This document shows positions 1-64,000 of a stretch of DNA of 64,000 bases, piece after piece (position 1 is the first letter of the stretch; each line of letters opens with the position of its first letter). This stretch comes from Maritalea mediterranea. Lineage in GTDB: Bacteria > Pseudomonadota > Alphaproteobacteria > Rhizobiales > Devosiaceae. The notes under the pieces are model-generated. The model was not told the origin of the DNA, searched no databases, and was given only the letters and a program-made list of their open reading frames with translations. Location of the stretch: the NCBI RefSeq assembly GCF_021568695.1, contig NZ_JAKGTI010000003.1:274043-338042 (forward strand), read 5' to 3'. The translations under genes were made by a program, and so were the position numbers.

Positions 1-344
1 TTGCTAAGGAAAAAGAGTTGCAGCAGGAGGTGGCCTTGGCACTGAGCCAGGCCAATTATCTGCACGCAGAGAATATTTCAGATCCTGACTTCTTGGCGGA
101 CCTGGCCGAAATCCACGGCTTCGACCGGGAAGAAATTTTCCATCTGGTACAGCGCGAAGATTTGAAAGAACATATCGAAAAGGCGGCGGCGGATGCCAGC
201 AAACAAGGGGTGCAGGGTGTGCCCTTCTTCATTTTCAATGAGCAATATGCCATGTCCGGCGCGCAGCCTGACCAAGTGTTTGATCAGGTGTTCCAGCAGA
301 TTTTGTCCGGTGAACCGATGCCGGCACCGGATCAGCCAGCATAA
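1..344 (+). CDS. DsbA/FrnE-like thiol oxidoreductase, C-terminal part
   Basis: The reading frame is open from the first bases of the window (codons in phase with position 3), so only about the last 113 residues are present. They fit the C-terminal half of the DsbA superfamily, FrnE/2-hydroxychromene-2-carboxylate isomerase-like branch: a helical insert followed by the cis-proline loop (GVQGVPFFIF) and a last helix with the usual 'GAQP' turn. The N-terminal CxxC, if there is one, lies outside the window. The likely role is thiol-disulfide or glutathione-linked chemistry; the substrate cannot be told. A strong terminator follows 26 bp after the stop. Confidence 0.8.
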   Translation, partial: AKEKELQQEVALALSQANYLHAENISDPDFLADLAEIHGFDREEIFHLVQREDLKEHIEKAAADASKQGVQGVPFFIFNEQYAMSGAQPDQVFDQVFQQILSGEPMPAPDQPA

Positions 345-369
345 GCTGCAAAAAGCTTTAGACAAAATA

Positions 370-397
370 AAACGCCGCTCCATTGGAGCGGCGTTTT
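370..397. terminator. Bidirectional intrinsic terminator
   Basis: A perfect GC-rich hairpin (AACGCCGCTCC, 3-nt loop, GGAGCGGCGTT) has a T-run on the plus strand and a T-rich tract on the minus strand. It separates the convergent DsbA-like gene and rpsU. Confidence 0.9.
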
Positions 398-422
398 TGA
401 TTCTTAGCAAAAGGCGTAAATC

Positions 423-638
423 TTAGCGACCGCCAACTAGGCCTTCACGCTGTGCACGCTTGCGTGCCAACTTACGGGCCCGACGAACGGCTTCAGCCTT
501 TTGACGTGCCTTTTTCTCAGAAGGCTTTTCATAGTAGTTACGCAACTTCATTTCACGAAATACACCTTCGCGTTGAAGTTTCTTTTTCAAAGCCCGAAGA
601 GCTTGATCTACATTGTTATCGCGAACGACTACTTGCAC
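423..638 (-). CDS. rpsU: 30S ribosomal protein S21
   Basis: A 71-residue basic protein of the bS21 family, a late-assembling small-subunit protein near the mRNA exit and anti-Shine-Dalgarno region. It starts [20 protein letters not shown], as is usual for alphaproteobacterial S21, and ends in an Arg/Lys-rich tail. The start is GTG, preceded by AAAGGCGG. It appears monocistronic: purK ends 149 bp upstream and a terminator follows the stop. Confidence 0.97.
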
Positions 639-787
639 GCGCTACACCGCCTTTAAATTGGTTGTTGAAATCGCGCATTGGCCAATATCCTGCCAACGCG
701 AGCTGGACCATCCAGCTATCGTTGGCGTGGTCAATAGCAAATTGAATCTCATTTGTCCAGCGAATGCGGGCGATTTTGCCGCGAAAA

Positions 788-1876
788 TCAGTCGATTTTC
801 GGTGAAATCTGGTTGATATGTCCGAGTTTGCGACCGGGACGAACTTCATATTTGCCATAATGATGCACCATGGCGCCCGGTGAAACCGGTTGGGTCACCT
901 TGGCGATGTTCTCGCCGAGCAGATTTGTCATCACCACATTGGAATGGCGGGACGTGTCCCCCAGGGGCCAATTGGCGATGGCGCGGATGTGTTGCTCAAA
1001 CTGCGAAATCACGCAGGCGGCCTCTGTCCAGTGGCCGGAATTGTGCACCCGCGGCGCAATTTCATTCACCACCAATTGTGCGTTGTCATCGCTCACAAAA
1101 AACTCAACGCCCATCACGCCAACATAATTGAGACTAGTGGCAATTTTGCTTGCCGCGTCTACGGCTTGTTGCGCCACATGATCGGAGATGTTGGCCGGCA
1201 CAGTGCTTGTGTGCAAAATGGCGTTCTGGTGTACATTTTCCGCCGGGTCATAAGCGGTGATATCGCCATTGGCCGAACGGGCGATGATCACAGATATTTC
1301 GCGATCAAAGGCAACAAAACCTTCCAACACGCAGGGATTTTCGCCCAATGCTTTGAATGCACCGGGCACATCTTCAGGTTTATGCAGGAAGAGTTGGCCT
1401 TTACCGTCATAGCCAAACCGGCGGGTTTTGAGCACGGCCGGGAGGCCGATGGTTTGCACAGCCTCTTCCAGATCCCCCTGACTTTCCACATTGGCAAAAG
1501 GGGCGACGGGCACGCCAGCCTGCTCGATAAAGCTCTTTTCCGTCAGGCGGTCCTGGGCCGTGGCCAGCGCCTTTGTACCAGGGGCCAACGGCACGTTGAG
1601 TTCAAGAATCTTTTGGGCTGTCGCGGCGGGCACATTTTCAAACTCATAGGTGACCAGATCAACCGCTTCGGCAAAGTTTTTGAGTGCTACCTCGTCCTCA
1701 TAATCTGCAACGGTTTTGTGCGGGGTGACTTCAAAGGCCGGGCTTTGTGGGTCGGGGCAATAGATGTGTGCCTTGAGGCCCAATTTGTGGGCGGCGAGGG
1801 CGAGCATACGCCCAAGCTGTCCGCCGCCAAGGATGCCAATGGTTGCGCCGGGTTGCAGCATGTTATTCATGATCAC
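788..1876 (-). CDS. purK: 5-(carboxyamino)imidazole ribonucleotide synthase PurK
   Basis: ATP-grasp enzyme of de novo purine synthesis that converts AIR, ATP and bicarbonate to N5-CAIR. The N-terminal pre-ATP-grasp fold has [11 protein letters not shown] at about residues 14-24; the central ATP-grasp region includes [12 protein letters not shown], and the C-terminal part has the metal-binding [14 protein letters not shown] segment. At 362 residues it is full length. The GTG start overlaps the purE stop as GTGA, indicating translational coupling; an ATG two codons later (1870) is an equally possible start. Confidence 0.96.
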
Positions 1877-2364
1877 TCGTCTATTGGAAAGTCTTTGACG
1901 GCATTTGTGCGCTCTTTGCGATAGGCGATCAGGGCATCGCGGGCGTCTTCATCAAATAGCGCCACCACCGCTGCGGCCAAAAGGGCTGCATTTGTTGCGC
2001 CCGCTTGACCAATGGCCAAGGTGCCCACGGGAATGCCCGCTGGCATTTGCACGATGGAATATAGACTGTCTAGGCCCGAAAGGGCTTTGGATTGGACCGG
2101 CACGCCAAATACGGGCAGGTGGGTCAGCGCCGCAACCATGCCGGGCAAATGTGCTGCGCCGCCGGCCCCGGCGATGATGGTTTTAAACCCCAAATCCTCT
2201 GCCGATTTGGCGAACTCATACATGCGGTCCGGCGTGCGGTGTGCAGAAACGATGCGCGCCTCATATTCAATATCGAGTTGATCTAGCGTGTCGGCGGCAT
2301 GGCGCATGGTGGCCCAATCGGATTGAGACCCCATAACGATGGCAATTGGCGGGTTGGTTGGCAT
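1873..2364 (-). CDS. purE: N5-carboxyaminoimidazole ribonucleotide mutase PurE
   Basis: Class I PurE, which moves the carboxylate of N5-CAIR to give CAIR, the step after PurK. Visible are the N-terminal MGSQSDW loop, the SAHRTP motif with the catalytic-site His at about residue 42, and the Gly-rich [13 protein letters not shown] loop. The ATG at 2364 is preferred because AGGGG lies 6 nt upstream; a TTG at 2379 would add five residues. First gene of the purEK pair, overlapping purK by 4 bp. Confidence 0.96.
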
Positions 2365-2450
2365 TTCAGCCCCTCGCAAAATGTCAAAAAAGGCGTGTAG
2401 CCCAATAAACTACATTTTGCAAGCTATCGCAGGGCTATTGCCGTACAACC

Positions 2451-2666
2451 TCAGGCGATAATATCGGGCAGCACGAATTGTTCGAGATAAATGATGCGGT
2501 CCTTTATCGCCAGCTTCTTCTTTTTAAGTCGCTGTAGCATCATGGCGTCCTTACACCCCGTGGCCATAAGAGCATTGATTGAAGCATCCAAATCCTTGTG
2601 CTCTTGACGTTTGGCCGCCAATTCTGTGCCCATTTTAGCTTGTTGTTCGGTGGTTAAATGCATCAT
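2451..2666 (-). CDS. DUF465 (YdcH-like) small coiled-coil protein
   Basis: A short helical protein of about 71 residues with the DUF465 pattern: an N-terminal helix ending in a 'LDASI' type turn, then a Lys-rich stretch (QRLKKKKLAIKDRI) and a final short helix. The family has no established function. The start is uncertain: ATGs at 2666/2663 have no clear ribosome binding site, and a TTG at 2699 would give 82 residues. It diverges from a second DUF465 gene 185 bp away, so the two paralogues may share a regulatory region. Confidence 0.8.
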   Translation of the reverse strand: MMHLTTEQQAKMGTELAAKRQEHKDLDASINALMATGCKDAMMLQRLKKKKLAIKDRIIYLEQFVLPDIIA

Positions 2667-2851
2667 GACAGAAAGACCGTCTGTTCGGTTGTTACGCAAT
2701 ACCGGCTCATTTTACCTCATATTTCAATAGATTGCACTGAGTTTTAACAAAAGCGTAAAAAATTGGGCAAAATCGCCACAAAATTGCCATTGGACAGGCG
2801 TACATTTTTTTGTCACACTTTCTTTGTTCATATGAGAGAAAGGAAGACTTC

Positions 2852-3028
2852 ATGACCACAACTTCCCACCTCAACGCGCTCGAGCGGCGGCATGCATCAC
2901 TGGATGAGCAAATCCATCAAGAGATGCAACGACCGGCACACGACGAAATCAAGATCGGGATGCTAAAGCGTAAAAAACTCGAGCTAAAAGACGAAATGTC
3001 GAGGTTGCAGGCGCAAACGCGTCAATAA
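2852..3028 (+). CDS. DUF465 (YdcH-like) small protein
   Basis: A 58-residue protein with the compact alphaproteobacterial DUF465 form: an N-terminal helix (ALERRHASLDEQI) followed by MLKRKKLELKDEMSRL. The ATG at 2852 is chosen because AGGAAG sits 5 nt upstream; the longer frame from 2810 adds a segment unlike the family. Function unknown. Transcription should end at the terminator about 45 bp downstream. Confidence 0.85.
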   Translation: MTTTSHLNALERRHASLDEQIHQEMQRPAHDEIKIGMLKRKKLELKDEMSRLQAQTRQ

Positions 3029-3072
3029 GTAGTGTAAGTGAAAGTCCAATAAATTTAAGCGTTTGGATGATG

Positions 3073-3102
3073 AAGGCCACGGGGCACCCCGCGGCCTTTT
3101 TG
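3073..3102 (+). terminator. Intrinsic terminator after the DUF465 gene
   Basis: Hairpin AAGGCC..GGGG / CCCC..GGCCTT followed by TTTTTG on the plus strand. Confidence 0.85.
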
Positions 3103-3124
3103 TTTGTCTTGAGAAAGGTCTTTG

Positions 3125-3889
3125 TTAGATGAAGGCCATGACACCATCATAGAGCAGCTTCAACCCCAGTATGAACGCCAATATATAGGCGATGTTGTAA
3201 AACAATTTGGCATTTATACGCTTGACCAGGAAAATGCCAATCGCCATGCCCAGGGCTGCGACGGGCAACAGGCTGGCGGCCAGTTTGAGATTGCTGACGG
3301 ACAATTGTCCTAGTGCTGCATAGGGAATCAGTTTGACCAAATTTACGGTGGTGAAAAAGATAACCGTGGTGCCGGCGTAAAGCACCGGCGCCAGGCGCTG
3401 GGGCAACATATAGATTTGGAAGGGCGGCCCGCCCGTATGGCTGACAAAGCTGGTGAAGCCAGCCAGCGACCCCCAAAAATAGCCCCAAGGCTTTGAGGGC
3501 GGCAGGCCCGTCAACGCTTTGCGCAGCGGCAACCACGCATCAAGGCAAAAAATGACGGTGATGATGCCGATCATCAGCCGCACCATGGCTTCAGAAATGA
3601 AGGCGAAAAAGATCCAACCCAAGAGGATGCCCACAAGGGCGGCGGGCAGCAAAATGCGTATGTTGGGCCAGGAAACCTGCTTGCGCAGGGCGATGAGGCC
3701 AATGGCGTCCATAAACAGCAGCAGCGGCAACATCATGCCAGCGGCCTCGCGTGCGGGCATCACCAGGGTGAGCAGGGGGACGCCGATAATGCCCAACGCG
3801 GCGATCAGGCCGGATTTGGACAGGGCCACCAAAAAAATGGCCAGCGCCGCCACCATATAAAGGTTCGGGTCGATATCAAATAAGGTCAA
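3125..3889 (-). CDS. TauE/SafE-family (UPF0721) membrane transporter
   Basis: A 254-residue integral membrane protein with about eight hydrophobic segments, of the TauE/SafE sulfite or organosulfonate exporter family. Family features visible are the early GIIGVPLLTLVMP segment and the central GFTSFVSHTGGPPFQIYML motif typical of this branch. The start is TTG with AGGA about 10 nt upstream. It begins 5 bp after the Kef antiporter stop, so it is the third gene of the KefF-like/Kef/TauE operon. The substrate is not deducible; sulfite, sulfonates or another small anion are possible. Confidence 0.85.
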   Translation of the reverse strand: MTLFDIDPNLYMVAALAIFLVALSKSGLIAALGIIGVPLLTLVMPAREAAGMMLPLLLFMDAIGLIALRKQVSWPNIRILLPAALVGILLGWIFFAFISEAMVRLMIGIITVIFCLDAWLPLRKALTGLPPSKPWGYFWGSLAGFTSFVSHTGGPPFQIYMLPQRLAPVLYAGTTVIFFTTVNLVKLIPYAALGQLSVSNLKLAASLLPVAALGMAIGIFLVKRINAKLFYNIAYILAFILGLKLLYDGVMAFI

Positions 3890-3894
3890 ACGGA

Positions 3895-5796
3895 TTATTC
3901 CTGAGAGCGGGCCTTGTTTTCGCGTTCTATATCGTCGGGGTTCTTATCGGAGGTCCAGTTGGTGGCGTTCGCCGGGTCAAGATCCACAAGATCCGATTCC
4001 ATGACTTGGGCCAGCAGTTCCTTGGCAGTGCGGGCATGGCCGATGATGGCCTCCATATCATCTTTGATCTCATAGGCTTCATGCAGCATTTTGATGTCGT
4101 GCCGGGCGAAGGTTTTGGCCAGCCGATAGGCGCGGTGTTCTTCATATCCCAGCGCAACCAGCGCTTTAATGCCCAATTGCAGGCCGGAGTGGAAGGTGTC
4201 GCGTACAAAATGTTTGACCCCGACATCCATCAATTCATGGGCGTGGTTGCGGTCGCGTGCCCGCGCCAAAATGGTGATGTGCGGAAAGTGCTTTTTCACC
4301 ATGGCTGCAATTTCGGTCACCGTATTGGGGTTGTGAATGGCAATGATCAGGATTTGGGCCTCGTGCGCCCCGGCCGCCGCCAGCAGATCGGCCCGCCGGG
4401 CATCACCAAAAAACACCTTGGTGTCGAACCGCTTAACCAGTTCAATCTGTTCGGCATCATGGTCGATCAAGGTCGCTTCAAAGCCTTGCGCGGTGATCAG
4501 GCGGGTCACGATCTGGCCGAAACGACCATAGCCCAGCACGATCACCCGATTGCGCACAGAAATATCGTCCGGCTCGCGCTCGGTTTGGGCGTCGCGCACC
4601 ATTTTGGGCGAGAGCAGTCGGTCATAAATCAGAATGAGGATCGGTGTGATCACCATGGAGATGGCGACCGTGACATTGAGTAGGTCCGCATGTTCAGGCA
4701 GCAAGGCGCCAGACGCCGTGGCGAATTGGAAAAGGACAAAGCCAAATTCGCCGCCCTGGGCCAATATGATGGCAAATAGCATGCGATCGGCGATGTGAAA
4801 TCTGAAGACCATGCCCAAGCCCCAAAGAATGGCCATTTTGATGATGGCCAATCCCGCCACCATGCTGGCGATCAGCAAGGGGTTGTTCATCAGCACTTCA
4901 AACTCAATGCTCATGCCCACGGAGATAAAGAACAGCCCGAGCAATAAGCCTTTAAAAGGTTCAATGTCGCTTTCCAGCTCGTGGCGATATTCGCTATCGG
5001 CCAAAATCACACCGACCATAAAGGCGCCCAAAGCGGCGGAGACATTGATCCACTCCATCAACAGCGCAGAGGCCACCACCAACAGCAACGAAAGGGCGGT
5101 GAAGATTTCGCGCACACCGCTTTTAGCAATGAAACGCAAGACGGGACGCAGCAAATATCGGCCTGACAAATACATGGAGGCAAACACAAAGGCGGTTTTG
5201 GCCGCGACCTGCCAGCCGCCCTCGGGGGCAACCTCGCCGGGACCATGGCCATCGTCCACCGGGGTATGCCCAGCCAGTTCCGGTAGCGCGAGCAGCGGGA
5301 TGATCGCCAAAATGGGGATCACGGCAATATCTTGCAGCAGCAAGACCGAGAAAGCGGATCGACCGGTATTGGTGGCCATAATTCCGCGCTCTTCAATAAT
5401 TTTAAGCACAATGGCGGTGGAAGAAAGGGCAAGGCCCAATCCCATAATGATCGCGGATTGCCAAGGCATGTTGGCGAGATACCCGATCAAGCCCAACACA
5501 AGGGCGGTCAGCAAAACCTGTGGCAGCCCGAGACCAAAAAGCTTGTTGCGCATTGACCAGAGTTCGCGCACTTGCAATTCCAGCCCGATCAGAAACAGCA
5601 TCATCACCACACCAAATTCGGAGAAGTGCAAAATGGTTTCCGGGTCGGTCACCAGTTTCAGCCCGTAGGGGCCAATAAAAATGCCCGCCAGCAGATAGCC
5701 CAGCACCGAGCCAAGACCGGTGGCCTTGGCAAACGGCACCACGATTACGGCGGCGGATAGAAAGATGAAGCAGGCAAGAAGGAAACTATGCTCCAT
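3895..5796 (-). CDS. CPA2-family K+/H+ antiporter with TrkA-N domain (KefB/KefC-like)
   Basis: A 633-residue inner-membrane protein. Residues about 1-395 form a 12-13 helix Na+/H+ exchanger domain; about 410-530 form a Rossmann TrkA-N domain (VIVLGYGRFGQIV, then an acidic nucleotide-binding end LIDHD). A hydrophilic tail of about 100 residues follows. The architecture matches glutathione-gated Kef potassium efflux systems, which acidify the cytoplasm during electrophile stress. AGGAGG lies 7 nt before the ATG. The start overlaps the end of the KefF-like gene by 11 bp, which supports a Kef identity. Whether gating uses glutathione adducts here is inference. Confidence 0.9.
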   Translation of the reverse strand: MEHSFLLACFIFLSAAVIVVPFAKATGLGSVLGYLLAGIFIGPYGLKLVTDPETILHFSEFGVVMMLFLIGLELQVRELWSMRNKLFGLGLPQVLLTALVLGLIGYLANMPWQSAIIMGLGLALSSTAIVLKIIEERGIMATNTGRSAFSVLLLQDIAVIPILAIIPLLALPELAGHTPVDDGHGPGEVAPEGGWQVAAKTAFVFASMYLSGRYLLRPVLRFIAKSGVREIFTALSLLLVVASALLMEWINVSAALGAFMVGVILADSEYRHELESDIEPFKGLLLGLFFISVGMSIEFEVLMNNPLLIASMVAGLAIIKMAILWGLGMVFRFHIADRMLFAIILAQGGEFGFVLFQFATASGALLPEHADLLNVTVAISMVITPILILIYDRLLSPKMVRDAQTEREPDDISVRNRVIVLGYGRFGQIVTRLITAQGFEATLIDHDAEQIELVKRFDTKVFFGDARRADLLAAAGAHEAQILIIAIHNPNTVTEIAAMVKKHFPHITILARARDRNHAHELMDVGVKHFVRDTFHSGLQLGIKALVALGYEEHRAYRLAKTFARHDIKMLHEAYEIKDDMEAIIGHARTAKELLAQVMESDLVDLDPANATNWTSDKNPDDIERENKARSQE

Positions 5797-6364
5797 GCGA
5801 AGCCTCCTGTTCGCGTTGCTGCGGGGCGGTCAGCGCCACCAGTTCGCGCAAACGAGACTTTAGTAGTTCGCCATGGGCCAACAATTCTTCCTTTTCGCTG
5901 GCGCGCGCATGATAATAGACCAGCGGGTCGAGCCAATTCATATCGCAAAATGCGGCGGTTTGCTTATAGGGCAACAAAAATGCATCCAGAGGATGATTAT
6001 GGACCCCATTTTTGCCATAGGCCCGCTTTTCCGATCCCGTCGCTACCGACAACATAAAGTTTTTGCCCTTGAGCGCCTTGCCGTTGGTGCCATAGGCCCA
6101 GCCATAGGAAAAGGTTCGGTCAATCCATTCTTTCAACAGACCGGGGGCAGCGTACCAATAAATGGGAAATTGCAGCACAATGCTGGATTTATTGTCGACG
6201 CGGTGGCGCTCATGGCTGCCATCGACAAACATGTCGGGATAGACTTTGTAGAGGTCGAGAACTTCGACCCCCTCAACAGATTTGGCGCTGGCGGCAAAAT
6301 GTCGGTTGGCCCGCGATTGGCCTAAATCGGGGTGGGCAATCACAAAAAGCACCGGGTTCGCCAT
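5786..6364 (-). CDS. KefF/NQO-type NAD(P)H oxidoreductase (flavodoxin-like)
   Basis: A 192-residue flavodoxin-fold quinone reductase. It begins with the FMN-binding strand VLFVIAHPDLGQSRANR and carries the family segment QFPIYWYAAPGLLKEWID, followed by a Gly-rich FMN loop. In enteric bacteria KefF is the ancillary subunit that activates KefC and reduces quinones; the overlap with the Kef antiporter start suggests the same partnership. The ATG at 6364 is preferred because GGAG lies 8 nt upstream; an in-frame ATG four codons earlier (6376) lacks a site. Confidence 0.9.
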   Translation of the reverse strand: MANPVLFVIAHPDLGQSRANRHFAASAKSVEGVEVLDLYKVYPDMFVDGSHERHRVDNKSSIVLQFPIYWYAAPGLLKEWIDRTFSYGWAYGTNGKALKGKNFMLSVATGSEKRAYGKNGVHNHPLDAFLLPYKQTAAFCDMNWLDPLVYYHARASEKEELLAHGELLKSRLRELVALTAPQQREQEASHGA

Positions 6365-6428
6365 ATAGATCTCCAAATCATCTTGGATCTATGATGCGGC
6401 GAACCCGGTGTGGTTTTCAATATGTTTT

Positions 6429-7169
6429 TTAAGAGTTTTTGTCGTCGTCGTCGTCTGACTTCAGGCTGCCCAGACTGCCAAAAACGCTGTCCACATCATA
6501 TTCAGGTTCGTCGTCTGCCTGAGGTTGATCAGCATCGGATGAATCAAACGGATTGTCACTGCGGCTTACCTGGTCTGAAGCGCGGGCCATGGCTTCTTCG
6601 GCTGTCAGCAGGCCGGATTCTTCCACGCGCTGTTGCTCAGGCGGACGATCCTTGGCAGCTTTACGCACTTCCATATCCAGCTCCACCTGGGTGCACAGTC
6701 CCAAAGTCACCGGATCAGCCGGTGTTTGGTTGGCGGCGTTCCAGTGGGTGCGCTCGCGCACGGATTCGATGGTCGGCTTGGTGGTACCCACCAACCGCAT
6801 AATCTGGGCGTCCTTCAATTCAGGGTGGTTGCGCACCAGCCACAAAATGGCATTAGGCTTTTCCTGGCGTTTGGACACTGGCGTATAGCGCGGACCGCGG
6901 CGCTTTTGTTTGGCCACGATGGTTTTGGGACCAGAAAGCTGCAAGCGGTAGCTGGAGTCTTTTTCGCCCTTTTCAATTTCTTCCCGGGTCAACTGCCCCA
7001 TTTGGATGGGGTTTGCGCCCTTAATGCCACCGGCCACATCACCATCAGCAATGCCTTGCACTTCAAGCGGGTGCAGGCTGCAGAAATGGGCAATCTGATC
7101 AAAGGTCAGGCCAGTATTGTCGACCAACCAAACGGCAGTTGCTTTGGGCATCAAAAGTGAATTTGCCAT
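6429..7169 (-). CDS. trcR: DUF1013 cell-cycle regulator, TrcR-like
   Basis: A 246-residue soluble protein of the alphaproteobacterial DUF1013 family; the Caulobacter member is named TrcR (cell cycle transcriptional regulator). Two helix-turn-helix-like segments can be seen: one near the N terminus (TAVWLVDNTGLTFDQIAHFC) and one in the middle (AILWLVRNHPELKDAQIMRL). The C-terminal 70 residues are acidic and low in complexity. The start ATG at 7169 has AGGAAG 7 nt upstream. The gene stands alone between the quinone oxidoreductase and the Kef operon. Confidence 0.88.
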   Translation of the reverse strand: MANSLLMPKATAVWLVDNTGLTFDQIAHFCSLHPLEVQGIADGDVAGGIKGANPIQMGQLTREEIEKGEKDSSYRLQLSGPKTIVAKQKRRGPRYTPVSKRQEKPNAILWLVRNHPELKDAQIMRLVGTTKPTIESVRERTHWNAANQTPADPVTLGLCTQVELDMEVRKAAKDRPPEQQRVEESGLLTAEEAMARASDQVSRSDNPFDSSDADQPQADDEPEYDVDSVFGSLGSLKSDDDDDKNS

Positions 7170-7295
7170 AATATCTTCCTTTGGGTGCAAACCGGTCTGG
7201 ATTTGCACGCCCCTTTCACGCTGAAAATATGGGGGATTGCCCCTTTTATAGTGATTTGGCCGGTTTATTGCAATTATAAATTATCTGCGTTCGAC

Positions 7296-8306
7296 CTACG
7301 TCCCCATTTCCAGTACGATTTTACCAATATGATCCTGCGCATCCATCGCCTCATGGGCTTTGGGGGCGTCTTCCATCGGGAAGGTTTTCAGCTTTGGTTT
7401 TTTGATGGTGCCATTTTCGATGGCGGGCAGCACTTGCTCCATCAGATTGTGGCCGATCCGGGCTTTCACATCGTCGGGCTGCGCGCGCAAAGTGGAGCCG
7501 AACAGGGTCAGTCGTTTGGCCACAACCAGTCCCATGGTCACCGTGGCCTCGCGACCTGCTAGATTGGCGAGTTGGATGATGGTGCCATCGGGGGCGGCTG
7601 CGCGCAAATTGCGGTCGACGTAATCGCCGCCGATAAAATCGACAATGATATTAGCGCCTGTGCCGGTCTCTGCTTTGGTGCGCTCGACAAAATCTTCCGT
7701 CATATAATTGATGGTGACGTCGGCGCCCATCTCTTTGCAATAGCTGAGTTTCTCATCAGTGGACGCGGTGGTGAGCACCTTTGCGCCCGCCAATTTGGCC
7801 AGCTGGATGGCGGTGGCGCCAATGCCGCCCGAACCACCATGCACAAGCACCCAATCTTCCGCAGTAGGTTTGCCACGGTCAATCAAGGTTTGCTGTATGG
7901 TAAAAAAGGTTTCCGGAATGGTGGCGGCTTCAGCAAAGCTCCAGCCTTTTGGCTTTGGCAGCACCTGACCCCACGGCACGCTGACATATTCGGCATAGCC
8001 ACCCCCGTTGGTTAGCGCGATGACTTCATCGCCCACTTGCAGCGAGGTTGGCGTTTGATCCGTGGTGCGGCCAATTGCTTCGACAATACCAGAGACTTCA
8101 AGGCCAGGCAGCGGCGAGGCGCCGTCTGGCGCGGGATAGAGACCCTTTCGTTGCAAAATATCGGGCCGGTTGATACCGGCTGCTTTCACCTTGATCAGCA
8201 CTTGGCCCGGATAGGCATAGGGTTTGGTTGTTTGTGTAACGGCCAGCTCTTCCGGACCGCCGGGCGTTTTGATTTCAATAGCGCGCATTTTTTCTGACGA
8301 GCTCAT
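7296..8306 (-). CDS. NAD(P)H-quinone oxidoreductase, PIG3/QOR type
   Basis: A 336-residue zinc-independent medium-chain dehydrogenase. An N-terminal GroES-like domain is followed by a Rossmann domain with the quinone-reductase signature (VLVHGGSGGIGATAIQLAK). PIG3-type enzymes reduce quinones with NADPH; zinc ligands of true alcohol dehydrogenases are not apparent. The start at 8306 has AAGGAAATT upstream; the longer frame to 8357 reads into the divergent promoter region. It is transcribed divergently from the DUF1192 gene. Confidence 0.92.
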   Translation of the reverse strand: MSSSEKMRAIEIKTPGGPEELAVTQTTKPYAYPGQVLIKVKAAGINRPDILQRKGLYPAPDGASPLPGLEVSGIVEAIGRTTDQTPTSLQVGDEVIALTNGGGYAEYVSVPWGQVLPKPKGWSFAEAATIPETFFTIQQTLIDRGKPTAEDWVLVHGGSGGIGATAIQLAKLAGAKVLTTASTDEKLSYCKEMGADVTINYMTEDFVERTKAETGTGANIIVDFIGGDYVDRNLRAAAPDGTIIQLANLAGREATVTMGLVVAKRLTLFGSTLRAQPDDVKARIGHNLMEQVLPAIENGTIKKPKLKTFPMEDAPKAHEAMDAQDHIGKIVLEMGT

Positions 8307-8385
8307 AAGAATTTCCTTTTGATTTGACGCAATCAAAATTACGATTGTTAAGATCAACAGTTAGCAGGTTTAAGGAGAACGACAA

Positions 8386-8577
8386 ATGGGCGAAGATGTT
8401 TCACGATCCTCCAAGAAAGCCTCCATTCACGAGCTTGGTGCACCCTTGGATGATATTTCCATTGACGAGTTGCATGAGCGGATTGATGCGCTGAAAGCCG
8501 AGATCAAGCGGCTGGAAGCGGCAATTGAAGATAAAAAGAGTAGCAAGAGTGCCGCTGATTCAGTTTTTAAATTCTAA
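8386..8577 (+). CDS. DUF1192 small protein
   Basis: A 63-residue protein of the alphaproteobacterial DUF1192 family: a polar N terminus, a core ISIDELHERIDALKAEIKRL that forms a short coiled coil, and a basic tail. The function is unknown; the family is often found close to cell-cycle genes such as rcdA, as here. The ATG has AAGGAGAAC upstream. Confidence 0.88.
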   Translation: MGEDVSRSSKKASIHELGAPLDDISIDELHERIDALKAEIKRLEAAIEDKKSSKSAADSVFKF

Positions 8578-8722
8578 AATTCAACATTTTGTCTGAACCG
8601 GACGGGTTGGACAACCTGATGAAAGTGCGGGATTTTTGAGCGGTGCGGCGAGGCTTTGGCTGGGTCAATTTTGATTAAGCTTAAGCGGGAGCAAATGGGT
8701 AAGGTTAAAAAAATGACTCCGA
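8578..8722. other. Non-coding stretch before the small RNA promoter
   Basis: No credible coding frame. It holds the self-complementary TTAAGCTTAA near 8673 and a GANTC methylation-type site (GACTC, 8715-8719) four bases before the CtrA box. Confidence 0.5.
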
Positions 8723-8737
8723 TTAAGGTTGCATTAA
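8723..8737 (+). promoter_or_regulatory. CtrA-type box TTAA-N7-TTAA
   Basis: TTAA GGTTGCA TTAA matches the alphaproteobacterial CtrA consensus, with a further TTAAC at 8748. It sits where a -35-overlapping activator site would be for a transcript starting near 8758-8768. Confidence 0.65.
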
Positions 8738-8757
8738 ACATTTGCGGTTAACTTATT

Positions 8758-8853
8758 TTTATCCAGCATGGTCTGGATCTAGCAGAGCGGTTTTTACACT
8801 CTGTTTGACGCCTCCCTGTTAACTTTGAGAGCCGCATTGTCGGCTCTTTTTTC
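8758..8853 (+). ncRNA. Candidate small RNA, about 95 nt, with three hairpins and a terminator
   Basis: No open frame or ribosome binding site occurs here, yet there are three successive stem-loops: ATCCAG/CTGGAT (8761-8778), CAGAG/CTCTG (about 8782-8803) and AGAGCCG/CGGCTCT (8828-8847) followed by six T. A CtrA box lies about 25-35 bp upstream of the likely start. rcdA has its own -10 further on, so this unit looks independent. The exact 5' end and the function are inference; I do not recognise a named RNA family. Confidence 0.55.
8828..8852 (+). terminator. Intrinsic terminator of the candidate small RNA
   Basis: Seven perfect base pairs (AGAGCCG/CGGCTCT), a 6-nt loop and a T6 tract. No annotated gene ends nearby: the DUF1192 stop is 250 bp upstream. 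Confidence 0.85.
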
Positions 8854-8908
8854 TTTTTGGGCCTTTGAAAACCGTTCAAAGGTGGGGCATTGCCCGTATC
8901 TGGCCATG

Positions 8909-8937
8909 TTTGTTTGTTAAGGCTTTGCCATTATAAT
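8909..8937 (+). promoter_or_regulatory. Probable rcdA promoter
   Basis: A perfect -10 TATAAT (8932-8937) lies 44 bp before the rcdA start and is embedded in the palindrome CCATTATAATGG (8928-8939); the -35 is poor. A perfect 8-bp inverted repeat (CCTTTGAA, 5-nt spacer, TTCAAAGG, 8862-8882) lies just upstream. Confidence 0.5.
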
Positions 8938-8980
8938 GGGCGGCGACGCATGGATGGTGACGAGATAAGGGATTGTTGGC

Positions 8981-9487
8981 GTGAGCGAAAACAACAATGA
9001 GCAGGGCGCACATTCACTCGGCCCCAAATTGGTGGAGGCTGGTGGGTTTAACCAGCTTTATCGCGAGGGCATGGCGCTGGTGGAAGAGGTAGCGGCCTAT
9101 CTGGATGGCGAAGGTCGGGCGGAATCCAAAGCGCTGGGCCGTGATGCTGCATTGCTCTATGCCAATCAAAGCATGCAGCTCACCACACGTTTGATGCAGT
9201 TGGCCAGCTGGCTGTTGCTGCGCCGGGCGGTGAAAGAGGGTGAGATTTCCATGGACGATGCCCGCAATGAAGATCGGCGGGTGGAACTGAATGCTATGGC
9301 GCTGGATGAGGATCATCTGGATGTGGCATTATTGCCGGAAAGGATGCGCGATATGATCAGCCGCGCCAACGCCCTGCACAAACGGATATTGGCGCTGGAT
9401 GCTATGGAGCGGGAAGAAGCTACAATGCCGGTCGATAATCCGGTGGTGAATCAACTGGCTCGGTTGAAGGACGCTTTTCAGCGTTAG
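8981..9487 (+). CDS. rcdA: RcdA-like adaptor (regulator of CtrA degradation, DUF1465)
   Basis: A 168-residue all-helical protein of the DUF1465 family. In Caulobacter, RcdA is a ClpXP adaptor that works with CpdR and PopA to drive CtrA proteolysis at the G1-S transition. The conserved core is present: GGFNQLYREGMALVEEVAAY and the QSMQLTTRLMQLASWLLLRR helix. The start is GTG after AAGGG. A bidirectional terminator follows. Its CtrA-box neighbourhood and its product's target suggest a feedback loop. Confidence 0.9.
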   Translation: MSENNNEQGAHSLGPKLVEAGGFNQLYREGMALVEEVAAYLDGEGRAESKALGRDAALLYANQSMQLTTRLMQLASWLLLRRAVKEGEISMDDARNEDRRVELNAMALDEDHLDVALLPERMRDMISRANALHKRILALDAMEREEATMPVDNPVVNQLARLKDAFQR

Positions 9488-9522
9488 GCTATGGCCAGTT
9501 TCAAAGACAGGTCACCAAAACA

Positions 9523-9549
9523 AAAAACCCGGCGCAAGGCCGGGTTTTT
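9523..9549. terminator. Bidirectional terminator between rcdA and rpmE
   Basis: Perfect hairpin AAAAACCCGGC / GCCGGGTTTTT with a 5-nt loop, so both directions have a T-run. Confidence 0.92.
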
Positions 9550-9573
9550 GTTTCAAAATATCGATTTTGAGGC

Positions 9574-9795
9574 TTAGCCCAAAATGCCTTTGAATTTCTC
9601 TTTAAAGCGAGACACACGACCACCACGGTCCATCAACTGGCCTGAGCCACCTGTCCAAGCCGGATGGGTTTTTGGATCGATATCCAACTGCATTGTGTCG
9701 CCTTCAGAACCCCAGGTTGAGCGGGTCTGATATTCTGTGCCATCAGTCATGACCACTTTGATCATGTGATAATCAGGATGAAGATCTTTTTTCAT
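9574..9795 (-). CDS. rpmE: 50S ribosomal protein L31
   Basis: A 73-residue bL31 protein starting [19 protein letters not shown] and containing TRSTWG and HPAWTGG. There is no cysteine, so it is the zinc-independent (C-) form usual in alphaproteobacteria. The ATG at 9795 follows AAGGTAAG; an upstream in-frame extension to 9939 is rejected because it is unlike L31. It diverges from the ABC exporter gene. Confidence 0.97.
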
Positions 9796-10031
9796 CTTTT
9801 GCTTACCTTCAAAAAGTGTAAAAGGCGAGTCAACATGCAAACCATGGCGCAATTCAAGCCCTGCGCGACCCGCTAAATCGTTTCGTTGCCGGGGTTCTAT
9901 ATCAAGTTTGCGTTTGGCGCAAGAGCGACTTTCAAGCATTTGCGCAACAGGCGCAGCTATTCTACCGCCCGCTATTGATGTTCAGGCGGACAATACCTAT
10001 TTTGGCCCCACACAACAGGTGGATCATTCCT

Positions 10032-11849
10032 ATGTCAGAGCAAAGCGCGGCCCCCTCCAAGCCGAGTGATGAACGTTTAAAGCAGATCATTCTTTCCGAG
10101 CGCCAACCCGGTAAAAGCATTAAGCCCCTACGCGCCTTGCTGCCCTTTGTTCTTCGCTATCCAGTGCGGCTGGGTCTTACCGCGCTGTTCCTGTTGGCTG
10201 CGGCGATTGCGTCTTTGACCATTCCGGCCCTGATCGGCGATATTATTGATGAGGGCTTTGTGGCCCAAAATCTTGATGTTATTAATCAATATTCTTTCGG
10301 CATTATCGCCATTGCCGGGGTTTTGGCGGTGGCGTCTGCCGCGCGCTTTTATTTTATTTCCGTCATTGGCATGCGGGTCATCACCGATATTCGTCGGGCA
10401 GTGTTCAAACATTTGGTGGATATGGACATCACCTTTTTTGACACCAATCGCACCGGCGAGCTGATTTCGCGTATCACCAGCGATGTGGGCATTGTGCGCG
10501 GCGCGCTCGATTCGGCACTGCCGGTGGTCCTGCGCTCCAGCGTCATGCTGTTTGGCGCGGTATTGATGATGTTTGTGACCTCGCCCTATTTGGCGGCCAC
10601 TGTAATTGTTGTTATCCCGCTGCTGGTGTTCCCGGTGGTCTGGCTGGGGCGTTATATCCGCAATCTATCCCGCCGTCAGCAGGACAAGATCGCCGATCTG
10701 GCCGCCATGGCTACTGAAACCTTCGGGGCGATCAAAACCATCAAGGCCTTCACCCAGGAAAAGCATCGCAACGATGAATATGGTGGTTACGCTGAGGGGA
10801 GCTACCAATCGGAGGTTGCTCGTTTATTGGTGCGTGCGGGCATGATTGCATTTGTCATTTTTCTGACCGCAACAGCACTTGTGGCCTTGGTGTGGTTGGG
10901 GACCCAATTGGTGATGAGCGATCAGATCACGGTAGGGGAACTGAGTCAGTTTTTGATTTATGCCATGCTGGCCACCGGCACATTGACTGGCATTTCCGAG
11001 ATTTTGGGCACACTGCAAACCGTGGCGGGGGCCAGTGAACGGATCACCGAGATATTGGACACCCAGCCGACCATTGAAACGCCAACTGCACCTCTGGCGT
11101 TGCCGGAGCCGCCGTTGGGAACCGTCACCTTTGAAGATGTGGAGTTCCGTTATCTCACGCGCCAGGATGAGCCGGTGCTAAACGGCATTAATTTGGATGT
11201 GAAACCCGGCGAAACGGTGGCTTTGGTCGGGGCCTCTGGTGCGGGTAAATCCACCCTCTTTTCACTGTTGCAGCGCTTTTATGATGCCTCGGCGGGCAGC
11301 GTTAAAGTCGATGGGGTGGATGTGCGGCAGGTCGGATTTGAACCCTTGCGTCAGCGCTTTGCCTATGTGGAGCAAGATTCCGTGATGTTCTCCGGCACCA
11401 TTGCCGACAATATTCGGTTCGGCAAACCCGACGCCAGCGATGAAGAGGTAAAGTCCGCCGCGGAAGCCGCGTTGGTGGATGATTTTGTCGCCAAGCTTGA
11501 AGATGGCTACCAGTCAATTGTGGGCGAACGTGGGGTGATGCTCTCTGGCGGACAAAAGCAGCGTGTGGCCATTGCCCGCGCCTTGCTGAAAGATGCACCA
11601 ATCCTGCTGCTCGATGAAGCCACAAGCGCTTTGGATGCAGAAAGCGAAACCAAAGTGCAGGCCGCGCTTGAGCGTTTGATGGTAGGCCGCACCACCCTCG
11701 TCATCGCCCACCGCCTCGCCACCATTAAAAATGCCGACCGAATTGTCGTGATGGAAGGTGGCAAGGTGATTGATGAAGGCACCCATGAAGAGCTGATCGC
11801 CAAAGGTGGTCGCTATGCGGAGCTGGCGAAATTGCAGTTTCAGCAGTAG
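10032..11849 (+). CDS. ABC exporter, fused permease and ATPase (MsbA/ABCB-like)
   Basis: A 605-residue half-transporter. About residues 40-330 hold six transmembrane helices, including the coupling-helix region FFDTNRTGELISRITSDVG; about 365-605 form the nucleotide-binding domain with Walker A GASGAGKST, signature LSGGQKQRVAIARALL and Walker B ILLLDEATSALD. It should function as a homodimer in the inner membrane. The substrate is unknown; this alphaproteobacterial type is generally annotated as a lipid A or multidrug exporter. The ATG at 10032 follows GGTGG; an ATG at 9975 would add 19 residues. Confidence 0.92.
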   Translation: MSEQSAAPSKPSDERLKQIILSERQPGKSIKPLRALLPFVLRYPVRLGLTALFLLAAAIASLTIPALIGDIIDEGFVAQNLDVINQYSFGIIAIAGVLAVASAARFYFISVIGMRVITDIRRAVFKHLVDMDITFFDTNRTGELISRITSDVGIVRGALDSALPVVLRSSVMLFGAVLMMFVTSPYLAATVIVVIPLLVFPVVWLGRYIRNLSRRQQDKIADLAAMATETFGAIKTIKAFTQEKHRNDEYGGYAEGSYQSEVARLLVRAGMIAFVIFLTATALVALVWLGTQLVMSDQITVGELSQFLIYAMLATGTLTGISEILGTLQTVAGASERITEILDTQPTIETPTAPLALPEPPLGTVTFEDVEFRYLTRQDEPVLNGINLDVKPGETVALVGASGAGKSTLFSLLQRFYDASAGSVKVDGVDVRQVGFEPLRQRFAYVEQDSVMFSGTIADNIRFGKPDASDEEVKSAAEAALVDDFVAKLEDGYQSIVGERGVMLSGGQKQRVAIARALLKDAPILLLDEATSALDAESETKVQAALERLMVGRTTLVIAHRLATIKNADRIVVMEGGKVIDEGTHEELIAKGGRYAELAKLQFQQ

Positions 11850-11863
11850 GACTGCAGCCCACA

Positions 11864-11954
11864 CGTCATGGCCGGGCCCGCACCGGCAATCCTAGCTGCA
11901 TGCAAGGTTCTAAGTGGAGGGGCTTGGACCACTGGATCAAGCCCGGTGGTGACG
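11864..11954. repeat. Probable intergenic palindromic repeat
   Basis: Imperfect terminal inverted repeats CGTCATGGCCGGGC and GCCCGGTGGTGACG bound a 91-bp stretch that also contains ATCAAGCCCGG. This resembles the GTCATGGCCGGG...CCCGG repeats common between alphaproteobacterial genes. It separates two convergent genes. Confidence 0.5.
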
Positions 11955-11980
11955 ATTTTGGTGTTTCAGTGGCGGAACGT

Positions 11981-13003
11981 TTAGTTCGTCAGCTTAAATT
12001 CAATCCGGCGATTGCGGCGGAAGGCTTCTTCGGTGTCGCCATCATCGATGGGCTGGAATTCGCCAAAGCCTGCGGCCACCAAGCGCTGGGGCGAGATGCC
12101 CTGATCCACCAGATATTTGGCCACGGAGATGGCGCGGCTGGCGGAAAGCTCCCAGTTTGAGGGGAAGCGCGGCGTGTTGATCGGGCGTTTGTCCGTATGG
12201 CCGCCAATTTGCAGTACCCAGGGGATTTCCGGTGGAATTTCGTTTTCCAATTCCTTGATGGCGTCGGCCAGCGCGTTCAAATCGTCCAAGCCTTCCTCGG
12301 CCACCTCTGCACTGCCGGCGCTGAACAGCACTTCGGATTGGAATACAAAGCGGTCGCCCTCAATACGAATGTCGCTGCGGTCGGCGAGAATTTCGCGCAG
12401 GCGGCCAAAAAAGTCAGATCGGTAGCGGGAAAGATCCTGCACCCGTTGGGCGAGCGCCAGATTCAGGCGGCGGCCAAGATCGGCGATGCGGGTGCGGCTC
12501 TCAAGGTCGCGCTGTTCGCTGGCTTCAAGGGCCTGTTCAAGCGCGGCAATTTGCGAGCGCAAGGCGGAGAGTTGCTGGTTGAGCAACGCCACTTGTGCTG
12601 CGGCTTCATCGCTGATTTCGCGTTCTTCAGCCAATTCGCTGGTGAGGGCGGCGATGCGTGCATCTTTTTCTTCAACACCTGTACCAAGTCCTTCCAGGCG
12701 CGCCTGCAGCCGATCACGCTCGCTTTCGGCGCCCGCCAATGTGGCCGAAAGGGTTGCAATGGTGGATTCCAAATCGTCATTATTGGCGCGCTCCAGCTGC
12801 AACAGTTCGGTCAGTTCGGCAATTTGCGAATTCAAACGGGTGAGGGCTGTGTCCTTGCCTAAAATCTCCTGACTGAGGAAAAACTGAGCCAGCATGAATA
12901 CCGACAAAAGAAAGATGATAACCAGCAACAGGCTGGCCATGGCATCCACAAAGCCCGGCCAATAGTCCTGACGCGCTTGTCGGCGAGAGCGGGAAAGAGC
13001 CAT
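11981..13003 (-). CDS. MotB/OmpA-like peptidoglycan-binding stator protein
   Basis: A 340-residue inner-membrane protein. One transmembrane helix (about residues 20-43) is preceded by WPGFVDAMASLL, where the Asp is placed like the proton-binding Asp of MotB. A long coiled coil follows (about 50-190), then a C-terminal OmpA peptidoglycan-binding domain (about 200-340: IGGHTDKRPI, ELSASRAISVAKYLV, NRRIEFKL). It is directly abutted by the upstream MotA/ExbB-like gene with no gap. The pair should form a proton-driven force-generating complex anchored to the cell wall, but no flagellar genes are near. The partner it moves is unknown. Confidence 0.82.
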   Translation of the reverse strand: MALSRSRRQARQDYWPGFVDAMASLLLVIIFLLSVFMLAQFFLSQEILGKDTALTRLNSQIAELTELLQLERANNDDLESTIATLSATLAGAESERDRLQARLEGLGTGVEEKDARIAALTSELAEEREISDEAAAQVALLNQQLSALRSQIAALEQALEASEQRDLESRTRIADLGRRLNLALAQRVQDLSRYRSDFFGRLREILADRSDIRIEGDRFVFQSEVLFSAGSAEVAEEGLDDLNALADAIKELENEIPPEIPWVLQIGGHTDKRPINTPRFPSNWELSASRAISVAKYLVDQGISPQRLVAAGFGEFQPIDDGDTEEAFRRNRRIEFKLTN

Positions 13004-14023
13004 TTATGCGTCTCCCTTGCCCTTGTCTTTTTTCTCGGCCTGCTCGTCTTCAACAGATTGCAGCAGCGCATCGACCAGCTTACGCATTTGGGCGTTGTTT
13101 TCGGCTTGGTCATTGATGTGGGTGCGTAAATCGTCTTGCTGTTTGCGGATCAGTTTGGTCAATCCATCCAGCCCGTGCGCCAACTCGGCCATGGCGCGGA
13201 TGGCGTTTTGCGAAGAGGATGAATTTTGCATGGTGGCGCCCAATTGCTCGACCATCGCCTGCATGCTGGTGCCATCGACGCCCATCTGGTTGGCCTGCAT
13301 CTGGGTCATGGGGTGGTCTAGTTCGGTCATGGAGGACATCCAGTCTTCCAGATCGGTGTAAAACGCGTTTTGTGCCTGACTGGCCTGCAAATCCAAAAAA
13401 CCCAAAATCAGCGAGCCACTCAGACCAAACAGAGAGGAGGCAAAGGCGGTGCCCATGCCGGAAAGCGGCGCTTCCAAGCCATCTTTCAAATTGGAAAACA
13501 AATTGCCGGAATCGCTGTTGGTTACATCGAGCGAGGCGATCACATCGCCGACAGAGCTAACGGTTTGGAGCAAACCATAGAAGGTACCCAACAGGCCGAG
13601 GAACACCAACAAGCCGGTAAGATAACGCGAGGTGTCTTTCGCTTCGTCCAACCGGTTGCCGACCGAATCCAAAATTGAGCGCATTGAAGCTGGCGTAATG
13701 ACGGTTTCGCCGAGCTGGTCGCGCAGAATTGCCGCTACGGGCATCAGCAGGCGCGGCTGGCCGGAATTGGGATTGCCATCTTGTAGTCCATTTACCCAAT
13801 TGACCTCGGGGAATAGCCGAACCACCTGCACAAAGCTCAGCACAATGCCGACAGCCAAAGCGCCCAAGATCACAAGATTGATAAACGGGTTTGACCAGAA
13901 GGCTTCGGTCAATTGCGGGGCAAGTATGAGGGCGATCATGGCGACAATGATCAGAAAGATGATCATCTTAATCAGATAAACAGTTGGGCTGGATAAACGA
14001 TAAGGATCGTAAGACGGTGCCAT
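13004..14023 (-). CDS. MotA/TolQ/ExbB-like proton channel protein
   Basis: A 339-residue protein with four predicted membrane segments: about 16-36, 46-68, 133-157 and 188-212. The third contains the family-type GLLVFLGLLGTFYGLLQTV segment. A helical C-terminal cytoplasmic tail ends in a charged stretch. It precedes the OmpA-like gene and its stop codon is immediately followed by that gene's start, so the two are one transcription and assembly unit. It is longer than classical ExbB. The role is inferred from family only; the complex is neither the Tol set at 42.9 kb nor a recognised flagellar motor. Confidence 0.82.
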   Translation of the reverse strand: MAPSYDPYRLSSPTVYLIKMIIFLIIVAMIALILAPQLTEAFWSNPFINLVILGALAVGIVLSFVQVVRLFPEVNWVNGLQDGNPNSGQPRLLMPVAAILRDQLGETVITPASMRSILDSVGNRLDEAKDTSRYLTGLLVFLGLLGTFYGLLQTVSSVGDVIASLDVTNSDSGNLFSNLKDGLEAPLSGMGTAFASSLFGLSGSLILGFLDLQASQAQNAFYTDLEDWMSSMTELDHPMTQMQANQMGVDGTSMQAMVEQLGATMQNSSSSQNAIRAMAELAHGLDGLTKLIRKQQDDLRTHINDQAENNAQMRKLVDALLQSVEDEQAEKKDKGKGDA

Positions 14024-14230
14024 ACTTGAAAAATTCCCTCTTCCCCGAAAGTGCGAACCACATTAAACACTTGGCCGCGATTCTAGAGAGTGTACTGCGG
14101 TGTGACAATATTTAATTGTGCACACACCATCGGGCGCGTCAAATTGCATGCGCGCCTTTGCGTTTCATTCAGTTATAAGCCGAACTGTGGCAGGGATATG
14201 GTGACTAAGTGCGGTGTGGCAACCCGCAAA
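14024..14230. other. Upstream region of the MotA-like gene
   Basis: About 200 bp with no credible gene. It should hold the minus-strand promoter of the motor pair; no clear -10/-35 stands out. Confidence 0.4.
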
Positions 14231-14262
14231 TGGATTGCAAGGTCGAGCCTTGCAATGACGGG
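14231..14262. repeat. Palindromic intergenic repeat, copy a
   Basis: ATTGCAAGG, spacer TCGAG, CCTTGCAAT: perfect 9-bp arms flanked by TGG and GACGGG. Nearly the same as the copy at 31591, which shares the arms except for one compensated base pair. Confidence 0.75.
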
Positions 14263-14351
14263 CTAGTGACGAGAATTTTTGCACAACGCGAAGTACCGAG
14301 CCATTTTATGAGTTTGAGATGTGCCGTGATGTCGCCTCACTCCATCACGTC

Positions 14352-14374
14352 ACCCCAAGACTTGATCTTGGGGT
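14352..14374. repeat. Palindromic intergenic repeat, copy b
   Basis: ACCCCAAGA, spacer CTTGA, TCTTGGGGT: perfect 9-bp arms. The CTTGA spacer is shared (in one orientation or the other) with the copies at 31591 and 31704. The remaining bases to 14458 hold no gene. Confidence 0.75.
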
Positions 14375-14458
14375 CCATTTCACATTTCCACATATAAATG
14401 TGCTCATGTTCAGAGTTGCAACAACCGATATTTGCTGCGGCCCAAGAATTTGGGCGGC

Positions 14459-15250
14459 TTATGCCGCTTTCAGTGCCTTGCGCATTTGCGCGTGCAGCTT
14501 TTCATTGGCTGCGAGCACGGAGCCGCTTTCGGGTTTGATCTCTTTATTGTTGAGATCGGTCACCAGACCGCCTGCTTCGCGCACCATCAACATGCCCGCG
14601 GCAATGTCCCATGGGGCAAGATCGCGTTCCCACATGGCATCAAATCGGCCGGCGGCCACATAGGCCAGGTCAAGCGCGGCAGAGCCGGTGCGGCGCACGC
14701 CGGAGGAGGCGGCGTTGATCGCAGAGACTTCGGAAATGGTGGCGGCATCGTTGCGGGCATTTGAGGTCTGCTTGATGCCGGTCACGGCCACTGCATCGGC
14801 CAGATGAATGCGGCCGGACACGCGCAGGCGGCGATTGTTCAAAAAGGCGCCCTTACCGCGCTCGGCGGTAAACAGTTCATCGGTGATCGGGTTGTAAATC
14901 ACCCCGCCCACCATTTGGCCATTGCGCTCCAGCCCAATGGAAATGGCAAACATGGGGATGGAGTGCAAGAAATTGGTGGTGCCGTCGAGCGGGTCGATGA
15001 TCCAGCGGTGCTGGCCATCGCTGCCTTCAATCTCGCCGCCTTCTTCCATCAGGAATGAATAGGTGGGGCGTGATTTCAGCAATTCCTCGTAAATGGCTTT
15101 TTCCGCACGCTTATCGGCGGCGGACACAAAATCAGCCGGGCCTTTGCGCGACACTTGCAGATTTTCCACCTCGCCAAAGTCGCGTTTGAGCGACCGGGCC
15201 GCTTTGCGGGCGGCGGCAGTCATAATGGTGAGCAGTGCAGATTGAGCCAT
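14459..15250 (-). CDS. suhB: Inositol monophosphatase family protein (SuhB-like)
   Basis: A 263-residue Mg2+/Li+-sensitive phosphatase. The three metal-site motifs are present: EEGGE at about 69-73, WIIDPLDGTTNF at about 83-94 and the C-terminal WERDLAPWDIAAGMLMVREA. It would hydrolyse inositol-1-phosphate or a related sugar phosphate; E. coli SuhB also acts in rRNA transcription antitermination, which cannot be assumed here. It follows efp by 12 bp and is probably cotranscribed with it. Confidence 0.93.
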   Translation of the reverse strand: MAQSALLTIMTAAARKAARSLKRDFGEVENLQVSRKGPADFVSAADKRAEKAIYEELLKSRPTYSFLMEEGGEIEGSDGQHRWIIDPLDGTTNFLHSIPMFAISIGLERNGQMVGGVIYNPITDELFTAERGKGAFLNNRRLRVSGRIHLADAVAVTGIKQTSNARNDAATISEVSAINAASSGVRRTGSAALDLAYVAAGRFDAMWERDLAPWDIAAGMLMVREAGGLVTDLNNKEIKPESGSVLAANEKLHAQMRKALKAA

Positions 15251-15262
15251 TTGAGATGTGTC

Positions 15263-15826
15263 CTAGTCGGCGCGTTTAGAATAGGTGATTTCGTTGGTGT
15301 CGACGACGATCTTTTCGTCCTGACCGATAAAGGGCGGCACCATCACCTTGATGCCATTTTCCAAAATAGCGGGCTTGAAAGAATTGGCCGCGGTTTGGCC
15401 TTTCACCACCGGTTCTGTCTCGGTCACGGTCAGGGTCACAAATTGCGGCAGGGAAATGCCCAAAGGTTTGCCCTCATGGCTTTCCACGGTCACATTCATG
15501 CCGTCTTGCAAGAAGTCAGCGCGGTCACCGACAAACTCTGTGGGCAATTCCAGCTGTTCGTAGGTCTCATTGTCCATAAAGACCAGCATGTCGCCCTGCT
15601 CATAAAGATATTGATATTCTTTTTGTTCCAGGCGCACTTTTTCCACTGTTTCGGCGGCGCGGAAGCGTTCATTGAGCTTGGTGCCGGAAACAATGTCTTT
15701 CAATTCAACCTGCGCAAATGCGCCGCCCTTGCCGGGCTTTACGCTTTGTACCTTTACGGCCACCCACAAGGATCCTTTGTGTTGAATCACATTGCCGGGG
15801 CGAATTTCATTGCCATTAAGTTTCAT
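15263..15826 (-). CDS. efp: Translation elongation factor P
   Basis: A 187-residue EF-P that relieves ribosome stalling at polyproline. The N-terminal KOW-like domain carries the loop [10 protein letters not shown] with Lys33 at the position that is beta-lysylated in many bacteria; two OB-fold domains follow, with the C-terminal signature [12 protein letters not shown] region. No EpmA or EpmB gene is in the window. The start at 15826 is chosen because the protein begins [11 protein letters not shown] as usual; the 12-codon longer frame is rejected. Confidence 0.96.
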
Positions 15827-15956
15827 GGATATGCCTTTGACAGATTTTATGAGAGTGGCCAAGCGCCATCAAAAAACGTTGGCCTGCCTTTTGCCTCAGA
15901 ATTGACTGAAGTGCAAGTGGCAAAGCCGTTTGCCGCCGATATGCGGTGCAAAATGC

Positions 15957-16949
15957 TTAATCGCTGTCCGGTTTATCGGGCCAAACTTTGGCCCATTCTT
16001 CACCCTGTTCAATCTGGGCTGGGGTGGCGGCGGTCAGCAGATTGCTCAATGTTTCGTCGTTCAGCCCTTGTCGCCGCGCCAGGGCACGCCATTTGGCGGC
16101 TTCAACAAAATCCTGATCGATGCCTTTACCCGCAGCATATAGTCGACCAAGCCGGGCCTGGGCCACAGGGTTGCCCTGTTCTGCCGCACGCTCATACCAT
16201 ACGAACGCGGTGTTGAAGTCTTGAGGCACCCCTTTACCCAACGTCAGCAGGGTCGCATATTCAATTTGCGCAGGGATCAGCCCTTGGCTGGCGGCAGTTC
16301 CAATCAGTTCTGCGCCGCGTTGCGGGTTTGGCTCCACGCCTGCGCCTTCCATTACCATTATGCCCAGATCATATTGCGCTTCAGCCAAGCCATGATCGGC
16401 GGCCACGCCAAGCAGTTGCGCGGCATAGGTAAGGTTGGGCTCAACATAGCGCCCTTCAATATGCAACTGCGCCAGATTATATTTGGCCTCCACCAAACCT
16501 GCATCCGCTGCCTGTTGGATCAGTTTGGCCGCCCTTTGCCGGTCCCGCTCCACGCCATCGCCCTGCTGATAGAGCAAGCCCAATTGAAAAGCCGCATGGG
16601 GGTCGCCATTCTTGGCGGCAATGTCATACCACCCAGCGGCCCGTTCCAGATTGCGGTCGACGCCAAAACCATTGGCATAGAGTTCAGCAATCAGGGTTTG
16701 CGCCGCCGCATCGTCTTCCTTGGCGCGGGGCAGGGCGAGCGCCAAGGCAGTGAGATACATGCCGCGCTGATAGGCGCCATAGGCTTCATCCACCGGACCG
16801 GTGGCCTCGGTGGAGGCGCTTGTCGCTGAAGATTCGGTTTCCGCTGGCGCTTCGGCATCAGGCGTGGCGCTGTCCTGCGCCGTGGTGGGCAACACCAGCA
16901 CCGCGCTCAGCAAAAGCGTCGCGAAGATATGTGGTGGCGTGCCCCGCAT
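15957..16949 (-). CDS. Secreted Sel1-repeat (TPR-like) protein
   Basis: A 330-residue protein with a signal peptide (about 1-24, cleavage after TTAQ or nearby), an acidic low-complexity segment to about residue 55, then at least six Sel1-like repeats such as AAFQLGLLYQQGDGVERDRQ and AQYDLGIMVMEGAGVEPNPQ. These repeats build helical scaffolds for protein contacts. It is probably periplasmic; its partners are unknown. The start codon shares one base with the stop of the ThiE-like gene, so the two are translationally coupled. Confidence 0.88.
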   Translation of the reverse strand: MRGTPPHIFATLLLSAVLVLPTTAQDSATPDAEAPAETESSATSASTEATGPVDEAYGAYQRGMYLTALALALPRAKEDDAAAQTLIAELYANGFGVDRNLERAAGWYDIAAKNGDPHAAFQLGLLYQQGDGVERDRQRAAKLIQQAADAGLVEAKYNLAQLHIEGRYVEPNLTYAAQLLGVAADHGLAEAQYDLGIMVMEGAGVEPNPQRGAELIGTAASQGLIPAQIEYATLLTLGKGVPQDFNTAFVWYERAAEQGNPVAQARLGRLYAAGKGIDQDFVEAAKWRALARRQGLNDETLSNLLTAATPAQIEQGEEWAKVWPDKPDSD

Positions 16950-17536
16950 CAGCTTTGCACCTGCGCCACAATTTCATTCAGCGCGGCCACCGGGTCGTCT
17001 GCCTCAAACACCAGTTCGCGCACCGCGCAAAACTCCACCTGCTTGGTCAACAGGGTTACATCCTCAACAAAACCCACAGCGGGCACTTCAAAGGTTTCCG
17101 CCCACCAATTGGCCATTTCGGCGCTCTCGTGTTCACTGTTGTTTTTGTCCGCTGCCAATTGGCCGAAAAAGACATAATCAATGTCCTTTTCGCCTTTGGT
17201 CATGGCGTCATGGCGGGAAAAGACTTCACCCGCACCCAAAATTGACTCTGGTTTCAGCTTTTTTGCCCAATGGCCGGTGTCTTTGGCGCTTTGGGTCAGG
17301 TGCACCCCATCGGCTTTGAGGGGGGCGACGGCCTCGGGCAGATTGTCGAGCAGCACCGCCACATCGTTTTTCTGCGCCGGTTTGATCAGGCTTTTGGCCC
17401 AATCCTTATATTCCGCCTCACCCAATGTGCCGCGCTGCACCAGCATGGCCGCCACATGGCCGGTTTCGGCCAGCGCCAGGCTGGTGGTCCGGGTTTTCGC
17501 ATCAGGTTGGGGCGGGACGATCAGATAAATCTGCAT
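16949..17536 (-). CDS. ThiE-like (TMP-TENI) thiamine phosphate synthase homologue
   Basis: A 195-residue TIM-barrel protein with the TMP-TENI pattern: a DDVAVLLDN-like strand (NDVAVLLDN), the DGVHLTQSAKD segment corresponding to the DGVHLGQ motif, and DYVFFGQL for the usual DYIGVGP. The substitutions in these motifs and the short length suggest a diverged member; true thiamine phosphate synthase activity is uncertain. No other thi gene is nearby. The ATG at 17536 has no strong ribosome binding site; a longer frame reaches 17614 but is unlike the family. Confidence 0.75.
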   Translation of the reverse strand: MQIYLIVPPQPDAKTRTTSLALAETGHVAAMLVQRGTLGEAEYKDWAKSLIKPAQKNDVAVLLDNLPEAVAPLKADGVHLTQSAKDTGHWAKKLKPESILGAGEVFSRHDAMTKGEKDIDYVFFGQLAADKNNSEHESAEMANWWAETFEVPAVGFVEDVTLLTKQVEFCAVRELVFEADDPVAALNEIVAQVQS

Positions 17537-17611
17537 GTTCAGCGTGGCTTTCTTTTTCCTCTTCGTGCCGTGCAATTTGGGCAGAATGTTGAACGGATGC
17601 AAGCCAAGAAA

Positions 17612-17647
17612 CAAAAAAACCCCCGCCTTGTCCCAAAGCGGGGGTTC
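17612..17647 (-). terminator. Terminator downstream of fba
   Basis: Hairpin with CCCCGC / GCGGGG arms; the minus strand reads into a T-run (complement of CAAAAAAAC). It lies 64 bp after the fba stop. Confidence 0.85.
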
Positions 17648-17710
17648 TAAAAGCAGATGGGCTATTGGCCCCTGTCGTGCGCAAATATTGTCCAGGTTGT
17701 CCCTAAAAAC

Positions 17711-18778
17711 CTAGTCGATTTGCGGATCCAACTGTCCATCTGCATATCGTTTGGCCATGTCGGCCAAAGGAATGATCTTCCCGATTTTCGAGGCCTGACC
17801 AGCAGTGTTGAACAGCTCTAGCCGCTCCATACACAATTTGGTCATGGCTTCGCGCGCAGGCTTGAGATATTTGCGCGGGTCAAACTCGCCTGGATTTTCT
17901 GCCAGAATGCGACGGATCTGGCCGGTCATCGCCATGCGGTTATCGGTGTCGATATTGATTTTGCGCACACCGTTTTTGATGCCGCGCTGAATTTCTTCCA
18001 CAGGTACACCCCAAGTTTGCGGAATTGCGCCGCCATATTGGTTGATAATGTCCTGCAAATCCTGTGGCACGGAAGAAGAACCGTGCATCACCAAATGGGT
18101 GTCGGGCAGGCGACGGTGGATTTCTTCAATCACATGCATGGCCAAAATTTCACCGTCCGGTTGGCGGGTAAATTTATAAGCGCCGTGGGAGGTGCCCATG
18201 GCAATCGCCAGCGCATCCACCTTGGTTTCTTTTACGAATTTTACCGCTTCGTCCGGGTCGGTCAAAAGCTGTTCGGTGGACAATTTGCCCTCGGCACCAT
18301 GGCCATCTTCCTTGTCGCCTTCGCCGGTTTCAAGGCTGCCTAGAACGCCCAGTTCACCTTCAACGGAAATGCCGCCCAAATGTGCTGTGTCGGTGACCTG
18401 TTTGGTCACGCCGACATTATAGTCCCAATCGGCAGGCGTTTTGCCATCTTCTTCCAAGGAGCCGTCCATCATCACCGAGGTGAAACCGGCCTGGATGGCG
18501 GTCATGCAGGTGGCGGGGCCGTTACCATGGTCGAGGTGAATACAAACGGGAATATGCGGATAGATTTCCACAATCGCATCCATCATGCGTTTCAGCATCA
18601 CGTCATGTGCGTAAGACCGTGCGCCGCGAGAGGCCTGGATGATCACTGGAGAATCGGTTTTGTCTGCCGCCTCGGCGATCGCGAGGGCCTGTTCCATATT
18701 GTTGATGTTGAACGCAGGCACGCCATAATCATGTTCAGCAGCATGATCGAGCAATTGGCGCAAAGTGATGCGGGCCAT
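17711..18778 (-). CDS. fba: Class II fructose-bisphosphate aldolase
   Basis: A 355-residue zinc-dependent aldolase of the Calvin-cycle subtype, cleaving fructose-1,6-bisphosphate to DHAP and glyceraldehyde-3-phosphate or running in reverse. Motifs: [11 protein letters not shown] near the N terminus, the zinc-ligand HLDHGN segment, [10 protein letters not shown], and the C-terminal HGSSSVPQ and [10 protein letters not shown] phosphate-binding loops. Part of the carbon cluster with pgk, gap and tkt, all on the minus strand, but separated from pgk by about 5.8 kb of unrelated genes. A near-perfect palindrome lies about 50 bp upstream. Confidence 0.96.
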
Positions 18779-18829
18779 TAAACCTCTCCTGAATTGGACA
18801 ATTCTTAGTTCGGGTTCTGGCGTTTATTG

Positions 18830-18857
18830 ACCGCAAAGTCGATATAGACTTTTCGGT
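18830..18857. promoter_or_regulatory. 28-bp palindrome upstream of fba, operator candidate
   Basis: ACCG-C-AAAGTC, spacer GATATA, GACTTT-T-CGGT: ten of eleven arm positions pair. It sits 52-79 bp before the fba start, where a repressor or activator would bind. It matches no operator consensus I can name. Confidence 0.5.
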
Positions 18858-18992
18858 GAGGGTGGTATCAATTTGGTATGGTTTTGAAGGGGTTAGTTCG
18901 ATATTGTAGGCGTTTGGGTCAGCTGTGCAGCGGTAACCATAATCCCAGAATCTGGCAATGGCCAGCCGAAGCGGGCCATTATGAGTGCGCGT

Positions 18993-19709
18993 TCAAGCGG
19001 CGAGGGCTTTGGCTTTAAACTTATCGACATGGACACCTTTGATCAGCAGCCATAGCCCGAGGCCCACTTCGCCGATGCCGCCTGCGGCGAGAAGGCTGTT
19101 GGAGATGACGGCATAGGTGCCAATATCCATCAGCCCTAGCATGCGGCCCACGGAGTCGGCGAGATAGCCAAAGCCGCCGATAAGCAAGGCGATACCTAAG
19201 AGCCGCGGCAGATAGGTGCTTTTGAACACCAGATAGCCGAGCAACACCAGATGCAGTGCAAAGATAAATTGCCAGATGAGGGTGCCAGCCAGATTGGACT
19301 GGTGGAGCGCCAGGATCAGATTCTGTGTCGCGCCATCAGTCGGGGTGGCGGCGGCCAATTGTTGCGCCACTAACAGCGGCACGATGATCATGGCAATCAC
19401 CACTGTCATCGAAAGGCGCGCGGCCAGCGCCATCAGCGCGATCGGCTGGCTGACGGGGCGGGTGAGTACATAAAGCAGGCAGCACAGCACAATTTCCACC
19501 AGCACGATCATCACCAGCGCGCCAATGCCTATAAAAAACAGGCCGGATTGGCTGACAAGATTTTGCGCGGTCTGCGCGCCGTCCGCCAGATTAAAAATCT
19601 GTTCGGGCATATACATCAGGCCGATAGGGCCAGTGGCCAAGAGAAGTATAAAGAATAGGCCGGTGGCGATGGCATAAAGCCGCAGATTTTTGGGATCAAG
19701 AGGAGTCAT
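18993..19709 (-). CDS. DUF4386-type integral membrane protein
   Basis: A 238-residue protein with six or seven hydrophobic segments and the DUF4386 pattern: an N-terminal LYAIATGLFFILLLATGPIG helix, RLSMTVVIAMIIVPLLV in the middle, and the LLGIALLIGGFGYLADSV segment near the end. The function of this family is unknown. The start overlaps the stop of the dehydrogenase gene as ATGA, so the two are coupled; it is the last gene of the methyltransferase-dehydrogenase-DUF4386 set. Confidence 0.82.
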   Translation of the reverse strand: MTPLDPKNLRLYAIATGLFFILLLATGPIGLMYMPEQIFNLADGAQTAQNLVSQSGLFFIGIGALVMIVLVEIVLCCLLYVLTRPVSQPIALMALAARLSMTVVIAMIIVPLLVAQQLAAATPTDGATQNLILALHQSNLAGTLIWQFIFALHLVLLGYLVFKSTYLPRLLGIALLIGGFGYLADSVGRMLGLMDIGTYAVISNSLLAAGGIGEVGLGLWLLIKGVHVDKFKAKALAA

Positions 19710-20713
19710 TGTGAGTTTCCATCCTGTGGGTGAATGATAATGCAGCCTTGTTGGCTGTTGGTGTCGTAAAGGCGAGCAGCTTCGACGGCCTGATCGATCG
19801 GGAAGCGATGGGAGATCACTGGTTTCAGTTCGCCACTTGACAAAAGATCAGCAATGCCTGCCAGGCTTTCCGGCGCGGCAGGGGCAAGCACACATAATTG
19901 TTCTTTGCCGCCCTTGCCCTTGGTTTTGCGCTGCTGCAGCAGGTGCGAAATATGAAACATTGCCAAAAGATGTTTGCCTTTGTCGGTCAGCACCGGTGCT
20001 ACTTTTTCAAAGGGCAGAAAGCCCGCGCAATCAATAATCACATCATATTTCTCATTGCCCTTAGTGAAGTCAGTGGCGCGATAATCAATGGCCTCATCTG
20101 CACCCAGCTTGCGCACCAACTCCATATTCTGCGCAGAGCAGGTGCCGGTGACATGGGCGCCGAAATGCTTGGCCAGTTGCACGGCCACCCGGCCGATGCC
20201 GCCTGAAGCGCCATTGATCAGCACCTTGTCGCCGGGTTTGATGTTGGCCGTTTTGATGAAATACCATGCGGTTTGCGCATTAGACCCGCCAATGGCCGCC
20301 GCATCGTCGAACGACACATTGTCCGGGCAATGGGTGAAAGGAGCGGTTTCCGGCAAGCAGACAAATTCCGCCTGGGCACCGAATTGCATATCGGTAAAGC
20401 CGAACACGCGATCACCAGGCTGATATTTGGTGACCTTGCTGCCGACTTTGTCGACCACGCCGGCAAATTCGCCGCCAAGAATGCGGTTGCGGGGCCTGAA
20501 TAAGCCCAACAACAGTTTGGCCGGAATCTTCATAAGCGGCCATGGAGATTTGCCCCGTCTGGCAAGGGCATCGCCATTTCCCATATGCACCGCTTCAACG
20601 CGGATCAGCACTTCATTGTCTTTTGGGGCCGGGATGGGCATGTCGCGAATTTGCAGCACGTCGGGGTCGCCAAATCGCTCGTAATATACGGCCTTCATGG
20701 TTTGGTTGGTCAT
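19706..20713 (-). CDS. NAD(P)-dependent medium-chain dehydrogenase/quinone reductase
   Basis: A 335-residue MDR protein: a GroES-like domain (AVYYERFGDPDVLQIRDMP) and a Rossmann domain with the VLINGASGGIGRVAVQLAKHF signature. It lacks an obvious structural zinc site, so it is a reductase of the quinone/enone type rather than a zinc alcohol dehydrogenase. The substrate is unknown. ATGA overlaps at both ends (20710-20713 with the methyltransferase, 19706-19709 with DUF4386) indicate one tightly coupled operon. The long N-terminal frame to 20905 is only a run-on inside the methyltransferase gene. Confidence 0.88.
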   Translation of the reverse strand: MTNQTMKAVYYERFGDPDVLQIRDMPIPAPKDNEVLIRVEAVHMGNGDALARRGKSPWPLMKIPAKLLLGLFRPRNRILGGEFAGVVDKVGSKVTKYQPGDRVFGFTDMQFGAQAEFVCLPETAPFTHCPDNVSFDDAAAIGGSNAQTAWYFIKTANIKPGDKVLINGASGGIGRVAVQLAKHFGAHVTGTCSAQNMELVRKLGADEAIDYRATDFTKGNEKYDVIIDCAGFLPFEKVAPVLTDKGKHLLAMFHISHLLQQRKTKGKGGKEQLCVLAPAAPESLAGIADLLSSGELKPVISHRFPIDQAVEAARLYDTNSQQGCIIIHPQDGNSQ

Positions 20714-21351
20714 TTGATTTCCTGTTCGTTCTTTTGCGCCGTCACGGTGGCGCGGTGATCGTGGGTGGGGGCGTAGGTACTCCCCAAAATTGTGAAGCCG
20801 CATTGCGCCAGCTCTTTTTGCGGGTCTTGCGCCTGATAGATGTGGACGTAAGGAGCCAGGCCGATGGCGCCTGCGGCGCGGATCAAGCCCTTTTGCCACC
20901 AGCAAGCTTCGCCCAGACAGGGTGTTTCCACCAGTAATTTGCCGCCGGGTTTCAACAGCTCTTTCAAGCGTGGCAGCACAGCGATGTGGTCGCGCACCAA
21001 ATGCAGCACATTGAGCGCGATGATCGCGTCATAGCTCTCCGGCTCCAGCCGGGGGTCAAAAAGGTCGGTGGCCAAAAAGCTCACATTATTGAACTGGCGC
21101 TCACTGGCTTTGGTCTGGGCCAGCTCGATCATTTTCGAGCTGACATCGATCCCTTCGATGGTTTTGACATGGGGCGCGAGATCAAGAGCGATTTCGCCGC
21201 TGGCGCAGCCGAAATCCATGACCTGATCCTGGGGACTGAGCGCGGCGCGTAGGCGTGCCATTCGGTCCCGATAAATTTGATCATGGTCGGACATAGCGCG
21301 GTCATAGCTTGCCGCTCGCTTATCCCAGAATTGAATATTTTGTTCAGACAT
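20710..21351 (-). CDS. Class I SAM-dependent methyltransferase
   Basis: A 213-residue methyltransferase (Methyltransf_11/25 type). Motif I is VMDFGCASGEIALDLA at about 45-60; the acidic end of strand 2 is IEGIDVSSKMIELA; motif IV is YDAIIALNVLHLV. It begins with the usual FWDKRAASYDRAM dimer/cap helix. The acceptor is not deducible; neighbours suggest a small lipid or quinone-like substrate. The ATG at 21351 has GGAAAG about 12 nt upstream; a GTG at 21381 has no site. Confidence 0.88.
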   Translation of the reverse strand: MSEQNIQFWDKRAASYDRAMSDHDQIYRDRMARLRAALSPQDQVMDFGCASGEIALDLAPHVKTIEGIDVSSKMIELAQTKASERQFNNVSFLATDLFDPRLEPESYDAIIALNVLHLVRDHIAVLPRLKELLKPGGKLLVETPCLGEACWWQKGLIRAAGAIGLAPYVHIYQAQDPQKELAQCGFTILGSTYAPTHDHRATVTAQKNEQEIK

Positions 21352-21446
21352 AGCTGTAACGCTTTCCGACTTGATGGTCACAATCGAAACTCAGTTGACT
21401 TTACTTTCGCGCTGGGGCCGTGGCCCCGATTTATTGGGCTTCTCGC

Positions 21447-21683
21447 CTATTCGTCCGGTGGCGGGATATAGCCAAACACGTCTTCGATTGGCGTTTTAAA
21501 CGCATGGGCGATCTGAAACGCCAATTCCAACGACGGGGAGTATTTGGCCGCCTCTATTGCCACAATGGTTTGGCGGGAAACGCCCACTTTTTCGGCCAGC
21601 GCCTTTTGGCTCATTTCATCATGGTCAAAGCGCAAACGGCGAATATTGTTGGTGATCTGTCCCTTCTGGTTCTTTTTCGCCAT
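21447..21683 (-). CDS. XRE/Cro-type HTH regulator
   Basis: A 78-residue DNA-binding protein made almost only of one HTH domain: SQKALAEKVGVSRQTIVAIEAAKYSPSLELAFQIA, then a short tail. Such mini-regulators commonly sit with a membrane protein of unknown function, as here, with 2 bp between the genes. It probably controls its own operon through the inverted repeat at 22207. The three-gene set from 21351 may be in the same transcript, since the gap is only 95 bp. Confidence 0.9.
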   Translation of the reverse strand: MAKKNQKGQITNNIRRLRFDHDEMSQKALAEKVGVSRQTIVAIEAAKYSPSLELAFQIAHAFKTPIEDVFGYIPPPDE

Positions 21684-21685
21684 GC

Positions 21686-22132
21686 CTAAAAGCCCCGGCG
21701 ATAGAGCACCAGACGGGTGATGCCTTCAATCATGCTGGTCATAAACATGGCATAGATACTGCCGAGCAGGATAAATTGCATGGGGGCTCCGAAGGCAAGC
21801 CAGATCATACCCGTCACATAAAAGACAGAGAAGGTGATAAAGGCGACCTTCATGCCGATCATATCGATCAGCTTGTCGCGCTCGTCGGCTTCATCAAATT
21901 CGGTGTTCTTGGTGATGATGGCATTGACGATTGTGATAATCACCGTGACGATGATGGTGATCACCACCGATCCGGCAATCAATTTGATGGCGCTCCAGCC
22001 CACCTGAATGCCTGCATCCGGCCCGTCCAGCAGACCAGCCTGATATTGGTCATACATATGAAAACTGTAGAGGGTCATCACAATGATGCCGGTGATCAAA
22101 TAGGTGATGATATTGCGTTCGTGATAAGACAT
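21686..22132 (-). CDS. Small integral membrane protein paired with HTH regulator
   Basis: A 148-residue protein with four predicted membrane helices (about 9-27, 47-70, 92-112 and 117-137) and a charged cytoplasmic loop after the second (KNTEFDEADERDKLID). The loop resembles the one in DUF2178-like membrane proteins that pair with mini HTH regulators; I do not recognise it firmly. The function is unknown. First gene of the pair, starting 75 bp from a strong inverted repeat. Confidence 0.75.
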   Translation of the reverse strand: MSYHERNIITYLITGIIVMTLYSFHMYDQYQAGLLDGPDAGIQVGWSAIKLIAGSVVITIIVTVIITIVNAIITKNTEFDEADERDKLIDMIGMKVAFITFSVFYVTGMIWLAFGAPMQFILLGSIYAMFMTSMIEGITRLVLYRRGF

Positions 22133-22206
22133 TTCGCTGTCCTTGTGTCGTAAAACTCATACATGGTGTCATGTTTGTTGCACGTTATGTATGATATTTT
22201 CGACTA

Positions 22207-22228
22207 AGTGTCAAATAATTTTGACACT
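22207..22228. promoter_or_regulatory. Perfect inverted repeat, probable HTH operator
   Basis: AGTGTCAAA, spacer TAAT, TTTGACACT. On the minus strand the right half supplies TTGACA as a -35, with TACATA 17 bp on, so the repeat overlaps the promoter of the membrane protein/HTH operon. A second site (CAAAATTTTG, 22235-22244) lies beside it. Confidence 0.6.
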
Positions 22229-22290
22229 GTGACGCAAAATTTTGACTTATCCGGCACTTTTCGGCGGATTTAAGGTTATATATCAATAGC

Positions 22291-23289
22291 TTAAGATGCT
22301 TCCGGGTAGGGCAGGTAGCGCGCGCCATCAGGCACCATGCGCACCACATGTTTGCCTTTGGCCAACATTTCTGACTGGGCGGCCATGGCCCCTTTGAGAT
22401 GTTCAAACGGGTAAATCTGCTCAATAAAGCAGCGTATTTTTTTGTCGCGCACCAGTTCCGCCATCTCGGTCATTTGATCCGACGCATTGTCCCAGGCAAG
22501 TATGCTGATCTTTTTGCCATCCTCGCGGGTTTTGCGGCTGGCCAAAAACAAGCGCAACAGCATAAAGGCGTTGCCGCCCACCACAATATAGTGACCATGG
22601 GGCTTGAGTGCATCATAACATTTGGCCGGGCGGCGGCGGGCCACCATGTCGATCACCACATCGAACTTTTGCTCAAGGCGGGAGAAATCGGTGGCCTTGA
22701 AATCATAGGTATGGTCGGCACCAAAGGCGTGCATGGCCTCCTGCTTTTCCGCCCTGTCCACGGCGTGCACCACTGCGCCTTGAAGTTTGGCCAGCTGCAC
22801 CGCGAACATGCCTGCACCGCCGCCAGCGCCATTGATCAGCACATGCATGCAGGGCTGAATATTGCCCATGCGCGTGGCTTGCAGCGCCAACAGGCCAGCT
22901 TGAGGCAGGGTGGCCGCTTCTTCATCGCTCACGCCTTCGGGGATTTTCGCCATGTTCTCTGCCTTGCCGCACACATATTCCGCAAAGGCGCCCCAACCGC
23001 TTTGGGATAGATCGCCAAACACGCGATCACCTACGGCAAATTGGGTGACCTGATCCCCCACATGTGCCACCACGCCAGCAACGTCGCCGCCCAAAATCGG
23101 GTGGGCTGGCACCTTAATGTTTTCAAAGCGGGTAAACACATGGCCACGCAATTTGTCCCAGTCCCAGCTGTTAAGCGAGGTGGCGTGGACCTTGATCAGA
23201 ATTTCGTCCGGGGCGGGGGTGGGAATCTCAATATCCTTCAGCTGCAAATTGTCGGCAGCGCCGTATTTTTCGCAAATATAGGCCTTCAT
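22291..23289 (-). CDS. NAD(P)-dependent medium-chain reductase, zinc-independent type
   Basis: A 332-residue MDR protein. N-terminal GroES-like domain (AYICEKYGAADNLQLKDIE), then a Rossmann domain with VLINGAGGGAGMFAVQLAKL. It is a paralogue of the protein at 19706 but not close (GAGGGAG in place of GASGGIG). The likely reaction is NADPH-linked reduction of a quinone or enone. The ATG at 23289 has GAGAGG upstream. It lies 58 bp downstream of the HxlR regulator on the same strand and is probably in its operon. Confidence 0.88.
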   Translation of the reverse strand: MKAYICEKYGAADNLQLKDIEIPTPAPDEILIKVHATSLNSWDWDKLRGHVFTRFENIKVPAHPILGGDVAGVVAHVGDQVTQFAVGDRVFGDLSQSGWGAFAEYVCGKAENMAKIPEGVSDEEAATLPQAGLLALQATRMGNIQPCMHVLINGAGGGAGMFAVQLAKLQGAVVHAVDRAEKQEAMHAFGADHTYDFKATDFSRLEQKFDVVIDMVARRRPAKCYDALKPHGHYIVVGGNAFMLLRLFLASRKTREDGKKISILAWDNASDQMTEMAELVRDKKIRCFIEQIYPFEHLKGAMAAQSEMLAKGKHVVRMVPDGARYLPYPEAS

Positions 23290-23347
23290 GGCTGCCTCTC
23301 TTGCCTGCGGAACATGCAAGGTAAGATGGGCATAAATTATGGCTGTA

Positions 23348-23692
23348 TCAAGCCGACTGCTTCAGTTTGTAGCCCACCTCCACGATCGCGGCGAGGGCGG
23401 GCACCAGTTCGGCACCCAGGGGCGTCAGCTCATATTCCACCGAAGGCGGCGAAGTGGGGCGCACAGTGCGCTTAACCACACCACGGGCGGTCAGTTCTTT
23501 TAAGCGGGCGGAGAGGATTTTTGCCGAGATGGGCGGAATATCCACGCGCAACTCGTTAAACCGGCGCGGTCCGGCCCGCAAATGCCAGATCACATTGGGC
23601 GCCCAGGCCCCGGCGATCAGCGACATGCATTCAGTCAGTGCGCAGCCTTGCGGCGGAGGGGGGCTTTGATTTTTGCGCAGCTTAAGCGACAT
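23348..23692 (-). CDS. HxlR-family winged-helix regulator
   Basis: A 114-residue MarR/HxlR-type regulator with a single Cys near the recognition region (CALTECMSLIAGAWAPNVIW), the PRRFNELRVDIPPISAKILSARLKEL helices and a wing ending YELTPLGAEL. Many HxlR members sense quinones or aldehydes through such cysteines. The start at 23692 has GGAAA 3 nt upstream and fits the family; the longer frame adds a non-family N terminus. It diverges from the NTF2-like/tautomerase genes across a promoter with repeated GTTACC sites. Confidence 0.9.
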   Translation of the reverse strand: MSLKLRKNQSPPPPQGCALTECMSLIAGAWAPNVIWHLRAGPRRFNELRVDIPPISAKILSARLKELTARGVVKRTVRPTSPPSVEYELTPLGAELVPALAAIVEVGYKLKQSA

Positions 23693-23803
23693 GGTTTCCG
23701 GCCCTTCCGGCGTTCGATTCATCATTGCAAGAGGAAAACCCTGCCAGCGCGACCATTCTTGGACACCAATCAACGCTCCATCGCAGCCACCAGCTTTCCC
23801 GGC

Positions 23804-23836
23804 GGTAACCTCTAACTCAAAGTTACCATCAGTTAC
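23804..23836. promoter_or_regulatory. HxlR operator and divergent promoter candidate
   Basis: GGTAAC (23804) and GTTACC (23822) form an inverted repeat, followed by AGTTAC (23831). A plus-strand promoter TTGTCA-N16-TAGATT lies directly downstream of it (23841-23868), serving the NTF2-like gene. Confidence 0.5.
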
Positions 23837-23894
23837 TGGGTTGTCAATAGAAACTGCATGCCTAGATTAGGCCTCTCATTGCCGAAAAGGAAAG

Positions 23895-24314
23895 ATGATG
23901 CAAACAGTTCAACCGCAACTCCAAGACAGCCCGGCCCCTACAGCGCAACAGATCGAGGCGTTGCTGCCGGTGTTGCAAGACTATTTTGACGGGCTCTATA
24001 CGTGCGATCTCGATATCTTCAAACGGATATTTCACCCGCGGGCCGTTTACGCCACGGCAGATGAAACGCCGCTGCTTTATCGCGATATGCCGACTTATTT
24101 TGAGGTGCTGGCCCAGCGCCAATCGCCCGCCTCACGCGGCGAAGAACGGCATGATGTGATTGATCAAATCCAGTTTGCCGGGGCCAACACTGCCTTTGCG
24201 CAAGTGCGCTGTCGCATCGGCACCAAGCAATTTGTTGATTTTCTCACCCTGGTCCGTGAAGGCGGCCAGTGGAAAATCATGGCCAAAATCTTTCACATTC
24301 AGGAGAACAACTAA
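23895..24314 (+). CDS. NTF2-like (lumazine-binding/SnoaL-type) protein
   Basis: A 139-residue single-domain alpha+beta barrel protein of the NTF2-like superfamily, close to the putative lumazine-binding group: YFDGLYTCDLDIFKRIFHPRA is the typical first helix and HPRAVY the start of the sheet. It may be an enzyme or a ligand binder; no catalytic residues can be assigned safely. AAGGAAAG precedes two ATGs (23895 and 23898). Its stop shares a base with the tautomerase start. Confidence 0.82.
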   Translation: MMQTVQPQLQDSPAPTAQQIEALLPVLQDYFDGLYTCDLDIFKRIFHPRAVYATADETPLLYRDMPTYFEVLAQRQSPASRGEERHDVIDQIQFAGANTAFAQVRCRIGTKQFVDFLTLVREGGQWKIMAKIFHIQENN

Positions 24315-24517
24315 TGCCCTATGTCCATATTGAAGTCACCGATGAAGGCGTGACCAGTGAGCAGAAAAAAGCGCTGATCAAAGGCACCACCGATTTGCTG
24401 CAGAAAGTGCTGCACAAAGACCCGGCGACCACTTTTGTGGTGATTGATGAAGTGCCGCTGGAAAATTGGGGCATTGGCGGGCTGCCCGTCCCTGAGTTTC
24501 GTGCGCAACAGAAGTGA
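24314..24517 (+). CDS. 4-oxalocrotonate tautomerase-family protein
   Basis: A 67-residue protein of the 4-OT family. It begins Met-Pro (PYVHIEV), so cleavage of Met exposes the catalytic N-terminal proline; the second-helix segment ALIKGTTDLLQKVL and the C-terminal VPLENWGIGGLPV are in place. These enzymes tautomerise or hydrolytically dehalogenate unsaturated acids. Translationally coupled to the NTF2-like gene, and under the divergent HxlR promoter region. Confidence 0.9.
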   Translation: MPYVHIEVTDEGVTSEQKKALIKGTTDLLQKVLHKDPATTFVVIDEVPLENWGIGGLPVPEFRAQQK

Positions 24518-24550
24518 ATAAAAAGCCCTGCTCAGGCGGGGCTTCTATCG

Positions 24551-25750
24551 CTATGCTTTCAGGGCTTCCACACCGGGCAAAGGCTTGCCCTCCATCCATT
24601 CGAGGAAGGCCCCACCAGCGGTGGAGACATAGGTGAAATCCTGCACCACACCTGCCTTGGCCAACGCGGCCACGGTGTCGCCGCCGCCAGCCACAGAAAC
24701 CAGCTTGCCTTGCTTGGTGCGCTCGGCCACATAGCGGGCAACCTCGATGGTGGCGTGGCCAAAGGGATCCAGTTCAAACGCGCCCAGCGGGCCGTTCCAG
24801 ATGACGGTTTTGGCTTCATCTATCGCGCCCTTGATGCGCTCAATGGATTTTTCGCCTGCATCCAAAATCATGCCTTCCTTGTCCATGGCCTCAAGGCCAT
24901 AGGTGCGGTGCGGGGCATTGGCTTCAAAGTGCCAGGCCACCACCCCATCGACGGGCAGGATAATGGCGCAGTTCTCGTCGGACGATTTGTCATAGATGCG
25001 GCGTGCCGTTTCGGCGAGGTCCTTTTCGCAAAGGGATTTGCCAATATCCACGCCTTCCGCGTGCAAGAAGGTGTTGGCCATGCCACCGCCAATCACCAAA
25101 CCTTCCACCTTGGTCAACAGATTTTCCAACAGGTCGAGCTTGGTGGAGACTTTGGCGCCGCCCACAATTGCCACTACCGGTTTTTTGGGATTGCCTAGAC
25201 CAGCTTGCAATGCAGACAATTCTGCTTCCATGGCGCGTCCGGCGCCCGAAGGCAGCTTGCGCGCCAGCGCTTCGGTGGAGGCATGGGCGCGGTGGGCGGA
25301 TGAAAAGGCGTCGTTCAAGTAAATATCGCCCAGGCTCGCCATGCGCTTGGCCAATTCGAGGTCATTTTCCTCTTCGCCCGGATGGAAGCGCGTATTTTCC
25401 ATCACATAGATGGTGCCGGCCGCGCCCTTGGCGATTTGCTCTTTGGCCGCGCTGACATCCGTCCAGTCTGTGTCCACAAATTCAACGGGTTGACCAAAGG
25501 CTTTCTGGATGGCGGGCACCACCACGCTCAACGACATGCCCTTATTGACCTGGCCCTTGGGGCGGCCAAAATGTGAGAGCAGGATTGGCGTGCCGCCTTG
25601 TTCAATAATGTAAGACATGGTGGGGGCCAGCCGCTCGATGCGGGTGCTGTCGGTCACCTCGCCATTGGCTACAGGTACATTCAAATCCACCCGCACCAGC
25701 ACTTTTTTGCCGTTAAAGTCGAAATCTTCGAGTTTTTTAAAATCGGTCAT
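24551..25750 (-). CDS. pgk: Phosphoglycerate kinase
   Basis: A 399-residue enzyme, ATP + 3-phosphoglycerate to ADP + 1,3-bisphosphoglycerate. Signature sequences: [11 protein letters not shown] near the N terminus, the RFHPGEE segment, the central hinge [22 protein letters not shown], and the C-terminal [12 protein letters not shown] nucleotide loop. The ATG at 25750 follows GGGAAA; an ATG at 25762 lacks a site. It is downstream of gap with a terminator in the 98-bp gap, so its expression may be partly independent. Confidence 0.97.
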
Positions 25751-25795
25751 TTTGTTTCCCATTGAATAAGGGCCAAATCACTTCTGATTGTAGCT

Positions 25796-25823
25796 AAAAA
25801 GAAGGGGCCCCAAAAGAGCCCCT
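25796..25823 (-). terminator. Terminator between gap and pgk
   Basis: Arms AGGGGC/GCCCCT with a 9-nt loop. The minus strand runs into CTTCTTTTTA. Confidence 0.75.
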
Positions 25824-25848
25824 CCGAAATAAGCAATGCTGATGATGA

Positions 25849-26856
25849 TTAAATGGTCTTTGCGATCGCCACCGCCATGTCGGACATGCGGTTGGAGAAG
25901 CCCCATTCATTGTCATACCAGCTCATCACAGACACCAGATTGCCGTCCATCACTTTGGTCTGTTGAGACGCAAAGCTGGAAGAGGCGGGGTCGTGGTTGA
26001 AGTCGATGGAGACTTTAGATTCCGGATCATAATCCAGCACGCCCTTCAGCTCGCCATTGGCAGCGGCTTTCACGATCTCGTTCACTTCGTCGGCTGTGGT
26101 TTCGCGTGAGGCAATGAATTTCAAATCCACAACTGAAACGTTTGGTGTCGGTACACGCACGGACATGCCGTCCAACTTGCCATTCAGTTCAGGCAACACA
26201 AGGCCAACAGCTTTTGCTGCACCGGTTGAAGTTGGAATCATGGACATCGCGGCTGCGCGGGCACGATACAAATCCTTGTGCATTGTGTCCAAAGTCGGCT
26301 GGTCACCAGTATAGGAGTGGATTGTGGTCATCATGCCTTTTTCAATGCCCACTTTTTCGTGCAGCACTTTGGCCAATGGGGCCAGGCAGTTGGTGGTGCA
26401 AGAGGCGTTTGAAATCACTTTATGGTCAGCTGTGATTTTGTCGTGGTTCACGCCATAAACGGCCGTGATGTCTGCATCTGCGCCAGGTGCAGAGATCAGA
26501 ACACGCTTGGCCCCAGCTTCCAAGTGCATCGCGGCTTTGTCACGGGCGGTGAAAATGCCGGTACATTCCATGGCAATGTCGATATCCAGTTCGCCCCAAG
26601 GCAGTTCTTTAGGGTCGCGGATGGCGTAGACTTTCATCGGGCCACGGCAAACATCAATTGTGTCGCCATCCACTTTGACTTCACCGGGGAATTTGCCGTG
26701 CACGCTGTCATAGCGGATCAAGTGGGCGTTGGTTTCCACCGGTCCCAAATCGTTGATCGCCACCACTTCGATATCGGTGCGTCCAGACTCGATGATCGCG
26801 CGCAAGACGTTGCGGCCGATGCGACCAAAACCATTAATTGCAACCCGTACTGCCAT
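25849..26856 (-). CDS. gap: Glyceraldehyde-3-phosphate dehydrogenase
   Basis: A 335-residue type I GAPDH. NAD-binding [11 protein letters not shown] at 8-18, catalytic Cys153 in [13 protein letters not shown], and the C-terminal [13 protein letters not shown]. It oxidises glyceraldehyde-3-phosphate to 1,3-bisphosphoglycerate with NAD+. It lies 41 bp after tkt and is likely cotranscribed with it; the ATG has GGAG upstream. Confidence 0.98.
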
Positions 26857-26897
26857 TTTTGTTCTCCAAATGCGAGGGAAGGAAATTTTTGCGTTAA

Positions 26898-28877
26898 TTA
26901 CAGTTGGGACAAGGCTGCATCAACCACGACTTTGGCCGTAATACCAAAGTGTTCAAACAGTTGATCGCCCGGGGCACTGGCCCCAAATGAGTCCATGCCG
27001 ACAAATTTACCGGTAGGGCCCAAGAATTTCTGCCAGCTCATCTCGATGCCGGCTTCAACCGCCACGCGGGCCTTGGCATTGCCAAAGATTTGAGCCTTGT
27101 AATCATTTGATTGCTGCTCAAACAATTCTATGGATGGTACAGACACAACGCGGACGCTGACCTTCTTGTTTTCCAGCTCTTTGGCGGCATCCATGGCCAC
27201 GGAAACCTCCGAACCGGAGGCAAACAACACCACATCGGCATCTTCATTGCCCTTAAGCACGTAAGCGCCTTTGGCACAGCGGTTTTCCGAATTGAACTCG
27301 GTGCGCACAGCCGGAACGCCCTGACGGGTCAGAGACAAGATGGATGGCTTGTCTTTTTGCTTTAGCGACAGTTCCCAGCATTCCAACGTTTCTGTGGCGT
27401 CCGCCGGGCGGAACACAGTGAGGTTTGGAATGGCGCGCAGCGCAGTCAAATGTTCAACCGGCTGGTGGGTCGGGCCATCTTCGCCCAGGCCGATGGAATC
27501 GTGGGTCATCACGAAGATGGAGCGAATGCCCATCAAGGCCGCCAAGCGGATGGACGGACGGCAATAGTCGGTGAACACCATAAAGGTGCCGCCGTAAGGG
27601 ATCAGGCCGCCATGTAGCGCAATGCCGTTCATGGCCGCTGCCATGCCGTGCTCACGAATCCCGTAATACACATAATTGCCGGAACGGTCGTCGGCTGTGA
27701 AAATGCCTTGTTCACCAGACTTGGTGTTGTTGGAGCCAGTCAAATCGGCAGAGCCGCCAAACATTTCCGGCATAATGCCATTGATCACCTCGAGCGCCTT
27801 GTTGGAGGCAACACGGGTCGCGATCTTTGGCTTTTCGTCGGCCAGCTGATGCTTGAATTTCTTGATGTCGGCTGCAAAGCTGGAGGGAAGCTCACCGCTC
27901 AGACGACGTTCAAATTCAGCGCGGGTGTCGGCGTCTTTTTCGGCCAAACGCTCTTCCCATGCCGTGCGGTGCTTGGTGGAGCGACAACCCGCCAAGCGCC
28001 ACGCGTCCAACACCTCTTCCGGAATTTCGAATGGCGGGTGATCCCAGCCGAGGGCTGCGCGGGCACCGGCAATTTCCTCATCGCCCAACGGCGCACCGTG
28101 GGCGGCAGATGTGCCTGCCTTGGTGGGGGCGCCAAAACCGATAACGGTTTTTGCCGCGATCATGGTGGGCTTGTCAGATTTCTGCGCTTCGAGGATGGCT
28201 TTTTCCACCGCATCTTCGTCGTGGCCATCCACCGCAATGGTGTGCCAGCCGGCGGCGCGGAAGCGGGCATGCTGGTCAGTTGAGTCAGAAAGAGAGACTT
28301 TGCCATCGATGGTGATGTCGTTGTCGTCCCAGATCACGATCAGCTTTTTCAGCTTTAGGTGACCGGCAAGGCCAATCGCTTCCTGGCTGATGCCTTCCAT
28401 CAGGCAGCCGTCGCCAGCAATTACATAGGTGTAGTGGTCGACCAAATCTTCACCAAAGTCGGCGGCCATTTTGGCTTCGGCCATTGCCATGCCGACGGCA
28501 TTGGAAATGCCTTGCCCCAGTGGGCCGGTGGTGGTTTCGATACCTGTCGCGTGGCCATATTCTGGGTGACCTGCCGTTTTTGACCCCAACTGACGGAAAT
28601 TTTTGATTTCGTCCATGGTCATATCTTCATAGCCCAGCAGGTGCAGGCACGAGTAAAGCAGCATGGAGCCGTGACCGGCGGAAAGCACAAAACGGTCCCT
28701 ATCGGCCCAGTTTGGCGCTTTGGGATCAAATTTCATGATTTTGGTGAACAAAACCGTCGCAATGTCGGCAGCGCCCATCGGCATACCCGGATGCCCGATA
28801 TTGGCTTTTTGCACCGCGTCCATAGAAAGTGCGCGAATTGCGTTGGCCATTGCGCTTGTTTTGGCTAGATCAGTCAT
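26898..28877 (-). CDS. tkt: Transketolase
   Basis: A 659-residue thiamine-diphosphate enzyme of the pentose phosphate pathway. N-terminal domain with [13 protein letters not shown] and the diphosphate/Mg motif [15 protein letters not shown]; the middle pyrimidine domain with [19 protein letters not shown]; and a C-terminal domain with the FASGSEV loop. It transfers two-carbon units between sugar phosphates. First gene of the tkt-gap(-pgk) set. Confidence 0.97.
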
Positions 28878-29096
28878 TTAAATGCTGCCCCGGTTAAATC
28901 TGTTGCGTAAGCAAGAAATATTTTGGCGCACTCATAGCAGCTACACCTTTTGAGTCAATTCCCCCAATTTCGCCAAACTTGTTGTACAAAGCTAGGCGAA
29001 TATGGTCTTTTAGGTGAGCTTTTAGCTATACATCTATGAGAATCAAAATAAAGTTCGGCGTATGTAGCCATACTTACGCTTTGATGTTGGACGATT

Positions 29097-29384
29097 ATGG
29101 GCGAACAAAAATATTCGATTGAAGACGCAAATCGGCGCCTCGACAAGGCGTTGGACCGCTTGGAGCGCTTGGCGCATCGGGCTCGGTCCAAGGTGATCGA
29201 TGCGAGTAAGATCGAGCATCAAGTGCAAAATCTGGCAACCGATCGATCACGTCTGGCCAACGAACTGGATCAAACGCGCGCCTATGCCCGCACAGTTGAA
29301 CAATCCGCAAAGGATGTTTCAAAACGGATAATGCGTGCCATGGAAAAGGTGCAAGTGGCCCTAAATGGGGAAGACGAAGCGTAA
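29097..29384 (+). CDS. DUF4164 coiled-coil protein
   Basis: A 95-residue, almost wholly helical protein of the alphaproteobacterial DUF4164 family (IEDANRRLDKALDRLERL and the TDRSRLANELD heptads). It sits directly before zapA with 12 bp between, an arrangement suggestive of a cell-division role such as a Z-ring accessory factor. The function has not been established as far as I know. It is divergent from tkt across a 219-bp gap in which I see nothing specific. Confidence 0.85.
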   Translation: MGEQKYSIEDANRRLDKALDRLERLAHRARSKVIDASKIEHQVQNLATDRSRLANELDQTRAYARTVEQSAKDVSKRIMRAMEKVQVALNGEDEA

Positions 29385-29396
29385 CAGGATCTTTTT

Positions 29397-29777
29397 ATGG
29401 CGGACATACAGGTTGAAATTGACGGGCGCAAATATCGCATGGCGTGTGAAGATGGCCAGGAAGGCCATGTGCGGGCTTTGGCGGATCGGTTTTCAGCCTA
29501 TGTGGAAGCCCTTAAATCAGAATTTGGCCAGGCAGGGGATGTGCGGCTCACCGTCATGGCGGCGCTCACCGTGATGGATGATATGAAAGCGCTTGAAGAT
29601 GAACTGCAAGATGCACGCGGCGCTTTGGAAAAACTTTCGTCCAAATGCAACAATCTGATCAGTGATCGCGACCAGTTGGAGGCAAATTTCGCCAATCAGG
29701 TGGTGATGATAGCGGAGCGTGTGGAAACCCTTGCGAAACAGCTGGAGCTGGACGCCGAAGAAGAGATGCAAAATTAG
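29397..29777 (+). CDS. zapA: Cell division protein ZapA
   Basis: A 126-residue FtsZ-ring-bundling protein. The N-terminal domain (VEIDGRKYRMACEDGQEGHVRALADRF, quoted in part: EGHVRALADRF) is typical, followed by the dimer helix (VMAALTVMDDMKALEDEL) and a C-terminal coiled coil. AGGA lies 9 nt before the ATG. Followed by 6S RNA and the cyclo-ligase gene, the conserved proteobacterial arrangement. Confidence 0.93.
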   Translation: MADIQVEIDGRKYRMACEDGQEGHVRALADRFSAYVEALKSEFGQAGDVRLTVMAALTVMDDMKALEDELQDARGALEKLSSKCNNLISDRDQLEANFANQVVMIAERVETLAKQLELDAEEEMQN

Positions 29778-29821
29778 CCGAAATTTGGGGTTTCGTTTTG
29801 CCTTTGTCTTCACTATATCTA

Positions 29822-29975
29822 ACCCGCTGCCCGGTTCGTGCCGGAAATAAGCATCCACGGGGCCTTACCGATCCTTAAGGGAGCTGTCACTGATTAGGCT
29901 CGTGGGCTTTTTCATCACGGCGCCCACCTACTATTGTAGGTTCCAGGATCTAAATTTCCGACGGCCAGGGCGGCA
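29822..29975 (+). ncRNA. ssrS: 6S RNA
   Basis: Located between zapA and the formyltetrahydrofolate cyclo-ligase gene, the usual place of 6S RNA. The ends can pair to close the molecule (CGCTGCCCGG at 29825 with CCAGGGCGGC at 29965), leaving a long rod with an open central part. A TATATC -10-like element at 29814-29819 fits a start near 29822. About 150 nt. 6S RNA binds the sigma70 holoenzyme and down-regulates growth-phase promoters. Ends are estimates. Confidence 0.8.
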
Positions 29976-29999
29976 ATTTCATTTTTGAGGGCGGGTAAG

Positions 30000-30602
30000 T
30001 TGACCGACACCACATTGGAACAGCAAGACGCGATTGATGCGGTAAAGGCGCAAATGCGCAAAGAGGCGCATGCGCGCCGCGCCAGCCTTTCGGATACCTA
30101 TCGCAAAGAGGCGGCCAAAGCCGCAGCAGAAACCTTTATCGCCGCGGTGCCGGTGCCTTATGCCCAGACCATTTCCATTTATTGGGCCATTCGCGACGAG
30201 CTGGATTGCACGCCCTTGCTCACCCACTTTATGGATGATGGACATCGGGTTTGCCTGCCGGTGGTGATGGGGCGCGATCTGCCGCTGGAAATGCGGCTCT
30301 GGGCGCCCACCGATCCGCTCGTGCCCAACGGGTTCAACACCATGGCGCCACCCGCCGGCGCCGAAACCGTGGTGCCCGATATTGTGGTGACGCCGCTTCT
30401 TGGCTTTGATGGCACGGGCACGCGTTTGGGTTATGGGGGCGGATATTATGATCGCAGCCTTGCATCCTGGCCGCAAAAACCCTTATTGGTGGGCTACGCC
30501 TTTGGCGTGCAGGAATTTGACCATTTGCCGCGTGACACGCATGATGTGCCCTTGGATATGGTGGTCACGGAAAATGGAGTAAGGCGGTTTTCCGAGGGCT
30601 AG
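30000..30602 (+). CDS. 5-formyltetrahydrofolate cyclo-ligase
   Basis: A 200-residue enzyme converting 5-formyl-THF and ATP to 5,10-methenyl-THF. Visible: an N-terminal basic helix (AQMRKEAHARRASLS), the folate-site region, the VVTPLLGFDGTGTRLGYGGGYYDR phosphate loop (quoted in part: GTRLGYGGGYYDR) and the C-terminal PRDTHDVPLDMVVTE. The TTG at 30000 follows GAGGGCGGG; a TTG at 29985 is also open. In enteric bacteria the gene lies downstream of 6S RNA on one transcript and may be so here. Confidence 0.94.
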   Translation: MTDTTLEQQDAIDAVKAQMRKEAHARRASLSDTYRKEAAKAAAETFIAAVPVPYAQTISIYWAIRDELDCTPLLTHFMDDGHRVCLPVVMGRDLPLEMRLWAPTDPLVPNGFNTMAPPAGAETVVPDIVVTPLLGFDGTGTRLGYGGGYYDRSLASWPQKPLLVGYAFGVQEFDHLPRDTHDVPLDMVVTENGVRRFSEG

Positions 30603-30631
30603 GCCCCGGCCGCACAGCAGGGCGCGTTTAT

Positions 30632-31450
30632 ATGCGGATTTTGTTTTTGGGCGATGTGATGGGCCGGGCGGGCCGACGGGCAGTTGTTGATTATCTGCCC
30701 GACATCAAGCAGCGCTATCGGTTCGACTTTGTTATCGTCAATGGGGAAAATGCGTCGCACGGGCGCGGGCTGACCGAAAAGCATTTTGAATGCTTGCTGG
30801 ATGCGGGCGCCGATATGGTCACCCTGGGCGATCATGCCTTCGACCAGCGCGAAACCTTTGGCGTGATCGCCCGCGACAATCGCCTGCTGCGCCCGATCAA
30901 TATGAGTGATGCGGCACCGGGCCGCGGGGCCATGCTCTATGATGCGCCCAATGGCCAGCGCGTGCTGGTGATCAATGCGCTGGGGCGGGTGTTTATGAAC
31001 CCGATTGAAGATCCCTTTTTTGCGGTTGAAAAAGCCATTGCCGACTGCCCGCTGGGCGAAGTGGCGGATGCCATCATTTTGGATTTTCACGCGGAAGCCA
31101 CTTCAGAAATGCAGGCCATGGGCCAATTTCTGGATGGCCGTGCCAGCCTGGTCGTGGGCACCCATACCCATATTCCAACCGCCGATCATCGTGTGTTGAA
31201 AGGCGGTACAGGGCTGATGAGCGATGCGGGCATGTGCGGCGATTATGACAGCGTGATCGGTATGGACGCCGAAGAGCCGGTCAACCGGTTTCTCACCGGC
31301 CTCACCCGCGAACGCTTTACCCCGGCAGAGGGCAGCCCGAGCCTTTGCGGCGTTGCCATTGAAGCTGACAATCGCACAGGTCTTTGTACCTCCATCCAGC
31401 CTTTGCGGGTGGGCGGCTCAATCGGCCAGGCGCTGCCGGACTTTGATTAG
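30632..31450 (+). CDS. TIGR00282-family metallophosphoesterase (YmdB-like)
   Basis: A 272-residue binuclear-metal phosphodiesterase. The family start RILFLGDVMGRAGR holds the first metal Asp; NGENASHGRGL, GDHAFDQ and VGTHTHIPTAD supply further ligands. Bacillus YmdB hydrolyses 2',3'-cAMP and affects sporulation and biofilm choice; the role in alphaproteobacteria is not known. It follows the cyclo-ligase by 29 bp and is probably cotranscribed. Confidence 0.92.
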   Translation: MRILFLGDVMGRAGRRAVVDYLPDIKQRYRFDFVIVNGENASHGRGLTEKHFECLLDAGADMVTLGDHAFDQRETFGVIARDNRLLRPINMSDAAPGRGAMLYDAPNGQRVLVINALGRVFMNPIEDPFFAVEKAIADCPLGEVADAIILDFHAEATSEMQAMGQFLDGRASLVVGTHTHIPTADHRVLKGGTGLMSDAGMCGDYDSVIGMDAEEPVNRFLTGLTRERFTPAEGSPSLCGVAIEADNRTGLCTSIQPLRVGGSIGQALPDFD

Positions 31451-31519
31451 GTCCAAAAATCAGATTGGATTTTTGAAAGAGTTAACCAAGACTAACTATC
31501 TTACCGGGCTTGCCCGCGT

Positions 31520-31623
31520 AATCCATTTCATGTTTCCCCGATGCACTGCAGGTGAAAGAACGTACGATCTTACCGCGTCGCTCAAGTGAAATGGATTGCA
31601 AGATCAAGTCTTGCAATGACGGT
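31520..31623. repeat. Composite intergenic repeat, copy c
   Basis: AATCCATTTCA (31520-31530) and TGAAATGGATT (31587-31597) are perfect inverted repeats. The right one runs into ATTGCAAGA-TCAAG-TCTTGCAAT followed by GACGG, the same palindrome as copy a with one compensated change. The sequence between shows no gene. Confidence 0.7.
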
Positions 31624-31701
31624 GGTGAGTTTGGTTAGGGGAGAGCTAATCTTACGTACGCTTCTCAATTTGATAGTCACCCTGCTTTTACCTCTGGCGC
31701 A

Positions 31702-31726
31702 TTCCCGGCCTTGAGCCGGGATCAAG
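31702..31726. repeat. Palindromic intergenic repeat, copy d
   Basis: CCCGGC, spacer CTTGA, GCCGGG, then ATCAAG: the short form of the same CTTGA-spaced palindrome family. The whole 31451-31796 gap contains only these repeats. Confidence 0.65.
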
Positions 31727-31796
31727 TCGGATTTAGCTTGCCTAAGATCAGAATGCGTGGCGAACGCCACTTTTTGTTCGGGACGGCGTCAAGCGG

Positions 31797-32363
31797 CTAA
31801 ACGCGATCCACCAAATCCTGCAGGGTTTTGCCCAACAGTCGGACCATATCTTCAGTCCCTCCGGTACTGGTGGTTTGCACATCCACAACGCGGTTTAACA
31901 GATCGTAGCCCGCCAGTTGGGTGACAATCAAGCTGGCGCGTTCGTGCGCGGTATTACCGTTAAGGCGCAAGGCCAAGGGTTTGATGATCTGGTCTTCAAC
32001 CGTCTGGCGCAGCAGGGGGATCGCTTCTTTGCTGGTGGAGGCGCGTAACAGGGCAACCAGCGGATCAAATTCTTTTTCACCGGTCTTGGCCGCAAACATA
32101 TTGGCCACACGTTGACCAAAATCCGCCATATCCCCCGCCAACAAAAACTCAATATTCAGCTCAGGCAGGATGGCTTTTTTGAACAAACCTTCCTTGGAGC
32201 CGAAATAGCGATTGATCAGGGCCACATTCACATTGGCCCGATCGGCCATCTCGCGCGTACCGGCTGCATCATAGCCTTTTTCGAAAAAGGTCTGGCGGGC
32301 GGCGTCCAGAATGGCTTGTTGGGTCTTTTCGGCATTGCGGCGCTTTGGCGTGGCAGGGGGCAT
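31797..32363 (-). CDS. TetR-family regulator
   Basis: A 188-residue regulator. The N-terminal HTH is clear (QAILDAARQTFFEKGYDAAG, TREMADRANVNVALINRYFG, then SKEGLFKKAI); the C-terminal ligand domain is less conserved and the ligand unknown. It is divergent from the dihydroflavonol reductase-like gene and a symmetric site lies in the gap, so it probably represses both itself and that gene. Confidence 0.92.
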   Translation of the reverse strand: MPPATPKRRNAEKTQQAILDAARQTFFEKGYDAAGTREMADRANVNVALINRYFGSKEGLFKKAILPELNIEFLLAGDMADFGQRVANMFAAKTGEKEFDPLVALLRASTSKEAIPLLRQTVEDQIIKPLALRLNGNTAHERASLIVTQLAGYDLLNRVVDVQTTSTGGTEDMVRLLGKTLQDLVDRV

Positions 32364-32372
32364 GATAAGTAA

Positions 32373-32409
32373 TCAACTGTTGACTTATATAGATTCACTG
32401 CTTAAGTAT
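32373..32409 (+). promoter_or_regulatory. Promoter with overlapping TetR operator candidate
   Basis: TCAACTGTTGA (32373-32383) is an exact odd palindrome overlapping a -35 TTGACT (32380-32385); TAAGTA (32403) follows after 17 bp. It drives the reductase gene at 32458. Confidence 0.5.
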
Positions 32410-32457
32410 ACACCTGATTACAAATTTGACCAGAGGCGAAGCCGAACGGAGATGAAC

Positions 32458-33534
32458 ATGTCCCAATCTATACCTGATTATTCCTCGAAAGCCCCTGTTT
32501 TGGTGACCGGGGCCACCGGCTATCTGGCTGGATGGATCGTGAAACGCCTGTTGGAAGAGGGCAAAACGGTGCATGCCGCTGTGCGCGACCCGAACAACAG
32601 CCAAAAGATCGCCCATCTGGATAAGATGGCGGCTGATTTGCCCGGTGAGATCAAATATTTCAAAGCCGATTTGTTGGACGAAGGCAGTTTTGATGCGGCG
32701 ATGGCCGGGTGCGATGTGGTGATGCACACGGCCTCGCCATTCACGTCGGATGTGAAAGATCCGCAAAAAGATCTGGTGGATCCGGCGGTTAAAGGCACCC
32801 GCAATGTACTGCAATCGGCCAACCGCACCGACAGTGTGAAACGTGTGGTGGTCACCAGCTCCTGCGCCGCCATTTATGGCGATGCTGTGGATGTGGCGAA
32901 ATCGTCAGGGAGCAAATTGACTGAGAAGGATTGGAACACCACTTCACGGCTCGACCATCAGGCTTATTCCTTTTCCAAAGTGGAGGCGGAAAAGGCGGCC
33001 TGGGAAATGGAGAAGGCGCAAGATCGGTGGCAGTTAGTGACCATCAATCCATCCTTTATCATCGGGCCAGGTACCGCGGAAACGCAAACATCTGAGAGCT
33101 TTAATTTGGTGAAGCAGGCAGGCGATGGCACCTTCAAAATGGGTGTGCCGAAAATGGAAATCGGTATGGTGGATGTGCGCGACGTGGCAGAAGCCCATTT
33201 GCGGGCCGGTTTTATTGACGAGGCCGCAGGGCGCCATATTGTGTCGAAAGAAACAAGAGATTTTCTCTATATTTGCCAAGTGCTGCGCGACAAATTTGGC
33301 GAACACTATCCCTTTGCCAAGGGCTATTTGCCCAAGTGGTTGGTGTGGTTGATTGGCCCAATGGCCAACAAAGCGCTGACGCGGGAAATGGTGGCCAAAA
33401 ATGTGGATCACCCTTGGGCCGCCGACAACAGCAAATCGAAAGAAGCGCTTGGGCTGACCTATCGGCCGCTGGAACCGGCACTCGAAGACATGTTCCAGCA
33501 ATTGCTGAATAATGGGGCTGTTGCCAGGAAGTAA
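32458..33534 (+). CDS. NAD-dependent epimerase/dihydroflavonol-4-reductase-like protein
   Basis: A 358-residue extended short-chain dehydrogenase. The Rossmann motif VLVTGATGYLAGWIVKRL is near the N terminus, the DLLDEGSF and HTASPF segments follow, VTSSCAAIYGD carries the Ser, and AYSFSKVEAEKA the Tyr-x-x-x-Lys-like pair (YSFSK). It reduces a carbonyl substrate that cannot be named. The ATG at 32458 is preferred over 32452 because GGAG is 6 nt upstream of it. Confidence 0.9.
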   Translation: MSQSIPDYSSKAPVLVTGATGYLAGWIVKRLLEEGKTVHAAVRDPNNSQKIAHLDKMAADLPGEIKYFKADLLDEGSFDAAMAGCDVVMHTASPFTSDVKDPQKDLVDPAVKGTRNVLQSANRTDSVKRVVVTSSCAAIYGDAVDVAKSSGSKLTEKDWNTTSRLDHQAYSFSKVEAEKAAWEMEKAQDRWQLVTINPSFIIGPGTAETQTSESFNLVKQAGDGTFKMGVPKMEIGMVDVRDVAEAHLRAGFIDEAAGRHIVSKETRDFLYICQVLRDKFGEHYPFAKGYLPKWLVWLIGPMANKALTREMVAKNVDHPWAADNSKSKEALGLTYRPLEPALEDMFQQLLNNGAVARK

Positions 33535-33678
33535 GATTGGTTCACACGTCAGGATGAATGCAGATTGGGTAGAGCTGCATCGGGGCACGAAAAGTGGATC
33601 GCAAGGCTTTATTTTCGCTGCGTCCCGCCATATAAGGAGCCAAACTCACTCATTCATCAAAAGGATGTCCGTAAGACC

Positions 33679-34428
33679 ATGGCAGGCCATTCCAAGTTTA
33701 AAAACATTATGCACCGCAAGGGCCGTCAAGATAAGGCGCGCTCGAAGCAGTTTTCAAAACTGTCGAAAGAGATCACGGTTGCCGCTAAAATGGGCATGCC
33801 GGATCCAGAAATGAATCCACGTTTGCGCCTTGCCGTTCAAAATGCCAAGGCCCAGTCGATGCCCAAAGACAATATCGAACGGGCCATTAAAAAGGCGATT
33901 GGCGGCGACGCGGAAACATATGATGAAATCCGGTATGAGGGTTATGGCCCGGGCGGCGTGGCCGTGATCGTTGAAGCTTTGACCGACAACCGCAACCGCT
34001 CGGCAGCCAATGTGCGCGCGATTTTTTCCAAAAATGGTGGCGCATTGGGCGAAACCGGTTCTGTTGGGTTTATGTTTGATCGCATGGGCGAAATCACATA
34101 CCCGGCTGAAGTTGGCGACGCAGACACCGTGATGGAGGCCGCGATTGAAGCGGGTGCCGATGATGTGGAATCAAGCGAAGATGGCCACATCATTTATTGC
34201 GTGTTTGAGGATTTGAACGACGTGTCCACGGCGTTGGAAGAGAGCCTTGGGGAACCCAAATCGGTGAACCCGATCTGGAAGCCGCAAAATCTGACACCGA
34301 TCGATGCGGAAAAGGGTGCGACATTATTTAAGTTGATGGAAGCGCTCGAAGATGATGATGATGTTCAGAACATCTACGTCAATTACGATATGTCTGATGA
34401 AGATATGGCGAAATTGTCGGAAGAGTAA
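33679..34428 (+). CDS. yebC: YebC/PmpR-family protein
   Basis: A 249-residue protein starting [18 protein letters not shown], the family hallmark, with [15 protein letters not shown] and [20 protein letters not shown]. YebC proteins were named as transcription regulators; more recently they have been linked to translation of difficult (polyproline) stretches, which is of note with efp in the same window. The start at 33679 is fixed by the N-terminal motif. Confidence 0.96.
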
Positions 34429-34456
34429 CTGACACTTATCAAAGATCGGGCGAACC

Positions 34457-34870
34457 ATGTTTCGTCACTGTTTAAGAATGGCTGGTTTGCTGCTGCCGCG
34501 TTTCTCTAAACAAGAGTGCGGCGTGGCGCTGGCCATTTTCTTGATGTTTCAAGCCATGCTGCCCAGCTATGCGGCAGCGCTCTCCTCTTCCAATCATGAA
34601 GATGGCTTGATTCTGTGTACATCGCATGGGCTGATCAATGTCAGCCAGCAGGATGTGCCGAAAACGCCTCACGTGCCGACCGAAGAAGACGGGCTTTGTG
34701 TTCTGGCGCAACTGGCCGGGTTCGGGGCGCATATTGCGCCTGTGATTGAACTGGACGCACATGATGCTGGTCTGCTCGTCCTGCCAAACGTGAATGAGCC
34801 TTTTTCCGGGTATTCACGGCTGGACGATTATCGGCCCCAAGCGCAAAGGGCCCCGCCTCAAGTGATTTGA
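34457..34870 (+). CDS. DUF2946-like small exported protein
   Basis: A 137-residue protein with an N-terminal hydrophobic segment (about 22-42, signal or anchor) and two Cys-containing motifs, ILCTSHGLI and LCVLAQLAG, spaced as in DUF2946-type proteins. Those are often found next to copper-handling genes, and a PCu(A)C chaperone follows here after 40 bp. A role in copper binding or delivery is inference. Confidence 0.6.
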   Translation: MFRHCLRMAGLLLPRFSKQECGVALAIFLMFQAMLPSYAAALSSSNHEDGLILCTSHGLINVSQQDVPKTPHVPTEEDGLCVLAQLAGFGAHIAPVIELDAHDAGLLVLPNVNEPFSGYSRLDDYRPQAQRAPPQVI

Positions 34871-34910
34871 ATGTGACCCAGCAATTCAAATCAAGTTTAC
34901 GAGGACTAAA

Positions 34911-35411
34911 ATGAGCAAATTTTTAAACCCGGTGGGCGTGTTGATGACCGCCCTGATGCTGATCGCGGCGACCCTATCCCCCAGCTTTGCCGAACATCCC
35001 AAAATGGTGATGGCCGGCGACATCAAGATCGAAAAAGCCTGGACCCGCGCCACGCCAAATGGCGCCAAGGCGGGTGGGGCCTTTGTGACCCTGACCAATC
35101 AGGGCGAAGCGGCAGATCGGCTGATTGATGCCAAGTCAGATGTGGCGAAAAATGTCGAAATTCATGAAATGAACATGACGGACGGCGTGATGAATATGCA
35201 GCAGCTTGAAGCCGGGCTGGAGATCAAGCCGGGCGAAACTGTTGAGCTGAAGCCGGGCAGTTTCCACATTATGATGATGGGGCTCAACCAAACCATCAAA
35301 GTGGATGAGATGATCAGCATTACGCTTGTCTTTGAAGAGGCGGGCGACGTGGATGTGATGTTCCCTGCAGCCCCCTTGGGTGCGCCCGCCATGGATCATA
35401 ACAACCACTAA
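34911..35411 (+). CDS. Periplasmic copper chaperone PCu(A)C
   Basis: A 166-residue exported protein: signal peptide about 1-27 (ending PSFA), then a cupredoxin-like domain with the copper-ligand pattern His85-x10-Met96 ... His119-x-Met121 (HEMNMTDGVMNM and FHIMMM). PCu(A)C proteins deliver Cu(I) to the CuA or CuB site of cytochrome oxidase. A His-rich C-terminal end (MDHNNH) may bind metal too. It follows the DUF2946-like gene and is probably cotranscribed. Confidence 0.92.
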   Translation: MSKFLNPVGVLMTALMLIAATLSPSFAEHPKMVMAGDIKIEKAWTRATPNGAKAGGAFVTLTNQGEAADRLIDAKSDVAKNVEIHEMNMTDGVMNMQQLEAGLEIKPGETVELKPGSFHIMMMGLNQTIKVDEMISITLVFEEAGDVDVMFPAAPLGAPAMDHNNH

Positions 35412-35522
35412 AACTGGCGCAAATGTCGCCAACTGACTTGCGTACAGAACAAGAACATGTTCAAACTGAACCGGCGTGCACACAATGTGCGCGCCGCTTT
35501 TGATTCAAATGATGGGGCTGCG

Positions 35523-36032
35523 GTGAGCGCACATTCAATTCGTATATTGGGGCTGGACCCGGGCTTGCGCCAGACCGGCTGGGGCGTGATCGACACGGAG
35601 GGGAACCGGCTCAAATTTGTCGCCTCGGGCACCATCAAGCCGCCCACCGAACCAGATTTAAGCGAGCGGCTCCTCTGTCTTCACGACGAAATAAAAAAGC
35701 TAATTGAGGAATTTACCCCCGATGAAGCGGCGGTGGAGGAAACCTTCGTCAATGCCGGGCCGCGCTCAGCACTGCTGTTGGGGCAGGCGCGGGGCGTGTG
35801 TTTGTTGACGCCGGCCTCGTGCGGGTTGCGCGTGGGCGAATATGCTGCCAATGCGGTTAAAAAGTCTGTGGTAGGCGCGGGCCATGCGGATAAAAAACAA
35901 ATTCAAATGATGATCAAGGTGCTGATGCCCACGGCCAAGTTTAACGGTGCGGACGCGGCGGATGCGCTGGCGATTGCGGTGGCCCATGCCCACCATCGCC
36001 CGGCGCTGAATCGAAAAGAGGCAAGTCTATGA
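35523..36032 (+). CDS. ruvC: Holliday junction endodeoxyribonuclease RuvC
   Basis: A 169-residue resolvase with the RNase H fold. The catalytic acids lie in ILGLDPGLRQTGWG, AAVEETFVNAGPRSALLLGQ and near the end GADAADALAIAVAHAH. The GTG at 35523 gives a normal length and follows GGGG; the ATG at 35457 would add 22 residues. First gene of ruvC-ruvA-(membrane protein)-ruvB. Confidence 0.95.
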   Translation: MSAHSIRILGLDPGLRQTGWGVIDTEGNRLKFVASGTIKPPTEPDLSERLLCLHDEIKKLIEEFTPDEAAVEETFVNAGPRSALLLGQARGVCLLTPASCGLRVGEYAANAVKKSVVGAGHADKKQIQMMIKVLMPTAKFNGADAADALAIAVAHAHHRPALNRKEASL

Positions 36033-36646
36033 TTGGGAAGTTGAAAGGCTTGGTGGAAAGCGTTGCCGACGACAAGGCGCTGATTGATGTCAATGGCGTT
36101 TGTTATGAAACCCATTGTTCCGGCCGCACCTTGACGGCCATGCCTGCCAAGGGCGAGGCGGTGGCGCTGTTTATCGAAACCTATGTGCGCGAAGACCAGT
36201 TGAAACTGTTCGGCTTTATTTCCGAAAGCGAGAAACAATGGTTCTTGCTGTTGATGACGGTGCAGGGTGTTGGCGCGAAAGTGGCCTTGGCCATTTTGTC
36301 GACCCTTTCGGCCTCTGAATTGTCTTCTGCCATTGCCTTGCAGGATAAAGCCATGGTGGGCCGCGCCCCCGGCGTTGGCCCGAAAGTGGCACAGCGGATC
36401 GTGTCTGAACTCAAAGGCAAGGCCCCGGTTGGCGGCACCATCGATGCGGGCGTTCAAGGGCTTCAAGAAGCCCTTGGCGAAGGCGTGGCCGCCGGCAATG
36501 TGGCCGACGCGGTCTCGGCCCTCACCAATCTGGGCTATGCCCAGGCCCAGGCCAGCGCCGCCGTGGCGCGCATTGTGGCGAAAGAGGGCGACGATGTAGA
36601 CACCGAAAAACTGATCCGGATGGGGCTTAAGGAGTTGAGTTCTTGA
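36029..36646 (+). CDS. ruvA: Holliday junction DNA-binding protein RuvA
   Basis: A 205-residue tetrameric junction binder: N-terminal OB domain (MIGKLKGLVESVADDKALID), two HhH segments (LMTVQGVGAKVALAIL and APGVGPKVAQRIVSEL) and a C-terminal domain III that contacts RuvB. It overlaps ruvC by 4 bp. Confidence 0.97.
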   Translation: MIGKLKGLVESVADDKALIDVNGVCYETHCSGRTLTAMPAKGEAVALFIETYVREDQLKLFGFISESEKQWFLLLMTVQGVGAKVALAILSTLSASELSSAIALQDKAMVGRAPGVGPKVAQRIVSELKGKAPVGGTIDAGVQGLQEALGEGVAAGNVADAVSALTNLGYAQAQASAAVARIVAKEGDDVDTEKLIRMGLKELSS

Positions 36647-37182
36647 GCAATGTCGTCAAATTCCAACCGCCGCCCAAGCGCAAACCAGAGCCTCAAGAAA
36701 AGGGCCCGCAGGAAAAAGCGGCACGGTTTGTCTGGGTCAGCGCCCTTGTGGGGCCGCTGGCCAGCGCGCTGTTGCTGATCACCTTGTTCAGCTTTTCCGA
36801 TATTTGGCGCGCACTCACCAATCCGCTTGTTTCAAGCTATTGGGTGCAGCTTGGTCGGGTGTTCGGCATGGCCCTTGTTATCGGCGTTGCCGCGCTGCCC
36901 TTCAGCCTTTTGGTGTTGGGGCCTTATGCTATGGCCATCAAGAAGGGGCGCGTGCTGCAACGGGCAATCTTCATCCGCCGGGCCTTGTTGGCCGGGGCGA
37001 TCTTTGGCGGCACGGTTCTCGTGGCTTTAGGGCTGATGCTGGGTTCGGGGTTAAATAACGTTGGCTTGGGACAAATATTGTTTAGTCTTGTGACAGGCGT
37101 TATAGCGGGCACCATGATTTCATTTATCTGGGCGCAGGTGATTTGGATGCTGGCCAGCCCAACGGCCAGACGCGGCCAATAA
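36643..37182 (+). CDS. Unknown membrane protein within the ruv operon
   Basis: A 179-residue protein, not recognised. A Pro/Lys-rich cytoplasmic head (about 1-25) is followed by four hydrophobic segments (about 30-50, 62-90, 108-132 and 138-168). The TTG start overlaps the ruvA stop by 4 bp and the gene ends 14 bp before ruvB, so it is translated with the junction-processing genes. No family motif links it to recombination; it may just be a hitch-hiker. Confidence 0.78.
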
Positions 37183-37196
37183 AGAGGTGGGCCTTT

Positions 37197-38249
37197 ATGT
37201 CCGATAGCGACGTTCGAAATATTGAAAAGCCGAAGCCGGAAGAGTTGGATGTCAGCTTGCGACCTTCCTTGTTTGACGATTTTGTGGGGCAGGAAAAGGC
37301 GCGCGAGAATTTGCAGGTCTTTATCGATGCCGCCAAAAAGCGCGGCACGGCGCTGGACCATGTGTTGTTTGTTGGCCCGCCGGGCTTGGGCAAAACCACC
37401 TTGGCGCAGATTGTGGCGAAGGAATTGGGCGTGGGCTTTCGTGCCACCTCGGGGCCGGTGATTTCCAAGGCCGGAGATCTGGCAGCGCTGCTCACCAATC
37501 TGGAAGAACGCGATGTGTTGTTTATTGACGAGATTCACCGCCTCAACCCGCAAGTGGAGGAAGTGCTTTATCCGGCAATGGAGGATTTCCAGCTCGACCT
37601 GATCATTGGCGAAGGGCCGGCGGCCCGTTCGGTGCGGATCGATCTGGCCAAATTTACGCTGGTGGCGGCGACGACGCGGGCGGGGCTATTGACCACGCCC
37701 TTGCGCGACCGGTTCGGCATTCCGGTGCGGTTGCAGTTTTACACGCCGGAAGAGCTGGTGAAAATTGTGCGGCGCGGCGCGCGGCTTTTGGGCGTGGGCA
37801 TGAGCGATGATGGCGCGATGGAGATTGCGCGGCGCTCACGCGGGACGCCGCGGATTGCCGGGCGCTTGTTGCGCCGGGTGGCGGATTTTGCGCAGGTGGA
37901 TGATGTGGCCGAGATTACGGCTCCCGTGGCCGACAAGGCGCTGGGGCGTCTGGATGTGGATGGGCGCGGGCTGGATCAGTTGGACCGGCGCTATCTGGGC
38001 ACCATCGCCACCAATTATGGCGGCGGGCCGGTGGGCATTGAAACCATCGCCGCTGCGCTTTCGGAACCGCGCGATGCGATTGAAGAAATTGTGGAACCCT
38101 ATCTGATCCAGCAGGGTTTCATCCAACGCACCCCGCGTGGTCGCCTGTTGACCGCTGGCGCGTTCCAGCATCTCAATATGGGTGTGCCGCAGGGTTTTGT
38201 CGGCGTGCAAGCCAGCCTGTTCGAAGAGGGCGAAGGCGACGACCAATAG
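37197..38249 (+). CDS. ruvB: Holliday junction branch migration helicase RuvB
   Basis: A 350-residue AAA+ motor. N-terminal [19 protein letters not shown], Walker [12 protein letters not shown], Walker [12 protein letters not shown], sensor 1 LVAATTRAG, arginine finger region [12 protein letters not shown], and a C-terminal winged helix. The ATG follows AGAGGTGG. Confidence 0.98.
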
Positions 38250-38316
38250 TTGCTGCCCTATTGGTGCCTGATTGTTTGCGATGATGGGGCAACCCCCAAC
38301 GCGATGAAAGGCCTTT

Positions 38317-39129
38317 ATGGTTCGTTTGAACGTAAAACATGACCGGTTCACCCCGCCAAACTGGCCCGCAGGTTTTAAGCTGCGCATTGTGGCGCTGGCC
38401 GACATACACGCCTGCACCACTTGGATGAATGTGCCACGCATCGACAAGATTGTGAAAAAGGCCAATGCTCTCAAACCCGATATTGTCGTGCTGCTCGGCG
38501 ACTATCTGTCGGGCATGCATCTTATGTTCAAAAGCCTACCGCATGATCATTGGGCCGAGTCGCTGGCGCGGTTGAAAGCACCTTTGGGGGTGCATGCGGT
38601 GCTGGGCAATCATGATTGGTGGGAAGATTTGCAGGCGCAAGCGCGGCGTGGCGGCCCCACCATGGCGGGCAAGGCGCTGGAAGAGGTCGGCATCAAGCTT
38701 TACAGCAATGACGTAACCCGGCTGGAGAAAGACGGTTACGGCTTCTGGCTGGCCGGGTTGGAAAGCCAGCTGGCGTTGTTGGCCAATCGACGCTATCCCC
38801 GCCGCAATATTGAAGGGCTAGACGACCTGGAGGGTACGCTGGCGCAAGTCACCACTAACGAGCCGATCGTGATGATGGCGCATGAGCCGAATATTTTTGA
38901 GAAAATGCCGGATAGGGTGGCTGTCACATTAAGCGGCCACACCCATGGCGGCCAGGTGCGGGTGCGCAAAAAGGCGAAGTCGGCGCGCAAACGCTATGGC
39001 ACGCAATATTCCTATGGGCATATTGTGGAGGATGATCGGCATCTGATCGTGTCAGGCGGGTTGGGCTACTCGGTTTTGCCATTGCGCTTTGGGGTGCCGC
39101 CTGAAATAAATCTGATTGAGCTGGGCTGA
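38317..39129 (+). CDS. Calcineurin-like metallophosphoesterase
   Basis: A 270-residue phosphoesterase of the YaeI/LpxH-like superfamily: IVALADIHACTTW with the first Asp/His ligands, VVLLGDYL, LGNHDWW, and LSGHTHGGQV. No membrane or signal segment is clear. The YaeI branch acts on nucleotide diphospho-lipids, but the substrate here is open. It starts 67 bp after ruvB and precedes two Nudix genes. Confidence 0.85.
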   Translation: MVRLNVKHDRFTPPNWPAGFKLRIVALADIHACTTWMNVPRIDKIVKKANALKPDIVVLLGDYLSGMHLMFKSLPHDHWAESLARLKAPLGVHAVLGNHDWWEDLQAQARRGGPTMAGKALEEVGIKLYSNDVTRLEKDGYGFWLAGLESQLALLANRRYPRRNIEGLDDLEGTLAQVTTNEPIVMMAHEPNIFEKMPDRVAVTLSGHTHGGQVRVRKKAKSARKRYGTQYSYGHIVEDDRHLIVSGGLGYSVLPLRFGVPPEINLIELG

Positions 39130-39149
39130 TTTGTTTTAGGGTTTTTTTG

Positions 39150-39638
39150 ATGAGCAATTTGACATTTGATGAGGGCATTGAGCGCGTCAATGTGCGCTGC
39201 GCGGGCATTATTCGCCATGAAGATCATGTGCTGGTGGTGCGGGAAGATGATGATGATTTTGTCTGCCTGCCCGGTGGGCGGGTGCAGCGCGGCGAAAGCT
39301 CTTTGGATGCGATCCATCGTGAAATGGATGAAGAGCTGAACGCCCGGATCGAGGCGCCACAATTGCGCTATATGTTGGAGAATTTCTTCTGGCGCTATGG
39401 CAAGCGTTTTCATGAATTCGGCTTTTATTATGAAATTGAAAAACCGGTGCATGTGCCGTTTGAAAAAGGCGTGTGTATGACAGGCGAAGATGATGGCAAG
39501 ACCCTCAGTTTTGAATGGGTGCACAATAGCCCGGACGCGTTGGTTGAGATCAATCTTCATCCCTTTGCCATGCGCTCACGACTGGTGGAACTGCCGCAGG
39601 CCTTTGTGCATGAATGTGTGATCGACCCGGATTATTGA
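39150..39638 (+). CDS. Nudix hydrolase (first of a tandem pair)
   Basis: A 162-residue Nudix protein. The box is GGRVQRGESSLDAIHREMDE..EL, fitting Gx5Ex7REUxEE but with Asn for the usual last Gly. It would hydrolyse a nucleoside diphosphate linked to another moiety. The ATG at 39150 is taken; a TTG one codon before is possible. Three bases separate it from a paralogue, and both share the start pattern NVR-AIIR. Confidence 0.9.
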   Translation: MSNLTFDEGIERVNVRCAGIIRHEDHVLVVREDDDDFVCLPGGRVQRGESSLDAIHREMDEELNARIEAPQLRYMLENFFWRYGKRFHEFGFYYEIEKPVHVPFEKGVCMTGEDDGKTLSFEWVHNSPDALVEINLHPFAMRSRLVELPQAFVHECVIDPDY

Positions 39639-39641
39639 TCC

Positions 39642-40127
39642 ATGGCGGTAGATCTCAGCTTCAGCACCTCAAAAGAACATTTTAATGTGCGCAGCGCTGC
39701 CATTATTCGGCAGCATGATCATATTCTATGCACCAGTTTTGAGGGTCTTGGTTTCTGGTTTCTGCCCGGCGGGCGACCCAAGCGCGGCGAAACCTCGGTC
39801 GAGGGCTTAAAGCGCGAATTTCGCGAAGAACTGAATGCGAAGATCGAGGTAGATGCGCCGCATATTATCGCCGAGAGCTTTTTTGATCTGCATGATGAGC
39901 GCTATCACGAGTTGGCCCTTTATTATGTCGCTGAATGTCCGCCTGAGGTCCGGTTTGTCACGGATCAGGATTGTCACACCCATGAAGAAGAGGGTCGGAT
40001 TTATCGTTATCGCTGGATCGAGTTGAATGGCCCGACCTTGAAGCAGTTTGATCTGCAACCGCGTGCTTTGCATGCGCATTTTATTGACCTGCCGCCCTTG
40101 CCGCTGCACATTGTGTTTGAAGGCTGA
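39642..40127 (+). CDS. Nudix hydrolase (second of a tandem pair)
   Basis: A 161-residue paralogue of the preceding gene: FNVRSAAIIRQHDHIL, then Nudix box GGRPKRGETSVEGLKREFRE..EL with the same Asn in place of Gly. The conserved shared variation in the box suggests a tandem duplication followed by divergence of substrate range. Confidence 0.9.
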   Translation: MAVDLSFSTSKEHFNVRSAAIIRQHDHILCTSFEGLGFWFLPGGRPKRGETSVEGLKREFREELNAKIEVDAPHIIAESFFDLHDERYHELALYYVAECPPEVRFVTDQDCHTHEEEGRIYRYRWIELNGPTLKQFDLQPRALHAHFIDLPPLPLHIVFEG

Positions 40128-40142
40128 AAAGCGAGAGGACTT

Positions 40143-40598
40143 ATGAAACGAGTATTGGCGTTGGTGGTGATGGCTGGGTTGGCTTGGCCGACCAGCGGGA
40201 TGGCGATGGATAAATCTGGCGTGCCGGAAGTCTCCATGTTCAAGACGATGCTGGAGGCCAGCAAGAGCAATTGGGTGGCTTTTCGGGAATATGATGGCAA
40301 GCAATGGATCTATTTTTCAAATATTCTGACCGCGAGGTGTCGCCTAAAAGAAATCCGTTATTCGGTGAACTCAGATGCGCTTGACGAGCGGTTTGAAATG
40401 GTGCGGTGCATCCCGGATATGCCCTTTGCGTTGCCAAGCGACGCGCCCTGGGATGCGACGCTGATCAATCTGCCGCCGCAAACGGCAAAAACCCTCTCTG
40501 TACAACTCGTGTTTGAAGATGACAGTGAAACCGAGGTCATGACCTATCGGCCATGCGATGGCGTTGGTGATATGACTTGTGCGAAGGTGGTGCAATAA
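40143..40598 (+). CDS. Unknown exported protein
   Basis: A 151-residue protein with a signal peptide (about 1-21, ending GMAMA-like GMAM) and four cysteines in the mature part (RCRLKE, VRCIPD, RPCDGVG, MTCAK), suggesting two disulfides in the periplasm. I do not recognise a family. It is packed between the Nudix pair and ybgC (0 bp to ybgC) and may be cotranscribed with both. Confidence 0.75.
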   Translation: MKRVLALVVMAGLAWPTSGMAMDKSGVPEVSMFKTMLEASKSNWVAFREYDGKQWIYFSNILTARCRLKEIRYSVNSDALDERFEMVRCIPDMPFALPSDAPWDATLINLPPQTAKTLSVQLVFEDDSETEVMTYRPCDGVGDMTCAKVVQ

Positions 40599-41021
40599 GT
40601 GAAGTTTGGTGGCGCGCTACAGGCGGACGGGTCGCATATTTTTCCCGTCCGGGTTTATTATGAAGACACAGATTTTTCCGGCAATGTCTATCATGCCGCT
40701 TATTTGAAGTTTTTTGAGCGGGCGCGCACCGAATTTTTGCGGGCGCATGACGTGCACCACCAGCAATTATTTGATGAGGAGGGGATCGCCTTTGCGGTCC
40801 GTTCCATGCAGATCGATTATGACCGGGCGGCGCATATTGACGATATATTGGAAGCCACCACAAGAGTGCTGGAAATGAAAGGATCGCGCTTCATCCTTGA
40901 GCAGATTTTGCGCCGGGGTGATGAGGTGATCACCCGTGCCAGAGTGGTGGCGGTGACCATGAAGGCCAATGGCCGCCCCACGCGCCTGCCTGCTGAATTG
41001 CGTTCCCGCTTTGGTGGCTAG
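40599..41021 (+). CDS. ybgC: Tol-Pal-associated acyl-CoA thioesterase YbgC
   Basis: A 140-residue hot-dog thioesterase. The signature VYYEDTDFSGNVYHAAYLKFFERAR (in part YEDTDFSGNVYH) contains the catalytic Asp. It usually heads the tol-pal cluster; here it is separated from tolQ by a TetR/DUF418 pair. The start is GTG at the base after the preceding stop. Its 3' end overlaps the convergent TetR gene by 4 bp. Confidence 0.94.
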   Translation: MKFGGALQADGSHIFPVRVYYEDTDFSGNVYHAAYLKFFERARTEFLRAHDVHHQQLFDEEGIAFAVRSMQIDYDRAAHIDDILEATTRVLEMKGSRFILEQILRRGDEVITRARVVAVTMKANGRPTRLPAELRSRFGG

Positions 41022-41569
41022 GTGAGTGCTGCCGCCAGTTTCTGGAGGCTTTCTATTTCTGTTCGTTTCGGTTTGCGGTGGTCCAGCCCGCAACGCAGGC
41101 CAAGCGCCTCGATGGCATCAAGCAGCAATTCCATGTCTGAGGAGCGGGCGTTGGTCTGGATCACCAAAGCTTTGATCAGTGCTTTGCGGTTGGCATCAAA
41201 GGGGGCCGCCAATTCGGGCTGTCGCAGGGCGGCGGCCAAAATCTCTACGGAAAATATAGCATGTTCCGGGCTAGCAGTTTGTGCCAAATAGCGCAGCATA
41301 AATGCGTGCAGTGGCAGACCCGCCGCCAGGTCTTCCAGCAAGTGCTTTAACTCTTCTGCTTCGATCTGGGCAATCTCGGCCACCAGTGCGTCTTTGCTGG
41401 CGAAATGATTATAGAGATTGCCCAAGCTGATCTTGGCATGATCGGCAATGTCGCGGATGCCGGTTTGGGCAATGCCCCGTTTGATAAAACAGGTCATGGC
41501 ACTTTCGACGATTAAACGCCGCTTGGCGTGTTTGGCCTTTTCGCGTTTGGTCCGCTCAGTCTTTACCAT
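41018..41569 (-). CDS. TetR-family regulator
   Basis: A 183-residue regulator with a highly basic N terminus (KTERTKREKAKHAKRRLIVE) and a clear HTH: FIKRGIAQTGIRDIADHAKI, SLGNLYNHFASKDALVAEIA. The ligand is unknown. It is divergent from the DUF418 gene, and a perfect inverted repeat in the 78-bp gap is its likely operator. Confidence 0.92.
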   Translation of the reverse strand: MVKTERTKREKAKHAKRRLIVESAMTCFIKRGIAQTGIRDIADHAKISLGNLYNHFASKDALVAEIAQIEAEELKHLLEDLAAGLPLHAFMLRYLAQTASPEHAIFSVEILAAALRQPELAAPFDANRKALIKALVIQTNARSSDMELLLDAIEALGLRCGLDHRKPKRTEIESLQKLAAALT

Positions 41570-41613
41570 AATGTCTCTTAGCCCCTTGCATCCGCGCGCG
41601 CAACGCTTAAATG

Positions 41614-41631
41614 AATGAACGAATGTTCATT
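41614..41631. promoter_or_regulatory. TetR operator candidate
   Basis: AATGAAC, spacer GAAT, GTTCATT: perfect 7-bp arms, 17 bp before the DUF418 start and 45 bp from the TetR start. AATGAAC-type sites are common for TetR repressors. Confidence 0.65.
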
Positions 41632-41647
41632 GAAATTGGAGTGATAT

Positions 41648-42676
41648 ATGTCCGGGCGATTGGATGGGTTGGATCTGGCGCGGCTCTTTGCCTTTATTGG
41701 CATGGTGGTGGTCAATTTTAATCTGGTGATGGGCGCGCCCATTGCTGGCAACGCGATGGCCCTCGGCGTGGCGCAAGGGCTGGAAGGGCGCGCCGCGGCC
41801 AGCTTTGTGGTGTTGGCGGGCGTTGGGCTGGGGTTGGCCTTTCGAGAGCGGGTCAATTATGCGCTGCTGTTCAAGCGCGCCGCGTTCCTCTTTGGTATCG
41901 GCATGATCAATTTGCTGATCTTTCCCGCGGACATTATTCATTATTACGCCATCTATTTTCTGTTCGCCGCCTGGCTGCTGACGCTGAATAACAAGTCTCT
42001 TTGGTGGGCAATTATCGGCATCAATCTCGTCTTTTTGGCCGGGTTGTTGTTGCTCGATTATGATGCCGGGTGGAACTGGATCACGTTTGACTATGTGGAT
42101 TTCTGGACCTTTGAGGGGTTTGTGCGCAATTTGATGTTCAATGGCTGGCATCCAGTCTTGCCCTGGCTCAGCTTTCTTGCTTTCGGCATTTGGCTCAGTC
42201 GGCAAAAGCTGGGAGAAGTGCGGGTGCAAGGCGTGATGGTTGCCGGCGGCTTGATCGTCTATCTGGCTAACCATTTTGGGGCAAATCTGGTGCAACAGGC
42301 GGTGACTAATTCTGAACTGGCGCTCTTGTTCGGCACGGCCCCGGTGCCGCCCACCCCGCTTTACATGCTGGCCGGGGCCAGTGGGGCGAGCGTGCTGATC
42401 GGGGCGTGCCTGTTGCTGGCCCCGTTGCTTCAAAAGATCAGACTTTTGCCGGTGCTGCTGCCTGCCGGGCGGCAAACACTGACGCTTTATATGGCGCACA
42501 TTCTTATTGGTATGGGCACGCTGGAGGCGCTGGATATGCTTTCCGGCCAGACCATCGAAGCGGTCTGGTTGGCTTCATTGACCTTTTGTGGTGCTGCAAT
42601 AATGTTCGCTTATTTTTGGGCACAGAACTTCAAACGCGGACCATTGGAGTTCACGATGCGAAAAATATGTGGCTGA
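41648..42676 (+). CDS. DUF418-like integral membrane protein
   Basis: A 342-residue membrane protein with about ten hydrophobic segments; it starts RLDGLDLARLFAFIGMVVVNF, the hallmark of the DUF418/HGSNAT-like acyltransferase-related group, and has LPAGRQTLTLYMAHILIGMG near the end. Possibly it transfers an acyl group across the membrane. It is controlled, presumably, by the divergent TetR gene. It interrupts the usual ybgC-tolQ linkage. Confidence 0.85.
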   Translation: MSGRLDGLDLARLFAFIGMVVVNFNLVMGAPIAGNAMALGVAQGLEGRAAASFVVLAGVGLGLAFRERVNYALLFKRAAFLFGIGMINLLIFPADIIHYYAIYFLFAAWLLTLNNKSLWWAIIGINLVFLAGLLLLDYDAGWNWITFDYVDFWTFEGFVRNLMFNGWHPVLPWLSFLAFGIWLSRQKLGEVRVQGVMVAGGLIVYLANHFGANLVQQAVTNSELALLFGTAPVPPTPLYMLAGASGASVLIGACLLLAPLLQKIRLLPVLLPAGRQTLTLYMAHILIGMGTLEALDMLSGQTIEAVWLASLTFCGAAIMFAYFWAQNFKRGPLEFTMRKICG

Positions 42677-42707
42677 CACCATTCATTCCCCCTTCAGCAA
42701 CGCTTTA

Positions 42708-42724
42708 TTAACCATAAATGAACC
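42708..42724 (+). promoter_or_regulatory. Degenerate CtrA-type site upstream of tolQ
   Basis: TTAA CCATAAA TGAACC: spacing is right (N7) but the second half has one mismatch to TTAAC. It lies 150 bp before tolQ. Confidence 0.35.
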
Positions 42725-42873
42725 ATGGCGGCGTAAACCGGTAAGCTGAAGTGACAATTGCGCAAAGTTGAGTTGTGACTTCTTAAATTTGACAAAATTG
42801 CCCGTCATGCCAAAAGCGACGGGTGAGATGTGTCAAGCTGACCGCTTTAATTGTGAAGGATTAGGGGATTATT

Positions 42874-43578
42874 ATGGAAGCAGAACTTGCCGCGCACGGC
42901 ACTGCCGATCTGTCGCTTTTTGCTTTGTTTTGGGCTGCGGACTGGGTGGTGAAGGCGGTTATGCTCGGGCTGCTGGGTGCCTCGATCTGGACTTGGGCGA
43001 TCATCATCGAAAAAGGGGTGATGTATGGTCGCGCGCAACGCGCCATGAATAAGTTTGAAAAGAATTTTTGGTCTGGCCAATCCTTGGAAGATCTGTATCA
43101 GCGCCTGTCAGAAGACGAACCACGCGGCATGGGTGCCGTATTTGTTGCGGCGATGAAGGAATGGAAGCGCAGCCATGAGCAGGGTGCCTCGTCCTATATC
43201 GGGGTGCAGCAGCGGTTGGATAAGGTGCTGGACATCACCATTGGCCGCGAGAGCGATGTGCTGGAAAGCCGCCTGGGCTTTTTGGCGACCGTGGGGTCGG
43301 CAGCGCCCTTTATCGGCCTTTTCGGCACGGTGTGGGGCATTATGAATTCGTTCCAATCCATCGCGGCATCGGAAAGCACTAACCTGGCGGTTGTAGCGCC
43401 GGGCATTGCCGAAGCCTTGTTCGCCACGGCCATTGGCCTGTTGGCTGCCATTCCGGCCGTGATTGCCTATAACAAATTGTCATCTGACGCCAATAAGCTG
43501 ATTGGGCGTCTGGAAGGGTTTGCGGATGAGTTTTCCGCCATTTTGACCCGTCAATTGGAAAGCCGGGAGCAGCACTAA
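42874..43578 (+). CDS. tolQ: Tol-Pal proton channel subunit TolQ
   Basis: A 234-residue inner-membrane protein with three transmembrane helices: about 18-42, 135-160 and 172-195. The second and third include TVGSAAPFIGLFGTVWGIM and the GIAEALFATAIGLLAAIPAV pore segment. With TolR it converts proton flow into force on TolA. AGGGGA lies before the ATG. Head of the tolQRAB operon; its stop overlaps tolR by one base. Confidence 0.97.
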   Translation: MEAELAAHGTADLSLFALFWAADWVVKAVMLGLLGASIWTWAIIIEKGVMYGRAQRAMNKFEKNFWSGQSLEDLYQRLSEDEPRGMGAVFVAAMKEWKRSHEQGASSYIGVQQRLDKVLDITIGRESDVLESRLGFLATVGSAAPFIGLFGTVWGIMNSFQSIAASESTNLAVVAPGIAEALFATAIGLLAAIPAVIAYNKLSSDANKLIGRLEGFADEFSAILTRQLESREQH

Positions 43579-44027
43579 TGGGCGCAGGAATTTCACGCGG
43601 GTCAGCTGTGCGCCGTCGTGGCAGACGCCGGGGCCGGTCTGAACCGATGAGCGAGATTAACGTCACGCCGCTGGTCGACGTGATGTTGGTATTGTTGATC
43701 GTGTTTATGGTGGCCGCGCCGTTGCTGACAGTGGGTGTACCCATCGATTTGCCGCAGAGCCAGGCCAAAAGCCTGAACACAGAAAGTGAGCCGGTCACGG
43801 TCACGGTGACCGCGGATGGGCAAATCTATGTGCTTGAAGAGCTGGTGGATCGCAGCACCTTGTTGTCGAAACTGGATGAAGTTGCCGTGAATGGCACGGA
43901 AGAGCGCATTTATGTGCGCGGTGACAATGTGGCCGATTATGGCGCGGTGATGCGGGTGATGGGGCAATTGTCCGGCGCAGGCTATAGCAAAATTGGCCTG
44001 ATCACCGAGCAGGAGCAAAGCCAGTAA
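43578..44027 (+). CDS. tolR: Tol-Pal protein TolR
   Basis: A 149-residue protein with one N-terminal membrane helix bearing the proton-carrying Asp (INVTPLVDVMLVLLIVFMV) and a periplasmic ExbD-like domain that ends near the peptidoglycan-binding region. A basic stretch (VRRRGRRRGRSE) precedes the helix on the cytoplasmic side. Confidence 0.97.
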   Translation: MGAGISRGSAVRRRGRRRGRSEPMSEINVTPLVDVMLVLLIVFMVAAPLLTVGVPIDLPQSQAKSLNTESEPVTVTVTADGQIYVLEELVDRSTLLSKLDEVAVNGTEERIYVRGDNVADYGAVMRVMGQLSGAGYSKIGLITEQEQSQ

Positions 44028-44029
44028 AG

Positions 44030-45064
44030 ATGCGTTTAGGGATCACCATATCTGCGGTTTCCCACGCCGCCCTGATTGCTGTTGGGCTGATGTCCTTCGG
44101 CCAGGCCGATGCGTTTGATCCGCAAGAGATCGAGGCGATCCCGATCGAGCTGGTGCCGATTGAGGAGTTTTCCAATATTCGGCAAGGCTCGCTGGACAGC
44201 AATGTGATTGAAACCGAAACTCCGTCTGCGGTGGATACGGAAACGCCTGCTGAGTTGGCCCAGCCCACCGGCAACACTGAGGAAGATCAGCCCACGCCAA
44301 AGGACACGCCGGAGCCAAGCCCGGCGCCGACCGACAATTCAGCGCCTGAACCGACACCACCAACGCCGCCGACGCCCGCGCCAACGCCCGAGCCTGTGGA
44401 ACCGGCGACCCAGCCGGAAGAGCCTGCGCCCAGCGTGCCGGAACCTGTGGAAGAGCCAACGCCGGAACCGGTGGAAGAACCAGTTGAACAGTACGTTGCC
44501 AGTGACGAACCCGCGGCAGAACCGACCCCCGTTCCCCCATCGCCGCCTGCAGCCACCAGCGCGGTCGAGAAGGCACGCCAGGCTTTTGCGGCGCAAGAGG
44601 CAGAGCGCAAGCGACTGGCTGAGGCGCAGCGGGCGGAAGAAGCGAAAAAGAGCGAAGAAGCGGACAAGATTTCCGATATCATCAACAAAGAAGATAGTCG
44701 CGGCGGCACCACCGGTGATGGCGGGCAGAAAACTGCGGGCAAGACAACGGGCACAGCGGCGCGTTTAACCCAATCCGAACGGGCGGCCCTGGCCGCCCAG
44801 ATGCGGAAATGCTGGAATCCACCGATTTCAGCGCTGGATGTCGATGGCCTGACCGTTCGGCTGCTGGTAGATTTGAACCGGGATGGCTCAGTGGCGGGCA
44901 CGCCACAAGTGTTGGACATTTCGGTAACCGGACAGGTTGGTCAGGCCACGGCCTCTGCCGCCCAACGGGCGGTGCGCCGGTGTGGGCCCTATCAGTTGGC
45001 CGCAGAAAAATATGAAGAGTGGCGTCAGGTCGATGTTACTTTTGATCCAAGAGATATAAGATAG
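44030..45064 (+). CDS. tolA: Tol-Pal protein TolA
   Basis: A 344-residue protein: membrane helix near the N terminus (about 5-25), a long Pro/Glu/Thr-rich region (about 60-175) with PTP and EPV repeats, a charged helix (about 180-225) and a C-terminal TonB/TolA-like domain (about 240-344: MRKCWNPPISALDVDGLTVR). The Pro-rich spacer is of the alphaproteobacterial style rather than the Ala/Lys-rich helix of E. coli. It bridges TolQR to Pal and TolB. Confidence 0.93.
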   Translation: MRLGITISAVSHAALIAVGLMSFGQADAFDPQEIEAIPIELVPIEEFSNIRQGSLDSNVIETETPSAVDTETPAELAQPTGNTEEDQPTPKDTPEPSPAPTDNSAPEPTPPTPPTPAPTPEPVEPATQPEEPAPSVPEPVEEPTPEPVEEPVEQYVASDEPAAEPTPVPPSPPAATSAVEKARQAFAAQEAERKRLAEAQRAEEAKKSEEADKISDIINKEDSRGGTTGDGGQKTAGKTTGTAARLTQSERAALAAQMRKCWNPPISALDVDGLTVRLLVDLNRDGSVAGTPQVLDISVTGQVGQATASAAQRAVRRCGPYQLAAEKYEEWRQVDVTFDPRDIR

Positions 45065-45119
45065 TTAAATGCAACGCCGGTCCGGGTTTTGCGTTTAGGG
45101 GGCGGAAAAGGAGATGGAC

Positions 45120-46433
45120 ATGATAAAGATCTCGCGTCGACATGCCTTGAAATTGGGTGCCGCCAGCATGGGAGCGACTGTTTTCGCGCAGCCTGCCGCC
45201 GCGTTGGTGAAAATTGTGGTGACTGGTGGAGATTTTGAGCCGATGCCGATCGGCATTCCGACCTTCAGCTCGACCGACCCGCAATTGGGCAGCGAATTGA
45301 CTCAGATTGTGATCGATAATCTGCGCCGCTCCGGGTTGTTTGCGCCATTTCCGGTTGAACAGATGCCGCTTAAAATGGGCGAAGTGAATGCATCGCCGGA
45401 ATTTGGCGCCTGGCGGCAATTGGGTGCCGACGCATTGGTGATGGGTACGGTGCAGCAAACTGGGGGGCAAATGCGCGCGGATGTGCGCTTGTGGGATGTG
45501 GTGGCCGGTGAGGAAGGTTTTGGCCGCTCCTTTGGCTCCAGCGAAGCCAACAAGCGCCGGGTGGCACATATTGTGTCGGACGCGATCTATAAAACCCTGA
45601 CAGGGGAAGATGGTTATTTCGACACCCGGATCGTCTATGTGGCGGAGAGCGGGCCAAAGGCCAACCGCACCAAGCGTCTGGCGATTATGGATCAGGACGG
45701 TGCCAATAATCGCTATCTGACCGATGGCAATTCCATCGTGTTGACCCCGCGGTTTTCCCCGAATGGCAATTTGCTGTCTTATATGAATTTTTCGGGCGAT
45801 GTGCCGCAGATTTATTTGCTCGATCTGTCTACCGGGCAGCAGCAGCGTGTGGCTGATTTTGGTAAAATGACCCTGTCGCCGCGCTTTTCGCCTGATGGCA
45901 ACCATCTGGCGTTTAGTGTGACCACCGGGGCCGACACGAACCTTTATTTGATGAATTTGCAGCAGCGCAATCCCATGCAACTGACCCGCGGGGCGTCGAT
46001 TGACACCAGCCCAAGCTTTTCGCCGGATGGTCAGCGGATCGCCTTTGAAAGCGATCGTGGTGGCAGTCAGCAAATTTATGTGATGGGCACCCAAGGCGGC
46101 GGCGCCCAGCGGATCAGCTTCGGCGATGGCCGCTATTCCACACCGGTCTGGTCGCCCAAGGGTGACTTGATTGCCTTTACCAAACAAAAGGACGGACAGT
46201 TCCATATCGGCACCATGCGGCCAGATGGTTCTGGCGAACGGGTTCTGGCCTCCAGCTATCTGATGGAAGGGCCGACCTGGGCCCCCAATGGCCGGGTTCT
46301 GATGTATTTCAAAGATCCCGGCGGGGACAGCGGGCCGCAGCTTTACACCATCGATGTGTGGGGCCGGAACGAGCAACGGATTCCAACGCCAACCTATGCG
46401 TCTGACCCGACCTGGTCGCCGCTGCTGGCATAA
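45120..46433 (+). CDS. tolB: Tol-Pal periplasmic beta-propeller TolB
   Basis: A 437-residue protein with an N-terminal domain (about 30-160) and a six-bladed propeller of WD40-like/PD40 repeats with the motifs [31 protein letters not shown] and [15 protein letters not shown]. The signal peptide carries a twin-arginine-like motif (SRRHALKLG), suggesting Tat export. The ATG at 45120 is chosen since AAAGGAG abuts the one at 45114. Confidence 0.96.
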
Positions 46434-46488
46434 GGGCACATATTTGTGCCTTCTTGACCGGTTGAGCCAGAATGCTTAGCTCAACCGG
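46432..46488 (+). other. Two tandem hairpins after tolB
   Basis: First: GGCACA / TGTGCC followed by TTCTT (46435-46455), a weak terminator overlapping the tolB stop. Second: CCGGTTGAGC / GCTCAACCGG, ten perfect pairs with an 11-nt loop (46458-46488), with no T-run. Confidence 0.6.
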
Positions 46489-46523
46489 GCGCGACAAAAG
46501 GGTTGCAGGTTAGGAAGGCCAAT

Positions 46524-47342
46524 ATGCTCAGTTCATTGCGATTTGATCAAATGTTGGATCAGTTGGCGCCGGCTGAACGGGCACCGATTGTGTTTTTGGG
46601 GCATGGCAATCCGCTTTATGCCATCACCGACAATGATTTTGCCAAAAGCTGGCGGCGTTTGGGTGAAAAGCTGGCGCGGCCGCAGGCCATTCTGTGCATT
46701 TCCGCCCATTGGGAAACCCGTCGCTCCACCCTTGTGCATGTGGGTGCGATGCCCAAAACCATTCACGATTTTTACGGGTTTCCGCAGGATTTGTTTGATG
46801 TCCAATATCCGGCTCCCGGCGCACCCGAGCTGGCGCATGATGTTGCACTGATGCTGAAAAACCATGAGGCCATCCCTACTGAAGAGTGGGGGCTGGACCA
46901 TGGCGCTTGGGCCGTGCTGCGGCATCTATATCCAGAGGCGGATATTCCGGTGTTTCAGGTCTCGATCAATCGCGATCTCGATTTTGCCGGTCAACTGGCC
47001 TTGGGCCGTGATTTGAAAGCGCTGCGCGATCGTGGGGTGCTAATCTTGGGCAGTGGCAATTTGGTGCATAATCTGCGTGCCATCTCGCCTGAAGTTGAGG
47101 CGTTTGACTGGGCGCGCGAATTTGATCAGAAGGTTGCAGATCTGCTCACCGACCGCAATTTTGCCGAAATGGCCAATCGGGAACAATATGGCAGCTTGCT
47201 GAACCAGGCGCATCCCAGTGTGGAGCATTTGGCCCCGGCCTTTTATTGTGCTGGATTGGTGGATGAAAAGGATCAGCTAGCGTTCTTCAACACGCAGTTT
47301 GATATGGGTTCCTTATCCATGCGATCCTTCATTTATTACTAG
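46524..47342 (+). CDS. Extradiol (DOPA-like, LigB) dioxygenase, YgiD-type
   Basis: A 272-residue class III extradiol ring-cleavage dioxygenase. FLGHGNPLY and ISAHWETR hold the expected metal His residues, YPAPGAPELA is the family signature, and WGLDHGAWAVL with its His and GSGNLVHNLR near the C terminus complete the site. E. coli YgiD cleaves DOPA in vitro. AGGAAGG lies 5 nt before the ATG. It splits tolB from pal, an unusual place for a catabolic enzyme. Confidence 0.92.
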   Translation: MLSSLRFDQMLDQLAPAERAPIVFLGHGNPLYAITDNDFAKSWRRLGEKLARPQAILCISAHWETRRSTLVHVGAMPKTIHDFYGFPQDLFDVQYPAPGAPELAHDVALMLKNHEAIPTEEWGLDHGAWAVLRHLYPEADIPVFQVSINRDLDFAGQLALGRDLKALRDRGVLILGSGNLVHNLRAISPEVEAFDWAREFDQKVADLLTDRNFAEMANREQYGSLLNQAHPSVEHLAPAFYCAGLVDEKDQLAFFNTQFDMGSLSMRSFIYY

Positions 47343-47373
47343 CACAGATATCGGAATTTGCCGTGGGTGTCAT

Positions 47374-47396
47374 TTTGGCCACATATTGTGGCCAAA
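47374..47396. other. Perfect hairpin between the dioxygenase gene and pal
   Basis: TTTGGCCACA, loop TAT, TGTGGCCAAA: ten perfect pairs. No T-run on either side, so it is a poor terminator; it may be a protein site or mRNA 3' end structure. Confidence 0.55.
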
Positions 47397-47416
47397 CTTG
47401 CCTTAAAATGGCCGGA

Positions 47417-47433
47417 TTAAGCCCGCATTAACC
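47417..47433 (+). promoter_or_regulatory. CtrA-type box upstream of pal
   Basis: TTAA GCCCGCA TTAACC: exact TTAA-N7-TTAAC, 83 bp before the pal start. A new promoter here would explain why pal, cut off from tolB by the dioxygenase gene, is transcribed on its own. Confidence 0.65.
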
Positions 47434-47515
47434 GCGTTCAAACACCCCAAATTAAGATAAATAAGGGTATAACCGGGTCAATCAATTTCGACCTTTTCTG
47501 GAGCTATCAAGGACC

Positions 47516-48004
47516 ATGTCCATGGCAAATCAATTTATGCGCCTTCTCAAAGGCATTACGATGGTGGCACTTGTGGCATTTGTTGCCGCTTGTGCGCGCA
47601 CACCGGACGCAGGTGTGGGCAATCTGGGGCCGGGGCAGGCCCAGCCTGGCACGCCACAGGAATTTCTGGTTGCCGTTGGCGACCGCGTGTTTTTTGAGAC
47701 CGACAGTTCGGTTTTGACTGCTGAAGCCCGGGCCACATTGGACAAGCAGGCTGTTTGGCTGCAAAAACATTCGCAATATAAAGTGTTGATCGAGGGTCAT
47801 GCCGATGAACGCGGCACCCGTGAATATAACATTGCTTTGGGCGCACGCCGGGGCACGGCGGTGGTGAACTATCTGGTCAGTCGCGGCGTCAGCTCGACGC
47901 GCATCACCACAAAGAGCTTTGGTAAAGAGCGGCCGGTGGCAGTTTGTGACGATATTTCGTGCTGGTCGCAAAACCGCCGTGCTGTGACGGTATTGCTGCC
48001 ATAA
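47516..48004 (+). CDS. pal: Peptidoglycan-associated lipoprotein Pal
   Basis: A 162-residue outer-membrane lipoprotein. The lipobox ends in Cys26 (VAFVAAC). The OmpA-like domain starts at about residue 60 and includes VLIEGHADERGTREYNIALG, ARRGTAVVNYL and SFGKERPVA. It binds peptidoglycan and is the target of TolA/TolB during constriction. AAGGA lies just before the ATG. Its own CtrA-type box is upstream. Confidence 0.97.
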   Translation: MSMANQFMRLLKGITMVALVAFVAACARTPDAGVGNLGPGQAQPGTPQEFLVAVGDRVFFETDSSVLTAEARATLDKQAVWLQKHSQYKVLIEGHADERGTREYNIALGARRGTAVVNYLVSRGVSSTRITTKSFGKERPVAVCDDISCWSQNRRAVTVLLP

Positions 48005-48150
48005 GCACTGTTTAAAAATCCTCTGCTGGAGGCGGGCGCCGGGCTTCGTGTAATGCGGACCCGGCGTTTTTTTGTCGCAATTTTGTTTTACCCCCAAGCT
48101 AAGAAATGGTTTTATGCGTGGCGGTTCGTCAGGAACGAAGGAGTGACTTT

Positions 48151-49179
48151 ATGTCAGCGAGTAATAAGAATTGGGCACAGCAATTTGCTGCCATGGGCAT
48201 GGGCCTGCTCTTGGCCGGGACCACCGGCATTGCCCAGGCCGGCAGTCAGCCCAATGATGCGGTGTTTGGCCGGTTGATTCAGTTGGAACAGCAGGCTGAT
48301 GTGTTGAGCGATCATGTGTTGATGTTGGAACGGGGCTTTGAGGGGCTGGGCATTGAGCGTGTCTCAGACAGCAAGCCGCTGAAAGTGCGGGTTGCACAAT
48401 CGCGGGACGTGGCCCAGGTCAATGTGCGTATTGATGCCATTGAAGAGCGTATGCGGACCCTGACCGGTCAGGTTGAAGGACTGCAATTTCAAATGACCCA
48501 ATTGCAAACCTTGCTTGAGCGGATGCAGGAAGACTATGAATTCCGGTTCCAGGAGCTGGAAGGCGGTGGGCCGGGAAAAACTAGTGCGGCACCCCAATCA
48601 GATCGCGAGACGCCATCTGAGGGTGTGCCGCAGCCACAAAATGAAGATTTTGCCACCAGCGGCGATGACAATGGGCCGCTCACATTAGGAACGCCAGAGG
48701 GCACGCTGGGCACCTTGTCTGATGATGTGCTGAGCGATATTGGCACGGGTCAGCCCATGGATCTTGGATTTGACCCTGGGGCGGCCCTATCGGATGCGGA
48801 TGCCAAGGCGCAATATGAGGCGGGGTACGAGGCCTTGCTGCGGGGCGATTATGTATTTGCTGAAGACCAATTCCGTCAGTTTATTGGCCTGTTTCCCGAA
48901 AATCGGTTGGCGCCTGACGCCTATCATTGGCTGGGCGACAGCTTGCTCAATCGTGGCGAGTACGAAGAAGCCGCTGAGGTGCTTTTGAGAGGCTTTGAAG
49001 CCTTTCCAAATGCCGCGCGTTCGCCGGACATGGTTATGAAATTGGGGATTTCCCTAAACAATGCTGGCGAAAGAGAGACGGCCTGTCGTACCTTTGTTGA
49101 GGTGTTGCGTCGTTACCCTGACCAACCCAATGCCTTCAAACAAAGGGTGGCAGAGGAACAGCGAAAGGCACAATGTTAG
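48151..49179 (+). CDS. cpoB: Tol-Pal-associated protein CpoB (YbgF)
   Basis: A 342-residue exported protein: signal peptide about 1-30 (IAQAG end), a coiled coil with RIDAIEERMRTLTGQVEGLQ (about 85-145), an acidic linker, and a C-terminal TPR domain (about 220-342: YEAGYEALLRGDYVFAEDQF, DAYHWLGDSLLNRGEYEEAA). CpoB couples outer-membrane constriction to peptidoglycan synthesis. AAGGAG precedes the ATG at 48151. The last 7 bp overlap tilS. Confidence 0.95.
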   Translation: MSASNKNWAQQFAAMGMGLLLAGTTGIAQAGSQPNDAVFGRLIQLEQQADVLSDHVLMLERGFEGLGIERVSDSKPLKVRVAQSRDVAQVNVRIDAIEERMRTLTGQVEGLQFQMTQLQTLLERMQEDYEFRFQELEGGGPGKTSAAPQSDRETPSEGVPQPQNEDFATSGDDNGPLTLGTPEGTLGTLSDDVLSDIGTGQPMDLGFDPGAALSDADAKAQYEAGYEALLRGDYVFAEDQFRQFIGLFPENRLAPDAYHWLGDSLLNRGEYEEAAEVLLRGFEAFPNAARSPDMVMKLGISLNNAGERETACRTFVEVLRRYPDQPNAFKQRVAEEQRKAQC

Positions 49180-50471
49180 ATAATGAACGTTCACATCACG
49201 ATTTGATTGAGCCAGAATTTCTGAATTATATTTTTGCGCCGCTTTTTGAAACCCAAAAGGCGGCGCTTGCTGTTTCTGGCGGACCGGACAGCATGGCGCT
49301 GATGCATTTGGCGGCCCGCTTCGCCCAGATGCAAACCGATCCCATCGCGTTGACCGTGCTGAGTGTGGATCATGGCTTGCGCCGTGAAGCAGCAGACGAG
49401 GCGGCGATGGTGAAGGCAGCAGCCAAAGCGCTGGGCCTGACGTGTTATGTGCTCAAACCAGAAAATTTTCACCCGGAGACTCGGATACAGGAAAGCGCGC
49501 GCAATGTGCGTTATCATTTGATGCGGCAGAAGATGCAGGCGCTGGAGATCACCCAGTTGCTCACCGCACATCATCTCGATGATCAGGCCGAGACCTTCTT
49601 TATGCGCTTGGCGCGGGGCAGTGGCCTTTCTGGATTAGGGGGCATGGGCCGCACCAGTGTGGGCTTTGATTTAGACATTGTGCGCCCGCTGATTGATGTG
49701 CCCAAGGCCGATTTGACGGCGTATGTGCAGGCAGAAAATATTGTCCATGTGCAAGACCCGTCCAATCAGGATGATCGATTTGAGCGGGTGCGATGGCGGC
49801 AAGCGCTCAAGGGGTTGCAGCGTATGGGATTGCAGGCAAAAAATATTGGCCTTTCCGCCCGGCGCTTGCGGCGGGCAGATGCAGCGCTCGATACGATTTC
49901 AGAAGCGGTTTATAGCGAGCGTGTCTTTATTGATCCGTTCGGATGTGTGGTGTTGGATCACGCATTATTGACCAAAGAACCGGCGGAAATCGGCATTCGG
50001 CTTTTGGCGCGGGCACTGGATGATGCAGGCGGGGACGCGGCATCACCTGAATTGGCCAAAATCGAAGCGCTCTATGACCTTTTGTGCATGGGAAAATTGC
50101 AAATGCGCGGCCAAACCCTTGGCGGGTGCGGCGTGCGCGGGCATGGTGATTTGGTTCAGGTTTTTCGCGAGGTGGGACGGTTGGATGACCAGGCGCATGT
50201 GGTGGCCCCTGGCGACAGTTTGGACTGGGATTGCCGTTTTCGCATTCTGGTCGCCAGTGACGCGCCGGGCCCCGTGCAGGTGCAGCCCGCAGCGTCGATC
50301 ACGCGGGCACAGTTTGATCAACTCATGCCGGATATGAATTTTGTGCCGATGGATGCGGTGCGCGCAGCCCCTTTGGTGTCCTCCGGGGATCAAATACTCG
50401 CATTGGGAGAGCATGTGCTTGGTCCCAATATTGACGTATTTCGCATATTTGGTCCCAACGCGCTGAGCTGA
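49173..50471 (+). CDS. tilS: tRNA(Ile)-lysidine synthase
   Basis: A 432-residue enzyme that modifies C34 of tRNA-Ile(CAU) to lysidine so that it reads AUA. The PP-loop SGGPDS is at residues 35-40; the conserved SVDHGLRREAADEAAM and TAHHLDDQAETFFMRLARGSG segments follow; the C-terminal part is less conserved. It starts inside the end of cpoB (7-bp overlap). Confidence 0.95.
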   Translation: MLDNERSHHDLIEPEFLNYIFAPLFETQKAALAVSGGPDSMALMHLAARFAQMQTDPIALTVLSVDHGLRREAADEAAMVKAAAKALGLTCYVLKPENFHPETRIQESARNVRYHLMRQKMQALEITQLLTAHHLDDQAETFFMRLARGSGLSGLGGMGRTSVGFDLDIVRPLIDVPKADLTAYVQAENIVHVQDPSNQDDRFERVRWRQALKGLQRMGLQAKNIGLSARRLRRADAALDTISEAVYSERVFIDPFGCVVLDHALLTKEPAEIGIRLLARALDDAGGDAASPELAKIEALYDLLCMGKLQMRGQTLGGCGVRGHGDLVQVFREVGRLDDQAHVVAPGDSLDWDCRFRILVASDAPGPVQVQPAASITRAQFDQLMPDMNFVPMDAVRAAPLVSSGDQILALGEHVLGPNIDVFRIFGPNALS

Positions 50472-50550
50472 GCGGCGTGAACATGCGGCAATTGGTCGGG
50501 CGTTTATTAATCACATTGTGTTAAGAACAGTGATCAAATTGCGGTGTGTG

Positions 50551-50584
50551 CCCTTGTAACAGCGGGCGTAGGACCTTACATTCG
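50551..50584 (+). promoter_or_regulatory. Probable RpoH (sigma32) promoter of ftsH
   Basis: CCCTTG, 18 bp, CTTACATTCG: matches the alphaproteobacterial RpoH pattern CTTG-N17/18-CYTATNTNNG at all but one fixed position. It ends 56 bp before the ftsH start. Confidence 0.55.
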
Positions 50585-50640
50585 ATCCAAATTCTCATTG
50601 TGTGCGTATGAAGAACGTACATCTATTCAAGGCAGGTTAA

Positions 50641-52578
50641 ATGAACGGCAATTTTCGCAACCTTGCAATCTGGATGATCATTCTGGTCATGTTGCTTGGC
50701 CTCTTCCAGATTTTCCAAACATCCTCCCAGACGGCGGGGCTGACGCAAAAGACATATTCCCAATTCGTTTCTGATGTGGATGCTGGGTCTGTTCAAAGCG
50801 TGACCATTACTGAAAACCGGCTGCGCGGAACATTGAGTAATGGTCAGCGGTTTGAAACCTATCTGCCCGAAGGTGTGGATGTGGTGTCCCGCCTTGAAAG
50901 TCGCGGCGTGACCATTGAAGCCAAGCCACCGGAGTCCAGCCCGTTCTGGACCATTCTGTTGTCATCATGGCTTCCTTTCATCGTGTTGATCGCCATTTGG
51001 TTTTTCTTTATTCGCCAAATGCAGGGCGGTGGCCGTGGCGGTGCCATGGGCTTTGGCAAGTCGCGGGCAAAATTGCTCACCGAAAGCCAGGGCAAGGTCA
51101 CGTTTGAAGATGTGGCCGGCGTGGACGAGGCAAAGCAGGATCTTGAAGAGATCGTCGATTATCTGCGCGATCCGGGCAAATTCCAACGTTTGGGCGGCAA
51201 AATCCCGCGCGGCGTGTTGCTGGTGGGCCCTCCGGGTACCGGTAAAACCTTGCTGGCGCGTTCTGTTGCTGGCGAAGCGAATGTGCCATTTTTCACCATT
51301 TCCGGTTCTGACTTTGTGGAAATGTTTGTGGGCGTTGGCGCGAGCCGCGTGCGCGACATGTTTGAGCAGGCCAAGAAAAACTCACCCTGTATCATCTTTA
51401 TTGACGAGATTGATGCGGTGGGCCGTTCACGTGGCGCCGGTTTTGGCGGCGGCAATGATGAACGCGAGCAGACCTTGAACCAGTTGCTGGTTGAGATGGA
51501 CGGCTTTGAGGAAAATGAGAGCATCATTTTGATCGCAGCCACCAACCGGCCAGACGTTTTGGACCCGGCATTGCTGCGTCCGGGCCGTTTCGACCGTCAA
51601 GTTGTGGTGCCGAACCCGGATGTGACCGGTCGGGAACAGATTTTGAAAGTGCATGTGCGCAAGGTGCCTTTGGCGCCGGACGTGGATTTGAAAATTCTGG
51701 CCCGCGGAACGCCCGGTTTTTCTGGCGCGGAGATTATGAACCTGGTGAACGAATCAGCACTTTTGGCGGCGCGTCGGAACAAGCGGTTCGTCACGATGGC
51801 TGAATTTGAGGACGCGAAAGATAAAATCATGATGGGGGCGGAGCGCCGCACCTTGGCCATGAAGGAAGACGAAAAACGCAACACTGCCTATCACGAGGCC
51901 GGCCACGCGCTGGTGTCGCTGTTGTTGTCCAACGTGCTTGATCCGATTCACAAGGCCACCATCATCCCACGCGGTCGTGCGCTGGGTATGGTGATGAGTT
52001 TGCCGGAGAGCGACCAATATTCCTTCTCTAAGGAAAAAGCCTTGGCGCAATTGGTGCTGGCCTTTGGTGGGCGTGAAGCCGAAATTCATAAGTTCGGCCC
52101 CGAAAAAGTCACGTCCGGCGCTGCTGGCGACATTCAGGGCGCCACCAAGCTGGCCAATTCCATGGTCACTGAATGGGGCATGTCCGAAAAGTTGGGTCGT
52201 GTACTCTATAAATCTGATCCGCAGGGCATTTATGGCCCGGCCAGCGTGGATCATATGTCTGACGAGACTGCGCGTTTGATTGATGAGGAAGTGCGGACAT
52301 TGGTGGAAGAGGCTGAAACCAAGGCGCGCAATCTCATTAAAGAAAATGAGCAGCTTTTTGAGGATATTGCTCAAGCCTTGCTGGAGTTTGAAACCTTGAC
52401 CGGGGACGAGTTGCGGGCCTTGAAAGATGGCAAAAAACCTCATCGCTCAGACGACGACAATACTCCGACAGCCAAAGCGACCGGCGTGCCGCGCGCGGGC
52501 AAAGCGGTGCCGAAGAAAAAGCCGAATGATGACGGCAAGGGCGCCGAAGGGGATGCGGAGCCGCAACCTGAAAACTAG
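50641..52578 (+). CDS. ftsH: ATP-dependent zinc metalloprotease FtsH
   Basis: A 645-residue inner-membrane AAA+ protease. Two transmembrane helices (about 8-25 and 101-123) flank a periplasmic domain; Walker A GPPGTGKT is at 196-203, Walker [12 protein letters not shown] follows, the second region of homology is [18 protein letters not shown], and the zinc motif HEAGH is at 418-422. The C-terminal tail is basic. It degrades membrane proteins and regulators such as RpoH and LpxC. A heat-shock type promoter precedes it. Confidence 0.98.
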
Positions 52579-52582
52579 ACTT

Positions 52583-52609
52583 TAAAAGAGGCCTTCGGGC
52601 CTCTTTTTT
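52583..52609 (+). terminator. Terminator of ftsH
   Basis: AAAAGAGGCC-TTCG-GGCCTCTTTTTT: stable tetraloop hairpin with a T-run. Confidence 0.95.
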
Positions 52610-52654
52610 GTTGGCGCAGCCGGTGCTATTCTTCTTTTTTGGAAGGGGCCTGCC

Positions 52655-53284
52655 ATGCCGTCGATCGAACTGTCACTTGCCTTTTTGATCACCACCGCTT
52701 TGTTCGCCTATATGCCGGGACCGGCGATGATTTATGTGTCGGCGCAAACCATTGCTCGGGGCCAATGGGCTGGTGTGATGGCCGCATTGGGTGTGCATTT
52801 GGGGGGATATGCCCATGTTCTGCTGGCCGCGTTCGGGCTTGCCGCCCTGTTGTTGGCGGTGCCGGCGCTCTATATGGCTGTTAAAATCGCTGGCGCGCTT
52901 TATCTGATCTTTCTGGGCTGGAGAATGATCTTTGGCCGAAGCAGAGAGGAGTTATCGGATACACCGCGCACCAAAAGTGCCAAACAGGCTTTTGTAGAAA
53001 GCATTAGCGTAGAGGTGCTGAACCCGAAAACAGCGCTGTTTTTCATTTCGTTCCTGCCGCAATTTGTGTCGCTTGAGGCTAGCTTGCCGCTTTGGGCGCA
53101 AATGCTGATTCTGGGCACGATCGTGAATGTGATGTTCTCCAGTGCCGATTTGGTGTGTGTGCTATTTGCCGGTTGGGTGCTCAAACGGTTAACAACGGGA
53201 AACGCCCGCTCACGCTGGATTTCACGACTTGGGGGCGCGTTGCTCATTGGCTTAGGGGCCAAACTTGCGCTGGAAAGGTCTTGA
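52655..53284 (+). CDS. LysE/RhtB-family exporter
   Basis: A 209-residue membrane protein with six hydrophobic segments and the LysE-superfamily pattern: PGPAMIYVSAQTIARGQWAG at the first loop and VEVLNPKTALFFISFLPQFV in the middle. It exports amino acids or related compounds; the substrate is unknown. AAGGGG precedes the ATG. Monocistronic by its position after the ftsH terminator. Confidence 0.92.
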   Translation: MPSIELSLAFLITTALFAYMPGPAMIYVSAQTIARGQWAGVMAALGVHLGGYAHVLLAAFGLAALLLAVPALYMAVKIAGALYLIFLGWRMIFGRSREELSDTPRTKSAKQAFVESISVEVLNPKTALFFISFLPQFVSLEASLPLWAQMLILGTIVNVMFSSADLVCVLFAGWVLKRLTTGNARSRWISRLGGALLIGLGAKLALERS

Positions 53285-53396
53285 CCTGACGGCCAAAGGT
53301 ATTATTGCCATATTTTAGATTTGGTTTTGATTAAACTGACAAATACAACTTAGAGTTTTTCGCATCGACGGTTTTTCGTCACAGCTGGGTGGGTTT

Positions 53397-54740
53397 ATGG
53401 CACGCAAATATTTTGGCACAGATGGTATTCGAGGATTGGCAAATGGTGAGAAACTGACGCCGGACCTAGCGATGCGCGTAGGGCAGGCAGCTGGTATGGT
53501 GTTTCAGCGCGGCGACCATCGGCACCGTGTTGTGATTGGCAAAGATACGCGCCGGTCTGGCTATATGCTCGAATATGCGCTCACCGGCGGGTTCACGTCG
53601 GTTGGGATGGATGTGTATTTGCTCGGCCCCGTGCCCACGCCCGCGGTTGCTATGCTCACCCGTTCCCTGCGTGCTGACTTGGGTGTGATGATTTCCGCCT
53701 CCCATAATCCGTTCGAAGACAATGGGATAAAGTTTTTCCAACCGGATGGTTTCAAGCTTTCCGACGAGATTGAAGAGAAAATCGAAGCGCTGGTCGCGAA
53801 AGGGGTTTCCGCTGGTCTGACCCAGGGCCGTGACATTGGCCGCGCCAAGCGGATCAATGAGGTCACCACGCGCTATACCGAATTTGCCAAGCGCACCTTG
53901 CCGCGGCACGCGGATTTTACCGGCCTGAAAGTGGTTGTGGATTGCGCCAATGGCGCTGCCTATAAAACCGCACCGGAAGCGCTTTGGGAGTTGGGCGCCG
54001 ACGTGATTGCGATGGGCGTAGAACCCGATGGCTTCAATATCAACAAAGAGTGCGGCTCGACCGCGCCGCAAGCGCTTTGCCAGCGTGTGGTGGATGAGGG
54101 TGCCGATATCGGCATTGCACTAGATGGCGATGCTGACCGTGTGGTGATTGTGGATGAAAAGGGCCAGATCATTGATGGCGACCAGCTGATGGCGGCGCTG
54201 GCACTTTATTGGCACGAGCTGGATTGGCTGCGGGGCGGCGGCATTGTGGCCACCATCATGTCCAATCTCGGGTTGGAGCGTTGCCTGAGTGAAAATCAAT
54301 TGCGGCTGGAACGTACCAAAGTTGGCGACCGATATGTGCTTGAGCGCATGCGTTCGGGCGGCTTTAATCTGGGCGGCGAACAATCCGGCCATATTATCCT
54401 GTCGGATTTCTCAACCACGGGCGATGGTCTGGTGTCGGCATTGCAGGTGATGAGCCTGGTGCAAAAACGCGACAAGCCCGTCTCTGAGGTGTGCAAGATG
54501 TTTGAGCAGGTGCCGCAGCTTTTGACCAATGTGCGCATTTCCGGCGGGACACCGCTATCTGACGACCGCGTGATCAAGGCCATTGCCAGTGCCGAACAAT
54601 TGTTGGGCACGTCGGGCCGTTTGGTGATCCGCCCATCGGGCACTGAACCCCTTATCCGGGTGATGGGCGAGGGCGATGACGAAATGCTGATCAAGCAGGT
54701 TGTGGGGGATATTGCCCATGTGATTGAGGCTGTCGCCTAA
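53397..54740 (+). CDS. glmM: Phosphoglucosamine mutase
   Basis: A 447-residue enzyme that interconverts glucosamine-6-phosphate and glucosamine-1-phosphate for UDP-GlcNAc synthesis. N-terminal [10 protein letters not shown], active-site Ser102 in [12 protein letters not shown], metal loop DGDADRV, sugar loop GGEQSGH and phosphate loop [12 protein letters not shown]. The ftsH-glmM order, with LysE between, resembles the usual alphaproteobacterial arrangement. Confidence 0.98.
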
Positions 54741-54758
54741 AACAACCCATGCTGTAGA

Positions 54759-55694
54759 CTAGGCAGAAGGCGGCGGTGGATACTGCCGCTTTTTTTTGCG
54801 CCGACGTCTGATCACACCTTCAGATACCGCCACGCCAAATAGAATCAACGCGAAGCCGACAAATTGCAACGCTGCCAATTGTTCGCCGAACAGCACGGCG
54901 CCGAAAATGATCGAGGCTGCAGGAATCAAATAGTTTGATTGGGCGACAAAGGCCGCACTTGTATCGTCCAAAAGCTTATAAAGGATCAGCGTGGTTGCCC
55001 ATGTGGGCAAAATTGCCAAATAGGTGATGGCGGCCCAGCCATTTAACGGCACACCGGTCGGCAGTGGGTCAAACATCAGAGCGCATCCCAAGGCGGTGAG
55101 CGACCCGAAGATCAGCACGCCCAGCGATTTAGTCATGGCCGGCATTTCCAGCACATTGCGTGAGACCATGCCATTGGTGGCATAACCAGCAGTGGCCAAC
55201 ACCAGCAGCAAAAAGGGCAGCAGTGAAAATGCGGCCGCGGCGGTTTCCTCCGCACCATTGCCTAGTATTACCCCTGATACGCCCAGAAAGCCGCAAATCA
55301 GACCCAAAACTCGAATCGGCGTGGCCTTTTCGGCCGGGAGAAATATAAGTGACATCAACATCACTTGAATGGGCACAGTGGCCATCATCAGGCCAGCGAT
55401 GGAAGACGGCACATATTGGCTGGCATAATTGATCAGCATGAAGGGAACGGCGGTGCCAAAACTGCCCATAATTGCGCACGCCAGCCACTGTTTTTTCCCT
55501 TGTGGCAGCTGAATCCCACGCCAGATTGCAAATAAAATCATTAAAATTGCAGCCAAGCTCAATCGGATGGCGGCAATCCAGAATGGGGTGAAGAATTCGA
55601 TCGAATATTTGATGGTGGCAAAGGAGCTGCCCCAAATAAGTACCAGTAATAAAAGGAAAATCCAGTCGCCAAGTGTGCGCGATTGCGTGCTCAT
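54759..55694 (-). CDS. EamA-family drug/metabolite transporter
   Basis: A 311-residue membrane protein with ten hydrophobic segments in two repeated EamA halves (WGSSFATIKYSIEFF in the first; FVAQSNYLIPAASIIFGAVL in the second) and a basic, Pro-rich C terminus (RRRRKKKRQYPPPPSA). The substrate is unknown. The last codons coincide with the hairpin that ends glmM transcription on the other strand. Confidence 0.92.
   Translation of the reverse strand: MSTQSRTLGDWIFLLLLVLIWGSSFATIKYSIEFFTPFWIAAIRLSLAAILMILFAIWRGIQLPQGKKQWLACAIMGSFGTAVPFMLINYASQYVPSSIAGLMMATVPIQVMLMSLIFLPAEKATPIRVLGLICGFLGVSGVILGNGAEETAAAAFSLLPFLLLVLATAGYATNGMVSRNVLEMPAMTKSLGVLIFGSLTALGCALMFDPLPTGVPLNGWAAITYLAILPTWATTLILYKLLDDTSAAFVAQSNYLIPAASIIFGAVLFGEQLAALQFVGFALILFGVAVSEGVIRRRRKKKRQYPPPPSA
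54769..54797 (+). terminator. Terminator of glmM inside the convergent gene's end
   Basis: GCGGC / GCCGC hairpin (loop about 10 nt) followed by T8, 29 bp past the glmM stop and within the EamA coding end; the T-run encodes its poly-Lys segment on the other strand. Confidence 0.7.
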
Positions 55695-55783
55695 ATTCTG
55701 TCCTGGAAAGGTGTGTGTATCGCGGTGAGTAGAATCTTAATATATCAGAGTTTTTCGCGGTTTATTAGGGTTAAATATTTAGG

Positions 55784-55798
55784 TTAAGTGGGTTTTAA
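55784..55798 (+). promoter_or_regulatory. CtrA-type box upstream of the Omp gene
   Basis: TTAA GTGGGTT TTAA, 62 bp before the start at 55861, preceded by a further TTAA at 55771. A GANTC site (GAATC, about 55733) lies about 50 bp upstream. Confidence 0.6.
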
Positions 55799-55860
55799 GA
55801 AAAAGCCAGCATAATCCTTCTTGGAAAGTCAAGAAAAGTGGCTTGCGTAGAAGGATTAGA

Positions 55861-56559
55861 ATGATGCTTAAGTGGATTGGAGCTGCACTGTTTGCAGTTG
55901 CCTCAATGTTTGGAACAAGTGCTTTGGCCGCTGACTGGCCACAGCCAGAGCCAGAATATCCTGAATTGCCAGAAGTAGATTACGGCCTTTCCGGTGCGTT
56001 TTATTTGCGGGGTTCTGTTGCGGGCAACGCAATGTGGGCGCGCAATGTGGAGTTTTGTCCATGTCCGGATTCTTACACCCCAACAGAAATGGGCTGGGGC
56101 TATAGCCTTGGTGTGGGTGCCGGTTATGAGTTTGGCACAGGGTTTCGTACTGATTTGACCGTGGATTATCTGCGGAACACAGGTTTGACCGCAAATGGAT
56201 ATTCAGCTGACTTGCGCTCAACCGTGGCCTTGGCCAACGTCTATTATGATTTTGACCTGAATGGCATGGGCCTGAGCGCTGACGGTGGTTGGCAGGGTTA
56301 TGTTGGTGCTGGCTTGGGTAAAGCCTGGCACTATACAACCGCCACCAATGGCACAACCGATCTGGGTGCCGGTGCCGGCAACCGCTCATGGGCGGGCGCT
56401 GTGATGGCTGGTGTGGCCTATGATATGGGCGCCGCTGTGGCTGATGTGGGCTACCGCGCCTTGTGGCACAAGGGCTTCTCCACAAATGGTTCGGCCATGT
56501 GGGTGCAGGATGCAATTGCACACGAAATTCGTGCCAGCATTCGCTATCGCTTCTATTAA
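55861..56559 (+). CDS. Outer-membrane beta-barrel protein, Omp25/Omp31-like
   Basis: A 232-residue exported protein: signal peptide about 1-22 (GTSALA, then ADW), then alternating aromatic/hydrophobic strands of an eight-stranded barrel (YSLGVGAGYEFGTGFRTDLT, WQGYVGAGLGKAWHY), ending with the terminal aromatic of Omps (RASIRYRFY). Such proteins are major surface antigens in Brucella and relatives and anchor the outer membrane. AAGGA precedes ATGATG at 55861. Strong terminator downstream. Confidence 0.9.
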   Translation: MMLKWIGAALFAVASMFGTSALAADWPQPEPEYPELPEVDYGLSGAFYLRGSVAGNAMWARNVEFCPCPDSYTPTEMGWGYSLGVGAGYEFGTGFRTDLTVDYLRNTGLTANGYSADLRSTVALANVYYDFDLNGMGLSADGGWQGYVGAGLGKAWHYTTATNGTTDLGAGAGNRSWAGAVMAGVAYDMGAAVADVGYRALWHKGFSTNGSAMWVQDAIAHEIRASIRYRFY

Positions 56560-56583
56560 GCCCAAGCCTCATTCAAGTTTTAA

Positions 56584-56611
56584 AAGCCCCGGCCGTCGCG
56601 CCGGGGTTTTT
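56584..56611 (+). terminator. Terminator of the Omp gene
   Basis: CCCCGGC / GCCGGGG hairpin with a 6-nt loop and T5. Confidence 0.93.
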
Positions 56612-56639
56612 GTGTTTGGCGTAACAATGTCAGACAATA

Positions 56640-56730
56640 AAAACCGTTGACGCGGCCTTCGATTGTCTCTATGCCCGTCAGTGGGCCACCCCTCCCCAAC
56701 GAGGGGCGCCTATCTGAAAGGGTAGATGAC
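56640..56730 (+). promoter_or_regulatory. Structured serC leader (serC-motif-like RNA)
   Basis: The 90 bp before serC contain a perfect stem CCCCTC / GAGGGG (56688-56706 region) and a small stem CTATC / GGTAG whose loop and right side include the ribosome binding site AAAGGG. This position and layout fit the alphaproteobacterial 'serC' RNA motif described upstream of serC. A ligand is not known; I have not compared it with the published consensus. Confidence 0.5.
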
Positions 56731-57891
56731 ATGACAGATCTTTTGAAGCCGGAAGTGCGCCCGGCGAATCCCAGATTCTCATCTGGGCCGTGCACAAAAC
56801 GTCCTGGCTGGACGCCTGAATTCCTCAATAATGATATATTGGGTCGGTCCCACCGCGCCAAGCCTGCAAAGGCACGCATTCAATATGCGATTGATTTGAC
56901 GCGCGAACTGCTCAACGTACCCGATGATTACCGCATTGGTATTGTGCCCGCGTCTGATACCGGCGCGGTTGAGATGGCCATGTGGTCCATGCTCGGTCAA
57001 CGCGGCGTGGATATGCTCGCCTGGGAAAGCTTTGGCGCCGGCTGGGTGACTGATGTGGTCAAGCAGCTTAAGCTGGATAATGTCCGTGTGCTTGACGCCG
57101 ACTATGGCCAGCTCCCAGACCTTAATGAAGTCGACTGGACGCGCGATGTGGTCTTTACCTGGAACGGCACCACCTCTGGTGTGCGCGTGCCAAATGCCGA
57201 CTGGATCGATGCGGATCGCGAGGGCCTGGCCATCTGCGATGCCACCTCTGCTGCGTTTGCGCAAGAGCTGGATTTTGCCAAGCTGGATGTCACCACCTTC
57301 TCCTGGCAGAAAGTTTTGGGCGGTGAAGGTGCCCACGGGGTGATTATCCTGTCCCCACGCGCGGTTGAACGCTTGGAAACCTACGCACCAGACCGGCCTT
57401 TGCCGAAAATCTTCCGCCTGACCAAAGGCGGTAAGCTGATCGAAGGCATTTTTGAAGCCGCGACCATCAACACCCCATCCCTGATGGTGATTGAAGATGC
57501 GATCGATGCGATGGAATGGGGCAAAACATTGGGCGCAAACGGACTGCAAGCGCGGGCCGATGCCAATTTCAACCTGCTCAATGCCTGGATCGAAGCGACC
57601 GATTGGGTCGCCAATCTGGCTGAAGTGCCAGAAACCCGCTCCAACACCTCTGTGTGCATGAAAATCGTTGATCCCGAGATCACTGCACTGGATGCCGATG
57701 CGCAGGCAAAGTTCGCCAAGGCGATTGCCACGCGGTTGGACCAAGAGGGCGTGGCCTATGATATTGGCGCTTACCGCGATGCCCCGGCGGGCTTGCGGAT
57801 TTGGGCCGGGTCAACGGTTGAAGTGGCCGATCTGGAAATCCTCACCCATTGGCTGGACTACGCCTTTGCGGCGGAGAAAGCGGCGCTTTAG
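56731..57891 (+). CDS. serC: Phosphoserine aminotransferase
   Basis: A 386-residue PLP enzyme (3-phosphohydroxypyruvate + Glu to phosphoserine + 2-oxoglutarate). It is the alphaproteobacterial type: N-terminal [15 protein letters not shown], the [14 protein letters not shown] segment and PLP-Lys in [16 protein letters not shown]. The ATG at 56731 follows AAAGGG. Second-next is serA, 76 bp away, with a terminator-like hairpin between. Confidence 0.96.
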
Positions 57892-57910
57892 GCGCCTCCA
57901 AAGTGAGACC

Positions 57911-57937
57911 GGCTGACGGCATACCGCCAGCCTTTTT
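57911..57937 (+). terminator. Terminator-like hairpin between serC and serA
   Basis: GGCTG-A-CGG, loop, CCG-C-CAGCC then T5. It would uncouple or attenuate serA from serC transcription. Confidence 0.75.
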
Positions 57938-57967
57938 CCCAAATTTATAGATTTATGGAGGCTTTAA

Positions 57968-59551
57968 ATGCCTAAGGTTCTTGTATCTGACAAGCTGAGC
58001 GAAACCGCTGTGCAAATTTTCCGCGACAATGGCGTGGATGTGGATTTTCTGCCTGATGTGGGCAAAGACAAAGAAAAACTGCTCGAAATCATCGGCCAAT
58101 ATGATGGCTTGGCCATCCGTTCGGCCACCAAAGTCACTGAAAAGGTGATTGCAGCGGCGGACAATTTGAAAGTGGTGGGCCGCGCCGGGATCGGCGTCGA
58201 TAATGTGGATATTCCGCAAGCCACCGCCAAAGGCATCATTGTGATGAACACGCCTTTCGGTAACTCCATCACCACCGCGGAACATGCGATTTCCATGATG
58301 CTGGCCTTGGCACGGCAAATCCCTGCAGCGGATGCATCTACCCGCGCGGGCAAGTGGGAAAAGTCCAAATTTATGGGTGTGGAAGTTACGTCCAAAACAC
58401 TGGGCATTATTGGCTGCGGCAATATCGGGGCGATTGTGGCCGACCGGGCCCAGGGCCTTAAAATGAAGGTGATCGCCTTTGACCCGTTCCTGACGCCGGA
58501 ACGTGCACTTGATCTGGGCGTGGAAAAGGTGGAGCTGGACGAATTGCTGGCCCGCGCCGACTTTATCTCCCTGCACACCCCGCTCACCGACGCGACGCGC
58601 GGCATTATCAGCGCTGAAAATATCGCCAAGATGAAAAAGGGCGCGCGCCTGATCAACTGTGCTCGTGGCGGCTTGGTTGACGAAGTGGCACTCAAGGAAG
58701 CACTTGAAAACGGCAAGCTGGCCGGTGCGGCCATGGATGTGTTTGAGGTGGAACCGGCCACCGACAATCCTTTGTTCGACGCCCCCAACCTGATCTGCAC
58801 CCCGCACCTTGGCGCCTCAACCACGGAAGCGCAGGAAAATGTGGCGCTGCAGGTGGCCGAGCAGATGAGCGCTTATCTGATGCATGGGGCCATTTCAAAC
58901 GCGTTGAACTTCCCTTCAATTTCCGCCGAAGAAGCGCCACGCATTATGCCGTTTGTGAAATTGGCTGAAATGCTGGGCAGCTTTGCCGGGCAATTGACCG
59001 AGAGCGGCATTAAAGGCGTGCGGATCGAGTTTGAGGGCCATGTGGCTGACCTCAACACCAAACCGATGGTCTCCGCCTTGCTCACCGGCGTGCTCAAGCC
59101 GTTGCTGGGTGATGTGAATATGGTGTCAGCGCCGGTACTGGCGAAAGATCGCGGCATGCATGTGGAAACGGTCAATCGCGAGCAGCAGGGCGCTTATGAA
59201 AACTATATCCGCCTGACCGTCATCACCGAGCGGCAGGAACGTTCTGTCGCCGGCACCGTCTTTGCCGATGGCAAGCCACGCCTCATTCAGGTGAAGGGTG
59301 TGAATATGGAAGCGGAAATTACCCCGTCCATGCTCTACATCACCAATGAAGACAAGCCCGGCTTTATCGGTCGCCTCGGCACTTTGTTGGGCAATGAAAA
59401 TATAAACATTGCCAACTTCAATTTGGGCCGTGTTGAAAGCGGGGGCGATGCGATTGCTCTGATCAATATTGATGGTGAGCTGAGTGATGCGCAGGTGAAG
59501 ACGATTGCTGCGCTTGAAGGCGTCAAACAGGCCAAGCCGCTGCATTTCTAG
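57968..59551 (+). CDS. serA: D-3-phosphoglycerate dehydrogenase
   Basis: A 527-residue long-form PGDH, the first enzyme of serine synthesis. Catalytic domain with Rossmann motif LGIIGCGNIGAIVADRA, DFISLHTPLTDATRG and the catalytic HLGASTTEAQENVALQVAEQ stretch (in part HLGASTTEAQ); then an intervening domain and a C-terminal ACT domain (EAEITPSMLYITNEDKPGFI) that in relatives binds serine for feedback control. AGG precedes the ATG (GGAGGCTTTAA). Confidence 0.97.
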   Translation: MPKVLVSDKLSETAVQIFRDNGVDVDFLPDVGKDKEKLLEIIGQYDGLAIRSATKVTEKVIAAADNLKVVGRAGIGVDNVDIPQATAKGIIVMNTPFGNSITTAEHAISMMLALARQIPAADASTRAGKWEKSKFMGVEVTSKTLGIIGCGNIGAIVADRAQGLKMKVIAFDPFLTPERALDLGVEKVELDELLARADFISLHTPLTDATRGIISAENIAKMKKGARLINCARGGLVDEVALKEALENGKLAGAAMDVFEVEPATDNPLFDAPNLICTPHLGASTTEAQENVALQVAEQMSAYLMHGAISNALNFPSISAEEAPRIMPFVKLAEMLGSFAGQLTESGIKGVRIEFEGHVADLNTKPMVSALLTGVLKPLLGDVNMVSAPVLAKDRGMHVETVNREQQGAYENYIRLTVITERQERSVAGTVFADGKPRLIQVKGVNMEAEITPSMLYITNEDKPGFIGRLGTLLGNENINIANFNLGRVESGGDAIALINIDGELSDAQVKTIAALEGVKQAKPLHF

Positions 59552-59573
59552 GGTTCGCCAAATCATCAGCCGG

Positions 59574-59591
59574 TGCGCGCTGCAGCGCGCA
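59574..59591. other. Perfect 18-bp palindrome after serA
   Basis: TGCGCGCTGCAGCGCGCA followed by TCTTTTG. It could add to serA termination; without a spacer it can fold only with a small loop. Confidence 0.5.
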
Positions 59592-59602
59592 TCTTTTGAG
59601 AG

Positions 59603-59638
59603 CGGGGAAGGCGTGGTTGAGCAGGCTTTCCCCGTTTT
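59603..59638 (+). terminator. Terminator of serA
   Basis: CGGGGAA(GGC) / (GGC-type)TTCCCCG with 12-nt loop and T4. Confidence 0.8.
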
Positions 59639-59694
59639 GCTTTGTCCGGGTCGGGCACAGGCGAAGCGCTCGATTATAAGAGGGAGATTTGGTG

Positions 59695-60081
59695 ATGGAT
59701 GCGCAATTGGCGGCCAACAAGAAGAACGCTCAGGCCTTTTATGATTTGATGTTCAATCAATGCAAGCCGCGTGAGGCGATCGAGCTCTATGTGGGCGACC
59801 GCTATATTCAGCATAATCCGCATGTGGCGGATGGCAAACAGGCTTTCATTGCCTATTTTGAACGCATGGCGACGGAATATCCGGGCAAAAAGGTGGAGTT
59901 TAAGCGGGCGATTGCTGAAGGCGATCTGGTGGTGCTCCATTGCCATCAAATCTGGCCCGGCAGTGATGATTATGCGGGGATGGACATCTTCAGGTTTGAT
60001 GCCCATGGCAAGATTGTTGAACATTGGGATGTGCTGCAGGTCATTACGGGCCATTCCGAAAATGACAATGGCCTATTTTAG
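59695..60081 (+). CDS. SnoaL-like (NTF2-fold) protein
   Basis: A 128-residue single-domain protein of the SnoaL-like group: NAQAFYDLMFNQCKPREAIELYV, YIQHNPHVADGKQAFIAYF and the FDAHGKIVEHWDVLQ end. Similar proteins act as small hydrolases/isomerases or have no known role. The His in QHNPHV and the acidic residues of the pocket are typical. ATG at 59695 follows AGGGAG; TTG and GTG lie just upstream. Confidence 0.88.
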   Translation: MDAQLAANKKNAQAFYDLMFNQCKPREAIELYVGDRYIQHNPHVADGKQAFIAYFERMATEYPGKKVEFKRAIAEGDLVVLHCHQIWPGSDDYAGMDIFRFDAHGKIVEHWDVLQVITGHSENDNGLF

Positions 60082-60102
60082 CGACCGCAGACTGCCGCGT
60101 GA

Positions 60103-60318
60103 TTAATAATGCGGCGGGCGTTCTACAATCTCGCCGCCGCCGCCATTATCCATTTCTTCCATCTGGGCATAGAGCTTGGCAATTTCGCGCTGCAACTTGT
60201 CTATTTCCGCCCATTGTTTGGTGATCGTCGTGTTCAAATCTTCTATGGTTTGATCTTGATAGGCAATGCGCATTTCCAAAGCTTCCATGCGCGCTTCCAA
60301 CTGCTCATTTGCGCTCAT
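60103..60318 (-). CDS. slyX: SlyX-like coiled-coil protein
   Basis: A 71-residue helical protein with the SlyX pattern: LEARMEALEMRIAYQDQTIE followed by LNTTITKQWAEIDKLQREIA and a Gly-rich, Pro-ending tail (ERPPHY). The function of SlyX is unknown. The ATG at 60318 has AGGAG 7 nt upstream, the site lying within the end of the EamA gene; it overlaps that gene by 14 bp. Confidence 0.88.
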   Translation of the reverse strand: MSANEQLEARMEALEMRIAYQDQTIEDLNTTITKQWAEIDKLQREIAKLYAQMEEMDNGGGGEIVERPPHY

Positions 60319-61315
60319 CATCTTGCTCCTTAGCTGCCATCGCCGCGGCGGCCAGCGCCTCTTTCTTCTTGGCCGTGCGCACGGCATATTCGGCCATGGT
60401 GATGCCAGAAATAATAAAGATAGCGGCAATAAAATGGTAGGATTGCAACGCCTCACCAATAATGATCACCGACAGAACGGCCCCGAAAAGCGGTAGCGCG
60501 TTGATAAACAGGCTGGCGCGGTTGGCGCCGATCAGCTCCACGCCGCGCGCATAAAAGAGCTGCGACAGGATTGAGGGGAACAGCCCGGTATAGATGACCA
60601 ACAGCCAGCCGAGCGGTGTGATCTTTGGTATGCCCGCGACGAAGGCGGGCCAGCCGCCCAAAAAAAGTTGGTAGAACAGGGCACCCAGGGTGGCGAAAAA
60701 GAAGGTCACCGCCAAAAAAGTCATCCAGTGCACGGTGGGGCGATAGCGCAGACACACAGAATAGGACGCATAGATCAGACAGGCGATCAGGATCAGCCCG
60801 TCGCCAATATTGATGTCCATGCGCGCCAGCCGCATGGGATTGCCCGCCGTGGCCACATAGATCACCCCAATCAGGGTGAGGACCACGCCCAAAAGCTGCA
60901 ACGGATAGGCCCGTTGTTTGAACAGGACAAAATTGGCCAGCATCACCATCATCGGGATTGAGGCCTGCTCAATTGCGCCATTGACGGCGGTGGTGTGCTT
61001 GGCTCCCAAATAGAGAAACAAGTTAAACCCGGAAAAACCGACCGCACCGTAAAAACCCAAAAGCCAGAAATTCTTGATCAATTTTGGCAGGTCTTTTTTC
61101 AAATGTGGCCAGGCAAAAGGCAGAATAATCAGAAATCCCAATGCAAAGCGGCCAGCAATCAGGCTGGTGGGTTCGATATCGTCCACGGCCAGCTTACCCG
61201 CCACCATATTGCCACCCCAGAACAGGGAGGTGAGCACCAAAAGCAAATAGGGCTGATTAAACAGTTGATGGAAGAGATTTTTTCTCGGCTTTGCGACGGA
61301 TTGTGGTTTTGTCAT
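60305..61315 (-). CDS. EamA-family drug/metabolite transporter
   Basis: A 336-residue membrane protein with ten hydrophobic segments in two EamA halves (WGGNMVAGKLAVDDIEPTSL first; YTGLFPSILSQLFYARGVEL second) and a charged C terminus. The substrate is unknown. Its final codons overlap slyX. It is divergent from purA with a 165-bp gap. Confidence 0.92.
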   Translation of the reverse strand: MTKPQSVAKPRKNLFHQLFNQPYLLLVLTSLFWGGNMVAGKLAVDDIEPTSLIAGRFALGFLIILPFAWPHLKKDLPKLIKNFWLLGFYGAVGFSGFNLFLYLGAKHTTAVNGAIEQASIPMMVMLANFVLFKQRAYPLQLLGVVLTLIGVIYVATAGNPMRLARMDINIGDGLILIACLIYASYSVCLRYRPTVHWMTFLAVTFFFATLGALFYQLFLGGWPAFVAGIPKITPLGWLLVIYTGLFPSILSQLFYARGVELIGANRASLFINALPLFGAVLSVIIIGEALQSYHFIAAIFIISGITMAEYAVRTAKKKEALAAAAMAAKEQDDERK

Positions 61316-61480
61316 AGGTTCACTTTTGCTATATCAGCATCGCTTATCAGGTTTTGAACTGGTTCTAAATACCCAATTGAACCGAAAGATCAGCTTTTGT
61401 GGGCACTCGATGCCGTGTTGGGCATTATTCTGTCCCAATCCTGTGCCAGGAAAAGCGGTCGTGAAGGAGAATTAAGTTAA

Positions 61481-62773
61481 ATGGCAAATGTTGTTGTGAT
61501 CGGCTCCCAATGGGGCGATGAAGGCAAGGGCAAAATTGTGGACTGGTTGAGCGAGCGCGCCGACGTGGTGGTGCGCTTCCAGGGCGGTCACAATGCCGGC
61601 CATACTTTGGTGATCGATGGGGTCACCTATAAAACAGCTTTGCTGCCCTCTGGCGTTGTGCGCCCGGGCAAATTCTCCGTAATCGGGAATGGCGTGGTGG
61701 TGGATCCACACCATTTCGTCAAAGAGCTGGCGCTGCTGCGCGGCCAAGGGGTAGAAATTTCCCCTGAGAATTTGATGGTGGCGGACAATGCCTGCCTGAT
61801 CTTGTCGCTGCACCGCGAGCTGGATAGCTTCCGCGAAAACTCAAATGCGGGGCTGAAAATCGGCACCACCAAACGTGGCATGGGCCCTGCTTATGAAGAT
61901 AAGGTTGGCCGTCGCGCCATCCGCGTGGCGGATTTGGCGGACCCTGAGGCGTTGAAGTCCAAGATTGAACGTTTGCTGCGCCACCACAATGCGCTGCGTC
62001 GTGGTCTGGGCATCGACGAAATGAAGGCCGAGACCATCTATGACGAGTTGATGGAAGTGGCTGATGAAATCCTGCCTTTCGCCGGGCGGGTTTGGGAACG
62101 ATTGAACCAGATGCGCCGTGATGGCAAACGCATCCTGTTTGAGGGGGCGCAAGGGGCATTGCTGGATATTGAGCACGGCACCTATCCGTTTGTGACCTCT
62201 TCCAACACCATCGGCGGTCAGGCCGCCAATGGCTCTGGCTTGGGGCCGGGCGCGCTGGATTATGTTTTGGGCATCACCAAAGCTTACACCACCCGCGTGG
62301 GTGAAGGGCCGTTCCCCACCGAACAATTGAATGAGATCGGCGAATATCTGGGCGAAAAAGGCCATGAGTGGGGCGTAAATACCGGCCGCAAGCGGCGTTG
62401 TGGCTGGTTTGATGCGGTGCTGGTCAAGCAGACGGTGCAGGTATCTGGCATTAATGGCATTGCGCTGACCAAGCTCGACGTGCTGGACGGTATGAAAGAG
62501 ATTAAAGTGTGTGTCGGCTATGAGTTGGATGGCCAGCGCATTGATTATTTGCCCGCCACCATGAAGGGGCAGGCTGATGTGCAGCCGGTCTACGAGACGT
62601 TGGAAGGCTGGCAGGGCACCACCGCAGGCGCACGTTCTTGGGCTGATTTGCCCGCGGAAGCCGTGAAATATGTGCGGCGGATTGAAGAGCTGATCGGTAC
62701 GCCAGTGGCGGTTCTATCCACATCTCCGGAGCGTTTGGACAGCATTTTGGTCCATGACCCTTTTCAAGACTAA
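61481..62773 (+). CDS. purA: Adenylosuccinate synthetase
   Basis: A 430-residue GTP-dependent enzyme joining IMP and aspartate for AMP synthesis. P-loop-like [11 protein letters not shown] (residues 8-18), [20 protein letters not shown], the EGAQG loop and the GTP base motif TKLDVLDG. The ribosome site AAGGAG lies rather far (11 nt) from the ATG. Confidence 0.98.
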
Positions 62774-62832
62774 GTTTTTTTCGCTACAACTAATAAGGGG
62801 TTAATTCCCAGGGGAATGAGTTTAAGTAGCTG

Positions 62833-64000
62833 ATGGCAGATTATAAAGAGCTTTTGCGCCGGGCGATCAACGCCTTGCCGGAGAATAACGGCACAGCCCG
62901 CCGGGCTGTTTACGAAAAAGCGCGTTCAGCGCTGGTGACGCAATTGCATGCGATCGAACCGCCCATTCCCCCCCGCGAAATCACGCAGCATCGCCTGACG
63001 CTTGAAGATTGCATTCGCCAGGTGGAGCAGGAAGCAACTGAAAAACTGCTGCAAGGGCTTTCCAGTCGGGAAAAGGAAGCTGCGGTTGAAGAGGCTGTGC
63101 CCACTCCGTCCATGCCCGACACGGCGGAAACGGATGATGAACTGTCAGAGGCCGAGAGAGAAACTGCGCCAGACGAAATGCCTGATGCCGATGACGGGGT
63201 GGCAGAGCATGCCACCACGGATGAAGCTGCACCGGCGGACGACAAAGCACTGACCTCGGATCGCGAAGAGCCAAACTGTGAAGACTCCGAACCTGATTCT
63301 GACGATGACGCGACAGACGACAGTTTTGAGCACGCGCCCATTGAAGATGATTTCGACACAGATGCTGACCCAAGCGATCATGGAGCGGAGGAGCAGGTCG
63401 CGGAGGCTGCGCGCAATGCTGAAGCGGATGAACCGGCAGAAGATGAGCCCGTTTCTGACGAAGCTGGCGACGAGACTGAAGAGCTGCCCGACGAGGCGCC
63501 GATCGTTTCGGAAAATGCTGCCCACCCCTTAGAGGCTTCGAAGGGGAGCCAAATTGCCGAATCGGCGCCCGATATGGAAGATGCCGAACTGGAAGCAGAA
63601 GCGGTAGGCGAACCAGATCGTTCGGATGACGCTGAGCGCGACGAGGGAGCAACCCAGGATGATGATTTTTCCCCAGCGGATGAAGATGAGCTGGCCGAGC
63701 AGCTGGAAGAAATTGAAACGAACTCAGGCGATTACACAGCGTCGAGCATAGATGATGTGATTGCGCAGGCGCGCGCGGCATCCGGCATGGATGCCCCGAC
63801 ACCAGATGTTTCTGGCGCAAGAGGCACGCCGTCCAACACCAATGTGGAAGCAGCGCTTTCCAGTGTGCGGGAAGTGGATGTGGATCCGGCGGATTTGGCC
63901 GGAACGGATGCTGACGATGACGATGCTCAAGCCGCAATTGATCGGGCGCTGATGGCATTGGATCGTGAGGCGGAAGGCAAGAACGAAGCCGGAGCTGATG
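62833..64000 (+). CDS. Highly acidic protein, C-terminal end outside the window
   Basis: An open frame of 389 codons runs to the window end without a stop. The first 80 residues form a conserved-looking helical domain (ADYKELLRRAINALPENNG, then RRAVYEKARSALVTQLHAIE and LTLEDCIRQVEQEA) of the kind that starts a group of alphaproteobacterial proteins of unknown function. The rest is a disordered Asp/Glu/Ala-rich segment. Its weak ribosome site and acid-rich composition are odd, but its codon use looks ordinary. Downstream content is not visible. Confidence 0.8.
   Translation, partial: MADYKELLRRAINALPENNGTARRAVYEKARSALVTQLHAIEPPIPPREITQHRLTLEDCIRQVEQEATEKLLQGLSSREKEAAVEEAVPTPSMPDTAETDDELSEAERETAPDEMPDADDGVAEHATTDEAAPADDKALTSDREEPNCEDSEPDSDDDATDDSFEHAPIEDDFDTDADPSDHGAEEQVAEAARNAEADEPAEDEPVSDEAGDETEELPDEAPIVSENAAHPLEASKGSQIAESAPDMEDAELEAEAVGEPDRSDDAERDEGATQDDDFSPADEDELAEQLEEIETNSGDYTASSIDDVIAQARAASGMDAPTPDVSGARGTPSNTNVEAALSSVREVDVDPADLAGTDADDDDAQAAIDRALMALDREAEGKNEAGAD

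Follow-up and report, generated by a model that had tools for sequence, protein, structure and literature searches.

A predicted small RNA gene of the RF02356/BjrC1505 family with a conserved CtrA-type promoter box beside rcdA

Besides its own Rfam family, the closest described counterparts of the element analysed here are cell-cycle and stress small RNAs (sRNAs) with a similar C-rich loop. CcnA of Caulobacter crescentus is encoded at the replication origin and acts on ctrA and gcrA; its promoter carries a predicted CtrA site, its loop is CCCC, and it is putatively activated by CtrA, while sequence searches have placed homologues in other alphaproteobacterial groups, with none clear in S. meliloti (PMC8959179). 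EcpR1 of Sinorhizobium meliloti, an sRNA of the stringent-response regulon whose loop is GC-rich and conserved, represses both gcrA and dnaA (PMC4414408), and EcpR1 and alpha-r45 have been named as unannotated sRNAs in Methylosinus sporium (PMC12403871). RcdA is an adaptor for CtrA proteolysis in Caulobacter (PMC8959179) and in S. meliloti (PMC4433202). In the latter species the rcdA promoter region is bound by CtrA, yet depleting CtrA caused no significant change in rcdA expression (PMC4433202), and start-site work has reported a CtrA motif upstream of an rcdA start (PMC3616915). Agrobacteria have several rcdA starts, and their predicted CtrA site is placed at a greater distance upstream than that of Caulobacter (PMC10469942). 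In the available text of a B. japonicum start-site paper the word CtrA is absent, and only RpoD- and RpoN-like motifs are given (PMC4842269). This data set and that of M. sporium could have revealed the RNA analysed here, but the available text of neither bears on it.

We analysed a 64-kb stretch of DNA (the window), in which a putative sRNA gene lies between a DUF1192 gene and rcdA. The features of the locus are as follows:

8386-8577: DUF1192 gene, the 5' neighbour of the sRNA stretch
8715-8719, plus strand: GACTC (GANTC, a CcrM-type methylation site), adjoining the CtrA box; from the sequence
8723-8737, plus strand: CtrA-type box TTAAGGTTGCATTAA (TTAA-N7-TTAA); exact match
8750-8759, plus strand: approximate -10 region (AACTTATTTT); placed from spacing and relatives, limits approximate
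8761-8852, plus strand: predicted sRNA of RF02356/BjrC1505 type, about 92 nt; Rfam match and transcript model R2
8761-8778, plus strand: stem-loop 1 (ATCCAG ... CTGGAT); fold, covariation in 5/6 pairs
8783-8803, plus strand: stem-loop 2 (CAGAG ... CTCTG); fold, covariation in 7/8 pairs
8805-8822, plus strand: core UUGACG-CCUCCC-UGUUAA, a small stem with a CCUCCC loop (anti-ribosome-binding-site-like); fold
8827-8852, plus strand: intrinsic terminator, 8-bp stem at 8827-8848 and T-run to 8852; covariation in 7/8 pairs
8932-8937, plus strand: TATAAT, likely -10 of a separate rcdA promoter; perfect hexamer, similar block in the genus
8981-9487, plus strand: rcdA (PF07323/DUF1465); profile match, E 2.4e-50

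The GANTC site, the perfect CtrA-type box, the hairpins ending in a terminator and the TATAAT before rcdA had all been pointed out in the first-pass annotation, and each was recovered. Exact TTAA-N7-TTAA occurred 3 times in the window against 0.47 expected, a count reached by 0/100 dinucleotide shuffles, and the box before the sRNA lies at about -38 to -24 relative to the predicted RNA start. The segment 8754-8855 folded with a minimum free energy of -28.3 kcal/mol (z -2.88), equalled by 4/200 shuffles. The predicted 5' end lies near 8761 (+/- a few nt) and the 3' end at the T-run. The same annotation had stated that the stretch holds no reading frame; five frames of 31-55 aa do touch 8715-8853, one of them (43 aa, minus strand, 8748-8879) spanning the whole RNA and the other four overlapping only part of it, and nothing favoured any of the five as coding. 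A promoter scan of 8300-9600 returned 0 promoters.

Searching the window with cmscan against Rfam 15 gave a match at 8715-8853 to RF02356 (BjrC1505, "alphaproteobacterial sRNA") at 51.3 bits against a gathering cut-off of 50, a margin of only 1.3 bits. The match covered the whole model (1-140/140; E 1e-6 for 64 kb), and because it is full-length and above the cut-off, the element belongs to a named family, contrary to the earlier view that it resembled none that could be named. The family was reportedly first described in Bradyrhizobium japonicum by Madhugiri et al. in 2012. Our transcript model R2, built from the transcript and a few nt before its start, matched 8748-8850 at 75.3 bits (E 1.5e-16), the window being among the 57 sequences from which R2 was built. 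BjrC1505 has the same core and stems as the window RNA. The first ~45 positions of its Rfam model fall on the inferred promoter with the CtrA-type box and seem to represent promoter DNA on which base pairs have been annotated, so RF02356 hits may be biased toward the box, and the family model may need trimming. By description, the window RNA resembles CcnA in being an sRNA with a predicted CtrA promoter site and a C-rich loop, and EcpR1 in being a Rhizobiales sRNA with a conserved GC-rich loop. The next-best Rfam family, mmgR/suhB (RF00519), shares the CCUCCCU motif before the terminator but scored only 21.9 bits, below its cut-off of 41.

RF02356 was detected at E <= 0.001 in 53/61 members of the relatives set, the window's own genome among them (42/61 over the cut-off), in 96/121 Rhizobiaceae-type genomes (66 over the cut-off), a label taken from rcdA similarity, and in 30/289 class-sample genomes, again counting the window's own (14 over the cut-off). 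None of the 14 control genomes, among which Caulobacter vibrioides is named, gave a match in any of the three surveys. A scan of genome contigs for the core returned at least 120 matches, and those listed included Bradyrhizobium, Mesorhizobium, Bosea, Roseibium, Sneathiella and Parvibaculum. R2 recovered 28/30 of the class genomes found by RF02356 and 49/289 overall, several of the class-sample sequences found having also served to build it. R2 matches in two class genomes (G102, G111), with an CGUUUCCUCCCUAAACU-like core and without a box, resembled mmgR on visual inspection and were excluded from the membership counts. Additionally, we read 25 of the 30 Rhizobiaceae rcdA upstream regions returned, covering 12 of the 25 genomes that lack an RF02356 match, and by eye these 25 regions carried a diverged RNA with the first stem, an CUCCCUGUU core and the terminator.

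To the structure we applied covariation counts, using an alignment of 57 of the 83 listed sequences; of the 26 omitted, 13 were of Rhizobium type, 11 were divergent and 2, L224 and L243, were ordinary. RNAalifold on a MAFFT alignment missed the first two stems, so the resulting model (R1) was set aside, and the consensus structure was written by hand and then counted over the alignment. The results showed two-sided changes in 19/28 pairs (87 such cells), and on none of five measures did any of 500 shuffles score as high; conservation of the stems in relatives had been set as a check by the first-pass annotation. Pairing was kept in 90.7% of cells compared to 37-49% for slid structures, a control that favours our structure to some extent because it was drawn from the same 57 sequences. 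Two-sided changes occurred in 5/6 pairs of stem 1, in 7/8 pairs of stem 2 and in 7/8 pairs of the terminator stem. Stem 2 was paired in 80.6% of cells and included two poorly kept pairs, one unpaired in 37 sequences and the other in 19. The core stem around CCUCCC had two-sided changes in 0/6 pairs across the 57 sequences and is too conserved for covariation to prove it. Sequence comparison therefore supports stem 1, stem 2 and the terminator as conserved RNA structures.

The CtrA-type box was similarly conserved. With at most one mismatch it was present in the 50-nt promoter window of 78/85 non-redundant loci and was perfect in 44/85, the denominator including two false pattern matches (L144, L165); 7/85 loci had no box. 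Mononucleotide shuffles of the same windows contained it at rates of 5.2% (at most one mismatch) and 0.1% (perfect). Windows ~240 nt further upstream had a box in 0/82 cases, and windows 80-130 nt downstream of the core in 12/85, which we take for a second box nearer rcdA in Rhizobiaceae. This second box was perfect in 25/25 of the Rhizobiaceae regions read (loci among L257-L285); its distance to the rcdA match downstream was 167-184 nt in most of them and 269 nt in L268. A box at the sRNA was found in 21/25; in the other four regions (L262, L264, L270, L271), where the diverged RNA can be recognised by eye, no box within one mismatch was found at the RNA. The genome encodes CtrA (G000:C12:356133-356810), with 84% identity to a Caulobacter CtrA sequence. 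A conserved TTAA-N7-TTAA in promoter position together with a CtrA gene places the sRNA gene in the predicted CtrA regulon, with CtrA binding as a prediction. Among 30 filtered Devosiaceae loci, 16 had a GANTC within 14 nt 5' of the box (or 4 nt into it), where shuffling expects 1.6; the count was 0/47 in non-Devosiaceae loci. In nearly all 30 Devosiaceae loci, a block GGTTAAGAAA (GGTTAAAAAA in the window, 8703-8712) or a close variant stood ~20 nt before the box.

The neighbourhood was conserved as well. Counting one match per genome, the RNA lay upstream of rcdA on the same strand and within 2 kb in 49 of the 52 relatives-set genomes carrying both, with a median gap of 185 nt between the RNA match and the rcdA profile match. 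The same arrangement was seen in 63/66 Rhizobiaceae genomes with both, a count limited to the 66 of 96 matching genomes that exceeded the cut-off, and in 22/32 class-sample genomes having both, taken from 34 hand-picked genomes after other, weak or mmgR-like matches had been left out. In 16 genomes the RNA and rcdA were not linked; 15 of these had a box with at most one mismatch at the RNA (62-nt window), and 7/16 had one upstream of rcdA (420-nt window). The one genome without a box scored at the RNA, G255, had no scorable RNA locus by script, yet a one-mismatch box is visible there. Before rcdA itself, a pair TTTGTTAA ... TATA/TAGA recurred in 6 sequences from the genus, that of the window among them, and was not evident in two other-genus sequences printed alongside. 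Since a perfect TATAAT precedes rcdA, this gene need not use the CtrA box. These comparisons support a self-contained sRNA gene with its own predicted CtrA-type promoter, apart from the rcdA promoter. The first-pass annotation had assigned the box to a separate RNA of ~95 nt; the RNA is here put at ~92 nt, and the box, the covariation and the unlinked genomes agree with that assignment by comparison.

We therefore favour, with a probability of roughly 0.78, a free-standing, CtrA-activated sRNA gene of RF02356 whose ~92-nt product acts in trans through its core, with rcdA on its own promoter. CtrA would bind the box at 8723-8737, overlapping the -35 region, and would activate transcription of an RNA starting near 8761. 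The RNA is predicted to fold into two variable stems, the invariant UUGACG-CCUCCC-UGUUAA core and the terminator, and to end near 8852. It would most likely act in trans on several mRNAs, its C-rich core pairing with their purine-rich ribosome-binding sites, and such pairing may lower translation of the targets in the CtrA-high part of the cell cycle. The rcdA gene would be read from its own promoter.

The arrangement could also be that of a cis-acting leader or attenuator, in which a long rcdA mRNA would begin at the box under CtrA control, the terminator would gate read-through and the short RNA would be the stopped product. The placement upstream of rcdA on the same strand in 49/52 genomes fits such a leader, as does the S. 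meliloti start-site study, which assigns a CtrA motif upstream of rcdA to that gene (PMC3616915). However, the box stays with the RNA in the genomes where RNA and rcdA are separated, which argues against a leader; a promoter-like block of its own precedes rcdA here, and rcdA mRNA in S. meliloti was unchanged on CtrA depletion despite CtrA binding (PMC4433202). We consider the leader highly improbable. Less improbable, but still distinctly unlikely, is that the box belongs to an ordinary sigma-70 promoter or is read by a regulator other than CtrA, which would leave the RNA outside CtrA control. TTAA-rich promoters are not specific to CtrA, CtrA binding here is predicted from sequence, and Devosiaceae also carry the GGTTAAGAAA-like block and the GANTC; against this, the CtrA spacing is kept across orders, and a CtrA ChIP signal has been reported in the S. 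meliloti rcdA promoter region (PMC4433202), a signal that the second box nearer rcdA could itself explain. The similar C-rich loop might instead mark the RNA as an orthologue of EcpR1, CcnA or mmgR, and the mmgR/suhB model does align to 8789-8861, while R2 picks up the mmgR-like cores in G102 and G111. We find this hardly credible given the sub-threshold mmgR score and the loci concerned. EcpR1 lies downstream of divK-pleD (PMC4414408) and beside rpmG (PMC12403871), and the window RNA has DUF1192 and rcdA as neighbours; on these published loci we rejected treating EcpR1 and BjrC1505 as one family. Position likewise speaks against identity with CcnA, CcnA being at the Caulobacter origin (PMC8959179) and the window RNA beside rcdA, and RF02356 was found in 0/14 controls, Caulobacter vibrioides included.

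A further alternative keeps the sRNA but makes rcdA its main target: the RNA would block the rcdA start, and less RcdA would protect CtrA, giving positive feedback. Raw pairing spoke for it, since at least 7 continuous Watson-Crick pairs with the RNA core were found in 48/200 distinct rcdA start regions compared to 11/527 others, with GAGGCGUUAA beside the AUG of rcdA in Bradyrhizobium-type genomes and AACAGGGA in Rhizobium-type genomes. After grouping into 70 RcdA clusters, however, the difference shrank to 8.0% for rcdA versus 3.0% for a shuffled core and 3.2% for other genes; with G-U pairs allowed (at least 8 pairs) the clustered values were 14.8%, 18.8% and 10.9%, respectively, and the pairing cases were confined to 9/70 clusters. 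RNAs swapped between genomes paired with rcdA about equally well, although the near-constant core gives this test little power; among 70 genes of the window, rcdA ranked 11. With strong raw counts that became much weaker once clustered and a rank unremarkable in the window, rcdA was rejected as a general target, and we judge it unlikely to be the main one.

For the free-standing sRNA, no target stood out in this genome among start regions or exact core complements. Against the 70 window genes, ctrA ranked 13 when its ATG was taken as the start and 7 for two in-frame starts further upstream, and gcrA ranked 18 from its ATG; for dnaA, whose start codon was not fixed, the ten candidate starts printed ranked from 19 to 67. 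Exact complements of the core (AGGGAGGCG) numbered 8 in the whole genome compared to 7 for the reversed pattern. One of the 8 is the RNA gene itself, and one of the other 7 precedes a convincing gene, which we take to encode a hisG-like protein. We infer transcription, its exact start, activation by CtrA, the pairing mode and all targets, and the regulatory loop from the sRNA to CtrA suggested by the first-pass annotation is hypothetical. In a wider and tentative proposal, RF02356 would supply the CtrA circuit with a widely conserved RNA arm that CtrA itself activates, and would be the equivalent of Caulobacter CcnA in Hyphomicrobiales and several further orders. Its place beside rcdA would be retained since both act on CtrA output, and in Bradyrhizobium- and Rhizobium-type genomes it would also block the rcdA start and so stabilise CtrA. 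We regard this proposal as a whole as rather unlikely.

In the literature searched, the name BjrC1505 appeared only in a table on Herbaspirillum, RF02356 was not mentioned, and nothing was found on CtrA control or rcdA linkage of the family; most subscription papers lie outside this search, so that absence there does not prove novelty. For RF02356, conservation of a CtrA-type promoter and of a position beside rcdA seems unreported. An RNA family that has been catalogued yet hardly studied would acquire both a regulator, CtrA, and a genomic partner, rcdA. A box serving the sRNA would also explain part of two puzzles, namely CtrA binding without a change of rcdA in S. meliloti and the distant CtrA site in agrobacteria, with the caution that the Rhizobiaceae regions read carry a box nearer rcdA in 25/25 and one at the RNA too in 21.

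Several further elements were noted. In the class sample, G270 had three R2 matches, two of them on one contig just before rcdA, and G061 had two R2 matches, with no rcdA found. In the window, the two other exact TTAA-N7-TTAA boxes lie at 47417-47431 and 55784-55798, both on the plus strand. Matches on the same strand were also obtained for 6S RNA (RF00013) at 29821-29980 (62.6 bits, cut-off 46.4) and for the serC leader (RF00517) at 56679-56730 (70.1 bits, cut-off 35).
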